A stretch of 50,907 bases of DNA from a candidate division WS1 bacterium (GTDB taxonomy: Bacteria; Armatimonadota; Zipacnadia; Zipacnadales; UBA5352), in the NCBI GenBank assembly GCA_003566775.1, contig PXBW01000318.1:1-50907 (forward strand), given 5' to 3'. Made by a program: the position numbers and the translations under genes. Shown here in pieces: positions 1 to 50,907 of this stretch; position 1 is the stretch's first letter; every line of letters starts with the position of its first letter. The notes beneath the pieces were generated by a model. The model was not told the DNA's origin and did no database searches. It was given only the letters and a program-made list of their open reading frames with translations.

Positions 1-2541
1 GAAATCGTGGAGGTGATCGCGGAGGCGGCGGAGGGATGGCAGGAACTCAGTGCGAGCTTCGAGACGCCTACCGCGAACCTTACCGTCGAGATCTTCGTTC
101 CCGCGCGAGCCGAGGACGACGGCAGGCAGTTGATCGGGACCGCGCAGTTCGGGTCGGTCACGGTTACTCCGGTGAACCAGCAGGGCGACCGGCAGCGTCC
201 CGAGCTTGAGAACGTGGCGCTGGGCAAGCCGTACGAGACGCGCCCCAGCAACTACGCGCTCTGCGCCCACCCTGATGACACCACCATGCACCTGACCGAC
301 GGCGAGTACACCGAGGGGTACTTCTGGACTCAGCCCACCACGGTCGGCTGGCGCAGTGGAGGTCCGGAGTTCATCACCATCGATCTCGAAGATGTCTATC
401 CGATCGCCGGAGTGGGGTACAGCACCGCCGCGGGCGTCGCCGGAGTCGAGTGGCCGAATCACATCACGGTCTTCGTCAGCCCCGATGGCGAGGAGTGGTA
501 CGCCGCGGGCGATCTCGTGCGGTTGCATACCGCCCGCGAACCTCTGCCGCCGATCGGTGAGTACGCCACCAGACTCATCTGGACCGATGAGCTTGCGACG
601 AAGGGGCGCTTCGTGAAGCTGGCGGTATTCACCAGCGGACCTTACATCTTCGTCGATGAGGTGGAGGTGTACCGCGGGCCGGATGAGTTGCTGGCCGCGG
701 AGTACACGGCGAGGCCGCTGACGGACGTGCAGGATCACGTGATGAGCGAGCCGATCTTCGAGCTTCACCGCCGGCACCTGGCGGCTATCCGTGAGCAGAT
801 TGCGCAGGCCTCCGCCGCCGACCGGGCCGGGTTCATCGAGCGGGCCGATGCGCTGGAGGCGGAGATCGCCACGCTGGATGCGATCCCGATGGAGAGCTTC
901 CGCCCGATAGTGCCGATCACCGACCTGCATAAGCGAATCTTCGCGCTGCAGGCCGAGCTTTGGCTCGCCGAGGGCAAGGATCGGGTCCGCCTGTGGCAGG
1001 CGCACCGCTGGGACCCGCTGCTGCCCGCGCAGGAGCCTGCGGGCGGTGAAGAACCGCGCCTGAGCGTGGAGATGATGCAGAATGAGACGCGCGCGGATGT
1101 GCTCAACATTACCTCCGCCAACCCGAGCGCGATGCGCATGCAGGTGCAGATCACCGGTCTGCCCGGGGGCACGAGTCCCGACTGGATCACGGTGCGGCAG
1201 GTGGAGCATATCGGCTCGCGCTTTGTCCCGACCGTGGCCTCACCGCTGCCCGAGGCAGACCGCGTGGGGGATGGGTGGAACGTGGAGGTGCCTGCGGGCA
1301 TGACGCGTCAACTCTGGTTCGAGATAGACTCAACCGACCTCGAACCGGGCACCTGGGAGGGCGCGATCGAACTGCGCTCCGCCGCCGCCGGAACGCAGAG
1401 CGTCCCGCTGACGGTCACGGTGCATCCGCTGACAATGCCCGAGGAGAAGACGCTCTATGTCGGCGGCTGGGATTACACCGATTCTGACAGCCACCGGGCA
1501 CTGACCCCGGAGAATGTTGACCTGCTCATTGCCCACCTGCGGGAGCGCGGCGTCAACACGCCGTGGGCGCTGACCTCCACGCTGCACTCGGGGCGCTACG
1601 ATGACGAGGGCAGCATGGTCGAGGAGCCCAACACCGAGCGCTTCGATCGGTGGGTCGAGAACTGGCCGGACGCGAGAATGTACATGGTCTTCGCGTCGGT
1701 GGGTGACCGATTCGCCGGGGCGCAGATGGGCACCGAGCGTTTCGACCGGCAGGTCGGGCAGTGGGCGAGCTTCTGGACCGAGTATATGCGGCCGTTGGGC
1801 CTTGAGCCGGAACAACTCGGCGTGCTGTTGGTTGACGAGCCGCGCAACGTCGAGCACTACGAGATCACCACCGCGTGGGCGCGGGCGATCAAGGCCGCCG
1901 CGCCCGAGATGATCGTCTGGCAGGATCCGTTCAAGATCTCCGAGACCGAGGTGATGCTCGAATCGTTTGAGTACACCGACATCTTCTGCCCGATGTGGAG
2001 GCATTACATCGCCGACGAAGAGTGGCGGGAGATGATGCACGAGCAGCAGGAGAGGGGCGGCGAACTGTGGCTGTACTCGTGCAGCGGCCCGGCGCGGACC
2101 TTCGGGCCCTACGAGTACTACCTCGCCCAGGCGTGGCATGCCTTCGCGATCGGCGCGGTGGGCTCACACTACTGGGCCTTCGCCGATACCGGGAATGTCT
2201 CCGGGTGGAACGACTTCACGCTCAGCAGAGCGGGTTCATACTCGCCGCTGTTTCTCGATGAGACCAGCGTGACTGCGGGAAAGCCGATGGAGGCGATCCG
2301 CGAGAGCCAGCAGGACTTCGAGTATCTGATGATGCTGCGCGATCGGGTGGAGGAGCTTGCGGCGGCGGGAGTTGCGGACGCGGAACTTGCGGCTGCGCGG
2401 CGGCTGCTGGAGGAGGGGCCGATGCGGGTGGTGGGCGACGATCCCGGCGAGTTCGGCTGGGACAGCGAACGCGACCGGTCGGTACAGGACACCGTGCGCA
2501 TCGAGGTGCTGCGGATGCTGGTGGAGCTTGAGGGGCGGTAG
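1..2541 (+). CDS. GH123/DUF4091-like secreted carbohydrate-active protein, 5' partial
   Basis: The reading frame is open from base 1 and ends in TAG, so the N-terminus lies outside the window; the GTG at base 7 used by the ORF track is not the real start. About 846 residues are present. After a beta-rich N-terminal piece, residues ~65-225 look like a discoidin (F5/8 type C) sugar-binding domain, with 'NVALGKPYE' and 'ITIDLEDVYPIAGVGYST'. The C-terminal half resembles the DUF4091/GH123 catalytic barrel. The segment 'LLVDEPRN' (around residue 610) supplies an adjacent Asp-Glu pair; GH123 beta-N-acetylgalactosaminidases use such a pair for substrate-assisted catalysis. Being the catalytic pair here is inference from the motif. 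Substrate is unknown; an amino-sugar glycan is plausible given the two sulfatases nearby. It could also be a DUF4091 protein with another activity. Confidence 0.75.
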   Translation, partial: EIVEVIAEAAEGWQELSASFETPTANLTVEIFVPARAEDDGRQLIGTAQFGSVTVTPVNQQGDRQRPELENVALGKPYETRPSNYALCAHPDDTTMHLTDGEYTEGYFWTQPTTVGWRSGGPEFITIDLEDVYPIAGVGYSTAAGVAGVEWPNHITVFVSPDGEEWYAAGDLVRLHTAREPLPPIGEYATRLIWTDELATKGRFVKLAVFTSGPYIFVDEVEVYRGPDELLAAEYTARPLTDVQDHVMSEPIFELHRRHLAAIREQIAQASAADRAGFIERADALEAEIATLDAIPMESFRPIVPITDLHKRIFALQAELWLAEGKDRVRLWQAHRWDPLLPAQEPAGGEEPRLSVEMMQNETRADVLNITSANPSAMRMQVQITGLPGGTSPDWITVRQVEHIGSRFVPTVASPLPEADRVGDGWNVEVPAGMTRQLWFEIDSTDLEPGTWEGAIELRSAAAGTQSVPLTVTVHPLTMPEEKTLYVGGWDYTDSDSHRALTPENVDLLIAHLRERGVNTPWALTSTLHSGRYDDEGSMVEEPNTERFDRWVENWPDARMYMVFASVGDRFAGAQMGTERFDRQVGQWASFWTEYMRPLGLEPEQLGVLLVDEPRNVEHYEITTAWARAIKAAAPEMIVWQDPFKISETEVMLESFEYTDIFCPMWRHYIADEEWREMMHEQQERGGELWLYSCSGPARTFGPYEYYLAQAWHAFAIGAVGSHYWAFADTGNVSGWNDFTLSRAGSYSPLFLDETSVTAGKPMEAIRESQQDFEYLMMLRDRVEELAAAGVADAELAAARRLLEEGPMRVVGDDPGEFGWDSERDRSVQDTVRIEVLRMLVELEGR

Positions 2542-2972
2542 CGAAGGGCGCTGCTGAATGAGTGTCGTCAGCCGTTGTTGTTGTGGCCCCGGCGCCCCAC
2601 CGGGGGACTCGCAATTGCGCCCTGGCTTACGACGCCTGAACATACTCGCGAGCACCGGTGGACTACATTCTTCCCCGGCATGGCTCTTCGAGTCGCTCCG
2701 TTTCGCAGTCGATCTGCTGTGCGGGTGAGATACCTGACTTACATGCCACCTCAAGCTCCACCTCCGGCAACAGAATCATCGGCGTCGGAGGAACGCCATA
2801 TCTCACGCCACATGAACGGTATTGCGGCAGGGTCGAGCGGGTGTGCTGAGGATACGGTATCGAGGGCTTGATGGGCACCTGCGAACCACATCGGCCCCCG
2901 AACATTGAACCTGTCCGGGGGCCAGGTATGGCCTTCATCGGGTCGAAGAGTTCTGGGAGCATGTGTGCCGCC
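2542..2972. other. Intergenic stretch with two weak hairpins, no supported gene
   Basis: This 431-base gap separates two converging genes. Short ORFs on both strands (2575-2871 +, 2663-2962 -) lack a convincing ribosome binding site and have unlikely composition. A 6-bp hairpin CCCCGG/CCGGGG lies at 2587-2605. A perfect 8-bp hairpin GGCCCCCG/CGGGGGCC lies at 2893-2923. I see no promoter, RNA gene or repeat copy. Confidence 0.5.
2893..2923 (-). terminator. Possible terminator after the C45 acyltransferase gene
   Basis: Perfect inverted repeat GGCCCCCG (2893-2900) and CGGGGGCC (2916-2923) with a 15-base loop, about 50 bases beyond the stop of the leftward gene. No clear T-run follows on the minus strand, so it may be a weak or factor-assisted terminator, or just a stable hairpin. 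Confidence 0.35.
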
Positions 2973-3998
2973 CTACAGTTGCACCTCTGTCCACTCGCCG
3001 CCTTTACAGGGGTTGTCGTGAAGATAGAGCGCTTTCCGTTCGGCGCAGATGCCGATCATCGAGTACTCGGTGAAACTGAGGTCGTCCCCGCCGTGCCTAC
3101 AGATGCTCGGATCGCCGTGATGGGCCAGTATCCGCTTCATCGCCGCAAGGTCGCGCCCGCCCCGGCCGCCCTTGAACTGGGCATCGAGCGTTGCCGCTCG
3201 GGCGATCGCATTCGGCTTCCGCTCGGGCTTGCGCCAGTCAACTTCGCTGAGCAGGTCTATCTGGTAGTAGTTCGAGCAGTTGAGGTAAGTCTCCCGTGGC
3301 TCAGGCCAGCGCACCTGCGTGAGAGGGCACGGAGACTCGAGTGAGCACAGAACGCCGTCGGCATCGACCAGAAGCGAGGAGTAGCCCTTGCCGAAGGTAG
3401 GCAGGTCGCATATATGCCGGATGAAATCGGCGGCGTTACGGCTGCGGAACAGTCCCTCGTAGGCCCAGAGGCGGATTGGGACGTGATGTGCGCTCTTGCC
3501 GAAGAGGCTCCCGACCGACGAGTGACCGAATGCAACACCGTCAGCGTTGAAACCGTCGATTGTCGCAAGCAGACCGCAGAACGTCCAGTTCAACTGCGGG
3601 ATGCCGTCATCACGATGGATCAACCGTGCAACCGGCGGCTGATGCGGAGGGCTGCCATCGTTATTCTTGCCCCAAATCGGTCCGTCCGGTCCTTGACTGA
3701 AGGCCACGTTCGTGCATTCCTGCGGCGGGTCGAGTGTCCGCTCGTAGCCCGGAATGTTGAGCTTGAGAATGGTGTCCAGAGGCAGATCCGCGCCCTCGGC
3801 GGTACCCTCCATCTCCTCCAGAACGAGAGGCAGATGCTTCCTCATCGCCGCTTCGGTGGCGGGCCAGCGCTGTTCCCAGTCAGGATGTCGCTTCTCAACC
3901 TGGACGATCTCTGCGTACTCGCGAATCTCCTCTCGCAGCGCTTCTCCAGTAATCCGGCCGATTGTCCGAGCATCTCCGCGTGCCTCGACAAGCTTCAC
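2973..3998 (-). CDS. Peptidase C45 / acyl-CoA:6-aminopenicillanate acyltransferase-like Ntn hydrolase
   Basis: A 341-residue protein of the peptidase C45 family, whose members are N-terminal nucleophile hydrolases or acyltransferases that self-cleave to expose a catalytic cysteine. The signature 'ECTNVAF' (Cys near residue 94) followed by 'GPIWGKNNDG' matches the family's cysteine and downstream 'GKN.D' strand. The N-terminal part 'DARTIGRITGEALREEI' matches the usual helical pro-region. No signal peptide is visible, so it is probably cytoplasmic unless exported by another route. Substrate cannot be told; homologues act on amide bonds of acylated amines or peptides. It sits alone between genes in other orientations or with large spacing. 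Assignment to the fold is firm, activity is not. Confidence 0.8.
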   Translation of the reverse strand: MKLVEARGDARTIGRITGEALREEIREYAEIVQVEKRHPDWEQRWPATEAAMRKHLPLVLEEMEGTAEGADLPLDTILKLNIPGYERTLDPPQECTNVAFSQGPDGPIWGKNNDGSPPHQPPVARLIHRDDGIPQLNWTFCGLLATIDGFNADGVAFGHSSVGSLFGKSAHHVPIRLWAYEGLFRSRNAADFIRHICDLPTFGKGYSSLLVDADGVLCSLESPCPLTQVRWPEPRETYLNCSNYYQIDLLSEVDWRKPERKPNAIARAATLDAQFKGGRGGRDLAAMKRILAHHGDPSICRHGGDDLSFTEYSMIGICAERKALYLHDNPCKGGEWTEVQL

Positions 3999-4092
3999 GA
4001 TCTCTCACTCTTTCGCACGCCTCGCGGATATTTCACTGCTGTTGGATGCGTACCTGTCGCCGCCTGAGCGAGGCCACAGAGGCCGCCTTCGA

Positions 4093-6741
4093 TCAGTCGA
4101 GCGGCCGCAGCAGCCACCGCTTGACACTGAAGATCATGTTGGTCGCATTTGGATTCTTGCCGATGATCCGGATGGTAAGCTCATGCTCGCCATCAAGATC
4201 CACCTCGCCGAAGGATTGCCTGGTCCCTGAGCTATCGACGCCCGCCCAGTATCCATCGAAAGGTTCGCCGACAACCTCGTCGTCAAGGAGTACCTCAACG
4301 ATCCCGTAGCTGTGCGCAACAACGAAGTCACCGATCAGTTCGTAGCGCCCCGCCTCCACCTCGGGAAGGGCGAAACGGAGCCAGTCCCCGGGTTCGGTGC
4401 TGCCGACAAACTTCGAGCCCAGGTTGTCGAGACGCCGTGTGTATGTGCCCTCGGAGTGCTCGAAGGGCAGGTCACGTGCGTCGAAGACGAGACCGTCGAA
4501 GGGCTCACGCTCAATCGCGCTCAGGCGGACCGTGTATTCATCTGTGTCATCGAACGGCATCACCAGTACGATCTTAGCGTGGTTAAGCCCGGAGCTTCCA
4601 TCTCGCGTGTACGGGTTGTAATGAAGCGCGGGCCAGCGGACTGATGTTCCCTCTGGAACGGAGACGCGCAGGTCGGAGTGGATGAAGTGATCGCCGATCT
4701 CCTCACTGGTGAACTCGACAAGATCCTCCAGCAGGGCGACGCTCTCACCGTTGGCGAAGTCAAGACGGGAGCCGCGCAACATCAGCGGCAGGTGGGCCTG
4801 CGCATCGACACCCGGCGTGGCACGATAGGTCAGGACGAGGTCGTCTCCCTCGCTGCGCACCTCGACAGAGCAGTCGGCGCTCTCTTCATCGAGATCGTCG
4901 GGCATGAGGCGCCCAACGGCAACGCTATCGAAGTAGCCCTCGGTCGTTGACGCAATGGCGCTGTAAAGCAGTATGGTGACCTCCGCGGCGTCTTCAGGTG
5001 CTCGCGTCGAACTGCTGCGCCTCTCCCATTCCCCAGTGCCGGTGCATCGGAAGGTGCGAATGTCGTCCTGCATTCGCTCTCCCTCCTCATCCCAGAACTC
5101 GATATAGACGACCGAGTTGTTGTCCGACGCCCCGAGCCACCATGCTTCCGCGAAATAGAGTTCACCGGGTTCGACCGGGGTGCTCGGACTACGCAGGCCC
5201 AGGCTGTTCCCGGCATCGTCATTGATGAAGAGGAGTGATCGCTCTGCCTCATGCGCCTCGTCGCTGGTGACCTCCATCTCACCGGCCAACCCGCCGAAGA
5301 TGCTCCAACCTTCGGGCAAATCGCCGACCGGCGTTTGACCAAAGTCCTCGCTCAGCAGTATCTCCCGCTCAAAGCGGGCCCGCGGTACCATGGTCGCATC
5401 GAGGCGATCGACGTCCCTATCGGCGTCAACCGACGCACTCTCCGGCACCCACGATAGATCGATCTCGGGGGTGAAATGCGGCTCCTCCTCACCGATATGC
5501 TGAAGCTGCGTCTCGTCGCCAAGGGTGAAGGTGGACCAGTAGGGCTGCAGCTTGGTGTTCCCACCGCCCGCCACCAGGCCGAGGTCTATGTGAAAGAGAT
5601 CCACGAGATTGTGCCGATCCTGTATCCAACGGTTGTTGGGTACTTCCGCGGTATATGCCGAGAATGCCCGACTCCATGGTTCGCCCCGGCGGATCAGCGC
5701 GTCGTTCTCACCGAGTATCGATAGACCGTCATCACCGATCTCCTCGGGCATGATGACCTCACCCTCGCCGCCGTAGAGCAGAAGGGCGGCGGCCATATCC
5801 GCTGCGATGGTCCGCATCTGCTCACCGGCGTGGCGGCGCAACTGCGACAGCAGATAGCCGCGCCCCTCAGGCGTGTGTGAGAAGCCGGGGTTGCCGATGC
5901 GGATCCCCGAGGAATAGAGATTGCGTTCATCTATGCAGGAGACCGAGGTACCGTCCGGCCAGAGGATTGCCGTGTGAAAGCGCGCGGCGCGGTCGAGAGC
6001 GTCGAGCACCAGCGGGTCCTCCGCGAAATGATAGTAGATGCCCAGAGAATCGGAGTAGACGTAGTTGTAGGCGACTACCGGCCCCTCATTCTCGGACCAG
6101 AAACCGGTGGGATCCTGCGCCTCCACTACACGCGGCATGAAGTTGCGCGCCCGCTCGCGCCAGTCTTCGTTATCGAAAGCGACGCCGGCGATATATAGAC
6201 CCATCGCATGGTGCGCGGGGATGTTGTGCACGCCGGTGTCGGGGTAGGGCCGCGCGATGTTCTCGAAGCCGAGTTGCAGCCCCTCCTCCCAGATCTCGCG
6301 CATGTCATCGGGAAGAGCATCTCCGACCAGCACGTAAGCGCGTGCCCAGCGTGAGTAGGTCCATGGCTGGTGAATCTGTCCCCAGTAAGACCCGTCCTTC
6401 TTGTCGAAGCGCCAGCGACCAAGCTCATCCTGCGCCTCGACGAGTGCGATACCTCCACCGCCGATCGCGGTGAGCACGTCATCGCACTGATGGTGAGGAT
6501 TGTCCGGGTGATCGAGGCTCCAGGCGGCTGCGAGCGGGAATATGCGATTCTGATCGGTGCTGATCCATGGCTCGGTGCCGAACTGCCCGGTCTCAGCGTC
6601 GTATGATTCCAGGATTCCCGGAACTTGCTCGACGAGACTGCGCACAAGATAGTCACGGGGCGGCCATTGCTCGAACTCTTCAGCGACCGCGCCGGTCGCG
6701 AGGATGAATGCAAATGCAATTACGGCTATTGCGCGTATCAT
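4093..6741 (-). CDS. Large secreted (alpha/alpha)-barrel-like carbohydrate-active protein
   Basis: An 882-residue secreted protein: the start 'MIRAIAVIAFAFILATGAVAEE' reads as a signal peptide with cleavage after 'AVA' near residue 20. The ATG is preceded by a good ribosome site (CGGAGG, 6747-6752). Residues ~25-400 show Trp/Tyr-rich helical repeats, for example 'QPWTYSRWARAYVLVG' and 'GVHNIPAHHAMGLYIAGVAF', as in (alpha/alpha)-toroid glycoside hydrolases and polysaccharide lyases. The middle ('LPEGWSIFGGLAGEME...SLLFINDD') looks like a CBM4/9-type binding domain, and the C-terminal ~130 residues form another beta-sandwich. I cannot name a CAZy family. It probably degrades or binds an external glycan. 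It shares no operon with its neighbours but belongs to the same catabolic region. Confidence 0.7.
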   Translation of the reverse strand: MIRAIAVIAFAFILATGAVAEEFEQWPPRDYLVRSLVEQVPGILESYDAETGQFGTEPWISTDQNRIFPLAAAWSLDHPDNPHHQCDDVLTAIGGGGIALVEAQDELGRWRFDKKDGSYWGQIHQPWTYSRWARAYVLVGDALPDDMREIWEEGLQLGFENIARPYPDTGVHNIPAHHAMGLYIAGVAFDNEDWRERARNFMPRVVEAQDPTGFWSENEGPVVAYNYVYSDSLGIYYHFAEDPLVLDALDRAARFHTAILWPDGTSVSCIDERNLYSSGIRIGNPGFSHTPEGRGYLLSQLRRHAGEQMRTIAADMAAALLLYGGEGEVIMPEEIGDDGLSILGENDALIRRGEPWSRAFSAYTAEVPNNRWIQDRHNLVDLFHIDLGLVAGGGNTKLQPYWSTFTLGDETQLQHIGEEEPHFTPEIDLSWVPESASVDADRDVDRLDATMVPRARFEREILLSEDFGQTPVGDLPEGWSIFGGLAGEMEVTSDEAHEAERSLLFINDDAGNSLGLRSPSTPVEPGELYFAEAWWLGASDNNSVVYIEFWDEEGERMQDDIRTFRCTGTGEWERRSSSTRAPEDAAEVTILLYSAIASTTEGYFDSVAVGRLMPDDLDEESADCSVEVRSEGDDLVLTYRATPGVDAQAHLPLMLRGSRLDFANGESVALLEDLVEFTSEEIGDHFIHSDLRVSVPEGTSVRWPALHYNPYTRDGSSGLNHAKIVLVMPFDDTDEYTVRLSAIEREPFDGLVFDARDLPFEHSEGTYTRRLDNLGSKFVGSTEPGDWLRFALPEVEAGRYELIGDFVVAHSYGIVEVLLDDEVVGEPFDGYWAGVDSSGTRQSFGEVDLDGEHELTIRIIGKNPNATNMIFSVKRWLLRPLD

Positions 6742-6946
6742 ATTGTCCTCCGTTAGCCAAGGGGTGTTACTCGACTGACGTGAGCATATTCGTCTTACGA
6801 GGGTCGATCTCCTTCGGATGGAGAGCGGACGAGGTCAGATGGGCGCAAATGGTGGATGGCCGTGCAGGATTGATGACGATGCCCGGCACCCTGGTGTTCG
6901 TGCTGGCAGGATGGCAACTGGCCCAGGAACTGTTCATCAAGGACCG

Positions 6947-6976
6947 CCAGCCCCGCCGGGGTGCCGGCGGGGCTGG
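6947..6976 (-). terminator. Strong hairpin, terminator of the 681-aa lipoprotein gene
   Basis: A perfect 13-bp inverted repeat, CCAGCCCCGCCGG (6947-6959) and CCGGCGGGGCTGG (6964-6976), with a 4-base loop. It lies 30 bases past the stop codon of the leftward gene at 7006. On the minus strand it is followed by CGGTCCTTGATG, which is only moderately T-rich. Confidence 0.65.
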
Positions 6977-7005
6977 GTGGGGCCTCTGCAGGACTCGCGT
7001 TCCTG

Positions 7006-9051
7006 TCACCTCACTATGCTCAGGGATTGCAGCGACATATTTTGATCCGGCTTGAACCAATTGTGGCACCCAAGGCCGCTTGAACTCTCGCTGATGACCT
7101 GCACGGTTGTTGACTTGAACCTGTCAGGCGTACCGCCGACGAAATGGAGGGATCTGTCTTGGCTCGCTCTATACAAATGCCCCCCATCCACCTCCTCCTG
7201 ATTGTCAAGCTTCACACCGTCAATCATCACCCGGTCATAGTCGATGGACCGCCGATCAACCAGGACCGCAGGACGCAGGTTCATGGTGAATGATTCAGTT
7301 CCGGAGTAAGCCAAATGACATTTCAGGCCATACCTGTACAACCACCTCGCGTTACACCTGTGTGCCCCATAGTGGTCCCTTGCGCAACTGGCAGACGACC
7401 AACCCGACATCGACCGACTGGCGACCGGCGGTGAGAACTTATCCAGGGTACGCGCGACCATCTGTGTGAAATCCCGGTAAGGATTGGAATCGATCAAATG
7501 AAGATCCTGCACCGAGCGCGCAAATCCCAGATATGATCCGATCGGCCGCGCGCTGTAAAGCGCATGTCCGAACCGGATCGAATCGCCGCCGAGTTCCGAG
7601 TTCGCAGGCGGCAGTATCTCTTCGGGGTGGACCTCCCAGCCACCAGGTCGGCTGCCGGTTACCCGGTACGCGGCGGCATCGATGGAACCCGCCTCTCTGA
7701 ATCCCACGTAGAGCTTGCGATTGACCCGCGTTCCGTCCTCGGTCGTGTATTCCAGGGGCAGCCTCTTCATGTTTCTCCGATAGAATTGTATGTAGTCGTC
7801 AGTGCCGATCCTCAGCCCGTCGTTGTGGTCCCCATCGAATTCGGCCGGAAGCGATGTGAAGCTGTGCCGGGGAAGCAGCGTCCCATCGAATGTCGCGCCG
7901 CTCGGGATCGTCAGATATTCCCGTAGATACTGCGCAGGGGCCTGGGCAACGTGAATCGGATCTCCGATTACGTGCACAATGAAGATGTCTTCGCCTGTCT
8001 CCCTCATGCTGATGAAGTGCTCATCAACGTAAGAGAGGACCTTCACAGCCGTCAGCGTGGCTCTCTCGAGCATCTCCTTCCCACCTTCGGGGAAGACGCG
8101 CAGATGCTTTTCGGGCACACTCCCCGAATAGAGCCAGTGATCGGGCACGTCCATCACGCCCGTGCCATCAGGTCCGGCGTCGGCCGCGAGGTTGATGTTG
8201 TCAACAAGCATCAGCTCGGCACAGCGTAGAAACTCGAGCGCCTGGAGGCGTATCGCGGGTCGGAGGTCTTGCTCGAGGTAGCTCTCCGGAGGCTGTTTAC
8301 CATCGACCGCCCCCTCATTCGTCTGCTCCAGAACGTGATACGCTTCCCTGTACAGAATGAACCCGCGAGCCTGATAGTCCACAAGCTCAAGGAATGTCTG
8401 CTCAAGATATGCGATCATGGCGTCCAGAGTGGCGGGCTCACGCGAATCGCGAGGGTTCTCATGGATCAGGAACGCAGCGCATGACTCCAGCAGCCCTCGA
8501 TGAGCGGCCTCAATAGGCTTGTCCGTCATGAAGTAGTGGAGTTCGCTCAGGTCTTCTCGCACGCCAGTGGGTTTCACGATCTCCGTCCAGTAGGCTTCAT
8601 CGGGCTGATCTTCCGGGCCGTCAGGGCGTCGCGCGCCGTCGATGGGGTTGATGCCCAGATAATTCTGATAGTGACGCCATTGTGTCCTGATGTTCTTTAC
8701 TTCTGTGGAGATTGAGCCGACACTCTGGCGCCAATCGATCATGGCGACCTGTCCCTTGAGTTCATCCAGACTGTTCTGGATGTCCGCGGTGTCTTTATGG
8801 ATCTGGGTCAGTGAGTTCTGGATCGCCTCCGCGTCATCTGCCTCGCCGTCCCCCCGGAAGTAATCGAGCGCCCTGCTTGTTCCCCACGAGACCGCCTTAT
8901 CACCCGCTGCCTTGAGTACATAGAATCCGGCCGCGCTCATGGGACCTCGAATGAGTTCATCGTGAGATCTCTCACTGCCGCCGCAGCCAATCCCGATCAA
9001 CATCGGCAGCAGTATCAAGAAAGCAATTGTGATGGTGAGTCTTCGCCTCAT
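7006..9051 (-). CDS. Large predicted lipoprotein of unknown function
   Basis: I choose the internal ATG at 9051, not the upstream start of the ORF track (9090), because GGAGGAAC stands directly before it and the protein then begins with a proper lipoprotein signal: 'MRRRLTITIAFLILLPMLIG' followed by the lipobox 'IGIGC' (Cys23). The mature protein has ~659 residues. Residues ~70-130 ('DAEAIQNSLTQIHKDTADIQ') are heptad-like and probably a coiled coil. The remainder mixes helical and beta-rich segments with no domain I recognise; the last ~200 residues ('DRSLHFVGGTPDRFKSTTVQ') look beta-rich. It stands alone, flanked by a strong hairpin downstream and a 436-base gap upstream. Envelope location is well supported; function is unknown. 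Confidence 0.75.
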   Translation of the reverse strand: MRRRLTITIAFLILLPMLIGIGCGGSERSHDELIRGPMSAAGFYVLKAAGDKAVSWGTSRALDYFRGDGEADDAEAIQNSLTQIHKDTADIQNSLDELKGQVAMIDWRQSVGSISTEVKNIRTQWRHYQNYLGINPIDGARRPDGPEDQPDEAYWTEIVKPTGVREDLSELHYFMTDKPIEAAHRGLLESCAAFLIHENPRDSREPATLDAMIAYLEQTFLELVDYQARGFILYREAYHVLEQTNEGAVDGKQPPESYLEQDLRPAIRLQALEFLRCAELMLVDNINLAADAGPDGTGVMDVPDHWLYSGSVPEKHLRVFPEGGKEMLERATLTAVKVLSYVDEHFISMRETGEDIFIVHVIGDPIHVAQAPAQYLREYLTIPSGATFDGTLLPRHSFTSLPAEFDGDHNDGLRIGTDDYIQFYRRNMKRLPLEYTTEDGTRVNRKLYVGFREAGSIDAAAYRVTGSRPGGWEVHPEEILPPANSELGGDSIRFGHALYSARPIGSYLGFARSVQDLHLIDSNPYRDFTQMVARTLDKFSPPVASRSMSGWSSASCARDHYGAHRCNARWLYRYGLKCHLAYSGTESFTMNLRPAVLVDRRSIDYDRVMIDGVKLDNQEEVDGGHLYRASQDRSLHFVGGTPDRFKSTTVQVISESSSGLGCHNWFKPDQNMSLQSLSIVR

Positions 9052-9487
9052 GTTCCTCCGACCTCCGGTGAAGTTAGCAGTAGTTGGCATGCCGTTTCCC
9101 TGTTCCGGAGTATTATTCCTCCGCTAAAGGCTCTGTAGCAAGATATTCAGGTTGGTGATGCATACGATTGAACAGAACTGTCCGGTATTCCCCGAACGTG
9201 TGTTTGCCGGGGCATGAGCATATAGCGGCGTGGTCGGAGTCGAAGTCCCGGGATACCGAGAATTGCCGCGCTGATTCTGACCAGAAAGAGCCTCAACGCG
9301 AATCCTTAGCACAGTCACGCTGCGTGTACGACTCTTCCATCGAATCTCTATTGCCACTGAAGGATCATGTTGGACCTGGTGTCGCACAGCAGCGTTTCGG
9401 GGCCAGCAGAGCATCGCACGGAGGAGTGCGGGCAATCTACGTCGAAGTGTTTGCAGTGGAGGAGAGACGAACCAGGGAGGCTCACCT
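9052..9487. other. Divergent intergenic region, nothing recognised
   Basis: A 436-base gap between the divergent lipoprotein and SDR genes, which must hold promoters for both. The only structure I see is a weak CCCCG/CGGGG hairpin near 9190-9215. ORF 9168-9491 (+) runs through it but has no ribosome site, unusual composition and overlaps the SDR start, so I do not accept it. Confidence 0.4.
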
Positions 9488-10447
9488 ATGAGAGTGCTCA
9501 TAATCGGTGGAACGCGTTATCTCGGGCGCGAGATCATGATGCGCCTCAGAGAGCGCGGGGACGACGTTATTGTGCTCAATCGCGGGCGCACCGACTGCCC
9601 GCTGCCCGAAGAGGTTGGTTGCATTACTGCGGATATCATGGAGCCCGCATCCATCGTGGAGGGCCTCAAGGGTCCCGGTGGCGAGGTGATGACTTTTGAT
9701 GCCTGCGTTCACATGATCGCGATGGATGGACCGCGCGCCGAGCGTGTCATAGACGCCGTCTGGGGACTCGTGGGCCACTACGTGCAGTGCGGTTCAACGG
9801 GTGTGTTCATGCCGCTGCAACGCTGTCCGGCGGATGAGCACGAGCCCGTCGATCCCCCGCCCCCTGAGTGGGGTGGTTTCGGCGCCAAGGCGGAGTCGGA
9901 TCGAGTTGCTCGCGAACTGTGCGAGCGGTACGACCTGCCGCTCACCATCCTTCGGCCCACGAACATCATGGGGCCGGGCGATGTTCCGATCGACCTCTGG
10001 GGCGGACGCGATGAGCAGTTCTTCCAGGAACTCGTCGATGGTGGGCCGGTGAAGATACCCAATCTCGGTGAAGGCCTGGTGCAACCCGGAGACGTCCGGG
10101 ATATTGCCAACGCATTCCTTCTTGCACTCGACCAGCCGGAGAAGGCGGACGAGTATAACATCAGTTCGGCATATGCCATCACTCACAACTACTACCTGGA
10201 ACTGCTCGCCGATGCAATGGGGGTTACACCGGCGGTGGCGCATGTGCCGGTTGAGGACCTGATCGAGGAGTACGAAGGCACCGACCGCATCTCCGTGCGC
10301 GGACTTCGCTTCTTCGTTGAGCACATGTGCTTCACGATTGAGAAGGCGCGTGAAGATCTTGGTTACGAGCCTGAGTACACCCCCGAGGACTCGGTGGAGC
10401 AAACGGTGCGCTGGATGTTCGACACAGGCGTCATATCGGGCAAGTGA
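9488..10447 (+). CDS. Atypical NAD-dependent epimerase/dehydratase (SDR family)
   Basis: A 319-residue short-chain dehydrogenase/reductase of the 'GGTR-aromatic-LG' type: the Rossmann motif 'IIGGTRYLG' is at residues 5-13. The start ATG has GGGAGG eight bases upstream. In most extended SDRs a Tyr-x3-Lys pair does the proton transfer. Here the Lys134 region reads 'GGFGAKAES': Lys is kept but the position four residues earlier is Gly, with Phe next to it. Function may therefore be NAD(P)-dependent binding or a rearranged active site. The C-terminal half ('ILRPTNIMGPGDVPIDLW', 'DVRDIANAFLLAL') is standard for sugar-nucleotide epimerases. It is followed by a hairpin, then an aldo/keto reductase, suggesting a shared role in sugar oxidation and reduction. 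Confidence 0.85.
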   Translation: MRVLIIGGTRYLGREIMMRLRERGDDVIVLNRGRTDCPLPEEVGCITADIMEPASIVEGLKGPGGEVMTFDACVHMIAMDGPRAERVIDAVWGLVGHYVQCGSTGVFMPLQRCPADEHEPVDPPPPEWGGFGAKAESDRVARELCERYDLPLTILRPTNIMGPGDVPIDLWGGRDEQFFQELVDGGPVKIPNLGEGLVQPGDVRDIANAFLLALDQPEKADEYNISSAYAITHNYYLELLADAMGVTPAVAHVPVEDLIEEYEGTDRISVRGLRFFVEHMCFTIEKAREDLGYEPEYTPEDSVEQTVRWMFDTGVISGK

Positions 10448-10486
10448 GCGCGCGATGACGCTGTCAAACACGGTGCGATCTATCTG

Positions 10487-10518
10487 CCGCGCCTGCTGAG
10501 CGGCACCTGCAGGCGCGG
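10487..10518 (+). terminator. Hairpin between SDR and aldo/keto reductase genes
   Basis: Perfect 10-bp inverted repeat CCGCGCCTGC (10487-10496) and GCAGGCGCGG (10509-10518), 12-base loop, about 40 bases after the SDR stop. No T-run follows, so it may attenuate, stabilise the upstream message or end it with Rho help. Confidence 0.45.
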
Positions 10519-10606
10519 TCAACCTGCGCCATCGCGTTGCGATGTGTGCGGGAGACACTCAGGCGGACAGTATCACAATGTCTCACTTACTCAGGGAGGA
10601 TCAGAG

Positions 10607-11386
10607 ATGAACATCGACATTCCGACAATCACGCTCAAGACCGGCGACGAAATGCCGCAGTTGGGACTGGGAACATGGAAGCTGACCGGCGATACCTGCG
10701 TTGAGGCCGTGGACCTCGCGCTGCAGATGGGCTACGACCATCTCGACACCGCGGACGTTTACGGGAATCACCGCGAGGTCGCCTCAGGCATGTCCGGGCA
10801 TGATCGCGAGAGTATCTGGATCACCTCAAAGGTTAACCGGGGGGATCTGCACTACGATGATGTGCTCCGCATCGCCGATAAGAACCTGCAGGAGCTTGAG
10901 ACCGACTACGTGGACCTCTACCTGATCCACTGGCCGGACCCGGAGGCGCCGATGGAGGAGACCTTCAGCGCCCTCAAGCGCCTCCACGAGGAGGGCATGG
11001 CGCGCAACATCGGCGTCAGCAACTTCATGGTCGAGCACCTCACCGAGGCGCTGGAGGTATCCGAGGTGCCGATCGTCAACGATCAGATCAAGTTCCACCC
11101 GGCGCACCAGCCGTGGGACGTGGTGGAGATGTGCCGGGAGAACGACATCTCCGTCACCGCTTACTCGCCGCTGGGGCACGGCGATCTGCTTGAGAATGAG
11201 ACGATGAAGCGTGTCGCCGATGAGCTTGACCGCACGGTGGCGCAGGTTGCGATACGCTGGCTGCTGCAGCAGGACATGATCGTGATCCCGAAGGCCTCCA
11301 GCGAGGGGCACCTGCGCGACAACCTGCAGGTCTTCGACTTCGAGATCACTGCTGAGCAGGATGAGGCGATCCGCGGGCTGGCGTAG
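10607..11386 (+). CDS. Aldo/keto reductase
   Basis: A 259-residue NAD(P)H-dependent aldo/keto reductase, a cytoplasmic TIM-barrel enzyme that reduces aldehydes or ketones. I start it at ATG 10607, after CAGGGAGGATCAGAG, rather than at 10544, because the family begins near 'ITLKTGDEMPQLGLGTW'. The full catalytic tetrad is present: Asp47 ('LDTAD'), Tyr52 ('VYGN'), Lys75 ('TSKVN') and His108 ('LIHWP'). The C-terminal cofactor region 'VIPKASSEGHLRDNL' corresponds to the usual 'PKS...R..EN' phosphate-binding loop. Substrate is not deducible. Position after an SDR and before a sulfatase suggests handling of sugar-derived carbonyls. Confidence 0.93.
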   Translation: MNIDIPTITLKTGDEMPQLGLGTWKLTGDTCVEAVDLALQMGYDHLDTADVYGNHREVASGMSGHDRESIWITSKVNRGDLHYDDVLRIADKNLQELETDYVDLYLIHWPDPEAPMEETFSALKRLHEEGMARNIGVSNFMVEHLTEALEVSEVPIVNDQIKFHPAHQPWDVVEMCRENDISVTAYSPLGHGDLLENETMKRVADELDRTVAQVAIRWLLQQDMIVIPKASSEGHLRDNLQVFDFEITAEQDEAIRGLA

Positions 11387-11405
11387 CTCGGACGTCGTCG
11401 CACCT

Positions 11406-11488
11406 CGGACCTACCCCCGGCTCCCTCTCCGTCCCGGCGGAGGGGGAGACGGACGTGAATCCTCCGGAACGGAGGGCGGGGAGGTCCG
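11406..11488. repeat. Nested palindromic element in the AKR-sulfatase spacer
   Basis: An outer 7-bp pair CGGACCT (11406-11412) / AGGTCCG (11482-11488) encloses an 11-bp hairpin CTCCCTCTCCG (11421-11431) / CGGAGGGGGAG (11438-11448) with one mismatch that becomes a U-G wobble in RNA. It could be a transcript-stabilising structure, an imperfect terminator, or one copy of a genome-wide palindromic repeat; a single copy is visible in this window. Confidence 0.4.
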
Positions 11489-11527
11489 CCGTTCGCCGTG
11501 ATCGCACACCGAAAGGACTGACGTGCC

Positions 11528-12910
11528 ATGCCCGCAGATCGTCGCCCGAACATCATATTCATCATGAGCGACGACCACGCAGCCCACGCGATGACCTGCT
11601 ACGGCAGCGTGGTGAATGAGACGCCGAACCTCGATCGCATCGCCGATGGCGGCGTGCGGATGGACAACTGCTTCTGTACCAACGCGATCTGCACGCCGTC
11701 GCGGGCATCAATCCTCACCGGCAAGTATTCGCACCTCAACGGCGTGCGCGGCTTCGATGACATGGACCAGCGGCAGATGACCGCGCCGAAGCTGTTGCAA
11801 CAGGCAGGCTATCAGACCGCGATGTTCGGCAAGTGGCACCTCGGTCACGGCGGCATATGCAACCCGCAGGGCTTTGACCGCTGGTGCGTGCTGCCCGGCC
11901 AGGGTCTCTACCACGACCCGGAGATGTTCGACCAGAGTGACCAGAAGACCGTCTTCGAGGGCTATGTTACCGACATCATCACCGACATGTCGCTCGAATG
12001 GCTGGACGATCGCGACCCGGAAGAGCCGTTCTTCATGATGACCCATCACAAGGCCCCGCACCGACCGTGGGACCCCGATGAAAAGCACATGGAGATGTTC
12101 ACCGAGCCGATCCCTGAGCCGCCGACGCTGTGGGATGACTACGAGAATCGCGCCACCGCCGCGAAGATCGCCGAGATGCGCATCGGGCGCGACTTCATGG
12201 AGCGCGATTACAAGCACGATCCTCCGCAGGGACTCTCCAACGATGAGTTCAAGAAGTGGTGCTACCAGCGTTATATGCAGGACTATCTGCGCTGCGTGCA
12301 GTCGGTTGATGACAACGTCGGCCGAATGCTCGATTACCTCGATGAGGAGGGCCTCGCCGAGAACACGGTCATCATCTACACCTCCGACCAGGGCTTCTTC
12401 CTCGGCGACCACGGCTGGTACGACAAGCGCTTCATGTACGAGGAATCGCTCCGCATGCCCTTCGTGGCGCGCTATCCGGAGGAGATTGAGGCGGGCGGGC
12501 CGAACGATGATATCGTGCTGAACATCGACTTTCCGGCGCTCTTCCTCGACTACGCGGGGGTGCAGACGCCTGCACAGATGCAGGGCCGCAGCTTCCGCGA
12601 GAATCTACGCGGCGAGACGCCCGAGGACTGGCGCGACAGCTTCTACTATCGCTACTACGTGCATCTCGACGGCGGTCACAATGTCTTCGCGCACTACGGT
12701 CTGCGCACCGAGCGTTACAAGTTGATCTACTACTATCGCAACGATCCCGGGCCGCGGGAGTGGGAACTCTTCGACCTGCAGGAGGACCCGCTGGAGATGT
12801 GCTCGGTGTACGATGATCCTGACTACGCGGAGGTGGTGGCGAAACTCAAGAACGAGCTTCTCCGCCTGCGCTCGGAGGTCGGCGACCAGGAGGATCCGTG
12901 GAGAGAGTAG
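11528..12910 (+). CDS. Sulfatase (type I, formylglycine-dependent)
   Basis: A 460-residue arylsulfatase-family enzyme that hydrolyses sulfate esters. The modification site C-x-P-S-R is intact: Cys55 in 'ICTPSRASILTG' would be converted to formylglycine. The metal-binding 'MSDDH' (Asp15, Asp16) and the second metal region 'YTSDQGFFLGDHGW' are present. The C-terminus ('WELFDLQEDPLEM') is the common arylsulfatase tail. No signal peptide is seen, so the enzyme is probably cytoplasmic or its substrate is imported first. It follows the aldo/keto reductase on the same strand after 141 bases that hold a palindromic element. A sulfated glycan or its fragments is the likely substrate. No sulfatase-maturing enzyme lies in the window. 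Confidence 0.93.
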   Translation: MPADRRPNIIFIMSDDHAAHAMTCYGSVVNETPNLDRIADGGVRMDNCFCTNAICTPSRASILTGKYSHLNGVRGFDDMDQRQMTAPKLLQQAGYQTAMFGKWHLGHGGICNPQGFDRWCVLPGQGLYHDPEMFDQSDQKTVFEGYVTDIITDMSLEWLDDRDPEEPFFMMTHHKAPHRPWDPDEKHMEMFTEPIPEPPTLWDDYENRATAAKIAEMRIGRDFMERDYKHDPPQGLSNDEFKKWCYQRYMQDYLRCVQSVDDNVGRMLDYLDEEGLAENTVIIYTSDQGFFLGDHGWYDKRFMYEESLRMPFVARYPEEIEAGGPNDDIVLNIDFPALFLDYAGVQTPAQMQGRSFRENLRGETPEDWRDSFYYRYYVHLDGGHNVFAHYGLRTERYKLIYYYRNDPGPREWELFDLQEDPLEMCSVYDDPDYAEVVAKLKNELLRLRSEVGDQEDPWRE

Positions 12911-13075
12911 AATCAGACGGCACACCGCGGCATGGTGGATGCAGGTCCCGTGTGGCACACTACAGGGCGCACTGTCATCTCTCGCACCGTGGCAGGCCGG
13001 ACATGCAGGCGGAGACTCGTCCCGCGTCGTAAACAGTATCGGTGAATCAGAGATTGGAGCCGGGAGGCGAGGCAC

Positions 13076-13579
13076 TTGCGTTACCGAGAAGCCGCACTGC
13101 TTGTTGCGATGATCGTCACAGTGATCTGTATCGGATGCGACGCCGACTCTTACAACATCAGGGGGACTTATGACGCGGGCACCGTCGATTTCAGCTTCGG
13201 CGGCGGGGACTTCTGGCGGCTTGAGGACGTTGAGCTATACGTCGACACCAGTGAGCGCAAGGTACACTTCTCCGGTTACAGCAGGGCCGGGGACCTCTGG
13301 GAGTGGGCAGGTTCATACCGCCGGACGGGGAATCGCATCGTCGCCCAGGATCTGCCCGAGGTGCTCTACGGTTCCTCCGACCTGATCGATCTGCATCTCG
13401 AGTTCAGCCGGGACACATTCAGTGGCGCGGTGATCAACTGGGTGTACACCGAGCGAGACTTGCAGGAGGTGGGTGCTGCGCGGATCAGCGGGAGGCGCAT
13501 CAGCAGATTTGCCCGCCGTGGCCTTTCCCCTTCGGATGAACAGGACAGGCCTGTGCCGAAGTTCGACAGCGCGCAGTGA
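13076..13579 (+). CDS. Small lipoprotein of unknown function
   Basis: A 167-residue predicted lipoprotein. The start is a TTG with CGGGAGG nine bases upstream, and gives 'MRYREAALLVAMIVTVICIGC', an n-region, hydrophobic core and lipobox ending at Cys21. The mature part is beta-rich ('YDAGTVDFSFGGGDFWRLED'), ends in a basic stretch, and resembles small lipocalin-like or beta-barrel envelope proteins only in general character. A 15-bp hairpin follows it. I do not recognise a family. Confidence 0.65.
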   Translation: MRYREAALLVAMIVTVICIGCDADSYNIRGTYDAGTVDFSFGGGDFWRLEDVELYVDTSERKVHFSGYSRAGDLWEWAGSYRRTGNRIVAQDLPEVLYGSSDLIDLHLEFSRDTFSGAVINWVYTERDLQEVGAARISGRRISRFARRGLSPSDEQDRPVPKFDSAQ

Positions 13580-13600
13580 ATCTCTGCACGTAGCATCCGC

Positions 13601-13633
13601 GAGCCCGACCATCCGCAGCGGATGGTCGGGCTC
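13601..13633. terminator. Bidirectional terminator hairpin
   Basis: A perfect 15-bp stem, GAGCCCGACCATCCG (13601-13615) and CGGATGGTCGGGCTC (13619-13633), with loop CAG. It stands between the converging small lipoprotein and pseudopilin genes, so it can end both transcripts. T-runs are short on either side. Confidence 0.8.
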
Positions 13634-13693
13634 CTTCCAGCCGTGCGATTGGAGTTCACCGAATACGTCTGCCCCGCGTGAGTGGCTTTCGCT

Positions 13694-14467
13694 TCATCGA
13701 AGATCGAAATACTCGTCGGTGGTGAGGTCACCGTCTTTGTCGATATCTCCAAGGCTGTTCTCCCGGAACACTTCCGCGTCGAAGGCATCCCCCCACCCGA
13801 ATGTGCCGGTACGATAGACCGGCACCATGGCTGAGGCATGCCCATCTGCCCAGACGATGTTACCGACACCGTTATGCCGCCCGTGGAAACCGGGGTAGTC
13901 CTGCGAGGGCGGTTCGAGGTAGGTGTTTCCCTCTACGGTGGTCCCATCCATGAAGTTGATGCGGGCGGCATCGGCGAAAAGCACTGTCTCCGACGGATTT
14001 CGAATGCTCGCAAGCGAAACCGTGCTCAGTGATGGCGTCCAATCAACCGGATCGTAGTCGATGGGTGAGAGGTAAACGTAGTTATATGCGTAGCCGGTGA
14101 AGCCGATGCTCGCACGCATATCGTTGGAGAAGCTCGGGCAAACGTTGATCTCGTTGTTCCTCATGTAGGGGTAGATCAGACCTGCCTCGGGAATACGCGT
14201 GGACGTCGCCTCGTTGAAGGCCGTCCACCAGTAGTACTTCACTTCGCCCGGGGTGTGGAGTTCCACCGGCATGACTCGCTCGTTGTAGTCGGTCGCGTAC
14301 ATCTGCCATCCAAGGCCGATCTGCCTGAGGTTCGACAGGCAGGTGGTCTGCCGGGCCCTCTCGCGGGCGCGTGCGAAGACCGGGAAGAGAATCGCCGCGA
14401 GGATCGCGATTATCGCGATCACCACGAGCAGTTCGATGAGAGTGAAGCCATGCGACTTCCTTAGCAT
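13694..14467 (-). CDS. Prepilin-type cleavage/methylation domain protein with H-X9-DG motif
   Basis: A 257-residue type II/IV-pseudopilin-like protein. I start it at ATG 14467, preceded by AAGGAGGAAGATCTCA, which yields '[19 protein letters not shown]'. Prepilin peptidase would cut after Gly7 and methylate the Phe; Glu5 of the mature protein is kept. The following '[13 protein letters not shown]' and '[20 protein letters not shown]' match the abundant pseudopilin-like families of Armatimonadota and Planctomycetes. The C-terminus holds the H-X9-DG pattern ('[12 protein letters not shown]'). Such proteins are exported and membrane-anchored; their job is largely unknown. The upstream leader carries a cobalamin riboswitch and attenuator on the same strand, so B12 probably controls it, which is unusual. 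It is closed downstream by a bidirectional terminator. Confidence 0.93.
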
Positions 14468-14571
14468 TGAGATCTTCCTCCTTGCGCGCTCTGGAGGGAG
14501 GATCGCGCCTCGTCCGAGCGCCTTCTGATGCCGGGAACACAAGCGATAGATCCCGCCATAGAGGGCGCGTT

Positions 14572-14640
14572 AAACGAAAACGGACCGCCCGAGGGCGGTC
14601 CCTGTTGCGAGTCTCTATGAGGCGCCTCCCGCCCTCGGGG
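14572..14640 (-). promoter_or_regulatory. Attenuator of the cobalamin riboswitch (terminator plus antiterminator)
   Basis: On the minus strand the riboswitch is followed by a hairpin with arms 14601-14593 and 14590-14582 (GGACCGCCC / GGGCGGTCC, loop of two) and then GTTTTCGTTTA, a textbook intrinsic terminator. Upstream, 14639-14629 reads CCCGAGGGCGG in the RNA. This is a perfect 11-base complement of the terminator segment 14598-14588 (CCGCCCTCGGG) and would form the antiterminator. An overlapping CTCCC/GGGAG pairing could in turn hold the antiterminator strand. Cobalamin binding would presumably favour the terminator. The next gene is the pseudopilin, about 100 bases on. Confidence 0.8.
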
Positions 14641-14656
14641 AGTGGGCGCGTCATTG

Positions 14657-14838
14657 CGAGCAGGCTCGTCTCCTGGCTTCCGGGTCAATCTCCAGCCGCG
14701 CCTTCCAGAGGGCTCTGTCGAACTCTCCGTGGCATGTGCGGCCTTCGTCGCCGGTCACAGTTGCGGGGCAGCGCCGGATTCCCACCGGTCTTCCGTGAGG
14801 CTCATCCGTCAGCCTCAGGTGTGCCCGCTCACGTAAGT
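14657..14838 (-). ncRNA. Cobalamin riboswitch (class I-like aptamer)
   Basis: Read on the minus strand, the segment contains the B12-box core 'CGCTGCCCCGCAACTGT', preceded by GGAAGACCGGTGGGAATCCGG. The 3' conserved parts are GCCACGGA, CTGGAAGGCG and CCGGAAGCCAGGAGACGAGCC. These match the cobalamin aptamer of RF00174 in order and spacing. The RNA points left, toward the pseudopilin gene at 14467, and away from the glycerol-1-phosphate dehydrogenase gene on the other strand. An attenuator follows directly. Identification is firm; boundaries are approximate. Confidence 0.95.
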
Positions 14839-15051
14839 TGTATCGCTGCTGGACGTCAGCCTATCAGGATGAGCACGGGGAGTCAAGCCACCCTCGGGCA
14901 GAGGCCGCCTCGTCCTATCTCGGCATTGGACAAGGGCATTCCACCAGACATGGGACTGCCCGCGCAGAGGAATACGACGCCGCAGCAGGAAATGGAGACC
15001 AGTGAGCGTTGTCCCGGACGGTCAAAGGCTGCAGGAGGAGTTGCGCAACTG

Positions 15052-16359
15052 GTGTACGATCCCGGCTGGACCAGGCTCGGCGAGAGGTTTCACGCGGAGT
15101 TCGGCGCACCGCGAGGGCTTTCTCTTCAGGCATGTCACATCGGCACCGACGCGACTGTCGAGATGGCGCGCTTCCTCCGCTCGCAGAGCGTGTCACGGTG
15201 TCTGCTGGTGACGGATGATAACTGTTACCGCGCGGGTGGAGGGGATGTAACGCGCGCCCTGAGTGCGGCGGGTGTGAAGGTGAGCGAGCACCGTTTCGGC
15301 GCCGAGGCATTCGACGCATGCGAGAGACTGGTGGATGAGGTTGCGTGTGCGGGCACCGAAATGGACGCACTCGTGGCTGTTGGCGCGGGCACCATCTGCG
15401 ATCTTGCCAAGGCCGCTGGAGACGAGTTGAAGAGGCCGGTGGTGCTGTATCCGACCGCCGCTTCGATGAACGGTTACACCTCGAGCATCACGGCGCTGAA
15501 GGTGCGTGGGTTGAAGCGTACTCTGCCGTGCACCCCGGCAACAGGCATCTTCGCGAATCCCGAGCATGTCGCCACCGCACCACAGCGCATGACGGCGGCA
15601 GGGGTTGCGGACTTTCTCTCGAAGTGCTCGTCAAGCACGGATTGGCGCGCCTCAAATCTGCTGCTGGACGTGCCGTTCGATCCGCGCTCTCGCGAGTTCT
15701 TCGCGGGCATCCAGGAGAAGCTCATCGCCGATGCGCCACGCATCGGCCGGGGCGAGCCCGAGGCCATCGCGGTCGTGCTTGAGGCGCTGCTGCTCTCGGG
15801 CTTCTCGATGGTGATCGCCGGATCATCCGCTCCAGCCTCCGGCGGCGAACACCTGATCTCGCACTACCTCGATATGAAGTCTGCGCTCTACGACATGCCG
15901 CACGACCTGCATGGTGCGCAGGTGGGCGTTGCGACCGTGTACTGCCTCAATCTGTGGGAGCGCATACTTGCGCTTCAGCCCGAGGAGATCGATGTGGACG
16001 ATCTTCTCGCAATGCAGCCTCCCGACACGCAGGTTCGGGCGTGGATCCGTGAGGATTGGGGGGCGGAGGTGGGCGCTGAAGTCCTGCGGCAGTGGGAGGC
16101 GAAGAAGATGGACGCCGCCACGCTACGCAGGTTCCTTGAGCGGGTTCGCGCGCGGTTGGAGCAGATGAGACAGGAGTTGCCGCAGGATATGCTGCCCGCC
16201 ACCCTCGTAGCCGAGGTAATCAGTGAGTGCGGGGGACCTGTCGAGCCCGAGAAACTGGACGCACCCATTGCGGAGTACCGTAACGCGCTCTCTCGGGCGC
16301 GATACATCCGGGATCGCTTTACCGTGCTTGATCTCGCTGAAGACCTTGCTTTGAAGTAG
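15052..16359 (+). CDS. sn-glycerol-1-phosphate dehydrogenase (AraM/EgsA-like)
   Basis: A ~435-residue cytoplasmic enzyme of the iron-containing/dehydroquinate synthase-like dehydrogenase superfamily, G1P dehydrogenase branch. It interconverts dihydroxyacetone phosphate and sn-glycerol-1-phosphate with NAD(P)H. Diagnostic stretches are 'LVAVGAGTICDLAKAAG' (nucleotide loop), 'LYPTAASMNGYTSSITAL', 'ADFLSKCSSSTDW' (metal Asp), 'ASGGEHLISHYLDM' and 'DLHGAQVGVATVY' (metal His pair). I prefer GTG 15052, with GGAGGAG eleven bases upstream; ATG 14992 (weak ribosome site) is an alternative adding 20 residues. The 630-residue ORF from 14467 is certainly too long since it crosses the opposite-strand riboswitch. 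Bacillus AraM is ~394 residues, so the C-terminus is somewhat longer here. No prenyl-glyceryl-phosphate synthase gene is nearby. Confidence 0.9.
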   Translation: MYDPGWTRLGERFHAEFGAPRGLSLQACHIGTDATVEMARFLRSQSVSRCLLVTDDNCYRAGGGDVTRALSAAGVKVSEHRFGAEAFDACERLVDEVACAGTEMDALVAVGAGTICDLAKAAGDELKRPVVLYPTAASMNGYTSSITALKVRGLKRTLPCTPATGIFANPEHVATAPQRMTAAGVADFLSKCSSSTDWRASNLLLDVPFDPRSREFFAGIQEKLIADAPRIGRGEPEAIAVVLEALLLSGFSMVIAGSSAPASGGEHLISHYLDMKSALYDMPHDLHGAQVGVATVYCLNLWERILALQPEEIDVDDLLAMQPPDTQVRAWIREDWGAEVGAEVLRQWEAKKMDAATLRRFLERVRARLEQMRQELPQDMLPATLVAEVISECGGPVEPEKLDAPIAEYRNALSRARYIRDRFTVLDLAEDLALK

Positions 16360-16507
16360 CGGTCTCAGCGATGGTCATTCACAAGAAACAGATCAGACAC
16401 ACCAGCAATCCTTGCCATCTGCCGAAAATGATCTATGCTCCGACGAAGAAGATGGCTCGTTAATGCCTGAGAGGCGTTCGCTGATCACTCAACCGGAGGT
16501 GTCTTTT

Positions 16508-19500
16508 GTGAGCCATCTCAATGTGCCGATGATCATTGCTGCGAGTATCTGTGTCTCTCTGACGGCCGTGGTGGGGGCGCACGAGCTTGTGCGCAATCCC
16601 ACTTTCGAGCCGACCGAGGACCAGACAGAGCCACGTGGCTGGAGCTTCAGCCCCTACGGGACCGACGCCGAGGCGCTCTACGAACCGGAGGGCGGCCACG
16701 ACGGCCGCGGCGCGGTCGGAGTGCACAGCCGCGGCGAGAGGGAGCGCGGCTCGTGGCTGCAGGTCATCGAACTCGGCGAAGGGCGGCACCTGCACCTGAG
16801 CGGCTGGTACCGCACCGAGGGCATAGAGGACGAAGAGGCGGCGCTTCTGCGCGTGACCTGGCGGCGCGAGGACCGCGATGACCTCGTCATAGGCTCATCG
16901 CGACCGTGGTTCGAGCCTGCGGAGGAGTGGACACGCTTCGAACTGCTGCTTCGCGCGCCGGATGAGGCGGTCGCGGCCACCATCGACCTGTTCAACTACT
17001 ACCGCCCGGGAGTCGTCTGGTGGAGCGAGGTGCGGGCGATCCCGGCGCTCACCGCCGAGGATGATCGCCTGCGCGCATGGGCCGAGCAGGTGGAGTTGCT
17101 CGAGGGCGAGCCCGCGACCGACGGCAGCAACCTGCTGCCGAACCCGAGCTTCGAGCTTGACATCGCGCAACCGGGCACCCCGGATTTCTGGGAGCGCGGT
17201 GGCAACGACGGTGAGGGCTACCCGGTGCCGTCGATCACCATCCCTGACGAGCGAATTGACTACGCCTGGGGCGACGAACGGGCACGCACGGGTGAGCGCG
17301 GCGTCTCGGTGACCTGCCACGATGATCAGGCGCGGGCGGGCTGGGTCACGCAGGTGCCGCTGGTGCCCGGGCCGTGGCGGCTCGAAGCGTGGTATATGAC
17401 CGAGGCGATGGACCCCGAGCCGAGGCAGGGACCGGTGGCGCGGGTAACGGCCCTCAACGAGAACAACCGCGTGATCCTGCACTACTACGCTTACGGTGGC
17501 GCCTCCGAGGGAGACTGGTCTCAGGTGGCGCTGGAGTTCGACGCCCCGCCGGGGACCGTCGCCGCTCAGGTGCAGCTTCGCAACGCGTGGGCGGCAGGCA
17601 CGGTACACTGGGATGATGCGCACCTCGGGGCGAACCTTGAGCGTCGCGCGGAACTCGAACAGGAGCAGGCGGAGGACCTGCAACTGCTCGCCGAAGCGAG
17701 CGAGATGCTGCCACGGGCGCGCGAACAGGTGCAGCAGGTAGCCGAGACCCTCGACGGCGACGCGGCGCAGTTGCTCGCAGCGGCGCTTGAGTGGGCCCTG
17801 CGGGACGCCGAGCTTGCCATCGAGGCGGAGATGGGCCGCGATGCCCACGCGACGCTGACCGACCTGCTCGACCTGTGTGGGCGGGCCGGGGAGATTGTCG
17901 CCGATGTGCAACTGCCTTCCGCGGACCCTGAGCGTGACGCCAATCCCTACGTGGCGAACCTCAACGATGCCATGGAGGCGATGGCGGAGCGGACCACGCT
18001 TTACCCGAAGGCATACGAGGAGATCGACGGCGCGTGGGTCTTTCGCGGCGTCGCGACCAGCGCGCATGTGCTTGCATGGGGCCTGCTGGAACCGCGCAGC
18101 GACCTGATGCACGACCCGCGTCTGCTCGAGCGCGCCTTCACACACCTTCAGATGATAGTTGACCATCACCTCGACGGCAGCCTGACTCCCCATCGCGATT
18201 CGCGCGACTGGAACATCGATCGCTTCGCCCTTGCGCCCGCGCTCGACACCTTCCTGCTGATCGACCAGATACTGCCGTGGGCGATTCTGCCGTCAAAGCG
18301 CGAGGCGTGGCTGAACGGCCTGCGCCGAATGGTGGACTATCAGTACGACACCTACGGCTTCCGCTGGTACGAGCACGGACCGGACCAGCCGCGGATCTAT
18401 CCGAACATGGACGTTCACTACCTGCTGCTGATGGAGCTTGCGCATCAGATATTCGGCGATGAGCGCTATGCGGTCGAGCGGGACCGCTTCGTGCACTTCA
18501 TGGACGAGGGCCTACTGCCGATGGGCGGGTGGACTTACACGCGAATGCAGAACGAGTGCTACCAGTATCACCGGCACAACACGATGCTGCTGGCGCGCTA
18601 CGTGGAGATCAGCGGCGACGAGCATGCGCGGGACATCCTCTATCGCTCGCGGCCCTTCTACCCGCTGATGCACAATCCCGAGGGGATGGTCGAGCATTAC
18701 ACCGATGTGTCGTGGAAGCACACCTGGGTCGCCGCCAGCCCCGCCGGTGCCGAGGTAAAGGCGGGGATGTTCGACTGTGCTGAGAACAAGCGGGCGGCGC
18801 TCAACGCGGCCCATCGCGGCCACGAGGGCGGCATCGCGGCGGTCTACGCCTCGGCGTGGTGGAAGGACATCGAGCCTGTCGAGGTGCGCGACAACTGGCT
18901 TATCTACGACGAGAACACGCTTGGACCGCGCGGGCAGTTCGGCACATTCTCGTTCGCGGGCACCTCGCGCGAGACCCTGCCCACCGGCAGGGGCCGCTCC
19001 ACCTTCGTCGGGTGCATGGTGAGCGACCGTGAGGTCGAACGTCGGCCGCTCGACGCGGCGCTGCAGATCGCCACCATCGAGTACCGCCTCACCCCGGACG
19101 GGAGGCCGATCCGCCGTAACTCGCGCCATCACTCCGGCTTCGAGCGGCACAGCGTGATCGTCGAGGACGAGTTCGCCTCACAGGCGGTTGGCTACCTCGT
19201 CTGTCCCGCGAGCATGCCACGCGATCCCGATGGGCTCGACTGGGCGGCCTCACAGCAGTGGTTCATGACCCCAGACCGGCTTGTCGGCATGCTCTCGATC
19301 CGCGCCCTGCGCGACAGCAGCGCCGCGGGAGTCTGGGGGCGAATGCACTTCGGCATGGACCGCGAGTTCGAGCAGGGTGCGGACGGCATGTTCCGCTACG
19401 GGAGCTTGATCGCGCGCATCCACGAGCATACCTTCGCGGGCTTCGCGACCGACCGCCCTGAGTCAGAGCCGGGGATAAGCGAGCGCAGCACGATGCTTCT

Positions 19501-19927
19501 GCTCGGCGATGAGCATGGGCTTTCCGGCGAAGAGGGGCTTCGCGAATACTCAGCGGGCGAGGAGCACTTCTACGTGGTAGAGGTGCTGCCCTACTGGTCG
19601 GACCTCTCCACCGCGGTCGAGCCGATCCGCGAGGGCCGCGTGCGCGGCTTCCTGCTGGAGGAGCAAGACCGCCACGTGCTGCTTCTGCACAATGAGGGCG
19701 GCGAGGCGGCCGCGTGGCGCGGGCCCGCCGCGGGTGATAGCGTGACGGTGTACTCTCCGCCCGAGGAGACCGACGGCCCGCGGGCGCGCCTCGATATGCT
19801 CAACGGGCGCTTTGCCTGGCCCCCGGAAGAGGTGCGCGCCGATCCGGCACAGATCCCGGTGGAGCAGGGACGGTTCGAGGTCGCGATAGCCGGTGACTCA
19901 CACGTAGTAGTGATCGTCGAGCAATAG
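16508..19927 (+). CDS. Large secreted protein with two CBM-like domains and a toroid-type catalytic region
   Basis: An 1139-residue protein. I start at GTG 16508 because GGAGGT lies seven bases upstream and a signal peptide follows at once ('MIIAASICVSLTAVVGA'); the ORF-track start at 16412 has neither. Two related CBM4/9-like modules open the mature chain, each starting with an 'N-P-T/S-FE' element: 'LVRNPTFEPTED' and 'NLLPNPSFELD'. A helical, Glu/Ala-rich linker (~380-470) follows. Then comes an (alpha/alpha)-toroid region with 'YHRHNTMLLARYVEISG' and 'DVSWKHTWVAAS', and a beta-sandwich C-terminus, the layout of heparinase- or hyaluronate-lyase-like enzymes. Substrate is not known; an extracellular acidic glycan is plausible. 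A short hairpin at 19932-19950 follows. Confidence 0.75.
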   Translation: MSHLNVPMIIAASICVSLTAVVGAHELVRNPTFEPTEDQTEPRGWSFSPYGTDAEALYEPEGGHDGRGAVGVHSRGERERGSWLQVIELGEGRHLHLSGWYRTEGIEDEEAALLRVTWRREDRDDLVIGSSRPWFEPAEEWTRFELLLRAPDEAVAATIDLFNYYRPGVVWWSEVRAIPALTAEDDRLRAWAEQVELLEGEPATDGSNLLPNPSFELDIAQPGTPDFWERGGNDGEGYPVPSITIPDERIDYAWGDERARTGERGVSVTCHDDQARAGWVTQVPLVPGPWRLEAWYMTEAMDPEPRQGPVARVTALNENNRVILHYYAYGGASEGDWSQVALEFDAPPGTVAAQVQLRNAWAAGTVHWDDAHLGANLERRAELEQEQAEDLQLLAEASEMLPRAREQVQQVAETLDGDAAQLLAAALEWALRDAELAIEAEMGRDAHATLTDLLDLCGRAGEIVADVQLPSADPERDANPYVANLNDAMEAMAERTTLYPKAYEEIDGAWVFRGVATSAHVLAWGLLEPRSDLMHDPRLLERAFTHLQMIVDHHLDGSLTPHRDSRDWNIDRFALAPALDTFLLIDQILPWAILPSKREAWLNGLRRMVDYQYDTYGFRWYEHGPDQPRIYPNMDVHYLLLMELAHQIFGDERYAVERDRFVHFMDEGLLPMGGWTYTRMQNECYQYHRHNTMLLARYVEISGDEHARDILYRSRPFYPLMHNPEGMVEHYTDVSWKHTWVAASPAGAEVKAGMFDCAENKRAALNAAHRGHEGGIAAVYASAWWKDIEPVEVRDNWLIYDENTLGPRGQFGTFSFAGTSRETLPTGRGRSTFVGCMVSDREVERRPLDAALQIATIEYRLTPDGRPIRRNSRHHSGFERHSVIVEDEFASQAVGYLVCPASMPRDPDGLDWAASQQWFMTPDRLVGMLSIRALRDSSAAGVWGRMHFGMDREFEQGADGMFRYGSLIARIHEHTFAGFATDRPESEPGISERSTMLLLGDEHGLSGEEGLREYSAGEEHFYVVEVLPYWSDLSTAVEPIREGRVRGFLLEEQDRHVLLLHNEGGEAAAWRGPAAGDSVTVYSPPEETDGPRARLDMLNGRFAWPPEEVRADPAQIPVEQGRFEVAIAGDSHVVVIVEQ

Positions 19928-19931
19928 AACC

Positions 19932-19950
19932 GTGCGAGGGTGCCTCGCAC
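19932..19950. terminator. Short hairpin between converging genes
   Basis: Perfect 8-bp stem GTGCGAGG (19932-19939) / CCTCGCAC (19943-19950), loop GTG, in the 25-base space between two converging stop codons. No T-run. It could serve both directions. Confidence 0.5.
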
Positions 19951-19952
19951 AG

Positions 19953-22145
19953 TCAACTCAAGCGGAGCAGACGCGCCTCTCCTGCGGGTAGCCGTACCGC
20001 CGCGCTGCCATCGGCAACATCAAGCAGATCGCCGGTCACGACATCACTCAGGGAGTCAGCGGCGACCGTGACCGTGGCGCTGCTGTCGCCGAAATTTGCG
20101 GTGAGGACATAGCGAAGCGCATCCGCGCCGATGATCTGAACCATGCGAACCTCTTCGTGGGCGCACTGCAACCGCTCAGCGCCCGCTGCGGCTGAGGCCG
20201 TCTCAGCTGCGTCTGCGCCGGAAAGCACCGCAGTGCCGCAGTCGAGCAGCACCTCGCCTGGATCCGCGCAGGTAGTTTCTACCTTACATGGAAAGCACAG
20301 TTCGTCGTAGAAGAGGCTGTCCCCATACTCCGCGGCGCGCCGCCGCCCCGCCTGATAGACCGCGAAGCTCTCCGCGCCGTAGATCCCTACGGCACCGATC
20401 CTGCCATCCACGCACACCCAGCGGGAGTTCAGATCGGTCGTGCCCGTTCCTCTGCCGGACAGCTCAAGCGCTCCATCCGCGACCTCATAGCGCCGGCGCC
20501 CGCCGTTGAAGATGTCGTTAGGCAGGTTGAGCTTGAGGCCTTTCAACTCCGAGAGCCAGCATCTAATCGGCGACACGCATCTCTGAAGCACGATCATCGT
20601 GCGGTCATCGGGCAGCGCGGCGACAGCGTAGCGATGAATCAGTGGCTCGGGCATCGTCCATCCCTCGGCCAGCCTCGCGCCCGCAGCGTCGTCCATCGCT
20701 CCCCACGTTACGAAGCCGCCCTCAAACTTAGCCTGCGCGTGTTCGAGTAACTCCGGCGCGGCGTTGGCGTCGAGCATCACCACAGTGCCCGCCATGTTCC
20801 GGTCCCACTCAGCGAAATCGCCGGCATCCGGCGGCAGGCAGAGGCCTTGAGGCCTCGTGCGGGCCCGCCAGCTCCATGATGCGATCCGCCGCCGCGAGCG
20901 GTGCATCATCGCACCGTGTTCAGAATCGCCCCAGGCTCCCGCGACGGTTCCCTCGTAGTCCGCGCCGGAGATCGCGGACGGAATCTCCAGGGTGCGTCGC
21001 CAGCAGGCATTCATCCCGAGGCCCATGATCCTGTCGGACTCGATTCGGCTGTAATAGTACGGATTGATCGCGGCAATCGTCTTCAGCCGTCGAGAGAAGA
21101 AGCTTCCGTCGCCGCAGAATTGCTGCTCGAAGCGGATCCGCTTCAGAGCTTCAGCCTCAAGGCGCGGCGCATGGTCATCACCGAAGTGCTGCGCGGCAAG
21201 CAGCAACACGGGCAGCAGGTAGTCCTGAGCGCGTGAGTAACGCTGTCTCGAGTCGCCGCCGATTCGGCAGAGCCGCCCGTCATCGAACAGCAGGCGCCTG
21301 ACCAGCGCCCAGAGTTCCCTTCCGTGATGGTAGAGTCCCGGCGACGGCTCCCATCCGTGGCTCAGACAGGCGAAGTGCATCATTGCCGTGTTCGAGAGGC
21401 AGGTGAGCATATAAGCTATGTTGAGGTAGCCGTGATGGTCGAGCGCGTAGCTCTCAAAGAAATTGGGCCCGACGTGCCACTCACGCAACGGACGCCCCTC
21501 GAAGATCGCATCATCATCGGCATCACCGGGGACGGAGATCGCGTTGAGCGAGAAACGCGTGCTCTTCTCCCGCCAGTCATCCGCGTGCGGCTCATCGGGG
21601 AACATGCACGCGGCGCGCCACAGAGTCGCACCGTTCCAGGTGTTCGCCTCCGGCCGATTGCCGCCCTCGGAGTTCCACTTCGTCGCGGTGATCGGCAGTT
21701 CGAGCAGCGCATCTGCTTCGGATACAATCATCCGGCGCAGTCCCGCGCGGTCGCCGTCGGTGAGGTGCTGGTCTATCGCCTCAATTCCGTGCATCATGCG
21801 CTCGACGCCGAGAGCGGAGATCCACGTATGCCCCCAGCGAGTGCCATCGGAGCATTGATGGTCGCCTGAGACATGGCTTGCGATCGAGAAGCGCAACGCC
21901 CGAAGGGCGCGATTGAGAATCTGTTCACGAGCGAGGCCGCTCGCGCTCTCGTCGAGGTCGGGGTCGGCAGCGAGGACGGCCATCGCGCCTGCGTACTTCT
22001 GATTCGTCTGCACCCCCCAGTTATCATAACCGCTGCCGCAACAACCGAGGTCTGGACGCGCGGGATCATCCCACCAGTACCGCTCCGAGAAAGCGACCCA
22101 TGGCTCGAGAGTCCGCAGGAAGTCAAGGTGTGACAGATCACACAC
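19953..22145 (-). CDS. Probable cytoplasmic toroid-fold glycan-degrading protein
   Basis: A 730-residue protein with no signal peptide. I choose GTG 22145, preceded by CCGGAGGCGTTTCCT, over the TTG at 22196, which lacks a ribosome site. The N-terminal ~400 residues are helical with conserved-looking aromatic motifs ('YDNWGVQTNQKYAGAMAVLA', 'EGGNRPEANTWNGATLWRAA', 'ALDHHGYLNIAYML'), as in (alpha/alpha)-toroid hydrolases and lyases. The C-terminal ~300 residues are beta-rich ('LKLNLPNDIFNGGRRRYEV'), like the supersandwich of heparinase or chondroitin-lyase folds. It may process oligosaccharides imported after extracellular cleavage by the neighbouring secreted protein. No exact family is recognised. 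Confidence 0.7.
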   Translation of the reverse strand: MCDLSHLDFLRTLEPWVAFSERYWWDDPARPDLGCCGSGYDNWGVQTNQKYAGAMAVLAADPDLDESASGLAREQILNRALRALRFSIASHVSGDHQCSDGTRWGHTWISALGVERMMHGIEAIDQHLTDGDRAGLRRMIVSEADALLELPITATKWNSEGGNRPEANTWNGATLWRAACMFPDEPHADDWREKSTRFSLNAISVPGDADDDAIFEGRPLREWHVGPNFFESYALDHHGYLNIAYMLTCLSNTAMMHFACLSHGWEPSPGLYHHGRELWALVRRLLFDDGRLCRIGGDSRQRYSRAQDYLLPVLLLAAQHFGDDHAPRLEAEALKRIRFEQQFCGDGSFFSRRLKTIAAINPYYYSRIESDRIMGLGMNACWRRTLEIPSAISGADYEGTVAGAWGDSEHGAMMHRSRRRIASWSWRARTRPQGLCLPPDAGDFAEWDRNMAGTVVMLDANAAPELLEHAQAKFEGGFVTWGAMDDAAGARLAEGWTMPEPLIHRYAVAALPDDRTMIVLQRCVSPIRCWLSELKGLKLNLPNDIFNGGRRRYEVADGALELSGRGTGTTDLNSRWVCVDGRIGAVGIYGAESFAVYQAGRRRAAEYGDSLFYDELCFPCKVETTCADPGEVLLDCGTAVLSGADAAETASAAAGAERLQCAHEEVRMVQIIGADALRYVLTANFGDSSATVTVAADSLSDVVTGDLLDVADGSAAVRLPAGEARLLRLS

Positions 22146-22340
22146 AGGAAACGCCTCCGGTGCGTCAGAATCGTCCCGGTTGCCGGAGATGATCAACGAG
22201 GGGGACTGGATACCCTGGCAGAGGCTGACCCCTCGTGCATTCTCACGGTACCCAAAGATCCGGTGCTCTCAAGAGCCACTCAATGCGGCGTGGACGCAAG
22301 GTCGGCTGCACCTCGCGTTTATGATGGCCGATACAACGTG

Positions 22341-22841
22341 TCATCCGGTTGCCGCGTGATACGTCCATTGCCCGCCAAGGCAGAGCGCCGAAACAATCGC
22401 ACTGGCGATTATCACGCCCAGTGTGATGCACAGTAGCGCGCGCCACAGATCCATCTCAAAGACCGACGCCACCATCGCTCCCGTCCATGCCCCAGTGATC
22501 GGCAGCGGCACCGCCACAAGCAGAGTGAGGGCGTATATGCCATGCCGATCAACCAGCGGTTTCTTCGACCGTGCCCGCGCCAGTAGCCGCCGGACGATCC
22601 CCGTGAGAACGCCCTTCTCAATCATCCAGTCGGCGATCGGATTGAACCAGAGAAGAACCGGAACTATGATCAGCACATTCGCGGTGATCGCAACCGGCAG
22701 TATCTGCAGCAGCGACATCTGGTACTCGAAGATGCCAAGCGGGATGCCTCCGCGCACCTCCGAGATGGGTAACGCCGAGGCGATTGCCACCGCAACCGGC
22801 CCCGGAAGGCCCGTAAGTGCATCGAGTACTGCCTCACGCAT
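22341..22841 (-). CDS. COG2426-type small membrane protein (putative multidrug export)
   Basis: A 166-residue integral membrane protein of the COG2426 / 'small multi-drug export' family. It begins 'ALPISEVRGGIPLGI', the family's charged re-entrant signature, and has about four hydrophobic helices, with 'VAVPLPITGAWTGAMVA' as the second conserved element. The ATG at 22841 follows GGAGGAAGCAT. Transport role is annotated in the family by weak evidence only. It is divergent from the PfkB kinase gene; the region 22146-22340 beyond its stop holds no gene. Confidence 0.88.
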   Translation of the reverse strand: MREAVLDALTGLPGPVAVAIASALPISEVRGGIPLGIFEYQMSLLQILPVAITANVLIIVPVLLWFNPIADWMIEKGVLTGIVRRLLARARSKKPLVDRHGIYALTLLVAVPLPITGAWTGAMVASVFEMDLWRALLCITLGVIIASAIVSALCLGGQWTYHAATG

Positions 22842-22968
22842 ATGCTTCCTCCGTGCATGATATCAGGCGACCTCGCCCTCCACTGGCAACCGATGGCGGT
22901 GCCGACGAGGAATCACCTCAGTAGATGGTCAACTCTCTCGCCGGAGCATACCACAGAAAGGGTGAACT

Positions 22969-23883
22969 GTGATAGACCTCGCGACAGAGAGCTTCGATGT
23001 ATGTGCATTCGGCGGCGCGTGCTGGGACCTTCTGAGCCTGGTGCCCCGCTATCCGGAACTCGACGAGAAGATTCAGATCGAGCAGCTATCGATGCAGGGA
23101 GGCGGCCTCGCCGGAACAGCCGCTGCGACCGTCGCCCGTCTCGGCGGCCGCGTTGCCATCTTCTCACGCATCGGCGATGACTCATTCGGAGACAGCATAC
23201 GGCAGAGCTTTGAGGACGAGGGCGTTGACACCACCTGGCTGGCGGAGATCCCCGGCGCCCGATCTCACTTCTCGCTCTGCATCGTTGACGGGGTTACCGG
23301 CAAACGTACCATCCTCTATGACTACGGGGGCAAGGGCACCTTCGGCGTCGATGAGATCGACTGGGAAGCGCTGCTCGACTGCCGCTGCCTGATGTCGGAC
23401 AGCCATCACGGTGACACGTCTCTCACCGCAGTGCGCCGGGCGCGAGATGCGGGGATCCCCGTCGTGCTTGATCTCGAGCGCGAAAAACCGCTCAGTACCG
23501 AACTGCTCGCGGCCGCGAGCCATCCGGTGCTGCCCCGCCGTTATGCCCTCGAAGCAAGCGGTTGTGACAGTGTCGAGGATGCCGGTCGCGCGTTGCTTGC
23601 GCGGGGCCCCGAGGTGGTAGTCATCACGCTCGGACCGGATGGCGCCACCGGCTTCCGGGGCGACCAGATGATCCATCAACCGGCAATTCCCGTCGCACCT
23701 GTCATCGACACCACCGGCGCGGGCGACGTGTTCCACGGCGCGTTCGCGTACGGTGTGGCCCTGGGCTGGGACCTTGGGCAGAATCTGCGCTTCTCGGCAG
23801 CAGTGGCGGCCCTCAAGTGCCGCAGGCTCGGCGGACGGGCGGGCATACCCACCATGGACGAGGTCCGGGAATATCTACCCTGA
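22969..23883 (+). CDS. PfkB-family carbohydrate kinase
   Basis: A 304-residue ribokinase/PfkB-type sugar kinase that transfers phosphate from ATP to a sugar or nucleoside. The start GTG follows GAAAGGG by seven bases. The N-terminal Gly-rich signature 'SMQGGGLAGTAAATVARLGG' and the C-terminal signature 'DTTGAGDVFHGAF' (residues 247-259, with catalytic Asp253) are both intact. Substrate cannot be told from sequence; 2-keto-3-deoxygluconate, fructose or ribose kinases share this frame. Next to it, in converging orientation, is an HpcH/HpaI aldolase. A kinase plus aldolase pair would fit breakdown of uronate-derived 2-keto-3-deoxy sugars, which is inference. Confidence 0.92.
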   Translation: MIDLATESFDVCAFGGACWDLLSLVPRYPELDEKIQIEQLSMQGGGLAGTAAATVARLGGRVAIFSRIGDDSFGDSIRQSFEDEGVDTTWLAEIPGARSHFSLCIVDGVTGKRTILYDYGGKGTFGVDEIDWEALLDCRCLMSDSHHGDTSLTAVRRARDAGIPVVLDLEREKPLSTELLAAASHPVLPRRYALEASGCDSVEDAGRALLARGPEVVVITLGPDGATGFRGDQMIHQPAIPVAPVIDTTGAGDVFHGAFAYGVALGWDLGQNLRFSAAVAALKCRRLGGRAGIPTMDEVREYLP

Positions 23884-23893
23884 CGCACGCGCC

Positions 23894-24673
23894 CTACTCC
23901 CCCACCGCCTCGCGTACCTCTCGGGCGTAGCTGCAGATGGCCTCGTCTACGATCATCACATCCGGTTTCAGTGCGATGAAGTCGAAGCCCTCATCGACTC
24001 GTCGCTTCACATCATCGGGCGCCACGCAAAGGATGCCCGCGTGCCTGCCCGCGTCTCGCGCGACGTCCAGACAGCGGCTGATGGCGGCAGCGACCTCCGC
24101 ATCATCAACCTGGCCGATCTTCCCGTAGCTGATCGAGAGGTCGGACGGACCGACGAAGAGGGCGTCCCAACCATCTAGAGCCGCGATCTCCTCGATCCTC
24201 TGCACAGCCTCAGCCGTCTCGATCTGCAGGATTACCGCTACCTCGTCGTTCGCACGAGCGAAATAATCATCGACCCCGGTTCCCCAGCGTGTGGCGGCGA
24301 TATTCGGGAAGTAGCCACGATGCCCCTCCGGAGGATACTTGCAGGCGGAGATCGCCTGCCTGGCCTCCTCCACGGTGTTCACCAGCGGAAAGATGATCCC
24401 ACGCGCGCCCTGATCGAGCACCCACTTCACCGCCCAGTCATGCACTCCGGGCACCCGCACGATTGGAGTCACGCCCCGGCCTAGGCAGACGGGCATCGCG
24501 TTGCTGATATCCTCCATCGTATGGGGTCCATGTTCCATGTCCAGCCAGACATAGTCGAAACCTGCGGCGCATATCTGCTCCACCAGCAGTGCATCCGGCA
24601 TCAGGTTGATCGGCCCCAGCATGGGCCTCTGTTTCATCTGATCCGCAAACGGCGAAGGTATTGTCAGAGCCAT
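23894..24673 (-). CDS. HpcH/HpaI family aldolase
   Basis: A 259-residue class II, divalent-metal pyruvate aldolase. I start it at ATG 24673, preceded by AGGGAGGATAATGAG, not at 24721. Family marks are 'WLDMEHGPHT' (residues 43-52, with the general-base His48), 'GARGIIFPLVNTVEEAR' and 'LFVGPSDLSISYG'. Members cleave 2-keto-3-deoxy acids such as 2-keto-3-deoxy-L-rhamnonate, 4-hydroxy-2-oxo-heptanedioate or 5-keto-4-deoxy-glucarate to pyruvate plus an aldehyde. The exact substrate is unknown. Pyruvate so produced could enter the PorCDAB enzyme encoded near the right end. It converges on the PfkB kinase with only 10 bases between stops. Confidence 0.92.
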   Translation of the reverse strand: MALTIPSPFADQMKQRPMLGPINLMPDALLVEQICAAGFDYVWLDMEHGPHTMEDISNAMPVCLGRGVTPIVRVPGVHDWAVKWVLDQGARGIIFPLVNTVEEARQAISACKYPPEGHRGYFPNIAATRWGTGVDDYFARANDEVAVILQIETAEAVQRIEEIAALDGWDALFVGPSDLSISYGKIGQVDDAEVAAAISRCLDVARDAGRHAGILCVAPDDVKRRVDEGFDFIALKPDVMIVDEAICSYAREVREAVGE

Positions 24674-24855
24674 CTCATTATCCTCCCTGTGAATGATCGC
24701 GACGGATACACTGTTCACCACCGACCTCTCTGAGACCTGCGCCGATTCATTTCGGAGTTTGGCAAAATGTGCTGGTCGTCATTCGGACTTGCGTACAGGT
24801 GCTGAAGGTGCTCGTGAGATCGATGCCGAATCAGCGGTCCAGCAGGAGGTTCGTG

Positions 24856-26499
24856 ATGCGTGATGGCAGGGCCACAACAGATCGGTACCCCACCCCACGG
24901 TACCGCGATGCCGTAATCCTCGCGCTGGCTGCGTCTGCGGCGCTGGCGCTCTATCTCTCGCGCACAAGCTTTCACCTCTATCCGCGCGAGGATACCATCG
25001 AAGCGGTGGTGGCGGCGGAGGCACTGGCAGCGGGCAGGGGACACACGACGCGAGTGACGTCTCCCTCGGTGCTGACCTTTCTGGATGAACGGGACAGGGC
25101 CGAGCCACCGTGGCCCAATCTCCTGCGCTCACCCCTACCCTGCATGATGATCGCGGCTCTCGCACGCTTTAGCTCTCAGCCCATTGCCGTGGCGCTGTCA
25201 TCCGGCGTCTTCTTCATATTGTCGGTGCCGCTGATCTATCTCATCGCTGATCGTCTGGGCGGTCGCGCGGCCGGTGTCTTCGCAGCTATCACCTACATAC
25301 TCTCCCGCTCAGGACTCTGGTTCGGCGTGACCGGTCTGAGCGAGAGCAGCACGATATTCGCGCTTGCGGGCATAGTTTACTGCATGATGCTCCCGGCGGG
25401 CGTGAGGACCAGCCTCGTGGCGGGGGGCTTCGCCGCAATCGGCTACCTCGGACGCTCCACCTTCACGATCTGGGCGGTGCCGATAATCGTCTATCTTGCG
25501 TGGCACTCACGCAGGGATGGTGTCGGGCGAGTCCTCCTGAACGTGACCGCCTTCGGCATTCCACTGGCTATCTCAGTGCTCTGGTGGGGCACAACGATCG
25601 GAGCGCTCGCCGGCGATTTCGGCGCTTCCGGGCAGCCTGATATAGTCGTCAGAGTGGACACGGATCTATATCCGGGACGCTCACCCGCGTTGACCCTGGA
25701 GCACTGGGGCGTGCGCGAGTTCATCATCGCACATCCAATGGAGATGGCCCGAAAAGCGGGCAGACAGATTCATTCCTCGTGGCCCTGGTTGATCAACATT
25801 GGAGCGATGCCGTTGCTGGTCGCTTTCTTCTTCGTAGAGGCGTTCATCGTACTTGCGCGCGGAAAGAGAGTACAGATCCATTGGCTGATCTATGCGCTCC
25901 TACTCCTGCAGATGCTGCTGCTTGCGATCGGGTCGCGCGGTCACGGCGGCGTCGGACCGAATCGCTACCTCGACCCGTTCGGTCCCATCGCGGCCGCTAT
26001 CGGGGCGGCCTTCGCAGTGGAGTTGTTGCGCGAGCGGGGCCTGCCAATGGGCCGAGCGATCCCTCCGATGGTGCTTGTTGTGCTTTTGACCGCGCTGCCA
26101 ATCCTCTTCGATATGGCCGTCGGCCCCTTCCATTCCGATCGACTGAGGCGTCAACAGGAGATTGGCGCCGAACTGGAACGGCGCGCCGATCCCGAAGATG
26201 TTCTGGCCTCGACCTCGGCGGCGGCTGATGCGTGGACCTCGGGGCTTCATGCCATATACCTGCCGATGACGCCGGTTGATCTGCAGCGAATGCGGCGCAT
26301 CGTAGAGGTTGACTGGATCCGTGTCGGGAAAGCCCCCACTACCCTGAAGGAACGGACAGAGGCCTGGGAGAGCGTAATCGATGGACACCGTGAGCCCGCG
26401 GGATTCCGCCTGGTACATCGCTTCGAGGACGGCAGCGTGCTCCTTAAACGGGTGGAAGACGATGACAGACGCGGTCCCCGCCAGATATTCCTGCGCTGA
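24856..26499 (+). CDS. Polytopic membrane glycosyltransferase-like protein (GT39/ArnT-type)
   Basis: A 547-residue inner-membrane protein. ATG 24856 is preceded by GGAGGTTCGTG and is preferred to 24769. About ten hydrophobic segments are visible. The first extracytoplasmic loop carries 'HLYPREDTIEAVVAAEALAAG', where the acidic pair (D-x-x-x-x-E) is placed as in GT-C polyprenyl-phosphate-dependent glycosyl- or mannosyltransferases. A soluble C-terminal domain of ~120 residues follows the last helix. It would attach a sugar from a lipid carrier to protein or lipid on the outer face of the membrane; acceptor unknown. It is monocistronic and converges on the ECF operon with a hairpin between. Confidence 0.7.
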   Translation: MRDGRATTDRYPTPRYRDAVILALAASAALALYLSRTSFHLYPREDTIEAVVAAEALAAGRGHTTRVTSPSVLTFLDERDRAEPPWPNLLRSPLPCMMIAALARFSSQPIAVALSSGVFFILSVPLIYLIADRLGGRAAGVFAAITYILSRSGLWFGVTGLSESSTIFALAGIVYCMMLPAGVRTSLVAGGFAAIGYLGRSTFTIWAVPIIVYLAWHSRRDGVGRVLLNVTAFGIPLAISVLWWGTTIGALAGDFGASGQPDIVVRVDTDLYPGRSPALTLEHWGVREFIIAHPMEMARKAGRQIHSSWPWLINIGAMPLLVAFFFVEAFIVLARGKRVQIHWLIYALLLLQMLLLAIGSRGHGGVGPNRYLDPFGPIAAAIGAAFAVELLRERGLPMGRAIPPMVLVVLLTALPILFDMAVGPFHSDRLRRQQEIGAELERRADPEDVLASTSAAADAWTSGLHAIYLPMTPVDLQRMRRIVEVDWIRVGKAPTTLKERTEAWESVIDGHREPAGFRLVHRFEDGSVLLKRVEDDDRRGPRQIFLR

Positions 26500-26556
26500 G
26501 GCTGCATCCTGCATGACCGGATAGATCTTCTCCTTCTTTATCAAACGTACGCCGCG

Positions 26557-26583
26557 GGACGGCCGGCATAGTGCCCGCCGTCC
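26557..26583. terminator. Hairpin between converging GT-C gene and ECF operon
   Basis: Arms GGACGGCCGGC (26557-26567) and GCCCGCCGTCC (26573-26583) pair in 10 of 11 positions around a 5-base loop. On the minus strand CGTACGTTTG follows. It lies 58 bases after the rightward stop and 27 bases after the leftward stop. Confidence 0.55.
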
Positions 26584-26609
26584 GGACAGACTCCGAGGCT
26601 GTCACGCGG

Positions 26610-27071
26610 TCAGTTCACATTCGACCTACCTCCACCGCCTCCCTGTCCCCCTTCACGCATGCCACGGAACCTCCCCTCGGGATACACGATGTGTTCTCTG
26701 AGATCGGATTGCAGCCTGCGCATTCTGCCGATGAGACCCCTTATCTCGTCGATATCCGCCGAGATGTCCCCACCAGCTTCCCAGTCAGACTGAAGTACCG
26801 AGAACTCCCAGATCGCTACGTGAAGCTGCTCCTGCAGTTCACCCATCTCCCGCCAGAGCTCCTCCGAGGTCTCATTGACCTTGAGATATGCTCCCGGTGG
26901 AAGGAGCATTTGACCATAACGCAGTTCGCGTGAGCCCCCGGAGCAGTCATCGTCACAATCGGTGCAGTGGCTATCTGCAGCCGCGGGCATGGTGATCGGA
27001 GTCCATGCCAGCATCACTATCCCCGCCGCCAGCATCGCTACCACAATTCGAGTCAAACCCTGCTTCATCAT
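26610..27071 (-). CDS. Secreted coiled-coil protein with Cys/His cluster, paralog of the next gene
   Basis: A 153-residue exported protein; ATG 27071 follows GGAGGTGATT (a second ATG comes next). The signal peptide is 'TRIVVAMLAAGIVMLAWTP', with cleavage probably near 'AAADSH'. Directly after it stands 'HCTDCDDDC', a His plus three Cys that could bind metal or form disulfides. Then follows 'LLPPGAYLKVNETSEELW', a helical heptad-rich stretch, and the tail 'LREHIVYPEGRFRGMREG' ending in glycines. The 'PPGAY...SEELW' block and the 'HIV.PEG' block recur in the upstream gene product, so the two arose by duplication. Size and helical hairpin shape recall periplasmic ZraP/Spy/CnrX-like sensors, but I see no direct family match. 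It is the last gene of the ECF sigma operon. Confidence 0.7.
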   Translation of the reverse strand: MMKQGLTRIVVAMLAAGIVMLAWTPITMPAAADSHCTDCDDDCSGGSRELRYGQMLLPPGAYLKVNETSEELWREMGELQEQLHVAIWEFSVLQSDWEAGGDISADIDEIRGLIGRMRRLQSDLREHIVYPEGRFRGMREGGQGGGGGRSNVN

Positions 27072-27251
27072 AATCACCTCCGTGTTCGTTACCGGTCACT
27101 TCATAGGACGGGTGAAGAAATCCGTTGATTCCCACTGTTCCGCAAGTGATCGGACCCCCGCGGAGGCACTCTGACTTGTGTGCGCGTACAAAGAAGAGCG
27201 ACGAGATGCTTCCTCGTCGCCTGAGTGCTCCAGCCATATCTTTCCAGCAGC

Positions 27252-27704
27252 CTACTCTTCCGCGTCACCTCGGGGTCCGCCCTCGCGCCGCTGGCGGATC
27301 TCGCGCAACATGCCCTCGGGCATCACGATGTGGTCCTGCAGTCTCTGGCGCGCCTCCCGCATCTGCATGTTCAACTCCCTGATCTCCCGCATCTTCTCCC
27401 GGACCTGGTCCTGGTCGGCGTCCCCTGAACGAAGCTCGGACAGTTCCCACGTCATCTGGTGAATCCCGATCTGAAGCTCGCCGATCTGATCCCATATCTC
27501 CTTCGAGGCCTCAGACGTCCTGATGTACGCCCCGGGTGGAAGTCCACCTGTCATGCCTCCGCGATCGACTCGTTGGCCGCGCTCTGCACGTTCACCCCAG
27601 TCACCACGCTGTCTCGGTGCTCGCTGCTCGGCCTGGCTCCAGGCCAGCGCCATCAGGCCGACGACCAGCAGAGCAACAATGAACCACGTCCATATCTGCT
27701 TCAT
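27252..27704 (-). CDS. Secreted coiled-coil protein, paralog of the downstream gene
   Basis: A 150-residue exported protein with signal peptide 'IWTWFIVALLVVGLMALAWS'; ATG 27704 follows CGGAGGTGACACGAAG. The mature chain has an Arg/Gly-rich N-terminal segment and then 'LPPGAYIRTSEASKEIWDQ'. A charged helical region with heptad spacing ('VREKMREIRELNMQMREARQ') and the tail 'LQDHIVMPEGMLREIRQRR' follow. It lacks the Cys cluster of its paralog. It lies 75 bases downstream of the RseB-like gene and is probably co-transcribed with it. Its likely place is the envelope, perhaps as sensor or chaperone for the sigma/anti-sigma pair; this is inference from operon position. Confidence 0.72.
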   Translation of the reverse strand: MKQIWTWFIVALLVVGLMALAWSQAEQRAPRQRGDWGERAERGQRVDRGGMTGGLPPGAYIRTSEASKEIWDQIGELQIGIHQMTWELSELRSGDADQDQVREKMREIRELNMQMREARQRLQDHIVMPEGMLREIRQRREGGPRGDAEE

Positions 27705-27779
27705 CTTCGTGTCACCTCCGGGATGCCCTGTTGACTATACTGGTGACGTTGAAGGTAGAGACCTGGTTCAAGTCTTATG

Positions 27780-28937
27780 TCACGAAGGACCCTGCATTCC
27801 GTCGAGGATACGCTCTCGCTGCTGTTCGCTGATCGGGCCGATCACTATGACCATCGTTCCATCGATTCGGCGCCTGCTCGCATCACCACCGACTCCGCGC
27901 ATGTGCCGAGGCCCCATCTCGCTCACTTCCTGGCGGTCATACGTGACACGCGGAGGTGAGGGCTCACGCCCTTCAGGCCCGGGAGGATCCCCTCTACCCG
28001 GTCTCTCTTCGTGCTCAAGGCGACGTTGCTCTCGCTCCTGTCGAAGCTCTTCTCGCGGGCCCTCGCGCTCGGTACTGTCCCGGTCCGGATCGCGAGGTAC
28101 GTAGCCACGCTGGATGACAGTCAGTGGACGAAGCCCGTCGCTGTAGCGCGCCTCCACCATCGACCCCATTGGATGCTGGGGACGTTCCACGAGATACCAG
28201 CGATCGAGTTTCCAGCCTGCGGGGATCCACGTCGGCTCCAGCACGGAAAAATCGACCGACGCGCGCACTTCCTCCACGCTCACGTGACGGCGACGACGAT
28301 CCTCGCGCCTTTCGGGTGGATCGACAATCGGCGGCGGTTCGACGTCGAAATCGACCTCCGTCCATGTTGTCTCGCTGATCAACTCGTCGTCAGGTCCCTT
28401 CCGGCTCATGTGGAGTGGAAAGTGCGTCGTGGTGTCCAACGCCATCGTAAGCGAGCCGCCCGGACCTGTACCGCGGACGACTGTAGTGCTCCGCCCGCCT
28501 ACCTGGCGTGTCCCCACTACGGTGAAGCTCCAGTTACGCCGGAGCAGATCGGCCTCCAGGGCTGCTTCGCCTACATCCGCCTGCCTGCGCCTCCGCCGAT
28601 CCCGCTCCTCATCGTTCTCTCGTCCTTCTACCCAGACTATTCCGCGCTGACGATGTACCTTTGTACCCTGTGCAGGCCCGCTCAGATAGTGGATCACGAA
28701 GCGCCCCTCGCCCCGATGCATCTCGGCACTAAGCTGCCGTTCACCTTCAGGGACCCGTACCGTAGTAATCACCGTGCCCTTGACCGAGGTCTGCTGCAGC
28801 GCTCGTGCCGCCTGCCGCACCAGTTCGTCTGCATCATTCGAGACCTCTTCGAGACAGCCGGTTGTCCCGAGTGCGAGCATAGCTACCGCCGCAGCAATCG
28901 CCGTCACACCCGCGGTCTTCCACGGAATCCGCCTCAC
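27780..28937 (-). CDS. RseB/MucB-like lipoprotein of the ECF operon
   Basis: A 385-residue predicted lipoprotein: signal 'TAIAAAVAMLALGTTGC' ends in a lipobox. Residues ~35-210 resemble the LolA/RseB-type N-terminal domain, with 'VKGTVITTVRVPEG' and 'TMALDTTTHFPLHMSRKGPD' matching the usual start and 'D..T.LPL' element. Residues ~235-300 ('LEPTWIPAGWKLDRWYLVE') match the C-terminal domain of RseB-like or DUF4367 proteins. A very charged Arg/Glu/Pro insert (~300-345) interrupts it. RseB binds the periplasmic part of its anti-sigma factor and senses misplaced lipids; a like role is inferred. Its ATG overlaps the anti-sigma stop by 4 bases (ATGA), so translation is coupled. Confidence 0.78.
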   Translation of the reverse strand: MRRIPWKTAGVTAIAAAVAMLALGTTGCLEEVSNDADELVRQAARALQQTSVKGTVITTVRVPEGERQLSAEMHRGEGRFVIHYLSGPAQGTKVHRQRGIVWVEGRENDEERDRRRRRQADVGEAALEADLLRRNWSFTVVGTRQVGGRSTTVVRGTGPGGSLTMALDTTTHFPLHMSRKGPDDELISETTWTEVDFDVEPPPIVDPPERREDRRRRHVSVEEVRASVDFSVLEPTWIPAGWKLDRWYLVERPQHPMGSMVEARYSDGLRPLTVIQRGYVPRDPDRDSTEREGPREELRQEREQRRLEHEERPGRGDPPGPEGREPSPPRVTYDRQEVSEMGPRHMRGVGGDASRRRIDGTMVIVIGPISEQQRERILDGMQGPS

Positions 28938-29404
28938 TGCACATCACCTGTATCATAGAGTCCGGCGTAGATCGCTCCAAGCGCCGCGTCGTCGGCCAGT
29001 GGCTGGGACCACTGCGCGACCACATGCTGCTCCTGATAGTCGGAGGCAAGCAGATTGTAATCTTCGGGGTCACCCGGTCTGCCGCGCAGGCCGAGCCACA
29101 GACCGGCTACCACCAATAGCATTGCTGCCGCGACGGCGATGGCCTGTCGCGCCGGCTGCCGCCAGAGCTGCCACAGCGGTGCGCGCCGCGGCTCCATGCG
29201 CCGCTTCACCCCCGACCAAAGATTCGCCGGCGCCTCAGCCTCCTCCATCGGCTCCAGCAATCCATCGAGCTTCTGCAGCGCCACAAGCTCGGCACGGCAG
29301 TCCGCGCACTCGGCGAGGTGCGCCTCGACGCCGGCGCGCTCTCGATCTTCCAGCAGATCGAGTTGATACTCCGTCAGTCTGTCACACACCTGTCTGCAGC
29401 GCAT
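28934..29404 (-). CDS. Zinc-finger (zf-HC2) anti-sigma factor
   Basis: A 156-residue membrane anti-sigma factor. ATG 29404, after GGGGAGGAGTGACG, is preferred to 29425 and overlaps the sigma gene by 23 bases. The N-terminal cytoplasmic domain has 'VEAHLAECADCRAEL', the His-x3-Cys-x2-Cys of zf-HC2/ASD domains, with 'CRQVCDRLTEYQLDLL' upstream. One transmembrane helix, 'AIAVAAAMLLVVAGLWLGL', separates it from a ~50-residue outer part, long enough for contact with the RseB-like protein. It would hold the cognate ECF sigma factor inactive until a signal triggers release. Confidence 0.92.
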   Translation of the reverse strand: MRCRQVCDRLTEYQLDLLEDRERAGVEAHLAECADCRAELVALQKLDGLLEPMEEAEAPANLWSGVKRRMEPRRAPLWQLWRQPARQAIAVAAAMLLVVAGLWLGLRGRPGDPEDYNLLASDYQEQHVVAQWSQPLADDAALGAIYAGLYDTGDVQ

Positions 29405-29963
29405 CGTCACTCCTCCCCGCATCATCGATGTAAGGTGCCAGGCGACGCCTCAGGCTCTTCCTGCCCCGCGATAATCTCGAGACAACAGTTCCCTTCGGCA
29501 GATCGAGGGCTTCCATGATCTCCGTCACCGATCTTCCCTCCAGGTAATGCATCCGCACAACCTCGCGTTGATGATCGGGAAGGTCCAATATCGCCTCGCG
29601 CACCGAATGATCTGCGTCCGCCTGCTCGACCATCTGCGCCGGCCCATCCTCGCCGCTGGGCATCGGGTTGCTCTCATCCAGCGGGCGCTCGTCACGATTA
29701 CTTCGAAAGTGATCCCGTACAAGGTTCATGGCTGTCGTTTTCAGCCATCCCTCGAATGCCCCGGGGTCGCGCAGCTTCGGGAGCCGCTGCCACGCCCTGA
29801 CAAAGGCATCCTGCGTCACGTCCGCGGCGACCTCCGGGTCGCGACAGAAATGCATCGCGAGTCCATAAACACCGTTCTGGTAAGCCCGGAAGAGGGCCTC
29901 GAACGCGCGCTCATCGCCCGCCTGTGCGGCTTCAACTGTCTGTATGAGCGCAGATCGTTCCAC
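29382..29963 (-). CDS. ECF-type RNA polymerase sigma factor
   Basis: A 193-residue sigma-70 family factor of the extracytoplasmic-function group. Region 2 shows 'ALFRAYQNGVYGLAMHFC', 'AADVTQDAFVRAWQRLP' and 'FEGWLKTTAMNLVRDHFR'. Region 4 shows 'LDLPDHQREVVRMHYLEGRS' and the helix-turn-helix 'TEIMEALDLPKGTVVSRLSR'. The start is GTG 29963 after GAGGGTG. It is the first gene of a five-gene operon with its anti-sigma, an RseB-like lipoprotein and two secreted coiled-coil proteins. Target promoters are unknown; a possible GGAATCA-17-TCTGT element lies just upstream. Confidence 0.95.
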   Translation of the reverse strand: MERSALIQTVEAAQAGDERAFEALFRAYQNGVYGLAMHFCRDPEVAADVTQDAFVRAWQRLPKLRDPGAFEGWLKTTAMNLVRDHFRSNRDERPLDESNPMPSGEDGPAQMVEQADADHSVREAILDLPDHQREVVRMHYLEGRSVTEIMEALDLPKGTVVSRLSRGRKSLRRRLAPYIDDAGRSDDALQTGV

Positions 29964-29978
29964 GGATCACCCTCATCG

Positions 29979-30009
29979 ATACAGACGCACCCGGGCGCCG
30001 ACTGATTCC
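29979..30009 (-). promoter_or_regulatory. Candidate ECF-type promoter upstream of the sigma operon
   Basis: On the minus strand GGAATCA (30009-30003) and TCTGTAT (29985-29979) are separated by 17 bases, resembling RpoE-type GGAACTT/TCTGA promoters and suggesting autoregulation. The predicted start would leave only about ten bases before the GTG, just enough for the ribosome site, so this is tentative. Confidence 0.25.
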
Positions 30010-30086
30010 GATATTCTGCGAATCCCCCGAAGACACCTCCGCCGTTCTGAGCCATCGCAAACGACCGGGAGCCGAATCACGCAATC

Positions 30087-31127
30087 TCACATGGCGTACT
30101 CACGCCGACGGTGTAACAGGTAAAGGAAGAAAGGAGCGCCAAGCAGGGATGTGATAATGCCTACGGGGATCTCAGTCGGAGCAGCGAGAGTGCGCGCGAC
30201 AACGTCCGCGAGCACCAACAGTGTCCCTCCGGCAATCGCAGAGGCGGGCAACAGCGCGCGGTGGTCCGGTCCGATCATTATACGCATCAGGTGAGGTACG
30301 ACAAGACCTATGAAGCCGATGAGACCGCTCACCGCAACTGCCGCGGCGGTGAGCAGCGATGACAGTGCGAGCAGGGTCAAGCGTACCTGCTCCACATTCA
30401 TCCCCAGGTAGTGAGCCGTCTCATCACCAAGTGTCAGAAGATTCAGGTCGCGCCCGAACAGGTAGGTTAGCCCCCCTGCGATACCGACATAGGGCGCGAT
30501 CAGGCCCACATGCGTCCAACTGCGGCCTGCGACGCTGCCGAGCATCCAGTACACAACCTGGTCGAGATCACGACGGGCAGGGTCCTGCCCCGTTACCAGC
30601 ACCAGAGCGGCAAGCGCCGACATGAGAGCCCCCATCGCGATCCCGGTCAGCAGCAGCACGCCCACCGGTGTGCGTCCACCGCGCCTTGACAGCACATAGA
30701 CCAACGCAGTCGCAAGCAAAGCGCCGAGGAACGCTGCCAGCGGAACGGCTCCGAGGCCTGCCACGCCGATAGAAACCCCGGCAACGATCGCGAGAGTCGC
30801 CCCCAGTGATGCTCCTGCTGAGATGCCGATGATCGAGGGCGCCGCCATCGGATTCTGGAAGAACGCCTGCATGACCACCCCGGCGACAGCAAGCGATGAT
30901 CCCACCAGCAGTGCCAGCATCAGCCTCGGCAGACGCAGTTCGAAGACAATGATCTCATGCGCTGAGGACAACTGAGGATCGAGTGCTTCCATCCCGGGCA
31001 GCCTGCTCAACAGGGCAAGTGCCACGGCACTCGGTTCCACGTAAGCCGCGCCGAATGACATCGACAGAGCCGCTGAGGCGAGCAGGGCGAGTACCAGCGC
31101 AGCCCAGAGCAGTCCTCGTCTGGTCAT
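30087..31127 (-). CDS. btuC: Corrinoid ABC transporter permease
   Basis: A 346-residue FecCD/BtuC-type permease with about ten membrane helices. Family motifs include 'LRLPRLMLALLVGSSLAVAG', 'QAFFQNPMAAPSIIGISAGA' and, near the C-terminus, 'GLIGFIGLVVPHLMRIMIGP', the region that holds the coupling helices for the ATPase. The FecCD family also serves siderophores and heme; I call it BtuC because the operon is headed by a cobalamin riboswitch. Its ATG overlaps the btuD stop by 4 bases, so the two are translationally coupled. It is the last gene of btuFDC, with no clear terminator seen after it. Confidence 0.92.
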   Translation of the reverse strand: MTRRGLLWAALVLALLASAALSMSFGAAYVEPSAVALALLSRLPGMEALDPQLSSAHEIIVFELRLPRLMLALLVGSSLAVAGVVMQAFFQNPMAAPSIIGISAGASLGATLAIVAGVSIGVAGLGAVPLAAFLGALLATALVYVLSRRGGRTPVGVLLLTGIAMGALMSALAALVLVTGQDPARRDLDQVVYWMLGSVAGRSWTHVGLIAPYVGIAGGLTYLFGRDLNLLTLGDETAHYLGMNVEQVRLTLLALSSLLTAAAVAVSGLIGFIGLVVPHLMRIMIGPDHRALLPASAIAGGTLLVLADVVARTLAAPTEIPVGIITSLLGAPFFLYLLHRRREYAM

Positions 31128-31927
31128 GATCCTTGCTCACCCGCCGCCGATCCGACAGCCGTCACGCGCGGGCGGCCTCCGGGGCCCGTGTCCACCTGCA
31201 CAGTGCACCGGTAGAGCGCCCCCATCCGCTCAGCAGTGAGCACTTCGCCGGGCGAGCCTTCCGCGACCACCCTTCCCTCCTCCATCGCGATCAGGCGATC
31301 GCAGTATCGTGATGCGAGGTTGAGATCATGTGACACACACAGAATGCTCCGCCCCTCATCGCGGTTGAGTCGCCGCAGAAGCTCGAAGATCTCCACCTGG
31401 TGACCGATGTCGAGATGCGCCACCGGCTCATCCAACAGCATCAGCCGTGCCTCCTGCGCCAGGGCCCTCGCGATGACGGTGCGCTGAAACTCACCGCCCG
31501 AAAGCTCCGTCACAGGTCGACCGGCGAGACGCCTGGTGTGAGTAAGCGCCAGCGCGCGGTCTACCGCGGTGCGATCGTCCGCACCCTCCGACTGGAGTCT
31601 TCCGAGATGCGGGGAACGCCCCATCGCGACGATCTCCTCCACGGTGAACTCGAAGGGCGGCACAGACATCTGCGGCACCACGGCGAGCCTGCGCGCCACC
31701 TCACGACGCGCCTGCTGTCGCATCGGCACACCATCCAGCATGATTTCTCCCGCTGACGGCCGCAACTGCCCCGTAAGCGCGCGCAGAAGAGTCGTCTTCC
31801 CTGACCCGTTCGGCCCGATGAGCCCGAGGAACTCGCCGCGGCGAAGCTCCATTCCAACGTCATCGAGCACCTCACGCTCCTCGTAGCCACAGGTCACATT
31901 AACGGCGGCGAGCACTCCATCACCCAT
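31124..31927 (-). CDS. btuD: Corrinoid ABC transporter ATPase
   Basis: A 267-residue ABC ATPase that powers the BtuC permease from the cytoplasmic side. Walker A 'GPNGSGKTT', Q-loop 'VPQMSVPPFEF', signature 'LSGGEFQRT', Walker B 'LMLLDEP' and switch 'VSHDL' are all intact. I start it at ATG 31927 ('MGDGVLAAVNVTCGYE'), eight bases inside the end of btuF; the longer ORF to 32104 is only read-through of btuF in another frame. The assignment to corrinoid and not iron chelate rests on the riboswitch upstream. Confidence 0.93.
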   Translation of the reverse strand: MGDGVLAAVNVTCGYEEREVLDDVGMELRRGEFLGLIGPNGSGKTTLLRALTGQLRPSAGEIMLDGVPMRQQARREVARRLAVVPQMSVPPFEFTVEEIVAMGRSPHLGRLQSEGADDRTAVDRALALTHTRRLAGRPVTELSGGEFQRTVIARALAQEARLMLLDEPVAHLDIGHQVEIFELLRRLNRDEGRSILCVSHDLNLASRYCDRLIAMEEGRVVAEGSPGEVLTAERMGALYRCTVQVDTGPGGRPRVTAVGSAAGEQGS

Positions 31928-32915
31928 CAAGCTCGCCCCCGCTGAGGGCGTCGGAGATGATCTCCTCCATCTGCTCAATCGCATCGAAGAGTCGAGGCCC
32001 CGCCCGCACCGCAAGGTCCGGGTTGATCGAGTAAACTCGGCCTTCACGGACTGCTGCAAGCTCGCGCCACCCCGGTCGCTCCGCGAGCATGGCCGAGCCC
32101 TCAACCATCTCGCCCGAATCGTCTTCTATTGCAGTAATCACGATGTCCGGATCGAGAGAGATCACAGCCTCCAGCGAAAGACTGGGCCATTGACCGGAGT
32201 TTTTGCCCTGCACGAGCATTGCGGCATTCACCGCGCCGACAGTATCTATCATGTCATCAACGAAGTGTTCTTCACCGGCCACGAATACCGGATCGAGATC
32301 GATGACAAAGAGCAGACTCGGCCTGCCCTCCCTGATGGTGCGCTCGAAGATTCTGTCGCTGACTTCTTCCACTCTGTGAGCGAGTCGCTCGGAGAGCCTA
32401 TTGGCGTCGGACTCCACGCCCAGCACTCTGCCGATCTCGCGGAAGAGGGAGAGCACCTCGGAGATGGAAATCGGGTCGTAGGCCAGCACCGGTATTCCCA
32501 CCCGCTCGATGGCGTCTATCACGTCCGTTGGCGTACCGCGCTCGGTCAGCACGAGTTCCGGCTCAAGGTTCACGATCGCCTCGAGGCTCGGATCGACCAG
32601 CCCGCCAACTGAGGGAACATCTCGAACCTCGGGAGGATAGTCGCTGAAGTGTATGCGTCCGACCACGCGCTCGCCCGCGCCCATCGCGAAGATCGCCTCT
32701 GTGATGCCCGTTGAGAGGCTGATGATCCGCTCTGGAGGGCGATCCAGCGTCACTTCGTTGCTCAAGGCATCGGTGAAGACGCGCGGCCAGGCGGGCTCAA
32801 GCGTCGGATCCTCAACCGGTTCTTCAGTTGGTGGGGGTTCCACGGGTCGAGGGCATCCGGCGACCAGTAGAACCGGCATAAGAAGCGACAGGACGAAGAG
32901 ATATCTCGGCTTCAT
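31920..32915 (-). CDS. btuF: Corrinoid ABC transporter substrate-binding lipoprotein
   Basis: A 331-residue class III (helical-backbone) substrate-binding protein. The start is ATG 32915, which opens a lipoprotein signal 'LFVLSLLMPVLLVAGC'; the ORF to 33251 would run into the riboswitch. After a Pro/Glu-rich linker come 'RIISLSTGITEAIFAMGAG' and 'VVGRIHFSDYPPEVRDVPSVGG', matching BtuF/FepB-type lobes, and 'LEPELVLTERGTP'. It would capture cobalamin or other corrinoids outside the cytoplasmic membrane and hand them to BtuCD. It is first in the btuFDC operon, which is controlled by a cobalamin riboswitch. Confidence 0.92.
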   Translation of the reverse strand: MKPRYLFVLSLLMPVLLVAGCPRPVEPPPTEEPVEDPTLEPAWPRVFTDALSNEVTLDRPPERIISLSTGITEAIFAMGAGERVVGRIHFSDYPPEVRDVPSVGGLVDPSLEAIVNLEPELVLTERGTPTDVIDAIERVGIPVLAYDPISISEVLSLFREIGRVLGVESDANRLSERLAHRVEEVSDRIFERTIREGRPSLLFVIDLDPVFVAGEEHFVDDMIDTVGAVNAAMLVQGKNSGQWPSLSLEAVISLDPDIVITAIEDDSGEMVEGSAMLAERPGWRELAAVREGRVYSINPDLAVRAGPRLFDAIEQMEEIISDALSGGELDG

Positions 32916-32992
32916 AGGCGGCGCAACTCCTGTGATCCGAAAGGGAGAGTTGGATGCCGTCACAGTCCGGTCGCGCCACCAGAACATCAGCA

Positions 32993-33015
32993 GCCCCGCA
33001 TCGAGGCTGCGGGGC
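32993..33015 (-). terminator. Hairpin at the 3' end of the btu riboswitch
   Basis: Perfect 8-bp stem GCCCCGCA (32993-33000) / TGCGGGGC (33008-33015), 7-base loop, between the aptamer and btuF. The minus strand continues GCTGATGTTCTGG, a poor T-run, so it may act as an attenuator hairpin or in another way. Confidence 0.5.
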
Positions 33016-33172
33016 CTTACGGTATCTGCACGGTCACCGTCCGCCCTCGCGGGATGATCCGTGGCGCGTATCTCGGTGTCTGACTGACGGTCGCGGCGCG
33101 ACCGAACACAGTTGCGGGGCAGTGACGGACTCGCACCGTCTTCCCGAGCGACCTCCAACGGCCGCCTGCGAC
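33003..33172 (-). ncRNA. Cobalamin riboswitch of the btuFDC operon
   Basis: The minus strand carries GGAAGACGGTGCGAGTCCG followed by TCACTGCCCCGCAACTGTG, the B12-box core of cobalamin aptamers, with GGTGCGTGTCGCAGGC as its upstream part. The peripheral 3' region (GCCACGG...CGAGGGCGG...) does not show the 'GAAGCCAGGAGAC' element seen in the other riboswitch of this window, so this is a shorter or more divergent aptamer. It lies just upstream of btuF in the correct direction, and cobalamin should repress the operon. Confidence 0.92.
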
Positions 33173-33190
33173 ACGCACCTCGTTCACTGA

Positions 33191-33207
33191 CCGGAGCATT
33201 GCTCCGG
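33191..33207. promoter_or_regulatory. Small palindrome upstream of the btu leader
   Basis: CCGGAGC-ATT-GCTCCGG, a 7-bp perfect stem, in the space between the btu riboswitch and the divergent sulfatase gene. It could be an extra aptamer helix or an operator; nothing in sequence decides. Confidence 0.25.
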
Positions 33208-33365
33208 CCCTCATCTAACAGTACGATAGCACAAACGGTAGATATCGGCAAGCAAGATCGGCCCGGGGAAGGGATCGTATTCGCGCCGATGAAGGATGCA
33301 TCCGTGCCCCGGACACCTGCGCGCCTTAGTATATGCAGTCAACTCGGAGACTTCGGAGGTACCCA

Positions 33366-34724
33366 ATGCCGCATATCGAGCGTCGGCCGAACCTGTTGTT
33401 CGTCTTCGCGGATCAGATGCGCGCACGGGCCTGCGGTTTCATGGAGAACGAGCAGGTGCGCACACCGAACATGAACCGGATGGCCCGCGAGGGCGTGGTC
33501 TTCGAAAACGCGGTCTCGACCTGCCCGGTCTGCACGCCCTACCGTGCCTCCCTGCTCACCGGTCGCTATCCGCTTGCCTGCCGCACCGCGATGAATGACG
33601 TGCGCCTGCCCGTCGATGAACTGTGTATCGCCGAGATACTGCGCGATGAGGGCTACAGGACGGGTTACATCGGTAAGTGGCATCTTGATGGGCCCTTCAG
33701 AGGCGGCTTCACCCCACCCGGACCGCGCCGCCAGGGTTTCGAGTTCTGGGCCGCAAACGACTGCACCCATGCATACATGGAGACCTTCTACTACCGCGAC
33801 GACCCGGAGCCGATCTATCTCGACGAATACTCGTCCGATGGCTTCACCGGCATAGCCATCGACTTCATTGCCGAGCACGCGGCAGATCCCTTCTGCCTGT
33901 TCCTTTCGTGGGCACCGCCGCACAATCCCTATCACGATATGCCCGCGGAGTACGATATCTACGATCCCGCAACGCTTGAACTACCGGACAACACCGAGGA
34001 GTTCGCCCGTGATGATATCGCCGGATACTACGGGCACATCACCGAGCTGGACCGCAATCTCGGAAGGCTGTTGAACAGTCTGGAGGAGTCGGGAATCGCG
34101 GACGACACGATAGTGGTCTTCACCTCCGACCACGGTGACATGCTGGGGGCACACGGTCTGCAACGCAAGCAGAAACCATGGGACGAATCGATCATGGTGC
34201 CCTGGGTGATGCGATGGCCGGGCGAACTCCCGAGGGGACTGCGTACTGACACCCTCCTCAATTCGCCCGATGTAATGCCGACACTGCTGTCGTTGATGGG
34301 TGTGGAGATCCCGGACACCGTGCAGGGATCCGACCTGTCAGGCGCGGCGCGCGGCAGTGGCGGCTTCGAACCGACCTCGGCCTACATCGCAAATCCAATG
34401 CCCTTCCCCGGCGACCACCACGAGACCGGTCCGTGGCGCGGAGTGCGCACGAAGACACATACCTATGTCGAGGACGAACACGGCCCGTGGCTGCTCTACG
34501 ACAACGGGGCCGATCCGTGGCAGCAGACGAATCTCATCGGGGCACCCGAATCGGAAGATGTGCGCAGGCGGCTTGCGGTGGAACTCGCAGCGTGGATGCA
34601 GCGAATCGGCGATGACGGAGCCCCGAAGAACGTCTGGGTTGAACGCTTTGGCTATCAACTAAACGAACGCGGCGTAGTTCCCTATCTCACCGAGGTTGGC
34701 ACAGGCCCGGATGAACAGATATAG
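33366..34724 (+). CDS. Sulfatase with C-T-P-Y-R modification site
   Basis: A 452-residue type I sulfatase. ATG 33366 with GGAGGT five bases upstream is preferred to 33333. Cys56 in 'VCTPYRASLLTG' meets the C-x-P-x-R rule for formylglycine formation, though Tyr replaces the more usual Ser. Metal residues are in 'VFADQM' (Asp16-Gln17) and 'TSDHGDMLGAHGL'. 'IGKWHLDGPF' matches the family Lys/His active-site strand. No signal peptide is visible. It is only distantly like the sulfatase at 11528 and probably has another sulfated sugar as substrate. It is divergent from the btu operon. Confidence 0.93.
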   Translation: MPHIERRPNLLFVFADQMRARACGFMENEQVRTPNMNRMAREGVVFENAVSTCPVCTPYRASLLTGRYPLACRTAMNDVRLPVDELCIAEILRDEGYRTGYIGKWHLDGPFRGGFTPPGPRRQGFEFWAANDCTHAYMETFYYRDDPEPIYLDEYSSDGFTGIAIDFIAEHAADPFCLFLSWAPPHNPYHDMPAEYDIYDPATLELPDNTEEFARDDIAGYYGHITELDRNLGRLLNSLEESGIADDTIVVFTSDHGDMLGAHGLQRKQKPWDESIMVPWVMRWPGELPRGLRTDTLLNSPDVMPTLLSLMGVEIPDTVQGSDLSGAARGSGGFEPTSAYIANPMPFPGDHHETGPWRGVRTKTHTYVEDEHGPWLLYDNGADPWQQTNLIGAPESEDVRRRLAVELAAWMQRIGDDGAPKNVWVERFGYQLNERGVVPYLTEVGTGPDEQI

Positions 34725-34777
34725 CCCGCAGAGTGCCCCAACCCGTCGCACGCAAGCGGCGAGTCACCGGCTTACTC

Positions 34778-34835
34778 AAGTTTTTTCTAAGTTTGTGCTT
34801 CGAAAACTTAACAAAGCTGTGTAAGCTGGTAGAAA
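34778..34835 (+). promoter_or_regulatory. AT-rich promoter with overlapping palindrome
   Basis: An A/T-rich island in GC-rich sequence. TTAACA (34808-34813) and TAGAAA (34830-34835) with a 16-base spacer make a fair sigma-70 promoter for the RNase H-like gene. A palindrome TAAGTTT (34788-34794) / AAACTTA (34804-34810) overlaps the -35 box, and a further AAGTTTT at 34778 can pair with the same right arm. These could be an operator, or the hairpin could end the sulfatase transcript. Confidence 0.45.
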
Positions 34836-34913
34836 TCGGGGTATGCACTATAGCGAAGGAGTCGCGGGATGGAACTCGGCCGAGCAGATAGTGAGGCGCG
34901 AGGAGGTACCACG

Positions 34914-35390
34914 ATGAATGCTTCGCAGTTCAGGAACGGTTTCGCCTACGCCCTGGTAAGTGCGGTTCCTGTCAGGGGAGAGCAAGCAACGCGGATCGGG
35001 ATAATACTCAAAGCGCACGATCGCAGCACGATTGCCTCACAGTGCCGCATGCTCGAGGGGCTGGGAAGGCTTGCGGCCACCTATGAGGCGTTGATGACCG
35101 TACTCCAGAGAGCGCAAGTGGTGAATGCGCGGCGGATCACGATCTACGTCGATGACCCCATGGTGATCGAGCAGTTGATCGAAGACTGTGAGGTGCCGCG
35201 CGAACTCATCGGTGCAAACCTGCGCGCGCGTGCTATGCTGCATCAGTTGGGCCGGGTGCGGCTGAAGGCGGCGAACTCACCGCGTTTCTCAGCGAGGATG
35301 CTGGCTCAGAACGCCTGCGCCAGTGACGCCATCAGAGATGTGAGATCGGATCGACAGCTTCCTCTTCTGTCGAAAGAGACGCGGGTGTAG
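34914..35390 (+). CDS. RNase H-like fold protein
   Basis: A 158-residue protein whose pattern follows bacterial/plant-type RNase HI-like domains: 'ATRIGIILKAHD' (strands 1-2), 'GLGRLAATYEALMTVLQRAQ' (helix A with the catalytic-type Glu in 'YEAL') and 'ARRITIYVDDPMVIEQL' (strand 4 with Asp). The first catalytic Asp expected near 'GFAYALVSA' is not seen, so nuclease activity is doubtful. ATG 34914 follows GAGGAGGTACCACG; ATG 34869, after GAAGGAG, is a second option adding 15 residues. The gene has its own AT-rich promoter and a hairpin after it. Confidence 0.65.
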   Translation: MNASQFRNGFAYALVSAVPVRGEQATRIGIILKAHDRSTIASQCRMLEGLGRLAATYEALMTVLQRAQVVNARRITIYVDDPMVIEQLIEDCEVPRELIGANLRARAMLHQLGRVRLKAANSPRFSARMLAQNACASDAIRDVRSDRQLPLLSKETRV

Positions 35391-35416
35391 AGAGCCCATG
35401 GTGTATGATGGGCTCT
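35391..35416. terminator. Bidirectional hairpin between RNase H-like gene and folB
   Basis: Perfect 9-bp stem AGAGCCCAT (35391-35399) / ATGGGCTCT (35408-35416) filling the gap between two converging genes and reaching the folB stop codon. No T-run. Confidence 0.55.
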
Positions 35417-35774
35417 AAGTCGCGGCGCGAGTGATCTCCACCTCCACATGGTCGATCAACCCGCCGAGTGGAACCGATGCCTTGCGAACGCGAACGGTCA
35501 CCTGTTCCACCCCGAACTCGCTCAGAATACTCTCCGCAATCCTGTGAGCGAATGCCTCGATCAGTTGGAAGCGGTTAGATTTCTCGATCTCCGCGACGAG
35601 TTCGTACACCGCCTTGTAATCGACAGTGTCCTCGATGCTGTCGCTCTCCCCGGCGGGGTGCAGATCAAGGCCGAGTTCGACATCAACGTAGAACTTTCCC
35701 CCGAGATCACGCTCTGACGCATCGACCCCGTGGTAGCCGTAGAAGCTCATGTTGTGGATTCTGATAGTATCCAT
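35415..35774 (-). CDS. folB: Dihydroneopterin aldolase
   Basis: A 119-residue cytoplasmic enzyme of folate synthesis that converts 7,8-dihydroneopterin to 6-hydroxymethyl-dihydropterin and glycolaldehyde. The start ATG 35774 ('MDTIRIHNMSFYGYHGV') agrees with FolB length and with the N-terminal 'F.GYHGV..E' motif. 'TVDYKAVYELV' and 'LIEAFAHRIAESIL' (with the conserved Glu) and the C-terminal Lys in 'VRVRKASVPLGG' complete the family pattern. No Shine-Dalgarno sequence precedes the ATG, so it may be leaderless. No other folate gene lies nearby. Confidence 0.92.
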   Translation of the reverse strand: MDTIRIHNMSFYGYHGVDASERDLGGKFYVDVELGLDLHPAGESDSIEDTVDYKAVYELVAEIEKSNRFQLIEAFAHRIAESILSEFGVEQVTVRVRKASVPLGGLIDHVEVEITRAAT

Positions 35775-35787
35775 GGAAGGAGGGCAG

Positions 35788-35868
35788 ATGATGCGATTCC
35801 TGCTCGCGGTATGCGGCGGGAGCGAGAAACACGATCTCCGGCCATCCGCGATGTTCGACCCTGTGTGA
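35788..35868 (+). CDS. Possible 26-residue small ORF overlapping the folB leader
   Basis: On the plus strand GGAAGGAGGGCAG is followed by ATGATG and a short frame 'MMRFLLAVCGGSEKHDL...' of 26 codons. The ribosome site is stronger than that of folB, which lies on the other strand. There is no further support; it may be chance. Confidence 0.2.
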   Translation: MMRFLLAVCGGSEKHDLRPSAMFDPV

Positions 35869-35999
35869 TACGGACAGGCCGAGTCGGTTTCAGGCGTCAG
35901 ATGGCGCAACTATCACCGCACCATGTCCTACAGGCAGGTGAGGCATGCCATGCTCCAACTACGCTAAAATGGCCATTGCCGTGGCTCACCGCTCCCCGT

Positions 36000-37475
36000 C
36001 TATCTCTCGGGGCGTTTGGGTATGATGGAGCGAAAGGTGCTCCCCTCGCCGACGGTTGAGTCGATCTCCATTCTGCCACCGTGGGCCTCGGTCACACGAC
36101 GCGTGTAAACCATACCCAGTCCGATGCCTCCCGCCTGATCCTTGGAGAGATCGGTGCGGAAACCGGCCTCTTTCCCTATCCTGGCAAGATCCTCGGGCGG
36201 GATACCGATTCCCTGGTCGGTCACTTCAATCGCGATCTCGCCATCATCGATCTCGTGGATTGAGACGGTGATTGTGCTGCCCGTGTCGGAGTACTTGGCC
36301 GCGTTCTTGAGGTAGTTGTCAAAGATCGAGATGATCTTGCCCCGATCCCCCTCTATGATCAGTTCGTCAGGAGCGTTGATGTCCAGTTCGTGGCTCATGA
36401 GATAGTCGGCCAACTCTTCCAGAATCTGGTTGAGAGCCTCGATCAGGTCGAACTCCTCCACCTCGAGTTCGAGTTCCTTTCCGGCGTGTATGCGCGAGAT
36501 ATTGAGAGTTTCCGCGATCAGCCGGAACATACGGGAGGATTGGATCAGCGCAGTCTCGATGAACTCCTGGATGATCTCCTGATCTTCCGGCTGCACGCCG
36601 GCCTCGATCATAACCTCGATGGTCTGCAGGTTCCCCTGAATCACGGTCAGCGGCGTGCGAAGCTCGTGTGCGACCTGACCGGTGAGTTCCTCCGCGGCGG
36701 TGCTGAAGGGCGACTGAGTGAAGGCGATGATCGTCTGCCCTTCCTGAGTGAGTTGTGCGCTGACTGAGTAGTTCTCGTTATCTACACTCACGTAGGAAGC
36801 CGCGGCGTTTCCCTCATCGCTGGCCCGCACCTCGTTCATCAACTCGGTAAGCTGATTGCCGTAGTCGATGGCCTTGATCTCGCGGCCCTGCAGGGGATCG
36901 GCGCCGATGATACGCATCGCCGCTGCATTCGCAACCATGACTCGATTGTCGGGGCCGAGCAGCATCAGCCCGACGGGGACTGTCGCGAAAGCGGCCTGAA
37001 TGTCGTCGAACTCGTCGAGTTGCTCCTCGACGAGCAGCGCGGCGGCCTGCCCGGAGAGCGTCTCAACGAGCTTGTAATCATCATCGTCGTAGCGCTGGTC
37101 ACGCTTGGCCCAGAGGGTGAGGATGCCGACGGGACGCCGGACCGGCTCCTCTTCGCTTTCCAGCGGGTCCCGCTCCCATATGATCGGCATGATCAGAACG
37201 GGTGGATCGACCGTAAGCTCGTCGATCTGTGTGGGCTCCGTGAGCACCACCGGCCCCTTCTGTCCGAGCGCCTCAGTCACCGCTTCGGCGAATGAACCAT
37301 CTGCGTCGATGTCCACATGTCCGAGGGAGTCACTGGTGGTGCCGTCACGACGACTGACAATCGCCTGGGGATGCAGACGATTGTCGGCGACACCGATGGA
37401 GAAACATGCCGCCCCTTCGGTCTGGATGATCTGCGCGACTTTCTGCACGAAACGATCAAGTATTGCGGAGCGCAC
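36000..37475 (-). CDS. Soluble sensor histidine kinase (GAF-PAS-HisKA-HATPase)
   Basis: A 491-residue kinase without transmembrane helices. Residues ~1-160 look like a GAF domain ('ACFSIGVADN', 'GILTLWAKRDQRYDDDDYKL'), ~165-255 a PAS domain ('IQAAFATVPVGLMLLGPDN'). The H-box 'VAHELRTPLTV' carries the phospho-acceptor His270. The ATP-binding part has N-box 'DNYLKNAAKYS', G1 'TDQGIGIP' and G2 'GGIGLGMVYTRRVTEAHGG'. The start GTG 37475 follows AGGTGACC. No response regulator is adjacent, so it is an orphan. The signal is probably cytoplasmic, a small molecule or redox state; that is inference from the GAF and PAS domains. Confidence 0.93.
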   Translation of the reverse strand: MRSAILDRFVQKVAQIIQTEGAACFSIGVADNRLHPQAIVSRRDGTTSDSLGHVDIDADGSFAEAVTEALGQKGPVVLTEPTQIDELTVDPPVLIMPIIWERDPLESEEEPVRRPVGILTLWAKRDQRYDDDDYKLVETLSGQAAALLVEEQLDEFDDIQAAFATVPVGLMLLGPDNRVMVANAAAMRIIGADPLQGREIKAIDYGNQLTELMNEVRASDEGNAAASYVSVDNENYSVSAQLTQEGQTIIAFTQSPFSTAAEELTGQVAHELRTPLTVIQGNLQTIEVMIEAGVQPEDQEIIQEFIETALIQSSRMFRLIAETLNISRIHAGKELELEVEEFDLIEALNQILEELADYLMSHELDINAPDELIIEGDRGKIISIFDNYLKNAAKYSDTGSTITVSIHEIDDGEIAIEVTDQGIGIPPEDLARIGKEAGFRTDLSKDQAGGIGLGMVYTRRVTEAHGGRMEIDSTVGEGSTFRSIIPKRPER

Positions 37476-37608
37476 TTAGGTCACCTGTGTTCAGGGATGA
37501 TGAGATCCGGTCATGATGAAAGACCATGGATAAATCTAACCGAATCGAAGCGATTGCGTCAAGCACAACTCAGCCGAATCGGCTCCAGCGTCCCCCTCCT
37601 CCCTACAA

Positions 37609-37800
37609 TTAGTATTTCACCACACTGCCGAAGTAAACCTCCATCAGTCTTGCACAGATTGGACTTCTCCCGCGCCCGGAATGCGCCTTGATGGCCTCCG
37701 CGAGACTTGTGCCGAGCAGGCCCCGGAGAATGGCGTAGGTGAACGCGGGGGACATGTACGCGATGCCACAAGCACTCGCCGGGTACGAGAGTCGCTTCAA
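37609..37800 (-). CDS. Possible small ORF directly after nadA
   Basis: A 63-residue frame begins with TTG overlapping the nadA stop (TTGA), with GAGGTGAG just upstream, which suggests coupled translation. The product 'MSPAFTYAILRGLLGTSLAEA' shows one amphipathic stretch and no domain I recognise. Without comparative data I cannot exclude a chance ORF. The rest of the gap 37476-37796 holds nothing else. Confidence 0.3.
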   Translation of the reverse strand: MKRLSYPASACGIAYMSPAFTYAILRGLLGTSLAEAIKAHSGRGRSPICARLMEVYFGSVVKY

Positions 37801-38702
37801 CTCACCTCAAGCATCCGCTCCACTGCTCGCCTGGCACGCTCAGCGATTGCCTCATCAACCTCTATCTCGAACTGCATCTTCTCCAGCGAATCAACCACCT
37901 TCGCTGCACTGGTCTTCTTCATATTCGGGCAGATGGTATGCGGAACCACATAGAAGGTCTTCTCGGGGTTCTCGCGTCGCAATCGATCGACAAGTCCCTC
38001 TTCGGTACCCACGATGATCTGCTGAGCATCGCTTTCGCGCGCAAAGCTGACCATGCCTGCCGTGGAGGTCACCTCATCAGCCAGATCGATCACCTCGTGC
38101 CGAGCCTCCGGATGTGTGATGAATACGGCCTCGGGGTACTGTTCCTTCATGTACGCTACGGTTTCGGGATTGATGCGGACATGGGTAGGACAGTAACCGG
38201 CCCATGCGATGATAGTCTTGTGCGTGTGCCGTGAGATCCAGTCGGCGAGGTGCTCGTCAGGAACGAACAACACGGTGTCTTCCTCGAGCGAGTTGACCAC
38301 TTCCACGGCGTTCGAGGAGGTGCAGCAGATATCCGACTCCGCTTTGACCTCTGCGGTGGAGTTCACGTAGGTAACCACCGGTGCACCGCCGTGCTGAGCC
38401 TTGAACTCGCGTACCTGCTCGGCAGTGATCATGTCGGCCATCGGACAGCCCGCACTTGGATCGGGCATGAGCACTGTCTTCTCCGGTGACAGCAGCTTCG
38501 CCGTCTGAGCCATGAAGTGAACGCCGCAGAATACGATGACGTCGGCATCGGTATCCGCCGCCTGTTGTGATAGTCCCAGCGAATCGCCGATGAAGTCGGC
38601 GAGAAGCTGGACCTCTTCGATCTGGTAGTTGTGTACGAGAATGACCGCGTTGCGCTCCTCTTTGAGTTCTGCAACGCGCTTCGCTGCCTCTGATTGTGTC
38701 AT
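37797..38702 (-). CDS. nadA: Quinolinate synthase A
   Basis: A 301-residue [4Fe-4S] enzyme that condenses iminoaspartate with dihydroxyacetone phosphate to quinolinate in de novo NAD synthesis. All three cluster ligands are present: Cys86 ('SAGCPMAD'), Cys171 ('AGYCPTH') and Cys258 ('HTICPNM'). 'VHNYQIEEVQLLADFIGDSL' at residues 23-42 and 'SDICCTSSNAVEVV' are family hallmarks. Its ATG follows GGGAGACGATCCCC. The compact length is like the archaeal and Thermotoga enzymes. nadB and nadC are not in the window. The oxygen-sensitive cluster fits an organism with anaerobic capacity. Confidence 0.97.
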   Translation of the reverse strand: MTQSEAAKRVAELKEERNAVILVHNYQIEEVQLLADFIGDSLGLSQQAADTDADVIVFCGVHFMAQTAKLLSPEKTVLMPDPSAGCPMADMITAEQVREFKAQHGGAPVVTYVNSTAEVKAESDICCTSSNAVEVVNSLEEDTVLFVPDEHLADWISRHTHKTIIAWAGYCPTHVRINPETVAYMKEQYPEAVFITHPEARHEVIDLADEVTSTAGMVSFARESDAQQIIVGTEEGLVDRLRRENPEKTFYVVPHTICPNMKKTSAAKVVDSLEKMQFEIEVDEAIAERARRAVERMLEVS

Positions 38703-38847
38703 GGGGATCGTCTCCCGTCAGGGTCCTGTTGCACGTCGATAGTCTCTCAGTCCGCGCGTACATCGCATCGGCCCACGCAGCGTCTCAGGAGATCGGGCGA
38801 GTACCACTGAAGCTGATGTGCGGGCGAGGCCTTCTGCGTGTCCTGTT

Positions 38848-38881
38848 ATATAAGAGTGCATCGCCTCGGCATAATTGTCAA
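38848..38881 (-). promoter_or_regulatory. Possible nadA promoter elements
   Basis: On the minus strand a consensus -35 TTGACA (38881-38876) is followed by TATATAA-like sequence near 38854-38847. The spacing of about 22 bases is longer than the normal 16-18, so one element may be fortuitous. The rest of the 254-base gap between the PHP gene and nadA holds no gene. Confidence 0.25.
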
Positions 38882-38956
38882 GTCAGGGAGCGGCAGCAGA
38901 CAGCATACGTCCGCAATCGACACCGGGCCCACCTCTGTGAAGCTAACGTCGACTAC

Positions 38957-39727
38957 TCAACTCAGGTCCGATGGTTCAGGCACGAAGATCTGCTCGTCGG
39001 GGACACCTGCCTCAACGAGGAACCCGGCGGCATCCTTTGCCCACTCCAGACGGTCGATGTCATGCGCGTCGGAGCAAAGCGTAAAGGTCACCCCACGCTC
39101 GCAGAGATCCGCCAGGTACTCCCGGTAATCGTCCAACATCTGCTGCTCGAAGTGCGGATGGTGGATGATGCCGCCTGCGTTCATCTCCACCGATGTCTCG
39201 TTTTCGACACAGGCCGCTGCAAGCTCCTCAACGTGCCACGGCGGAATCCGGCTCATATCCGTGAACCACGACATTGTTCCCTGCTCGAACTCGCGCCGAC
39301 TGAACCACCATGGATGCACCAGCACGTCTATGATCGGATTGCAAACCGTCGCCAGCATCAGCCGATGCTGGGTCTCTATGATCTCATCCGGCTCGGTGGC
39401 CTCGTATCTTCCATGTGGGCCGCCGATCACAAAATCGTACCCAAACTCGGCAACCAACTCTTCCGTAACGGTGTGGGTTTCGGCCTCCGCATCCGCAATC
39501 GTGCATTCAACACCCCACGTTACTGCGACAGGGCTGTCGTAATCCCGCAGATCCTCCTGTATTCTCTTCTGCGGCTCGTCGTGCTGCTCACCGTTGTAAT
39601 GGTCGGTGATCGCAATGTGCCGATAGCCCAGTTCATCACAACGTTCCAGCAACGCCGGGACCGACATCGTCTCATTCGCGCAACCGCAATGCGTCGTGTG
39701 AATGTGAAGATCTATGTCGTCTCTCAT
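38957..39727 (-). CDS. PHP-domain metal-dependent phosphoesterase-like protein
   Basis: A 256-residue PHP (polymerase and histidinol phosphatase) protein. ATG 39727 ('MRDDIDLHIHTTHCGCAN') is chosen since the first metal motif H-x-H begins a few residues later; the ORF to 39808 overlaps the upstream gene. Metal-ligand motifs in order are 'LHIHTTH', 'ITDHYNG', 'GVECTI', 'VLVHPWW' and 'SDAHD'. Such proteins hydrolyse phosphoesters such as histidinol phosphate or nucleotides; the substrate here is unknown. Its start overlaps the stop of the upstream membrane-protein gene (TGATG), so the two are translated together, and an envelope-linked substrate is possible. Confidence 0.88.
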   Translation of the reverse strand: MRDDIDLHIHTTHCGCANETMSVPALLERCDELGYRHIAITDHYNGEQHDEPQKRIQEDLRDYDSPVAVTWGVECTIADAEAETHTVTEELVAEFGYDFVIGGPHGRYEATEPDEIIETQHRLMLATVCNPIIDVLVHPWWFSRREFEQGTMSWFTDMSRIPPWHVEELAAACVENETSVEMNAGGIIHHPHFEQQMLDDYREYLADLCERGVTFTLCSDAHDIDRLEWAKDAAGFLVEAGVPDEQIFVPEPSDLS

Positions 39728-40893
39728 CAGCAGAGGGCCTCCGCATCTTTGGGCTTGGAATTGACCTTCAGGCCGCGTTCGCGCAGCCACACGGCATATC
39801 TTCGACAAAGCATCCGCGCCACCTCCTCAAAGGCGACGCCGTAGAGCATCACTGTACCGACGATTGGTATGTACAGGTAGAAAGGAAAGATGTTCGCAAA
39901 CGGCATCGAAGGCAGATACAGGATAATCCGCCATACCCAGATTACGCCGAGCACACGCGGCGCCCGCAACAGCAGCACCACGTTAACGAAGATAAAGAGC
40001 AGATCGAGAAAGACGGCCTCGTAGAAACGGCGGCTCAGAAGAAAGTACCATGATTCTGCAAGCGTAGGATATACCATCACGATGTGCTCGTAAACCGGAG
40101 CAAAGAGCATTCGCACGAAGACCTCAAGCTGGCGGGCCAGTGGGAAATCGACGTGCCGAATCGGTGCGCCAAGCAGTGGATGCCCAAGGAAATGCACCCG
40201 CATGAGCCATACCGCCGCGGCAAGGCCGAAGGCGCCACCGATGGCCTTCACGGTGCGCAAATCCCTGCGCACGAACAGGCATGCCACCGCGAAGAATGCG
40301 GGCCACGCGAACGACACTTCCTTGAAGCCGAGCGCCACCAGGAGCATGGCCAGCATGAATATGAGACGCTGCCGTCTTCCCTCGCGCAGATAAGACAGCC
40401 CCGCGCCGGTCGCGAGGATGAGAAACAGTGCGCTGAGTAACTCAGTGCGCCACGCGGGGAAGCTGACCATCTGATCCAGCGGGCGGAACCAAGGCAGCAG
40501 GCCGGCAGTTATCACGCCCGCCCACGGCCTCCCGAAGCCGACCGCGAACATCCAGACAAGAGCGGGCATCGTGGCCGCGATTATCAGCGCGTTGACCAGT
40601 CGCCAGTAAAAACCGTCATCGTCCGCGAGCATGAAGTTTGCCCAGTGAACGAGGCTGCTCAGCGGGCGGTAGTACATATCGTCCTGCACCCAGGATCCGG
40701 TGAACCATGAGAGCACGGCAGCGAGCGAGTGATCCGCCTCAAGCTCGGCGAGGATCGTGGGCATGTCGTGGTCGCTCATTGGCCCGGGGGAGATACGTGG
40801 GACCCTCACCACCAGATACACCACTACCACGACAAGGACAATGCCCCAGGGGCTGGTCACGAATGATCTCAACCTGCCGATAATCCGCTCCAT
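39727..40893 (-). CDS. Polytopic membrane protein, possibly glycosyltransferase-related
   Basis: A 388-residue integral membrane protein with about nine hydrophobic segments. I use ATG 40893 ('MERIIGRLRSFVTSPWGIVL'), though it lacks a clear ribosome site; GTG 40953 adds 20 residues. Early motifs, 'GPMSDHDMPTILAELEAD' and 'DDMYYRPLSSLVHWANF', with Arg-Pro-Leu-x-x-Leu after the first helix, recall GT-C/tetratricopeptide-type O-glycosyltransferases. The acidic catalytic residue cannot be assigned with confidence. Translation is coupled to the PHP-domain gene. Confidence 0.6.
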   Translation of the reverse strand: MERIIGRLRSFVTSPWGIVLVVVVVYLVVRVPRISPGPMSDHDMPTILAELEADHSLAAVLSWFTGSWVQDDMYYRPLSSLVHWANFMLADDDGFYWRLVNALIIAATMPALVWMFAVGFGRPWAGVITAGLLPWFRPLDQMVSFPAWRTELLSALFLILATGAGLSYLREGRRQRLIFMLAMLLVALGFKEVSFAWPAFFAVACLFVRRDLRTVKAIGGAFGLAAAVWLMRVHFLGHPLLGAPIRHVDFPLARQLEVFVRMLFAPVYEHIVMVYPTLAESWYFLLSRRFYEAVFLDLLFIFVNVVLLLRAPRVLGVIWVWRIILYLPSMPFANIFPFYLYIPIVGTVMLYGVAFEEVARMLCRRYAVWLRERGLKVNSKPKDAEALC

Positions 40894-40964
40894 ACAGGGA
40901 CGTATTTCGCCGGCCAGGCGAATGTACCCTGCACCGACCTTCACAGGGCACACAGCAGGGAAAC

Positions 40965-40990
40965 GCCCCGGAGCGATGCAGCCCCGGGGC
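40965..40990 (-). terminator. Terminator after the three-repeat lipoprotein gene
   Basis: Stem GCCCCGG (40965-40971) / CCGGGGC (40984-40990), 12-base loop, followed on the minus strand by GTTTCCC. It lies 33 bases beyond the stop codon at 41023. Confidence 0.6.
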
Positions 40991-41022
40991 TTAGTTTCTG
41001 TCGGCGTCAGATGGGGGCCAGT

Positions 41023-42183
41023 TCAGATGCGCTCGAACGTGAGCACGACGTCCAGGGGATCACCGAAGTCGTCCAGTAGCGTCAGTTCGGTGGTGAGGAC
41101 ATTGCCTACCACATCCCAGGCGTTCATCACAACGGGTTCATCGAGGTTGAGCGTCAGCACACCGGCGTCGCTGTTCCAGGTGCCCACCTCACCACTCACG
41201 AGATCCTCCCCTGCGTAGTCAGTGGTGACCACGGTTCCATCGGGGTAGAAGTGAATCAGCATGCGATCGGTGCCATCTTCCTCCGCCCAGTCGAAGATCA
41301 GTCCGAGAGGGACGTCCTCGCCATCAACCGTGGCGGAGATTGTCTCCCATTGGCCGACGAGCGAAGCGTCCCGCTCCCCCGCCGGAGCGAAGGCCTCAAG
41401 TCCGAACTGCACAGTAGAGCCATCAACGTTGAGGAATGTGAGTGAGGCGCTGTTGATGGAGTACGTACCGAGCATGATCGCCCCATCCACGATTAGGGCT
41501 ATCGCGCCTCCGCCGGTGGCCCATGAGCCCGCGGCGATCCCCTCGATGTCGATGCCATCGAGGGCATAGATGACGAATGAGCCATCGTCGTTGACCGCCA
41601 TCACGAAATCATCCGCGTTACCCATTTTGAAGAAATCGGCGGGGGCAACGTCGACTCCGTTCACCCGGACGTCGGATACATTCCATCCGCGCACCAGGGC
41701 CTGATCCCGCTCTGTAAGCTCCGCCACTCTAACCCAGCGGAGGAGGAGTTGCTCGCCGGGTGCCTCAGGCGGTGCATCAATGGTTACAGTGAGGATGTTC
41801 TCATCGACCGTGTAGGTTCCGGCAACCGGATCCTCATCCCCGAACTCTATGGCAAACTCTCCAGCCTCCGCTGTCCACGTTCCGGTGCTGGTGTCAGCCA
41901 CACTCCCATCGGACTCGAAAAGACGTTCAGTGATGCTCCCGTCTGCACCGAAGTTGATTGTCATCCTGACTTCATTCTCGTCCCAGCCCATTGCCTCCCC
42001 GGGAGCCACATTCTCGCCGTCCAGCAGAGCCTCGAAGATCTGCCATTCACCGACCAGTGCCTGATCGATGGGATCGCCGTTTATGGGGTCACCATTAACA
42101 GGATCACCGTTGTCACTGCCCCCGCAGCCCACCAGACCTACCACGAGCACAAGTGCTGCGATGATGTAGAGAGACCTGCGCAT
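41023..42183 (-). CDS. Lipoprotein with three lipocalin-like repeats
   Basis: A 386-residue predicted lipoprotein: ATG 42183 opens 'MRRSLYIIAALVLVVGLVGC' with lipobox Cys20. A short linker of NGDP units follows, encoded by near-identical 15-base repeats at ~42066-42115. Then come three homologous beta-rich modules of ~110-120 residues, beginning 'ALVGEWQIFEALLDGENV', 'ALVRGWNVSDVRVNGVDV' and 'SLVGQWETISATVDGEDV'. 'G.W' near each start, alternating strands ('GTYTVDENILTVTID') and size resemble lipocalin-like domains found in secreted bacterial proteins. A ligand is unknown. The ribosome site (AAAGGTGG) is weak and 14 bases away. The long ORF to 42318 is not used since the signal would be buried. 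Confidence 0.8.
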   Translation of the reverse strand: MRRSLYIIAALVLVVGLVGCGGSDNGDPVNGDPINGDPIDQALVGEWQIFEALLDGENVAPGEAMGWDENEVRMTINFGADGSITERLFESDGSVADTSTGTWTAEAGEFAIEFGDEDPVAGTYTVDENILTVTIDAPPEAPGEQLLLRWVRVAELTERDQALVRGWNVSDVRVNGVDVAPADFFKMGNADDFVMAVNDDGSFVIYALDGIDIEGIAAGSWATGGGAIALIVDGAIMLGTYSINSASLTFLNVDGSTVQFGLEAFAPAGERDASLVGQWETISATVDGEDVPLGLIFDWAEEDGTDRMLIHFYPDGTVVTTDYAGEDLVSGEVGTWNSDAGVLTLNLDEPVVMNAWDVVGNVLTTELTLLDDFGDPLDVVLTFERI

Positions 42184-42387
42184 CCTAAACAACCACCTTT
42201 CTGCGGATTGCTGCTGCTTACACGTTGCATTGGCATTTGCATCGCTATTCCCCGCACTTACTCGCGGCACATTTCGTGCCATTGCGCACACATTGCCACG
42301 TCCGCGCGGGGAAGTCAAGCTTCACCGCTCCTGTGCAGATGGCAGTATGTGACACACTCAGGGATGGAGCGAAGCCGTGGCAAGCTC

Positions 42388-44220
42388 TCAGTGCACGAGT
42401 CGAAGCACAGAGGGCGTGCTCCGTCCGAACTGGACGGCTCCCGCGTCAGGGGCGTCACCGTCGAAATACCCGGGCTCCATCCCGGGCAGCGCGTCACTGC
42501 GATGACCCATCACCTCGAAGGGGCGCGAGAGGTCGAGGCCAAGGTTCCGCGCAGGGCTCTCCGCAACAGGCTCGAAATCGAGTGGCGCGTCGAATGACCG
42601 GGAGGTGTCACCGTCCACGATCGCGTTATGCTGTCCCACCCATGCAGCGCCGCCGTGTGCAATCGAGCCTATTACCAGGTTATGATCGACCGGCCCCATC
42701 ATCGCGGGGTCGGTCACGAAGTCCGACGCGCCTCCAAGCGCGGTGTCAGCGGCGAAAACGTTATTGAGCAGCCAGATCCCGGGCGTGCCACCGGCATCTA
42801 CCGACCAGCCTGAAGGGCTGAAACCGATCCGTCCGCCGACGAAACTATTGTGATAGAGGTAAAGCTCGGGGTGGTCGGCTCCTTTCGCCATCTCCCGCGC
42901 GGTCCAGTGGACAAAGACGTGTGTTCCCAGGCCGGGCCGTTGCCAGGAGAGGTTGCGGTAATGATACTCTCGCCGCTCGCCCGGCAGCGTGTTGTTGTAG
43001 TGATGGAGGCGGAAGTTGATATTGCAGTCGTATACAAGGTTGTCATGCACGTGCAGGTCCACCGAGCCACGTTGCCCCGCCTGCGACGTGAGAATACCGA
43101 TACTCGACATGCCATGGATTGTGTTGTGATGCACCCGCGTGTCACGATTGTCACTAAGGGAGATGCCTATCAGTCCCGAGTAGATATGATTGCCCGCGAT
43201 CTCGTTGCCGGGGCCGGCGCCGCGCACGAGCACCCCGCGATCGTCGGAACTGCTCGGCCCCTGTATGTACTTGAAGACGCGGTAGATCCGGCAGCGCGTG
43301 GCGGTGTGTCTCGTTCGCTCCCTGGTCCCCCATGCCCCGGGATCGTCGTGGCCATGGTAGTTGAGGGTCATCTCATTATTGCGCACGGTGTTGTGTGCCG
43401 CTCCGGCGGTTATCACTACACGATTGTGTCCGTTGGACAGGAAGCAGTCCTCGACAGTATTGTGCCGTGCATCCTCGCCCCGAATCACCACGCAGTCCTC
43501 GGCGTTGGTTATGCGAATGTCGCGGATCGTCCAGTGGCTTACATCTTCAAGACGAATGCCTCCACCAGCGGGCGCGGCGCGCAGGTCCATTCCCGTCGGA
43601 TCATCCTTATCGCGAAATCGGATGTAGGTCACACCCTCATACGCTCCGTAGATCACCTCAATGCCGTCCCAGAAGCCGAGTTCATCAACGTAGTGACTGA
43701 CCTCCTCCTCGACGGGGGCGTCGGAGGGAAGAGCGAGGTACTCGAAGCCGATGCCCGGCTCCATGACGCGCCTGTCGTGCATGCGCAGCACCTGTCTGCC
43801 GTCGAGCGTCATCGAGTACGGGACGAAATCAAGCTCTGCGGTCTTGAAAACACCCTCACCTATCTCCGGCGCGGGTCGCCAACCGGTCACCGGCACTCCG
43901 ATGTCCAGAACGGTAAGCCACTCTCCGTCAGGGCCGCGCTCACCTTCGAGTGTGATCGGGCGGTCCGGCTCGCCGGATACAGTCGGTGTGATGATCTCCC
44001 CCCAGATTCCGGCATGAATGCGAATGGTGTCACCGGGGCCCACAGCTTCGAGCGCAGAGGAGATGGTACGCAGTGGTGCCTCATCGGTGCCGGGATTGTC
44101 CTCCGCCCCTTCGTGTGACACGTGTATTATCCTCGCCTGTGCCGCCTCTGCGCCAAGAAGCAGTGCGGCGATGCAGAGCACACGCGTAAGCCTCTGGGTG
44201 AGATGCCATTCGTGACCCAT
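42388..44220 (-). CDS. Secreted right-handed parallel beta-helix protein (polysaccharide lyase-like)
   Basis: A 610-residue exported protein. ATG 44220 ('MGHEWHLTQRLTRVLCIAAL') is chosen because a signal peptide ending 'AEAAQA' follows; the 694-residue ORF would bury it. The mature chain starts 'IHVSHEGAEDNPGTDEAPL', the common 'DG.GT.A.P' opening of beta-helix proteins. PbH1-type repeats follow: 'WTIRDIRITNAEDCVVIRG', 'HNTVEDCFLSNGHNRVVI', 'HNTVRNNEMTLNYHGHDD', 'NEIAGNHIYSGLIGISLSDN' and more. This is the fold of pectate, alginate and chondroitinase-B-type lyases and of some glycoside hydrolases. Substrate unknown. Two long antisense ORFs across it are shadows. Confidence 0.85.
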   Translation of the reverse strand: MGHEWHLTQRLTRVLCIAALLLGAEAAQARIIHVSHEGAEDNPGTDEAPLRTISSALEAVGPGDTIRIHAGIWGEIITPTVSGEPDRPITLEGERGPDGEWLTVLDIGVPVTGWRPAPEIGEGVFKTAELDFVPYSMTLDGRQVLRMHDRRVMEPGIGFEYLALPSDAPVEEEVSHYVDELGFWDGIEVIYGAYEGVTYIRFRDKDDPTGMDLRAAPAGGGIRLEDVSHWTIRDIRITNAEDCVVIRGEDARHNTVEDCFLSNGHNRVVITAGAAHNTVRNNEMTLNYHGHDDPGAWGTRERTRHTATRCRIYRVFKYIQGPSSSDDRGVLVRGAGPGNEIAGNHIYSGLIGISLSDNRDTRVHHNTIHGMSSIGILTSQAGQRGSVDLHVHDNLVYDCNINFRLHHYNNTLPGERREYHYRNLSWQRPGLGTHVFVHWTAREMAKGADHPELYLYHNSFVGGRIGFSPSGWSVDAGGTPGIWLLNNVFAADTALGGASDFVTDPAMMGPVDHNLVIGSIAHGGAAWVGQHNAIVDGDTSRSFDAPLDFEPVAESPARNLGLDLSRPFEVMGHRSDALPGMEPGYFDGDAPDAGAVQFGRSTPSVLRLVH

Positions 44221-44442
44221 GATGAACCGCCTCTCCGATTCCACATCTACGCCTGGGCCGGGGCCTGGAGTTGAACTTCCTTGAAGGCGGTCCGATTCCT
44301 CCTGCACCACTCCCCATTCTGACCCGTGCCATGCCGTTGGCTCATCCTCACGACATGGACGGCCTGGCATCGGCGCTGATCCCTCGGTAATCTGCATCCA
44401 GTGAAGGTCAAAGGCCGACTTGCCAGCACGGTGCACACAAAA

Positions 44443-44470
44443 GCGGAGCGCCCAATTGAGGGCGCTCCGC
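44443..44470 (-). terminator. Intrinsic terminator of the por operon
   Basis: Perfect 11-bp stem GCGGAGCGCCC (44443-44453) / GGGCGCTCCGC (44460-44470), loop of six, followed on the minus strand by TTTTGTGTG. It lies 56 bases after the porB stop. The rest of the gap 44221-44525 holds no gene. Confidence 0.88.
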
Positions 44471-44525
44471 ATGTGTGCTGTCTGCTTCTACTGCACGACG
44501 GACCTATGGGCCGTCGAGTGTCGCT

Positions 44526-45455
44526 TCAGTCGCCTGCCTTGTTCTGGAGCTGCTCCCACTTCCAGTCAACCCACTCCTGGACGGCTTTCCGCACCTCGGC
44601 ACCCTCATCGGTCCGGAAGAGGTGTCGGAAGCGCGCCTGAGGCTCGAGGAACTCCTCGATGGGCTTCTTCTCCTTCGGCGTGTACGTGATGTTGTACTCG
44701 CCGTACTCCACCTCGTAGAGTGGCCAGATGCAGGTGTCCGCGGCGAGCTGGGAGATCTCCGGAGTCAACGCGCCCTCATGGCCCCAACCGAGCGGACAGG
44801 GGGCGAGCACGTTGAGGAACGCCGGTCCCTCCAGTTCGAAGGCCTTCTCAGCCTTGCGCGTGATATCCATCCAGCGGCCGGGAATGGTCTGCGCGACATA
44901 CGGAATGTCGTGCGCGGCCATTATCTCGGTCAGGTCCTTGCGATCCTGATTCTTGCCGGGGATCACAGTGCCCGCCGGACTGGTGGTGGTGTGCGCGCCC
45001 TTGAGCGTCGCCGATGAGCGCTGCACGCCCGTGTTCATGTACGCCTCGTTGTTGAGACAGACGTACACGAAGTCATGACGTCGCTCCGCGGCGCCGGAGA
45101 GTGCCTGCAGGCCGATATCGTAGGTGCCGCCATCGCCAGCGAAGGCGACGAACTTGTAGTCGGCGTCCTCGTCGATCTCACCCTTGGCCTTCCGCGCCTG
45201 GTACATCGCCTCCACGCCGGAGATCGCGGCAGCCGCATTCTCGAAGGCTATGTGTATCCACGGGATCTTCCAGGCGGTGTACGGGAAGATCGTGGTTGAT
45301 ACCTCGAGACATCCGGTGGCGTTGGAGGCGAGCACCGGCTGCTCTGTGGCCATAAGTATCTGCCGGACGGCGATCGGCTCGCCGCAACCCGGGCAGAGGC
45401 GATGACCACCAGTGAGAAGTTCCTCTCGGTGTGACAGTTGCTTGAGGTTAGGCAT
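44526..45455 (-). CDS. porB: Pyruvate/2-oxoacid:ferredoxin oxidoreductase, beta subunit
   Basis: A 309-residue thiamine-diphosphate subunit. 'LCPGCGEP' (Cys21, Cys24) begins the [4Fe-4S] ligand set. 'AGDGGTYDIGLQALSGAAER' and 'VCLNNEAYMNTG' form the TPP/Mg2+ motif (GDG...NN). With PorA, PorC and PorD it oxidises pyruvate plus CoA to acetyl-CoA and CO2 and reduces ferredoxin, or runs in reverse. It is the last gene of porCDAB, closed by a strong terminator. Related 2-ketoisovalerate oxidoreductases share this architecture, so pyruvate is the likeliest but not proven substrate. Confidence 0.95.
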   Translation of the reverse strand: MPNLKQLSHREELLTGGHRLCPGCGEPIAVRQILMATEQPVLASNATGCLEVSTTIFPYTAWKIPWIHIAFENAAAAISGVEAMYQARKAKGEIDEDADYKFVAFAGDGGTYDIGLQALSGAAERRHDFVYVCLNNEAYMNTGVQRSSATLKGAHTTTSPAGTVIPGKNQDRKDLTEIMAAHDIPYVAQTIPGRWMDITRKAEKAFELEGPAFLNVLAPCPLGWGHEGALTPEISQLAADTCIWPLYEVEYGEYNITYTPKEKKPIEEFLEPQARFRHLFRTDEGAEVRKAVQEWVDWKWEQLQNKAGD

Positions 45456-45466
45456 GGTCTATCCTC

Positions 45467-46672
45467 CTACTCCCTCAGGCCCAGGAAGCTGACAGGCTCC
45501 GTGGGCTGCCCGGCTTCTGCGACCTCATGCAGATCGTCAAAGACGCTGCTGAGGTCCTCGGGCAGAATCTCACGGCCGCCCAGACCGTAGATGTAGTTGT
45601 TGGTGGGAATGATGTTGCTGTAAGTGACCTGCGCCGAAGTGATCTCGTGGTAGAGCGGACCGGCATGTGCGCCGAATGATGACGCGCGGTCCAGCACCGC
45701 CACCGCAGATGCGCCCGAAAGCGCGTCGGAGATCTCCTCGGCAGGGAAGGGCCGGAAGGCGCGGATCTTGAGCATCCCGGCCTTGACCCCATTGTCACGC
45801 TGTGCCTCCACGACGTCACGCAGCGCGCCGCAGGTCGAGCCCATCGCCACGACGATGAAGTCTGCGTCGTCGGTCATGAACTCCTCGATCAGGCCATACT
45901 CCCGGCCGAACGCCTCACCGAAGCGCTTGCCCTGATCGATGATCGCCTGCTTGGCAGGCGGATACGCCTCCATCTGCGAGCGCTTATGCTCGAAGTAGTA
46001 GTCATAGAGGTCGAGCGGGCCGTACGTCTGCGGATTATCGATGTCAAGCATCGGATTGTCCGGCTTGTACGGGCCGACGAATTCCTGAACGTCCTCGTCC
46101 TCCTGGACCTGAAGCAACTCGTACGAGTGCGACAGGATGAAGCCGTCGAGACAGCTCATCACCGGAAGGCGCACATCCATGGTCTCACCGATGCAGACGC
46201 CCTGAATGAGGTTGTCGTAGGCCTCCTGCACATCCTCGGCGTATAGCTGGACCCAACCGGTGTCGCGCGAGCCCATGGTATCCGAGTGATCGCAGTGGAT
46301 GTTGATGTTACCTGAGAGCGCCCGGTTCACCACTGTGAGGATGACCGGCTGCCGCAGAGAGGAGACCACATAGAGGATCTCCCACATGAGCGCGAGACCG
46401 TTCGCTGAGGTGGCGTTCATCACACGACCGCCTGCGACGGCGGCGGCGAGACAGGCGCTCATCGCCGAGTGCTCCGACTCAACGGCGACGAAGTTGGTCT
46501 CAACCTTTCCATCTGCCACATACTGAGCGAATGTCTGCACGATCTCAGTTGACGGGGTGATCGGATAAGCTGCCACCACGTCGGGATTGATCTGGCGCAT
46601 GGCTTCCGCCACGGCTTCGTTGCCCTCAAGCGCAACCTTGTTGCCCTTGACCGCGGCCTTTGTCTCTGCCAT
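45467..46672 (-). CDS. porA: Pyruvate/2-oxoacid:ferredoxin oxidoreductase, alpha subunit
   Basis: A 401-residue subunit with the pyrimidine-binding TPP domain ('GNEAVAEAMRQINPDVVAAYPITPSTEI'), the family hallmark 'YPITPSTE' and 'VESEHSAMSACLAAAVAGG', and the C-terminal transketolase-like domain ('KAGMLKIRAFRPFPAEEI'). I use ATG 46672, preceded by GGAGGATTAACA; the ORF to 46753 extends into porD. It overlaps no gene, as the porD stop is 3 bases before its ATG, so translation is tightly linked. Length equals that of the archaeal and Thermotoga alpha subunits. Confidence 0.96.
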   Translation of the reverse strand: MAETKAAVKGNKVALEGNEAVAEAMRQINPDVVAAYPITPSTEIVQTFAQYVADGKVETNFVAVESEHSAMSACLAAAVAGGRVMNATSANGLALMWEILYVVSSLRQPVILTVVNRALSGNINIHCDHSDTMGSRDTGWVQLYAEDVQEAYDNLIQGVCIGETMDVRLPVMSCLDGFILSHSYELLQVQEDEDVQEFVGPYKPDNPMLDIDNPQTYGPLDLYDYYFEHKRSQMEAYPPAKQAIIDQGKRFGEAFGREYGLIEEFMTDDADFIVVAMGSTCGALRDVVEAQRDNGVKAGMLKIRAFRPFPAEEISDALSGASAVAVLDRASSFGAHAGPLYHEITSAQVTYSNIIPTNNYIYGLGGREILPEDLSSVFDDLHEVAEAGQPTEPVSFLGLRE

Positions 46673-46674
46673 TG

Positions 46675-47013
46675 TTAATCCTCCTCCGCCTCGAAGGTCT
46701 CTTCCGGCTCGAACTGGCCACCGGCGACCATCTCTATGCAGTCCTTGGGGCATACCTCGGCACAGATCCCGCAGCCCTTGCAGTGCTTGTCGCTGATCGG
46801 GAGACCCTTGACTGATTCGTCCTCAACAGCAATTGCGATGTCGGGGCAGTAGATCCAGCAGAACAGGCAGTCGATGCACTCCTCGTCATCGCGGACGGGA
46901 TGCTCATTGCGCCAGCCACCCACGCTGTACTCCTCCGCGTTGCCTGCCTGCGGTATGATGCCGCCGCGCTCCATCTCGTGCCACTTAGCATCCGGAGCGT
47001 ACACCTTCTTCAT
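46675..47013 (-). CDS. porD: Pyruvate/2-oxoacid:ferredoxin oxidoreductase, delta (ferredoxin) subunit
   Basis: A 112-residue 2[4Fe-4S] ferredoxin-type subunit. Two classical cluster motifs are visible: 'CIDCLFCWIYCP' and 'CKGCGICAEVCP'. It passes electrons from the TPP/cluster centre of PorB to external ferredoxin. Its start overlaps the porC stop by 4 bases (ATGA). The Glu-rich C-terminus ('FEPEETFEAEED') is extended. Family length is ~100-110. Confidence 0.96.
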   Translation of the reverse strand: MKKVYAPDAKWHEMERGGIIPQAGNAEEYSVGGWRNEHPVRDDEECIDCLFCWIYCPDIAIAVEDESVKGLPISDKHCKGCGICAEVCPKDCIEMVAGGQFEPEETFEAEED

Positions 47014-47579
47014 GAGGTTGCCTCCTCGTAGGCCCGGTCGAGTGCCGCGTAGTTCGACTCAATGGCCGACTTTGAGAGCTTCTCGCCCAGGCGCTTGTCA
47101 ACAGCGTTCTTGAGCGCCTGCAGCGGCACAAGTTCAACCGCCTTGAGCATCGCGCCGAGCATCGGCGTGTTGGGGATCGGGCGGCCGATCGTGTCCATCG
47201 CCACCTGCGTGGCATTGACGACGAACACATCCACGTTGGGATTCGCCAACTGTTCTCTAATTTCGTCGGACGTCTTCTCGGTGTTCACAATCAAGACGTC
47301 ACTGTCGTCCATCCCCTCGGTCACATTCTGCGTCTCCAGCAGCGTGTCGTCGAGGACGACGACGATGTCCGGCTCACGAACGCTCGACCTTACGCGGATC
47401 GGGGCGTCACTTATGCGGACGAACGACCTGATTGGGGCGCCGCGGCGCTCAGCGCCATATTCGGGGAAGGCGTTGATGTTCCAGCCTTCCTCGGCGGCGG
47501 CCACGGCCAGGATGTATCCGGCGGTCTTAGCGCCCTGCCCACCCCGCCCGTGGAAGCGGATTTCGGTCAATTCTGCCAT
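47010..47579 (-). CDS. porC: Pyruvate/2-oxoacid:ferredoxin oxidoreductase, gamma subunit
   Basis: A 189-residue gamma subunit of the 2-oxoacid oxidoreductase. 'IRFHGRGGQGAKTAGYILA' is the glycine-rich CoA-domain signature at the N-terminus; 'FPEYGAERRGAPIRSFVRI' is the second hallmark. It starts the porCDAB operon, with GGAGGGTAGTCC before its ATG. The four-subunit separate-gene form is typical of Thermotoga, archaea and many anaerobic bacteria. Confidence 0.96.
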   Translation of the reverse strand: MAELTEIRFHGRGGQGAKTAGYILAVAAAEEGWNINAFPEYGAERRGAPIRSFVRISDAPIRVRSSVREPDIVVVLDDTLLETQNVTEGMDDSDVLIVNTEKTSDEIREQLANPNVDVFVVNATQVAMDTIGRPIPNTPMLGAMLKAVELVPLQALKNAVDKRLGEKLSKSAIESNYAALDRAYEEATS

Positions 47580-47639
47580 GGACTACCCTCCTCGGTTGTC
47601 ACCTTCACTCCAGCGGTTGCTGGTTGGTGGCAGTTACTG

Positions 47640-47667
47640 CCCGGCGAGAACGAGACTCTCCGCCGGG
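47640..47667 (-). terminator. Possible terminator after recR
   Basis: Arms CCCGGCG (47640-47646) and CGCCGGG (47661-47667) pair perfectly, with AGA/TCT extending the stem across a bulge. It lies just beyond the recR stop at 47673 and before porC. The T-run is weak. Confidence 0.45.
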
Positions 47668-47672
47668 TTGCG

Positions 47673-48281
47673 TCATTCGGACATCTCTGTGCGTCCCTGC
47701 AAAGCCCGCGCCACGGTCACCTGATCGGCGTAGTCGAGATCGGCACCGACCGGCAGACCCAACGCAAGACGCGTCACGCGGATGCAGCCCATCTCAAGCA
47801 GCACCTCGCGCAGAAATTCAGCGGTGGCATCCCCCTCGACGGTTGGCGGGGTGGCAAGGATCACCTCACGCACCGCAAGATCCTCCACCCGCTCCAGCAG
47901 TTCATTGATGCGCAGATTACCCGGTCCAACACCCTCGACAGGGGATAAGACGCCGTCGAGCACGTGATAGAGGCCCTCGTACTCCCCGGCCCGGTCGAGG
48001 GCGACGAGGTCCTTGGCATCCGCGACCACGCAGATAACGTCGGTGTCACGCCGGTCATCGGTGCAGACCGGACACAGGCGGCTTACCGACCAGTTCCCGC
48101 ATTCGCCGCAGCGCCCGATATCTCCGTGCAGATCCCCAATCGCACGGGCAAGCCCTGCGGCGTATTCAGGACCGGCACCCAGCAGATGAAACGCCAGTCG
48201 TTGCGCGCTTCTCGGGCCGATGCCGGGAAGCGTCTCAAGTTGATCTATCAACTCCCGAATGGGTTCGGGATAGCTGAGCAT
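47673..48281 (-). CDS. recR: Recombination mediator protein RecR
   Basis: A 202-residue RecR, which with RecF/RecO loads RecA on gapped DNA. The helix-hairpin-helix 'LETLPGIGPRSAQRLAFHLL' is at the N-terminus, the zinc finger 'CGECGNWSVSRLCPVC' follows, then the Toprim domain ('VICVVADAKDLVALDRAGEY', 'GVLSPVEGVGP'). The C-terminal Walker-B-like 'LALGLPVGADLDYAD' is also conserved. It is the third gene of dnaX-ybaB-recR, an order widely kept in bacteria. Confidence 0.97.
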   Translation of the reverse strand: MLSYPEPIRELIDQLETLPGIGPRSAQRLAFHLLGAGPEYAAGLARAIGDLHGDIGRCGECGNWSVSRLCPVCTDDRRDTDVICVVADAKDLVALDRAGEYEGLYHVLDGVLSPVEGVGPGNLRINELLERVEDLAVREVILATPPTVEGDATAEFLREVLLEMGCIRVTRLALGLPVGADLDYADQVTVARALQGRTEMSE

Positions 48282-48384
48282 CCAGGTTCTTCCGCCTCAG
48301 TAACAATACTCATAAGACACGATCAAATGCGTCCGATGCGTCCGGACAGTGTCGCTTGCCGGGTCCACACCGGCCGGGCACAGT

Positions 48385-48714
48385 TCAGAGGAACTCGGGA
48401 AGCTCCATTCCCATGCGAGCGAGCGGCAGTGCCTCAGAGAGCTTCTCGCGCTTAAGCTCGGTGGCCTGGCGTATCGCCTCGCGCATGCCCGCGCACACGA
48501 GATCCTGGATCAACTCGCAGTCTCCCTCTTCGATCACTGCGGGATCGATCGCGACATCGAGTATCTCACCCAGACCGCTTACGGTCACTGTGACTGCGCC
48601 ACCACCGGCGCTGCCCTCAACCTCCACCGCGCGCAGTTCCTCCGTGGCGGCCAGCATGTCCTGCTGCACACCCTGTAACTGACTCTCGATCATCTTCTGA
48701 AAGGGATTAATCAT
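48385..48714 (-). CDS. ybaB: YbaB/EbfC family nucleoid-associated protein
   Basis: A 109-residue small dimeric DNA-binding protein. I choose ATG 48714 ('MINPFQKMIESQLQGVQQDM') with GGAGCGACAG before it, over 48774. 'VEVEGSAGGGAVTVTVSGLG' and 'EILDVAIDPAVIEEGD' are the family core. YbaB shapes the nucleoid and may act with RecR in repair. It sits between dnaX and recR as in many bacteria. Confidence 0.95.
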   Translation of the reverse strand: MINPFQKMIESQLQGVQQDMLAATEELRAVEVEGSAGGGAVTVTVSGLGEILDVAIDPAVIEEGDCELIQDLVCAGMREAIRQATELKREKLSEALPLARMGMELPEFL

Positions 48715-48797
48715 CTGTCGCTCCACATTTCGTCGTCTGGAGTCAACCCCCGAGGAGTCATTCTTCGCGATCACCCTCGGGACCTCGTTTTCTCTGC

Positions 48798-50546
48798 CTA
48801 ATTTGGTTCGATCTCCTCGCTGCCGTCGAAACTGAACTTCAACGCCTCAATCATCTTCTCCTGCTCGTCTTCGCTGGACGAAGCGCTTTCTTGGGCCTCA
48901 TCCGCCGCCTCCCCGGGCGGCGCCGCCAGTTCGCAGAAGATCTCCAGCCCGCGCCCGCACACCCTTTCAAGCGCTTTCGTGACCTCGCGCCCCCAGGCAT
49001 CTCGCGTTCTCCGGACTTCAAACTCGGCATCTGCGGGGAAACACAGGGAGAGCCTCTCATCATCGAGTGACACAGGCTGTGCCCGGGAGATCACCGCGGC
49101 GATACCCGCGTGTCCGCCTTCGGTAAGCACCTCCAGCACGCGAGGCCAACCGGTCTGCACGTCATCAATGCTCAGTGGTTCATGGCTGTCAGATGCAGGC
49201 GGAGCATCGACAGGCCCAGATCGGGACTCGTCCGCAGATTGCTCGGCAGCGCTTTCCCCAGATTCCGCTGAAGCTTCTTCGGCAGCAGCGCCTCCGTCGG
49301 CGGGTCTGTCCGCCGCGGGCTTCTCATCGTCATCCCTCGACGCCTCGTCGTCCCGCCTCTTCGCCCGGACCGCCTTCTGCCCGGCGGTCTGCGATTCCTG
49401 CCCTGCCGTTGCATCATCGGTCTCCGCTGCTGCAACTGGTGAGCCTGCAGTCTGTTCGCCATCTGCGGCGGCGAGGTGCGCGAGCGTCACCTCCAGCAGA
49501 AGCGGCTTCTGGCTGGTGTCGCGTATGCGCGCCGATGCCTCGCCCAGTTCCTCGATGATCGCGCCCAGGCGCCGCGGGCCCATCATTCCTGCCTGCTGCT
49601 GCATCTCCTCCAGGTCCCCGGCCGCACTCTGCATCCACTCCGGGGGATTCGCCCCGAGAGAGATGCGCAGCAAGTCGCGAAAATAGAGGGCGAGATCCTC
49701 GAGAAGTTGGCCGATATCCCTTCCGCCGGCCACTACCTCGTCCACGACCCGAAATACGCCTTCGATGTCATTTCGGGCAACAGCGTCACCGACTGAGACA
49801 AGCAGGTCGGCGTCGGTCACCCCAAGGATAGAGTTCACAACCTCGAGGGTGACCTCACCCCGCCCGTAGGCGATGACCTGATCGAAGATGCTCTCGGCAT
49901 CGCGCATAGCGCCGCCAGCCGCTCTTGCGATTGCACCGAGAGCCGCCTCCTCCCCCCGCACACCCTCGTTCTCAGCGATCCCGCGCAGAGCCTCGACGAT
50001 CTTTACCTGTGGAATCGGTCGAAACTCGAAACTCTGGCAGCGTGAGCGGATGGTGGGGAGAATGTTGTGAAGCTCAGTGGTGGCCAGGACGAAGTAAACG
50101 TGATCCGGGGGCTCCTCGAGGGTCTTGAGCAGCGCGTTCGATGCTTCGTTGGTGAGCATATGAGCTTCGTCGAGAATGTAAAACTTGCAGCGCGCCTGGG
50201 TGGGCGCATAACCTACGCGGCTGCGTAGTTCTCGGATGTCATCGATGCCACGATTCGAGGCGGCATCGATCTCAACGAGGTCAAGAGCGTTGCCGGATGC
50301 GATTGCCTCGCACATGGGACATTCGCAGCATGGGCTGGGAGTGGGGCCCAGATCGCAGTTGAGGGCCTTTGCAAGGACCCGCGCGGTTGACGTCTTGCCG
50401 GTGCCGCGCGGTCCTGCGAAGAGATAGCCGTGCGCCACGCGTCCCTCACTTAGCGCATGCTTGAGGGTAGTGGCCACGTGGTCCTGCCCGATGATCTCAT
50501 CGAAGGTCTGCGGCCTGTATTTGAGCGCGAATGTCTGGTACGCCAT
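48798..50546 (-). CDS. dnaX: DNA polymerase III gamma/tau subunit
   Basis: A 582-residue clamp-loader ATPase that loads the sliding clamp and links polymerases at the fork. Walker A 'GPRGTGKT' is at residues 45-52. The zinc site Cys64-Cys73-Cys76-Cys79 ('CCECPMC') follows. Walker B is 'ILDEAHM', sensor 1 'VLATTE' and the 'RSRCQ' box is intact. After domain III (~365) comes a ~100-residue Ala/Glu/Asp-rich linker, and then a tau-like C-terminal domain. I use ATG 50546; TTG 50549 is one codon earlier. No clear slippery run was seen that would make a short gamma form. Confidence 0.97.
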   Translation of the reverse strand: MAYQTFALKYRPQTFDEIIGQDHVATTLKHALSEGRVAHGYLFAGPRGTGKTSTARVLAKALNCDLGPTPSPCCECPMCEAIASGNALDLVEIDAASNRGIDDIRELRSRVGYAPTQARCKFYILDEAHMLTNEASNALLKTLEEPPDHVYFVLATTELHNILPTIRSRCQSFEFRPIPQVKIVEALRGIAENEGVRGEEAALGAIARAAGGAMRDAESIFDQVIAYGRGEVTLEVVNSILGVTDADLLVSVGDAVARNDIEGVFRVVDEVVAGGRDIGQLLEDLALYFRDLLRISLGANPPEWMQSAAGDLEEMQQQAGMMGPRRLGAIIEELGEASARIRDTSQKPLLLEVTLAHLAAADGEQTAGSPVAAAETDDATAGQESQTAGQKAVRAKRRDDEASRDDDEKPAADRPADGGAAAEEASAESGESAAEQSADESRSGPVDAPPASDSHEPLSIDDVQTGWPRVLEVLTEGGHAGIAAVISRAQPVSLDDERLSLCFPADAEFEVRRTRDAWGREVTKALERVCGRGLEIFCELAAPPGEAADEAQESASSSEDEQEKMIEALKFSFDGSEEIEPN

Positions 50547-50654
50547 CAAAGCCCTTCCGTTCCGGGCCGGGGGTGCCCGGACTGAGTCTCGCGCGCAGTG
50601 CTGACCCGCCGTCCAGTTGTTCTGTCGTTAGTCCTATCGTTCGTTACTGCCGTG

Positions 50655-50907
50655 AGTCGGTTGTGCACCCACCGTTGACAACGCAGCCCAGCCGTTACCC
50701 TCGCAGCCAGCTCCGGCCAGGTGATCTGCGGCACAGAAGACCTTCTGCCTACCGCTGCTCCCTTCCGGGCCTGACGGGGTTCAGCAGACGTCTCCTTGCG
50801 CAGGACCCAACCTTCATCACCGCTTACGTGGGTCAGACGCCAAACTGCGAAGCCGCGGGCGGGAATTCAGCCCCACTATGGCGGATTGTGGGTGCAGGGT
50901 ACCGCCA
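50655..50907 (-). ncRNA. ffs: Signal recognition particle RNA, large (Bacillus-type, with Alu domain), 5' partial
   Basis: Read on the minus strand, the S-domain apical hairpin 'GTCAGGCCCGGAAGGGAGCAGC' core is present around 50755-50775, flanked by GGGTCCTGCGCA and TGTGCCGCAG, the paired halves of helix 5/8. Further 5', TACCCTGCACCCACAATCCGCC matches the Alu-domain strand of the Bacillus scRNA, and near 50661 GGTGGGTGCAC matches its 3' end. So this is the long form, with its 5' end beyond the window. It binds Ffh and guides nascent membrane proteins. It lies upstream of dnaX on the same strand, as in Bacillus. Confidence 0.93.

Follow-up and report, generated by a model that had tools for sequence, protein, structure and literature searches.

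A probable Armatimonadota counterpart of the sigma-E/RseA/RseB envelope-stress switch, with predicted ZraP/Spy-like outputs

The 50,907-nucleotide stretch of DNA analyzed here (the window) carries a group of five leftward genes encoding an ECF sigma factor, a zinc-type anti-sigma factor, a homologue of RseB/MucB and two small exported proteins that we call p2 and p1. All five open reading frames described in an earlier note were found on the minus strand, between positions 26610 and 29963, and position 30009, at which that note ended the system, is the first base of the promoter predicted for the sigma gene. The features of the locus, in the direction of transcription, are the following:

29984..30009, minus strand: predicted autoregulatory sigma promoter, GGAATC-N16-CGTC, located 46 bases upstream of the start codon of sigma
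29382..29963, minus strand: ECF sigma factor of 193 aa, starting at GTG, in which regions 2 and 4 are both present (Pfam Sigma70_r2, E=5.7e-19; Sigma70_r4_2, E=2.3e-12)
28934..29425, minus strand: zf-HC2 anti-sigma factor (zf-HC2 E=2.1e-7), H-x3-C-x2-C, one membrane helix
27780..28937, minus strand: RseB/MucB homologue, 385 aa, GTG start, both RseB domains
27745..27770, minus strand: p2 promoter-like site, TGAACC-N16-CGTC, from a degenerate-pattern search of the window
27252..27704, minus strand: p2, small exported protein of 150 aa with a signal peptide, a Gly/Arg-rich linker and a helical hairpin
27197..27221, minus strand: terminator-like hairpin between p2 and p1, a 9-pair stem followed by CTTCTTT, weak when taken alone
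27107..27132, minus strand: p1 promoter-like site, GGAATC-N16-CGTC, from the motif search
26610..27077, minus strand: p1, small exported protein of about 153 aa, a paralogue of p2

The sigma and anti-sigma genes overlap by up to 44 bases, and the likelier anti-sigma start, judged from the sequence, is the ATG seven codons in, behind GGAGGAG. The overlap between the anti-sigma and RseB genes had been given as ATGA; it is in fact GTGA, since the RseB gene starts with GTG. For p1, an ATG at 27071 or 27068, with a ribosome-binding site, is most likely the start, rather than the GTG at 27077. The two small proteins are related to each other, as had been proposed, with 37% identity over 148 columns (E=7e-26). 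The cobalamin-transport genes lying upstream were ruled out as members of the system: they have their own riboswitch, and the sigma gene has its own promoter. The five genes can be retained as a system, but their description as one operon is doubtful, because p2 and p1 each have a promoter-like site and the terminator-like hairpin lies between them.

The interpretation of the first three genes as a module of the RpoE type is where Pfam, the alignment of anti-sigma factors, and the profile and predicted fold of RseB all agree. The sigma factor is 42-67% identical to the sigma genes at the corresponding loci of relatives. The anti-sigma factor, which matches zf-HC2 over the cut-off, has one hydrophobic segment (AIAVAAAMLLVVAGLWLGL), and across the anti-sigma alignment (A3) its C/H/C/C ligands are invariant, as are the W, P and AD of the outer tail. 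This tail is short and strongly conserved (YQEQxxVAQWSQPLADDAAL), and we infer that its stretch YQEQ..VAQWSQPLADDAAL is a natural docking and cleavage region. The third gene product is a true two-domain RseB/MucB homologue. Taken as a single sequence it reaches just E=0.057 against the Pfam family MucB_RseB; the profile of seven orthologues (A2) finds MucB of Pseudomonas (6in8, E=2.3e-11) and RseB of E. coli (2p4b, E=7.5e-5) in the PDB, and members of the orthologue alignment match both MucB_RseB domains, the N-terminal LolA-like one and the C-terminal one. The predicted fold has RseB (2v42, E=4e-17) as its best PDB match, and the top 15 matches are all RseB or MucB. The protein has a weak lipobox (TTGC) and is probably lipid-anchored. 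Elsewhere, at G000:C350, the genome of the window encodes an M50 protease (E=8.3e-51) of RseP-like length that contains the HELGH motif.

The survey of sigma/zf-HC2/RseB-like neighborhoods that the earlier note had proposed revealed that this triad extends across the phylum. RseB-like matches occur in 190 of 291 Armatimonadota genomes, and sigma and anti-sigma genes adjoin RseB in 46 of the 47 RseB-like loci examined (window included), a share to be read as an upper estimate because the loci are mostly best-scoring matches; the sole exception is a locus cut by a contig end. When the named genomes were queried with the single RseB-like protein there were no matches, and its alignment found six named loci, from metagenome-assembled genomes (MAGs) of Candidatus Zipacnadia, candidate division WS1 and Armatimonadetes, the group to which the genome of the window also belongs. 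The genome of the window itself has a second sigma/anti-sigma/RseB triad (on contig C323), as well as a second tandem pair of small genes on a separate contig (C313), near which no sigma gene was found. Homologues of p1 and p2 (P proteins) are rarer than RseB, being present in 33 of the 291 genomes, mainly of the same order, where a single copy lies directly behind RseB in six relatives. Since the order of sigma, anti-sigma, RseB and small protein recurs in relatives, the gene arrangement is not a product of chance. The same-genus genomes G001-G003 have the triad and lack P genes, an absence that should be taken as soft because the genomes are mostly fragmented MAGs. In more distant clades the P position is filled by other exported proteins, small hairpins whose tails are rich in Gly; Pfam named none of the LTPEQ-type proteins among these fourth-gene products, and they are therefore grouped by architecture. 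One genome (G008) has an EF-hand protein in this position, and three others have what we judge from sequence to be an M48-like protease.

The promoter motif suggests how these genes could be connected. It was first found by eye in the upstream regions of the window and then tested on other sequence. The form GGAATC-N16-CGTC stands before both sigma and p1 and a TGAACC variant before p2; the degenerate pattern occurs five times in the window against 0.86 expected. Once the motif had been defined on the window, the exact form was also found 68 bases before both gene starts of the C313 pair. Across the phylum, with gene starts in relatives set mechanically and with the genes of the window and the C313 pair included in the counts, the strict motif is found close to the starts of 25 of 44 sigma genes, 9 of 25 P genes (16 of 25 under a relaxed definition) and 5 of 8 other fourth genes. 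It precedes none of the 48 anti-sigma genes and none of the 47 RseB genes, the shuffled expectation being at most 0.07. Because the motif stands before sigma and P genes and not before those for anti-sigma or RseB, it is probable that the sigma factor activates the small genes as targets transcribed on their own. The overlapping genes, the recurrence of the triad and the motif at the sigma gene also lead us to predict that the operon is contiguous and autoregulated. Since p1 and p2 have their own promoter sites and hairpins lie between the paired genes, each is probably transcribed from a promoter of its own, to which read-through from the triad may or may not add. The hairpin between p2 and p1 is one found against a shuffle mean of 1.2, and the one between the genes of the C313 pair is stronger (z=-3.48). 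We favor the sigma factor of the window as the reader of GGAATC because the sigma gene of the C323 triad has no good copy of the motif before it. The TGAACC form also precedes the P homologues L025, L034 and L035; its assignment to the same sigma factor is less sure, and another sigma factor could read it.

The motif may mark a broader set of genes in close relatives. The exact motif has 116 matches in ten G+C-rich genomes of the family, against 84 for a control with a spacer of 19, so only its position is informative, because most single matches are due to chance. The N16 sites with a plausible downstream gene mostly precede exported proteins, and of the 30 control sites two had a candidate gene, neither of them exported. 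An excess of counts over a reversed-pattern control (14 against 1) was dropped as evidence, since the control with a spacer of 19 reaches 13 in that genome. Eight family genomes contain 14 EF-hand genes, and the exact motif lies upstream of seven (G000:C313, G001:C142, G002:C46, G003:C9, G003:C151, G008:C23 and G008:C45), with the TGAACC form upstream of at least two more (G005:C186 and G008:C25). Because the motif precedes about half of the EF-hand genes of close relatives, it suggests that there is a regulon there whose exported products may bind cations.

We think it probable that the locus encodes an Armatimonadota counterpart of the sigma-E/RseA/RseB envelope-stress switch, with ZraP/Spy-like proteins and, in relatives, EF-hand proteins as outputs. 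The genes, their homologies and the conserved promoter with its positions can be read in the sequence, and the switch could work on them as follows. The anti-sigma factor would retain the sigma factor at the membrane, and the RseB-like protein would sit outside, on the short conserved tail, shielding it from site-1 cleavage. An envelope signal would remove the RseB-like protein, after which the RseP-type protease would release the sigma factor by proteolysis. The released sigma factor would recognize GGAATC-N16-CGTC and activate its own triad and, via separate promoters of the same kind, p1, p2 and the second pair, all small exported ZraP/Spy-like proteins. In close relatives it would also activate exported EF-hand proteins. 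These exported outputs may protect or buffer the envelope, and p1 and p2 would most likely act as folding helpers or cation buffers.

What the switch senses could be narrower than envelope stress at large. The sigma factor might answer metal or calcium imbalance specifically, with the exported EF-hand and ZraP-like proteins acting as cation buffers and not as folding helpers. This is a sub-version of the explanation above and differs from it in the signal and in the role of the output. It would fit the EF-hand genes found under the same promoter in the window's genome (G000), G001, G002, G003 and G008, and also the Cys/Asp cluster that p1 has after its signal peptide (HCTDCDDDC), one C313 counterpart having such a cluster as well, and the Cys-rich tails of the proteins L037-L039. 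There is a precedent in the periplasmic EF-hand protein CaBP of Caulobacter and its SigV (PMC13171946). However, p2 lacks Cys and a His-rich tail, no metal transporter is among the predicted targets listed, and RseB homologues elsewhere answer lipid or outer-membrane protein signals and not cations (PMC8103513, PMC7400510). We consider a specific cation signal rather doubtful, although it is the alternative to which we give most weight.

The description of the outputs as ZraP/Spy-like rests on remote homology. The statement that the small pair matches no known family holds at curated cut-offs: p1 and p2 are below every Pfam and NCBIfam cut-off, with only noise such as PqqD and ACC_epsilon under them. 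It does not hold under profile comparison, which links them to ZraP and Metal_resist. Two P homologues come near the Metal_resist cut-off (E=1.3e-5 and 2.5e-5; the best has 25.8 of the 29.2 bits required). The P alignment (A1) matches, with a profile-profile probability of 99.1 and over the hairpin and its Gly-rich flanks, the alignment A7, which comprises fourth-gene and related proteins and was built without the two proteins matching Metal_resist. The best match of A7 among 177,635 PDB sequences is ZraP (3lay, E=2.4e-5). The P profile also reaches L142 and L159, which are themselves Metal_resist/LTXXQ proteins. On the other hand, p1 and p2 could be unrelated to ZraP, a lineage-specific family of low-complexity exported helical proteins whose profile matches reflect generic hairpin composition. 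The missed cut-offs would fit this, as would the PDB profile matches of the P alignment itself, which are coiled coils and chance matches only, designed coiled coils among them; designed coiled coils also occur among the PDB profile matches of A7. The structure prediction proposed earlier gives p2 a confident hairpin (AlphaFold2, residues 65-93 and 98-123, pLDDT about 92-97), and its fold search was not significant: the best Foldseek match has E=0.17, ZraP chains are among the weak matches (E about 1.1), and the matches are generic hairpins, designed proteins included. We therefore set the fold search aside as proof of kinship with ZraP, its matches being non-significant. A direct Metal_resist search of the window's own genome also gave no matches. 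Still, a generic composition does not easily account for the match to homologues whose best PDB hit is ZraP, nor for the reach to two Metal_resist proteins, and we regard an unrelated family as unlikely. From the sub-cut-off scores and the remote profile links, we therefore treat p1 and p2 as ZraP-like but do not file them as members: they probably function like ZraP/Spy-type proteins and are probably their remote kin, and they are not assigned to the Metal_resist family, whose curated cut-off they miss.

The earlier note had instead seen one operon of five genes, with the coiled-coil pair as new signal receivers acting with RseB on the anti-sigma factor in the manner of CnrX. There are reasons to entertain this: the P proteins are distant members of the superfamily that includes ZraP and Metal_resist proteins, their homologues lie directly behind RseB in the six order-level loci, and CnrX is a periplasmic metal sensor that acts on an anti-sigma factor (PMC4598750). 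Yet the p1 and p2 genes have their own sigma-type promoters, the second pair, which sits on a different contig where no sigma gene was found nearby, lies under the same promoter, and same-genus genomes carry the triad without P genes. The proposed tie to a metal-related periplasmic superfamily survives as remote homology and not as a conserved set of metal ligands, since the hairpin core has no Cys and, among His and Cys, only His82 recurs (71%); one Met is found there at 57%. A receiver role is thus distinctly improbable, and we retain the reading of the small proteins as outputs of the switch. Feedback by an output protein is possible, but a switch that reads divalent-cation or metal imbalance in the envelope, with interchangeable EF-hand or ZraP-like proteins as both output and feedback gauge on RseB or the anti-sigma factor, seems to us the least probable of all.

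The comparison with known systems places the module. It resembles RpoE-RseA-RseB of Escherichia coli and AlgU-MucA-MucB of Pseudomonas in having an ECF sigma factor, a membrane anti-sigma factor and a two-domain RseB in one operon, as well as predicted autoregulation, a GGAA-type -35 element and an RseP-type protease in the genome. It differs from them in its anti-sigma factor, which is of the zf-HC2 zinc type (RseA is not) and has a short outer tail, in the likely lipid anchor of its RseB-like protein and in predicted targets that include ZraP-like and EF-hand exported proteins. The -10 element of E. coli sigma-E is TCAAA, whereas here it is CGTC. In E. coli and Pseudomonas, RseB on the outer tail of the anti-sigma factor blocks site-1 cleavage until a lipid or outer-membrane protein signal arrives (PMC8103513, PMC7400510). 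Like ZraP, Spy and CpxP (Metal_resist, LTXXQ), p1 and p2 are small exported helical hairpins with Gly-rich flanks and predicted targets of an envelope-stress regulator. CpxP, Spy and ZraP are targets of Cpx, Bae and Zra. Unlike them, p1 and p2 lack a conserved metal site in the core and score below the Metal_resist cut-off; LTxxQ motifs are absent from the alignments of their family, where Trp71 and Trp86 are conserved instead, and were confined to distant relatives, L142 and L159 among them. The cobalt/nickel system CnrYXH of Cupriavidus also encodes a sigma factor and a membrane anti-sigma factor next to a small periplasmic protein that belongs to this broad superfamily. There, metal is sensed by CnrX, and CnrY, on which CnrX acts, wraps the sigma factor (PMC4598750). 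Here, in contrast, the anti-sigma factor matches zf-HC2 over the cut-off, there is an RseB homologue, the small genes are apparent targets and their hairpin lacks the conserved metal ligands of a CnrX-type sensor. Caulobacter CaBP-SigV likewise ties a periplasmic EF-hand protein to an ECF sigma factor, but the abstract on it mentions no RseB (PMC13171946), and in our genomes scattered EF-hand genes share the promoter of the sigma gene.

The module itself is thus of a known kind, sigma-E/RseA/RseB, and what sets it apart is the phylum, the zinc-type anti-sigma factor, an RseB that is likely to be lipid-anchored and a predicted regulon made up of exported ZraP-like and EF-hand proteins. The literature searched gave no paper on the Armatimonadota system, with CnrX (PMC4598750) and Caulobacter CaBP-SigV (PMC13171946) as partial precedents; an earlier description of the sigma group may exist. 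RseB-controlled sigma switches have been described mainly in Proteobacteria, with lipopolysaccharide and outer-membrane proteins as signals (PMC8103513). With a phylum-wide RseB triad in Armatimonadota, the question of what RseB senses could be asked in a second lineage. The promoter of this system is readable, its predicted regulon is coherent and could be tested through that promoter with a simple reporter, and the system gives a hypothesis of function for several unnamed Gly-rich exported families and for bacterial EF-hand proteins.

The genome of the window (G000) encodes a second tandem pair of paralogues of p1 and p2, the two small exported proteins beside the sigma factor/anti-sigma/RseB-like triad:

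L005 (G000:C313), 623-1060: one paralogue
L005 (G000:C313), 1224-1682: the other paralogue

Each is preceded by GGAATC-N16-CGTC, 68 bases upstream of its start, and a 13-pair hairpin separates the two; no sigma gene was found near this pair. The same genome has a further triad on contig C323 (L114), where no good GGAATC promoter was found.

Within the window, the sigma gene lies about 120 bases beyond the end of a run of BtuF/D/C-like genes (31920-33251, 31124-32104 and 30087-31127), itself preceded by the second of two cobalamin riboswitches:

14646-14843, minus strand: cobalamin riboswitch (Rfam RF00174)
33054-33189, minus strand: second cobalamin riboswitch (Rfam RF00174)
50661-50907, minus strand: bacterial large SRP RNA, truncated by the contig end

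At three loci from other families of Armatimonadota (L099, L100 and L102), a gene for an M48-like peptidase follows or overlaps that for RseB. Three Gly-rich exported proteins, two of them encoded behind RseB and one with the GGAATC promoter upstream, have in common the motif GPRD[GC]TGRG towards the C-terminus:

L147, 1567-1914
L083, 8127-8639
L023, 6493-7215

Three homologues of p1 and p2 (L025, L027 and L028) have at the C-terminus a module of the type KLYLV..GQLYKFDADTLELLKV, which also occurs in two stand-alone exported proteins, both predicted targets of the promoter:

L201, 118-426
L212, 106-426

Other homologues of p1 and p2 (L037, L038 and L039) carry long Cys-rich tails, with up to 18% Cys, that are reminiscent of metal-binding regions.
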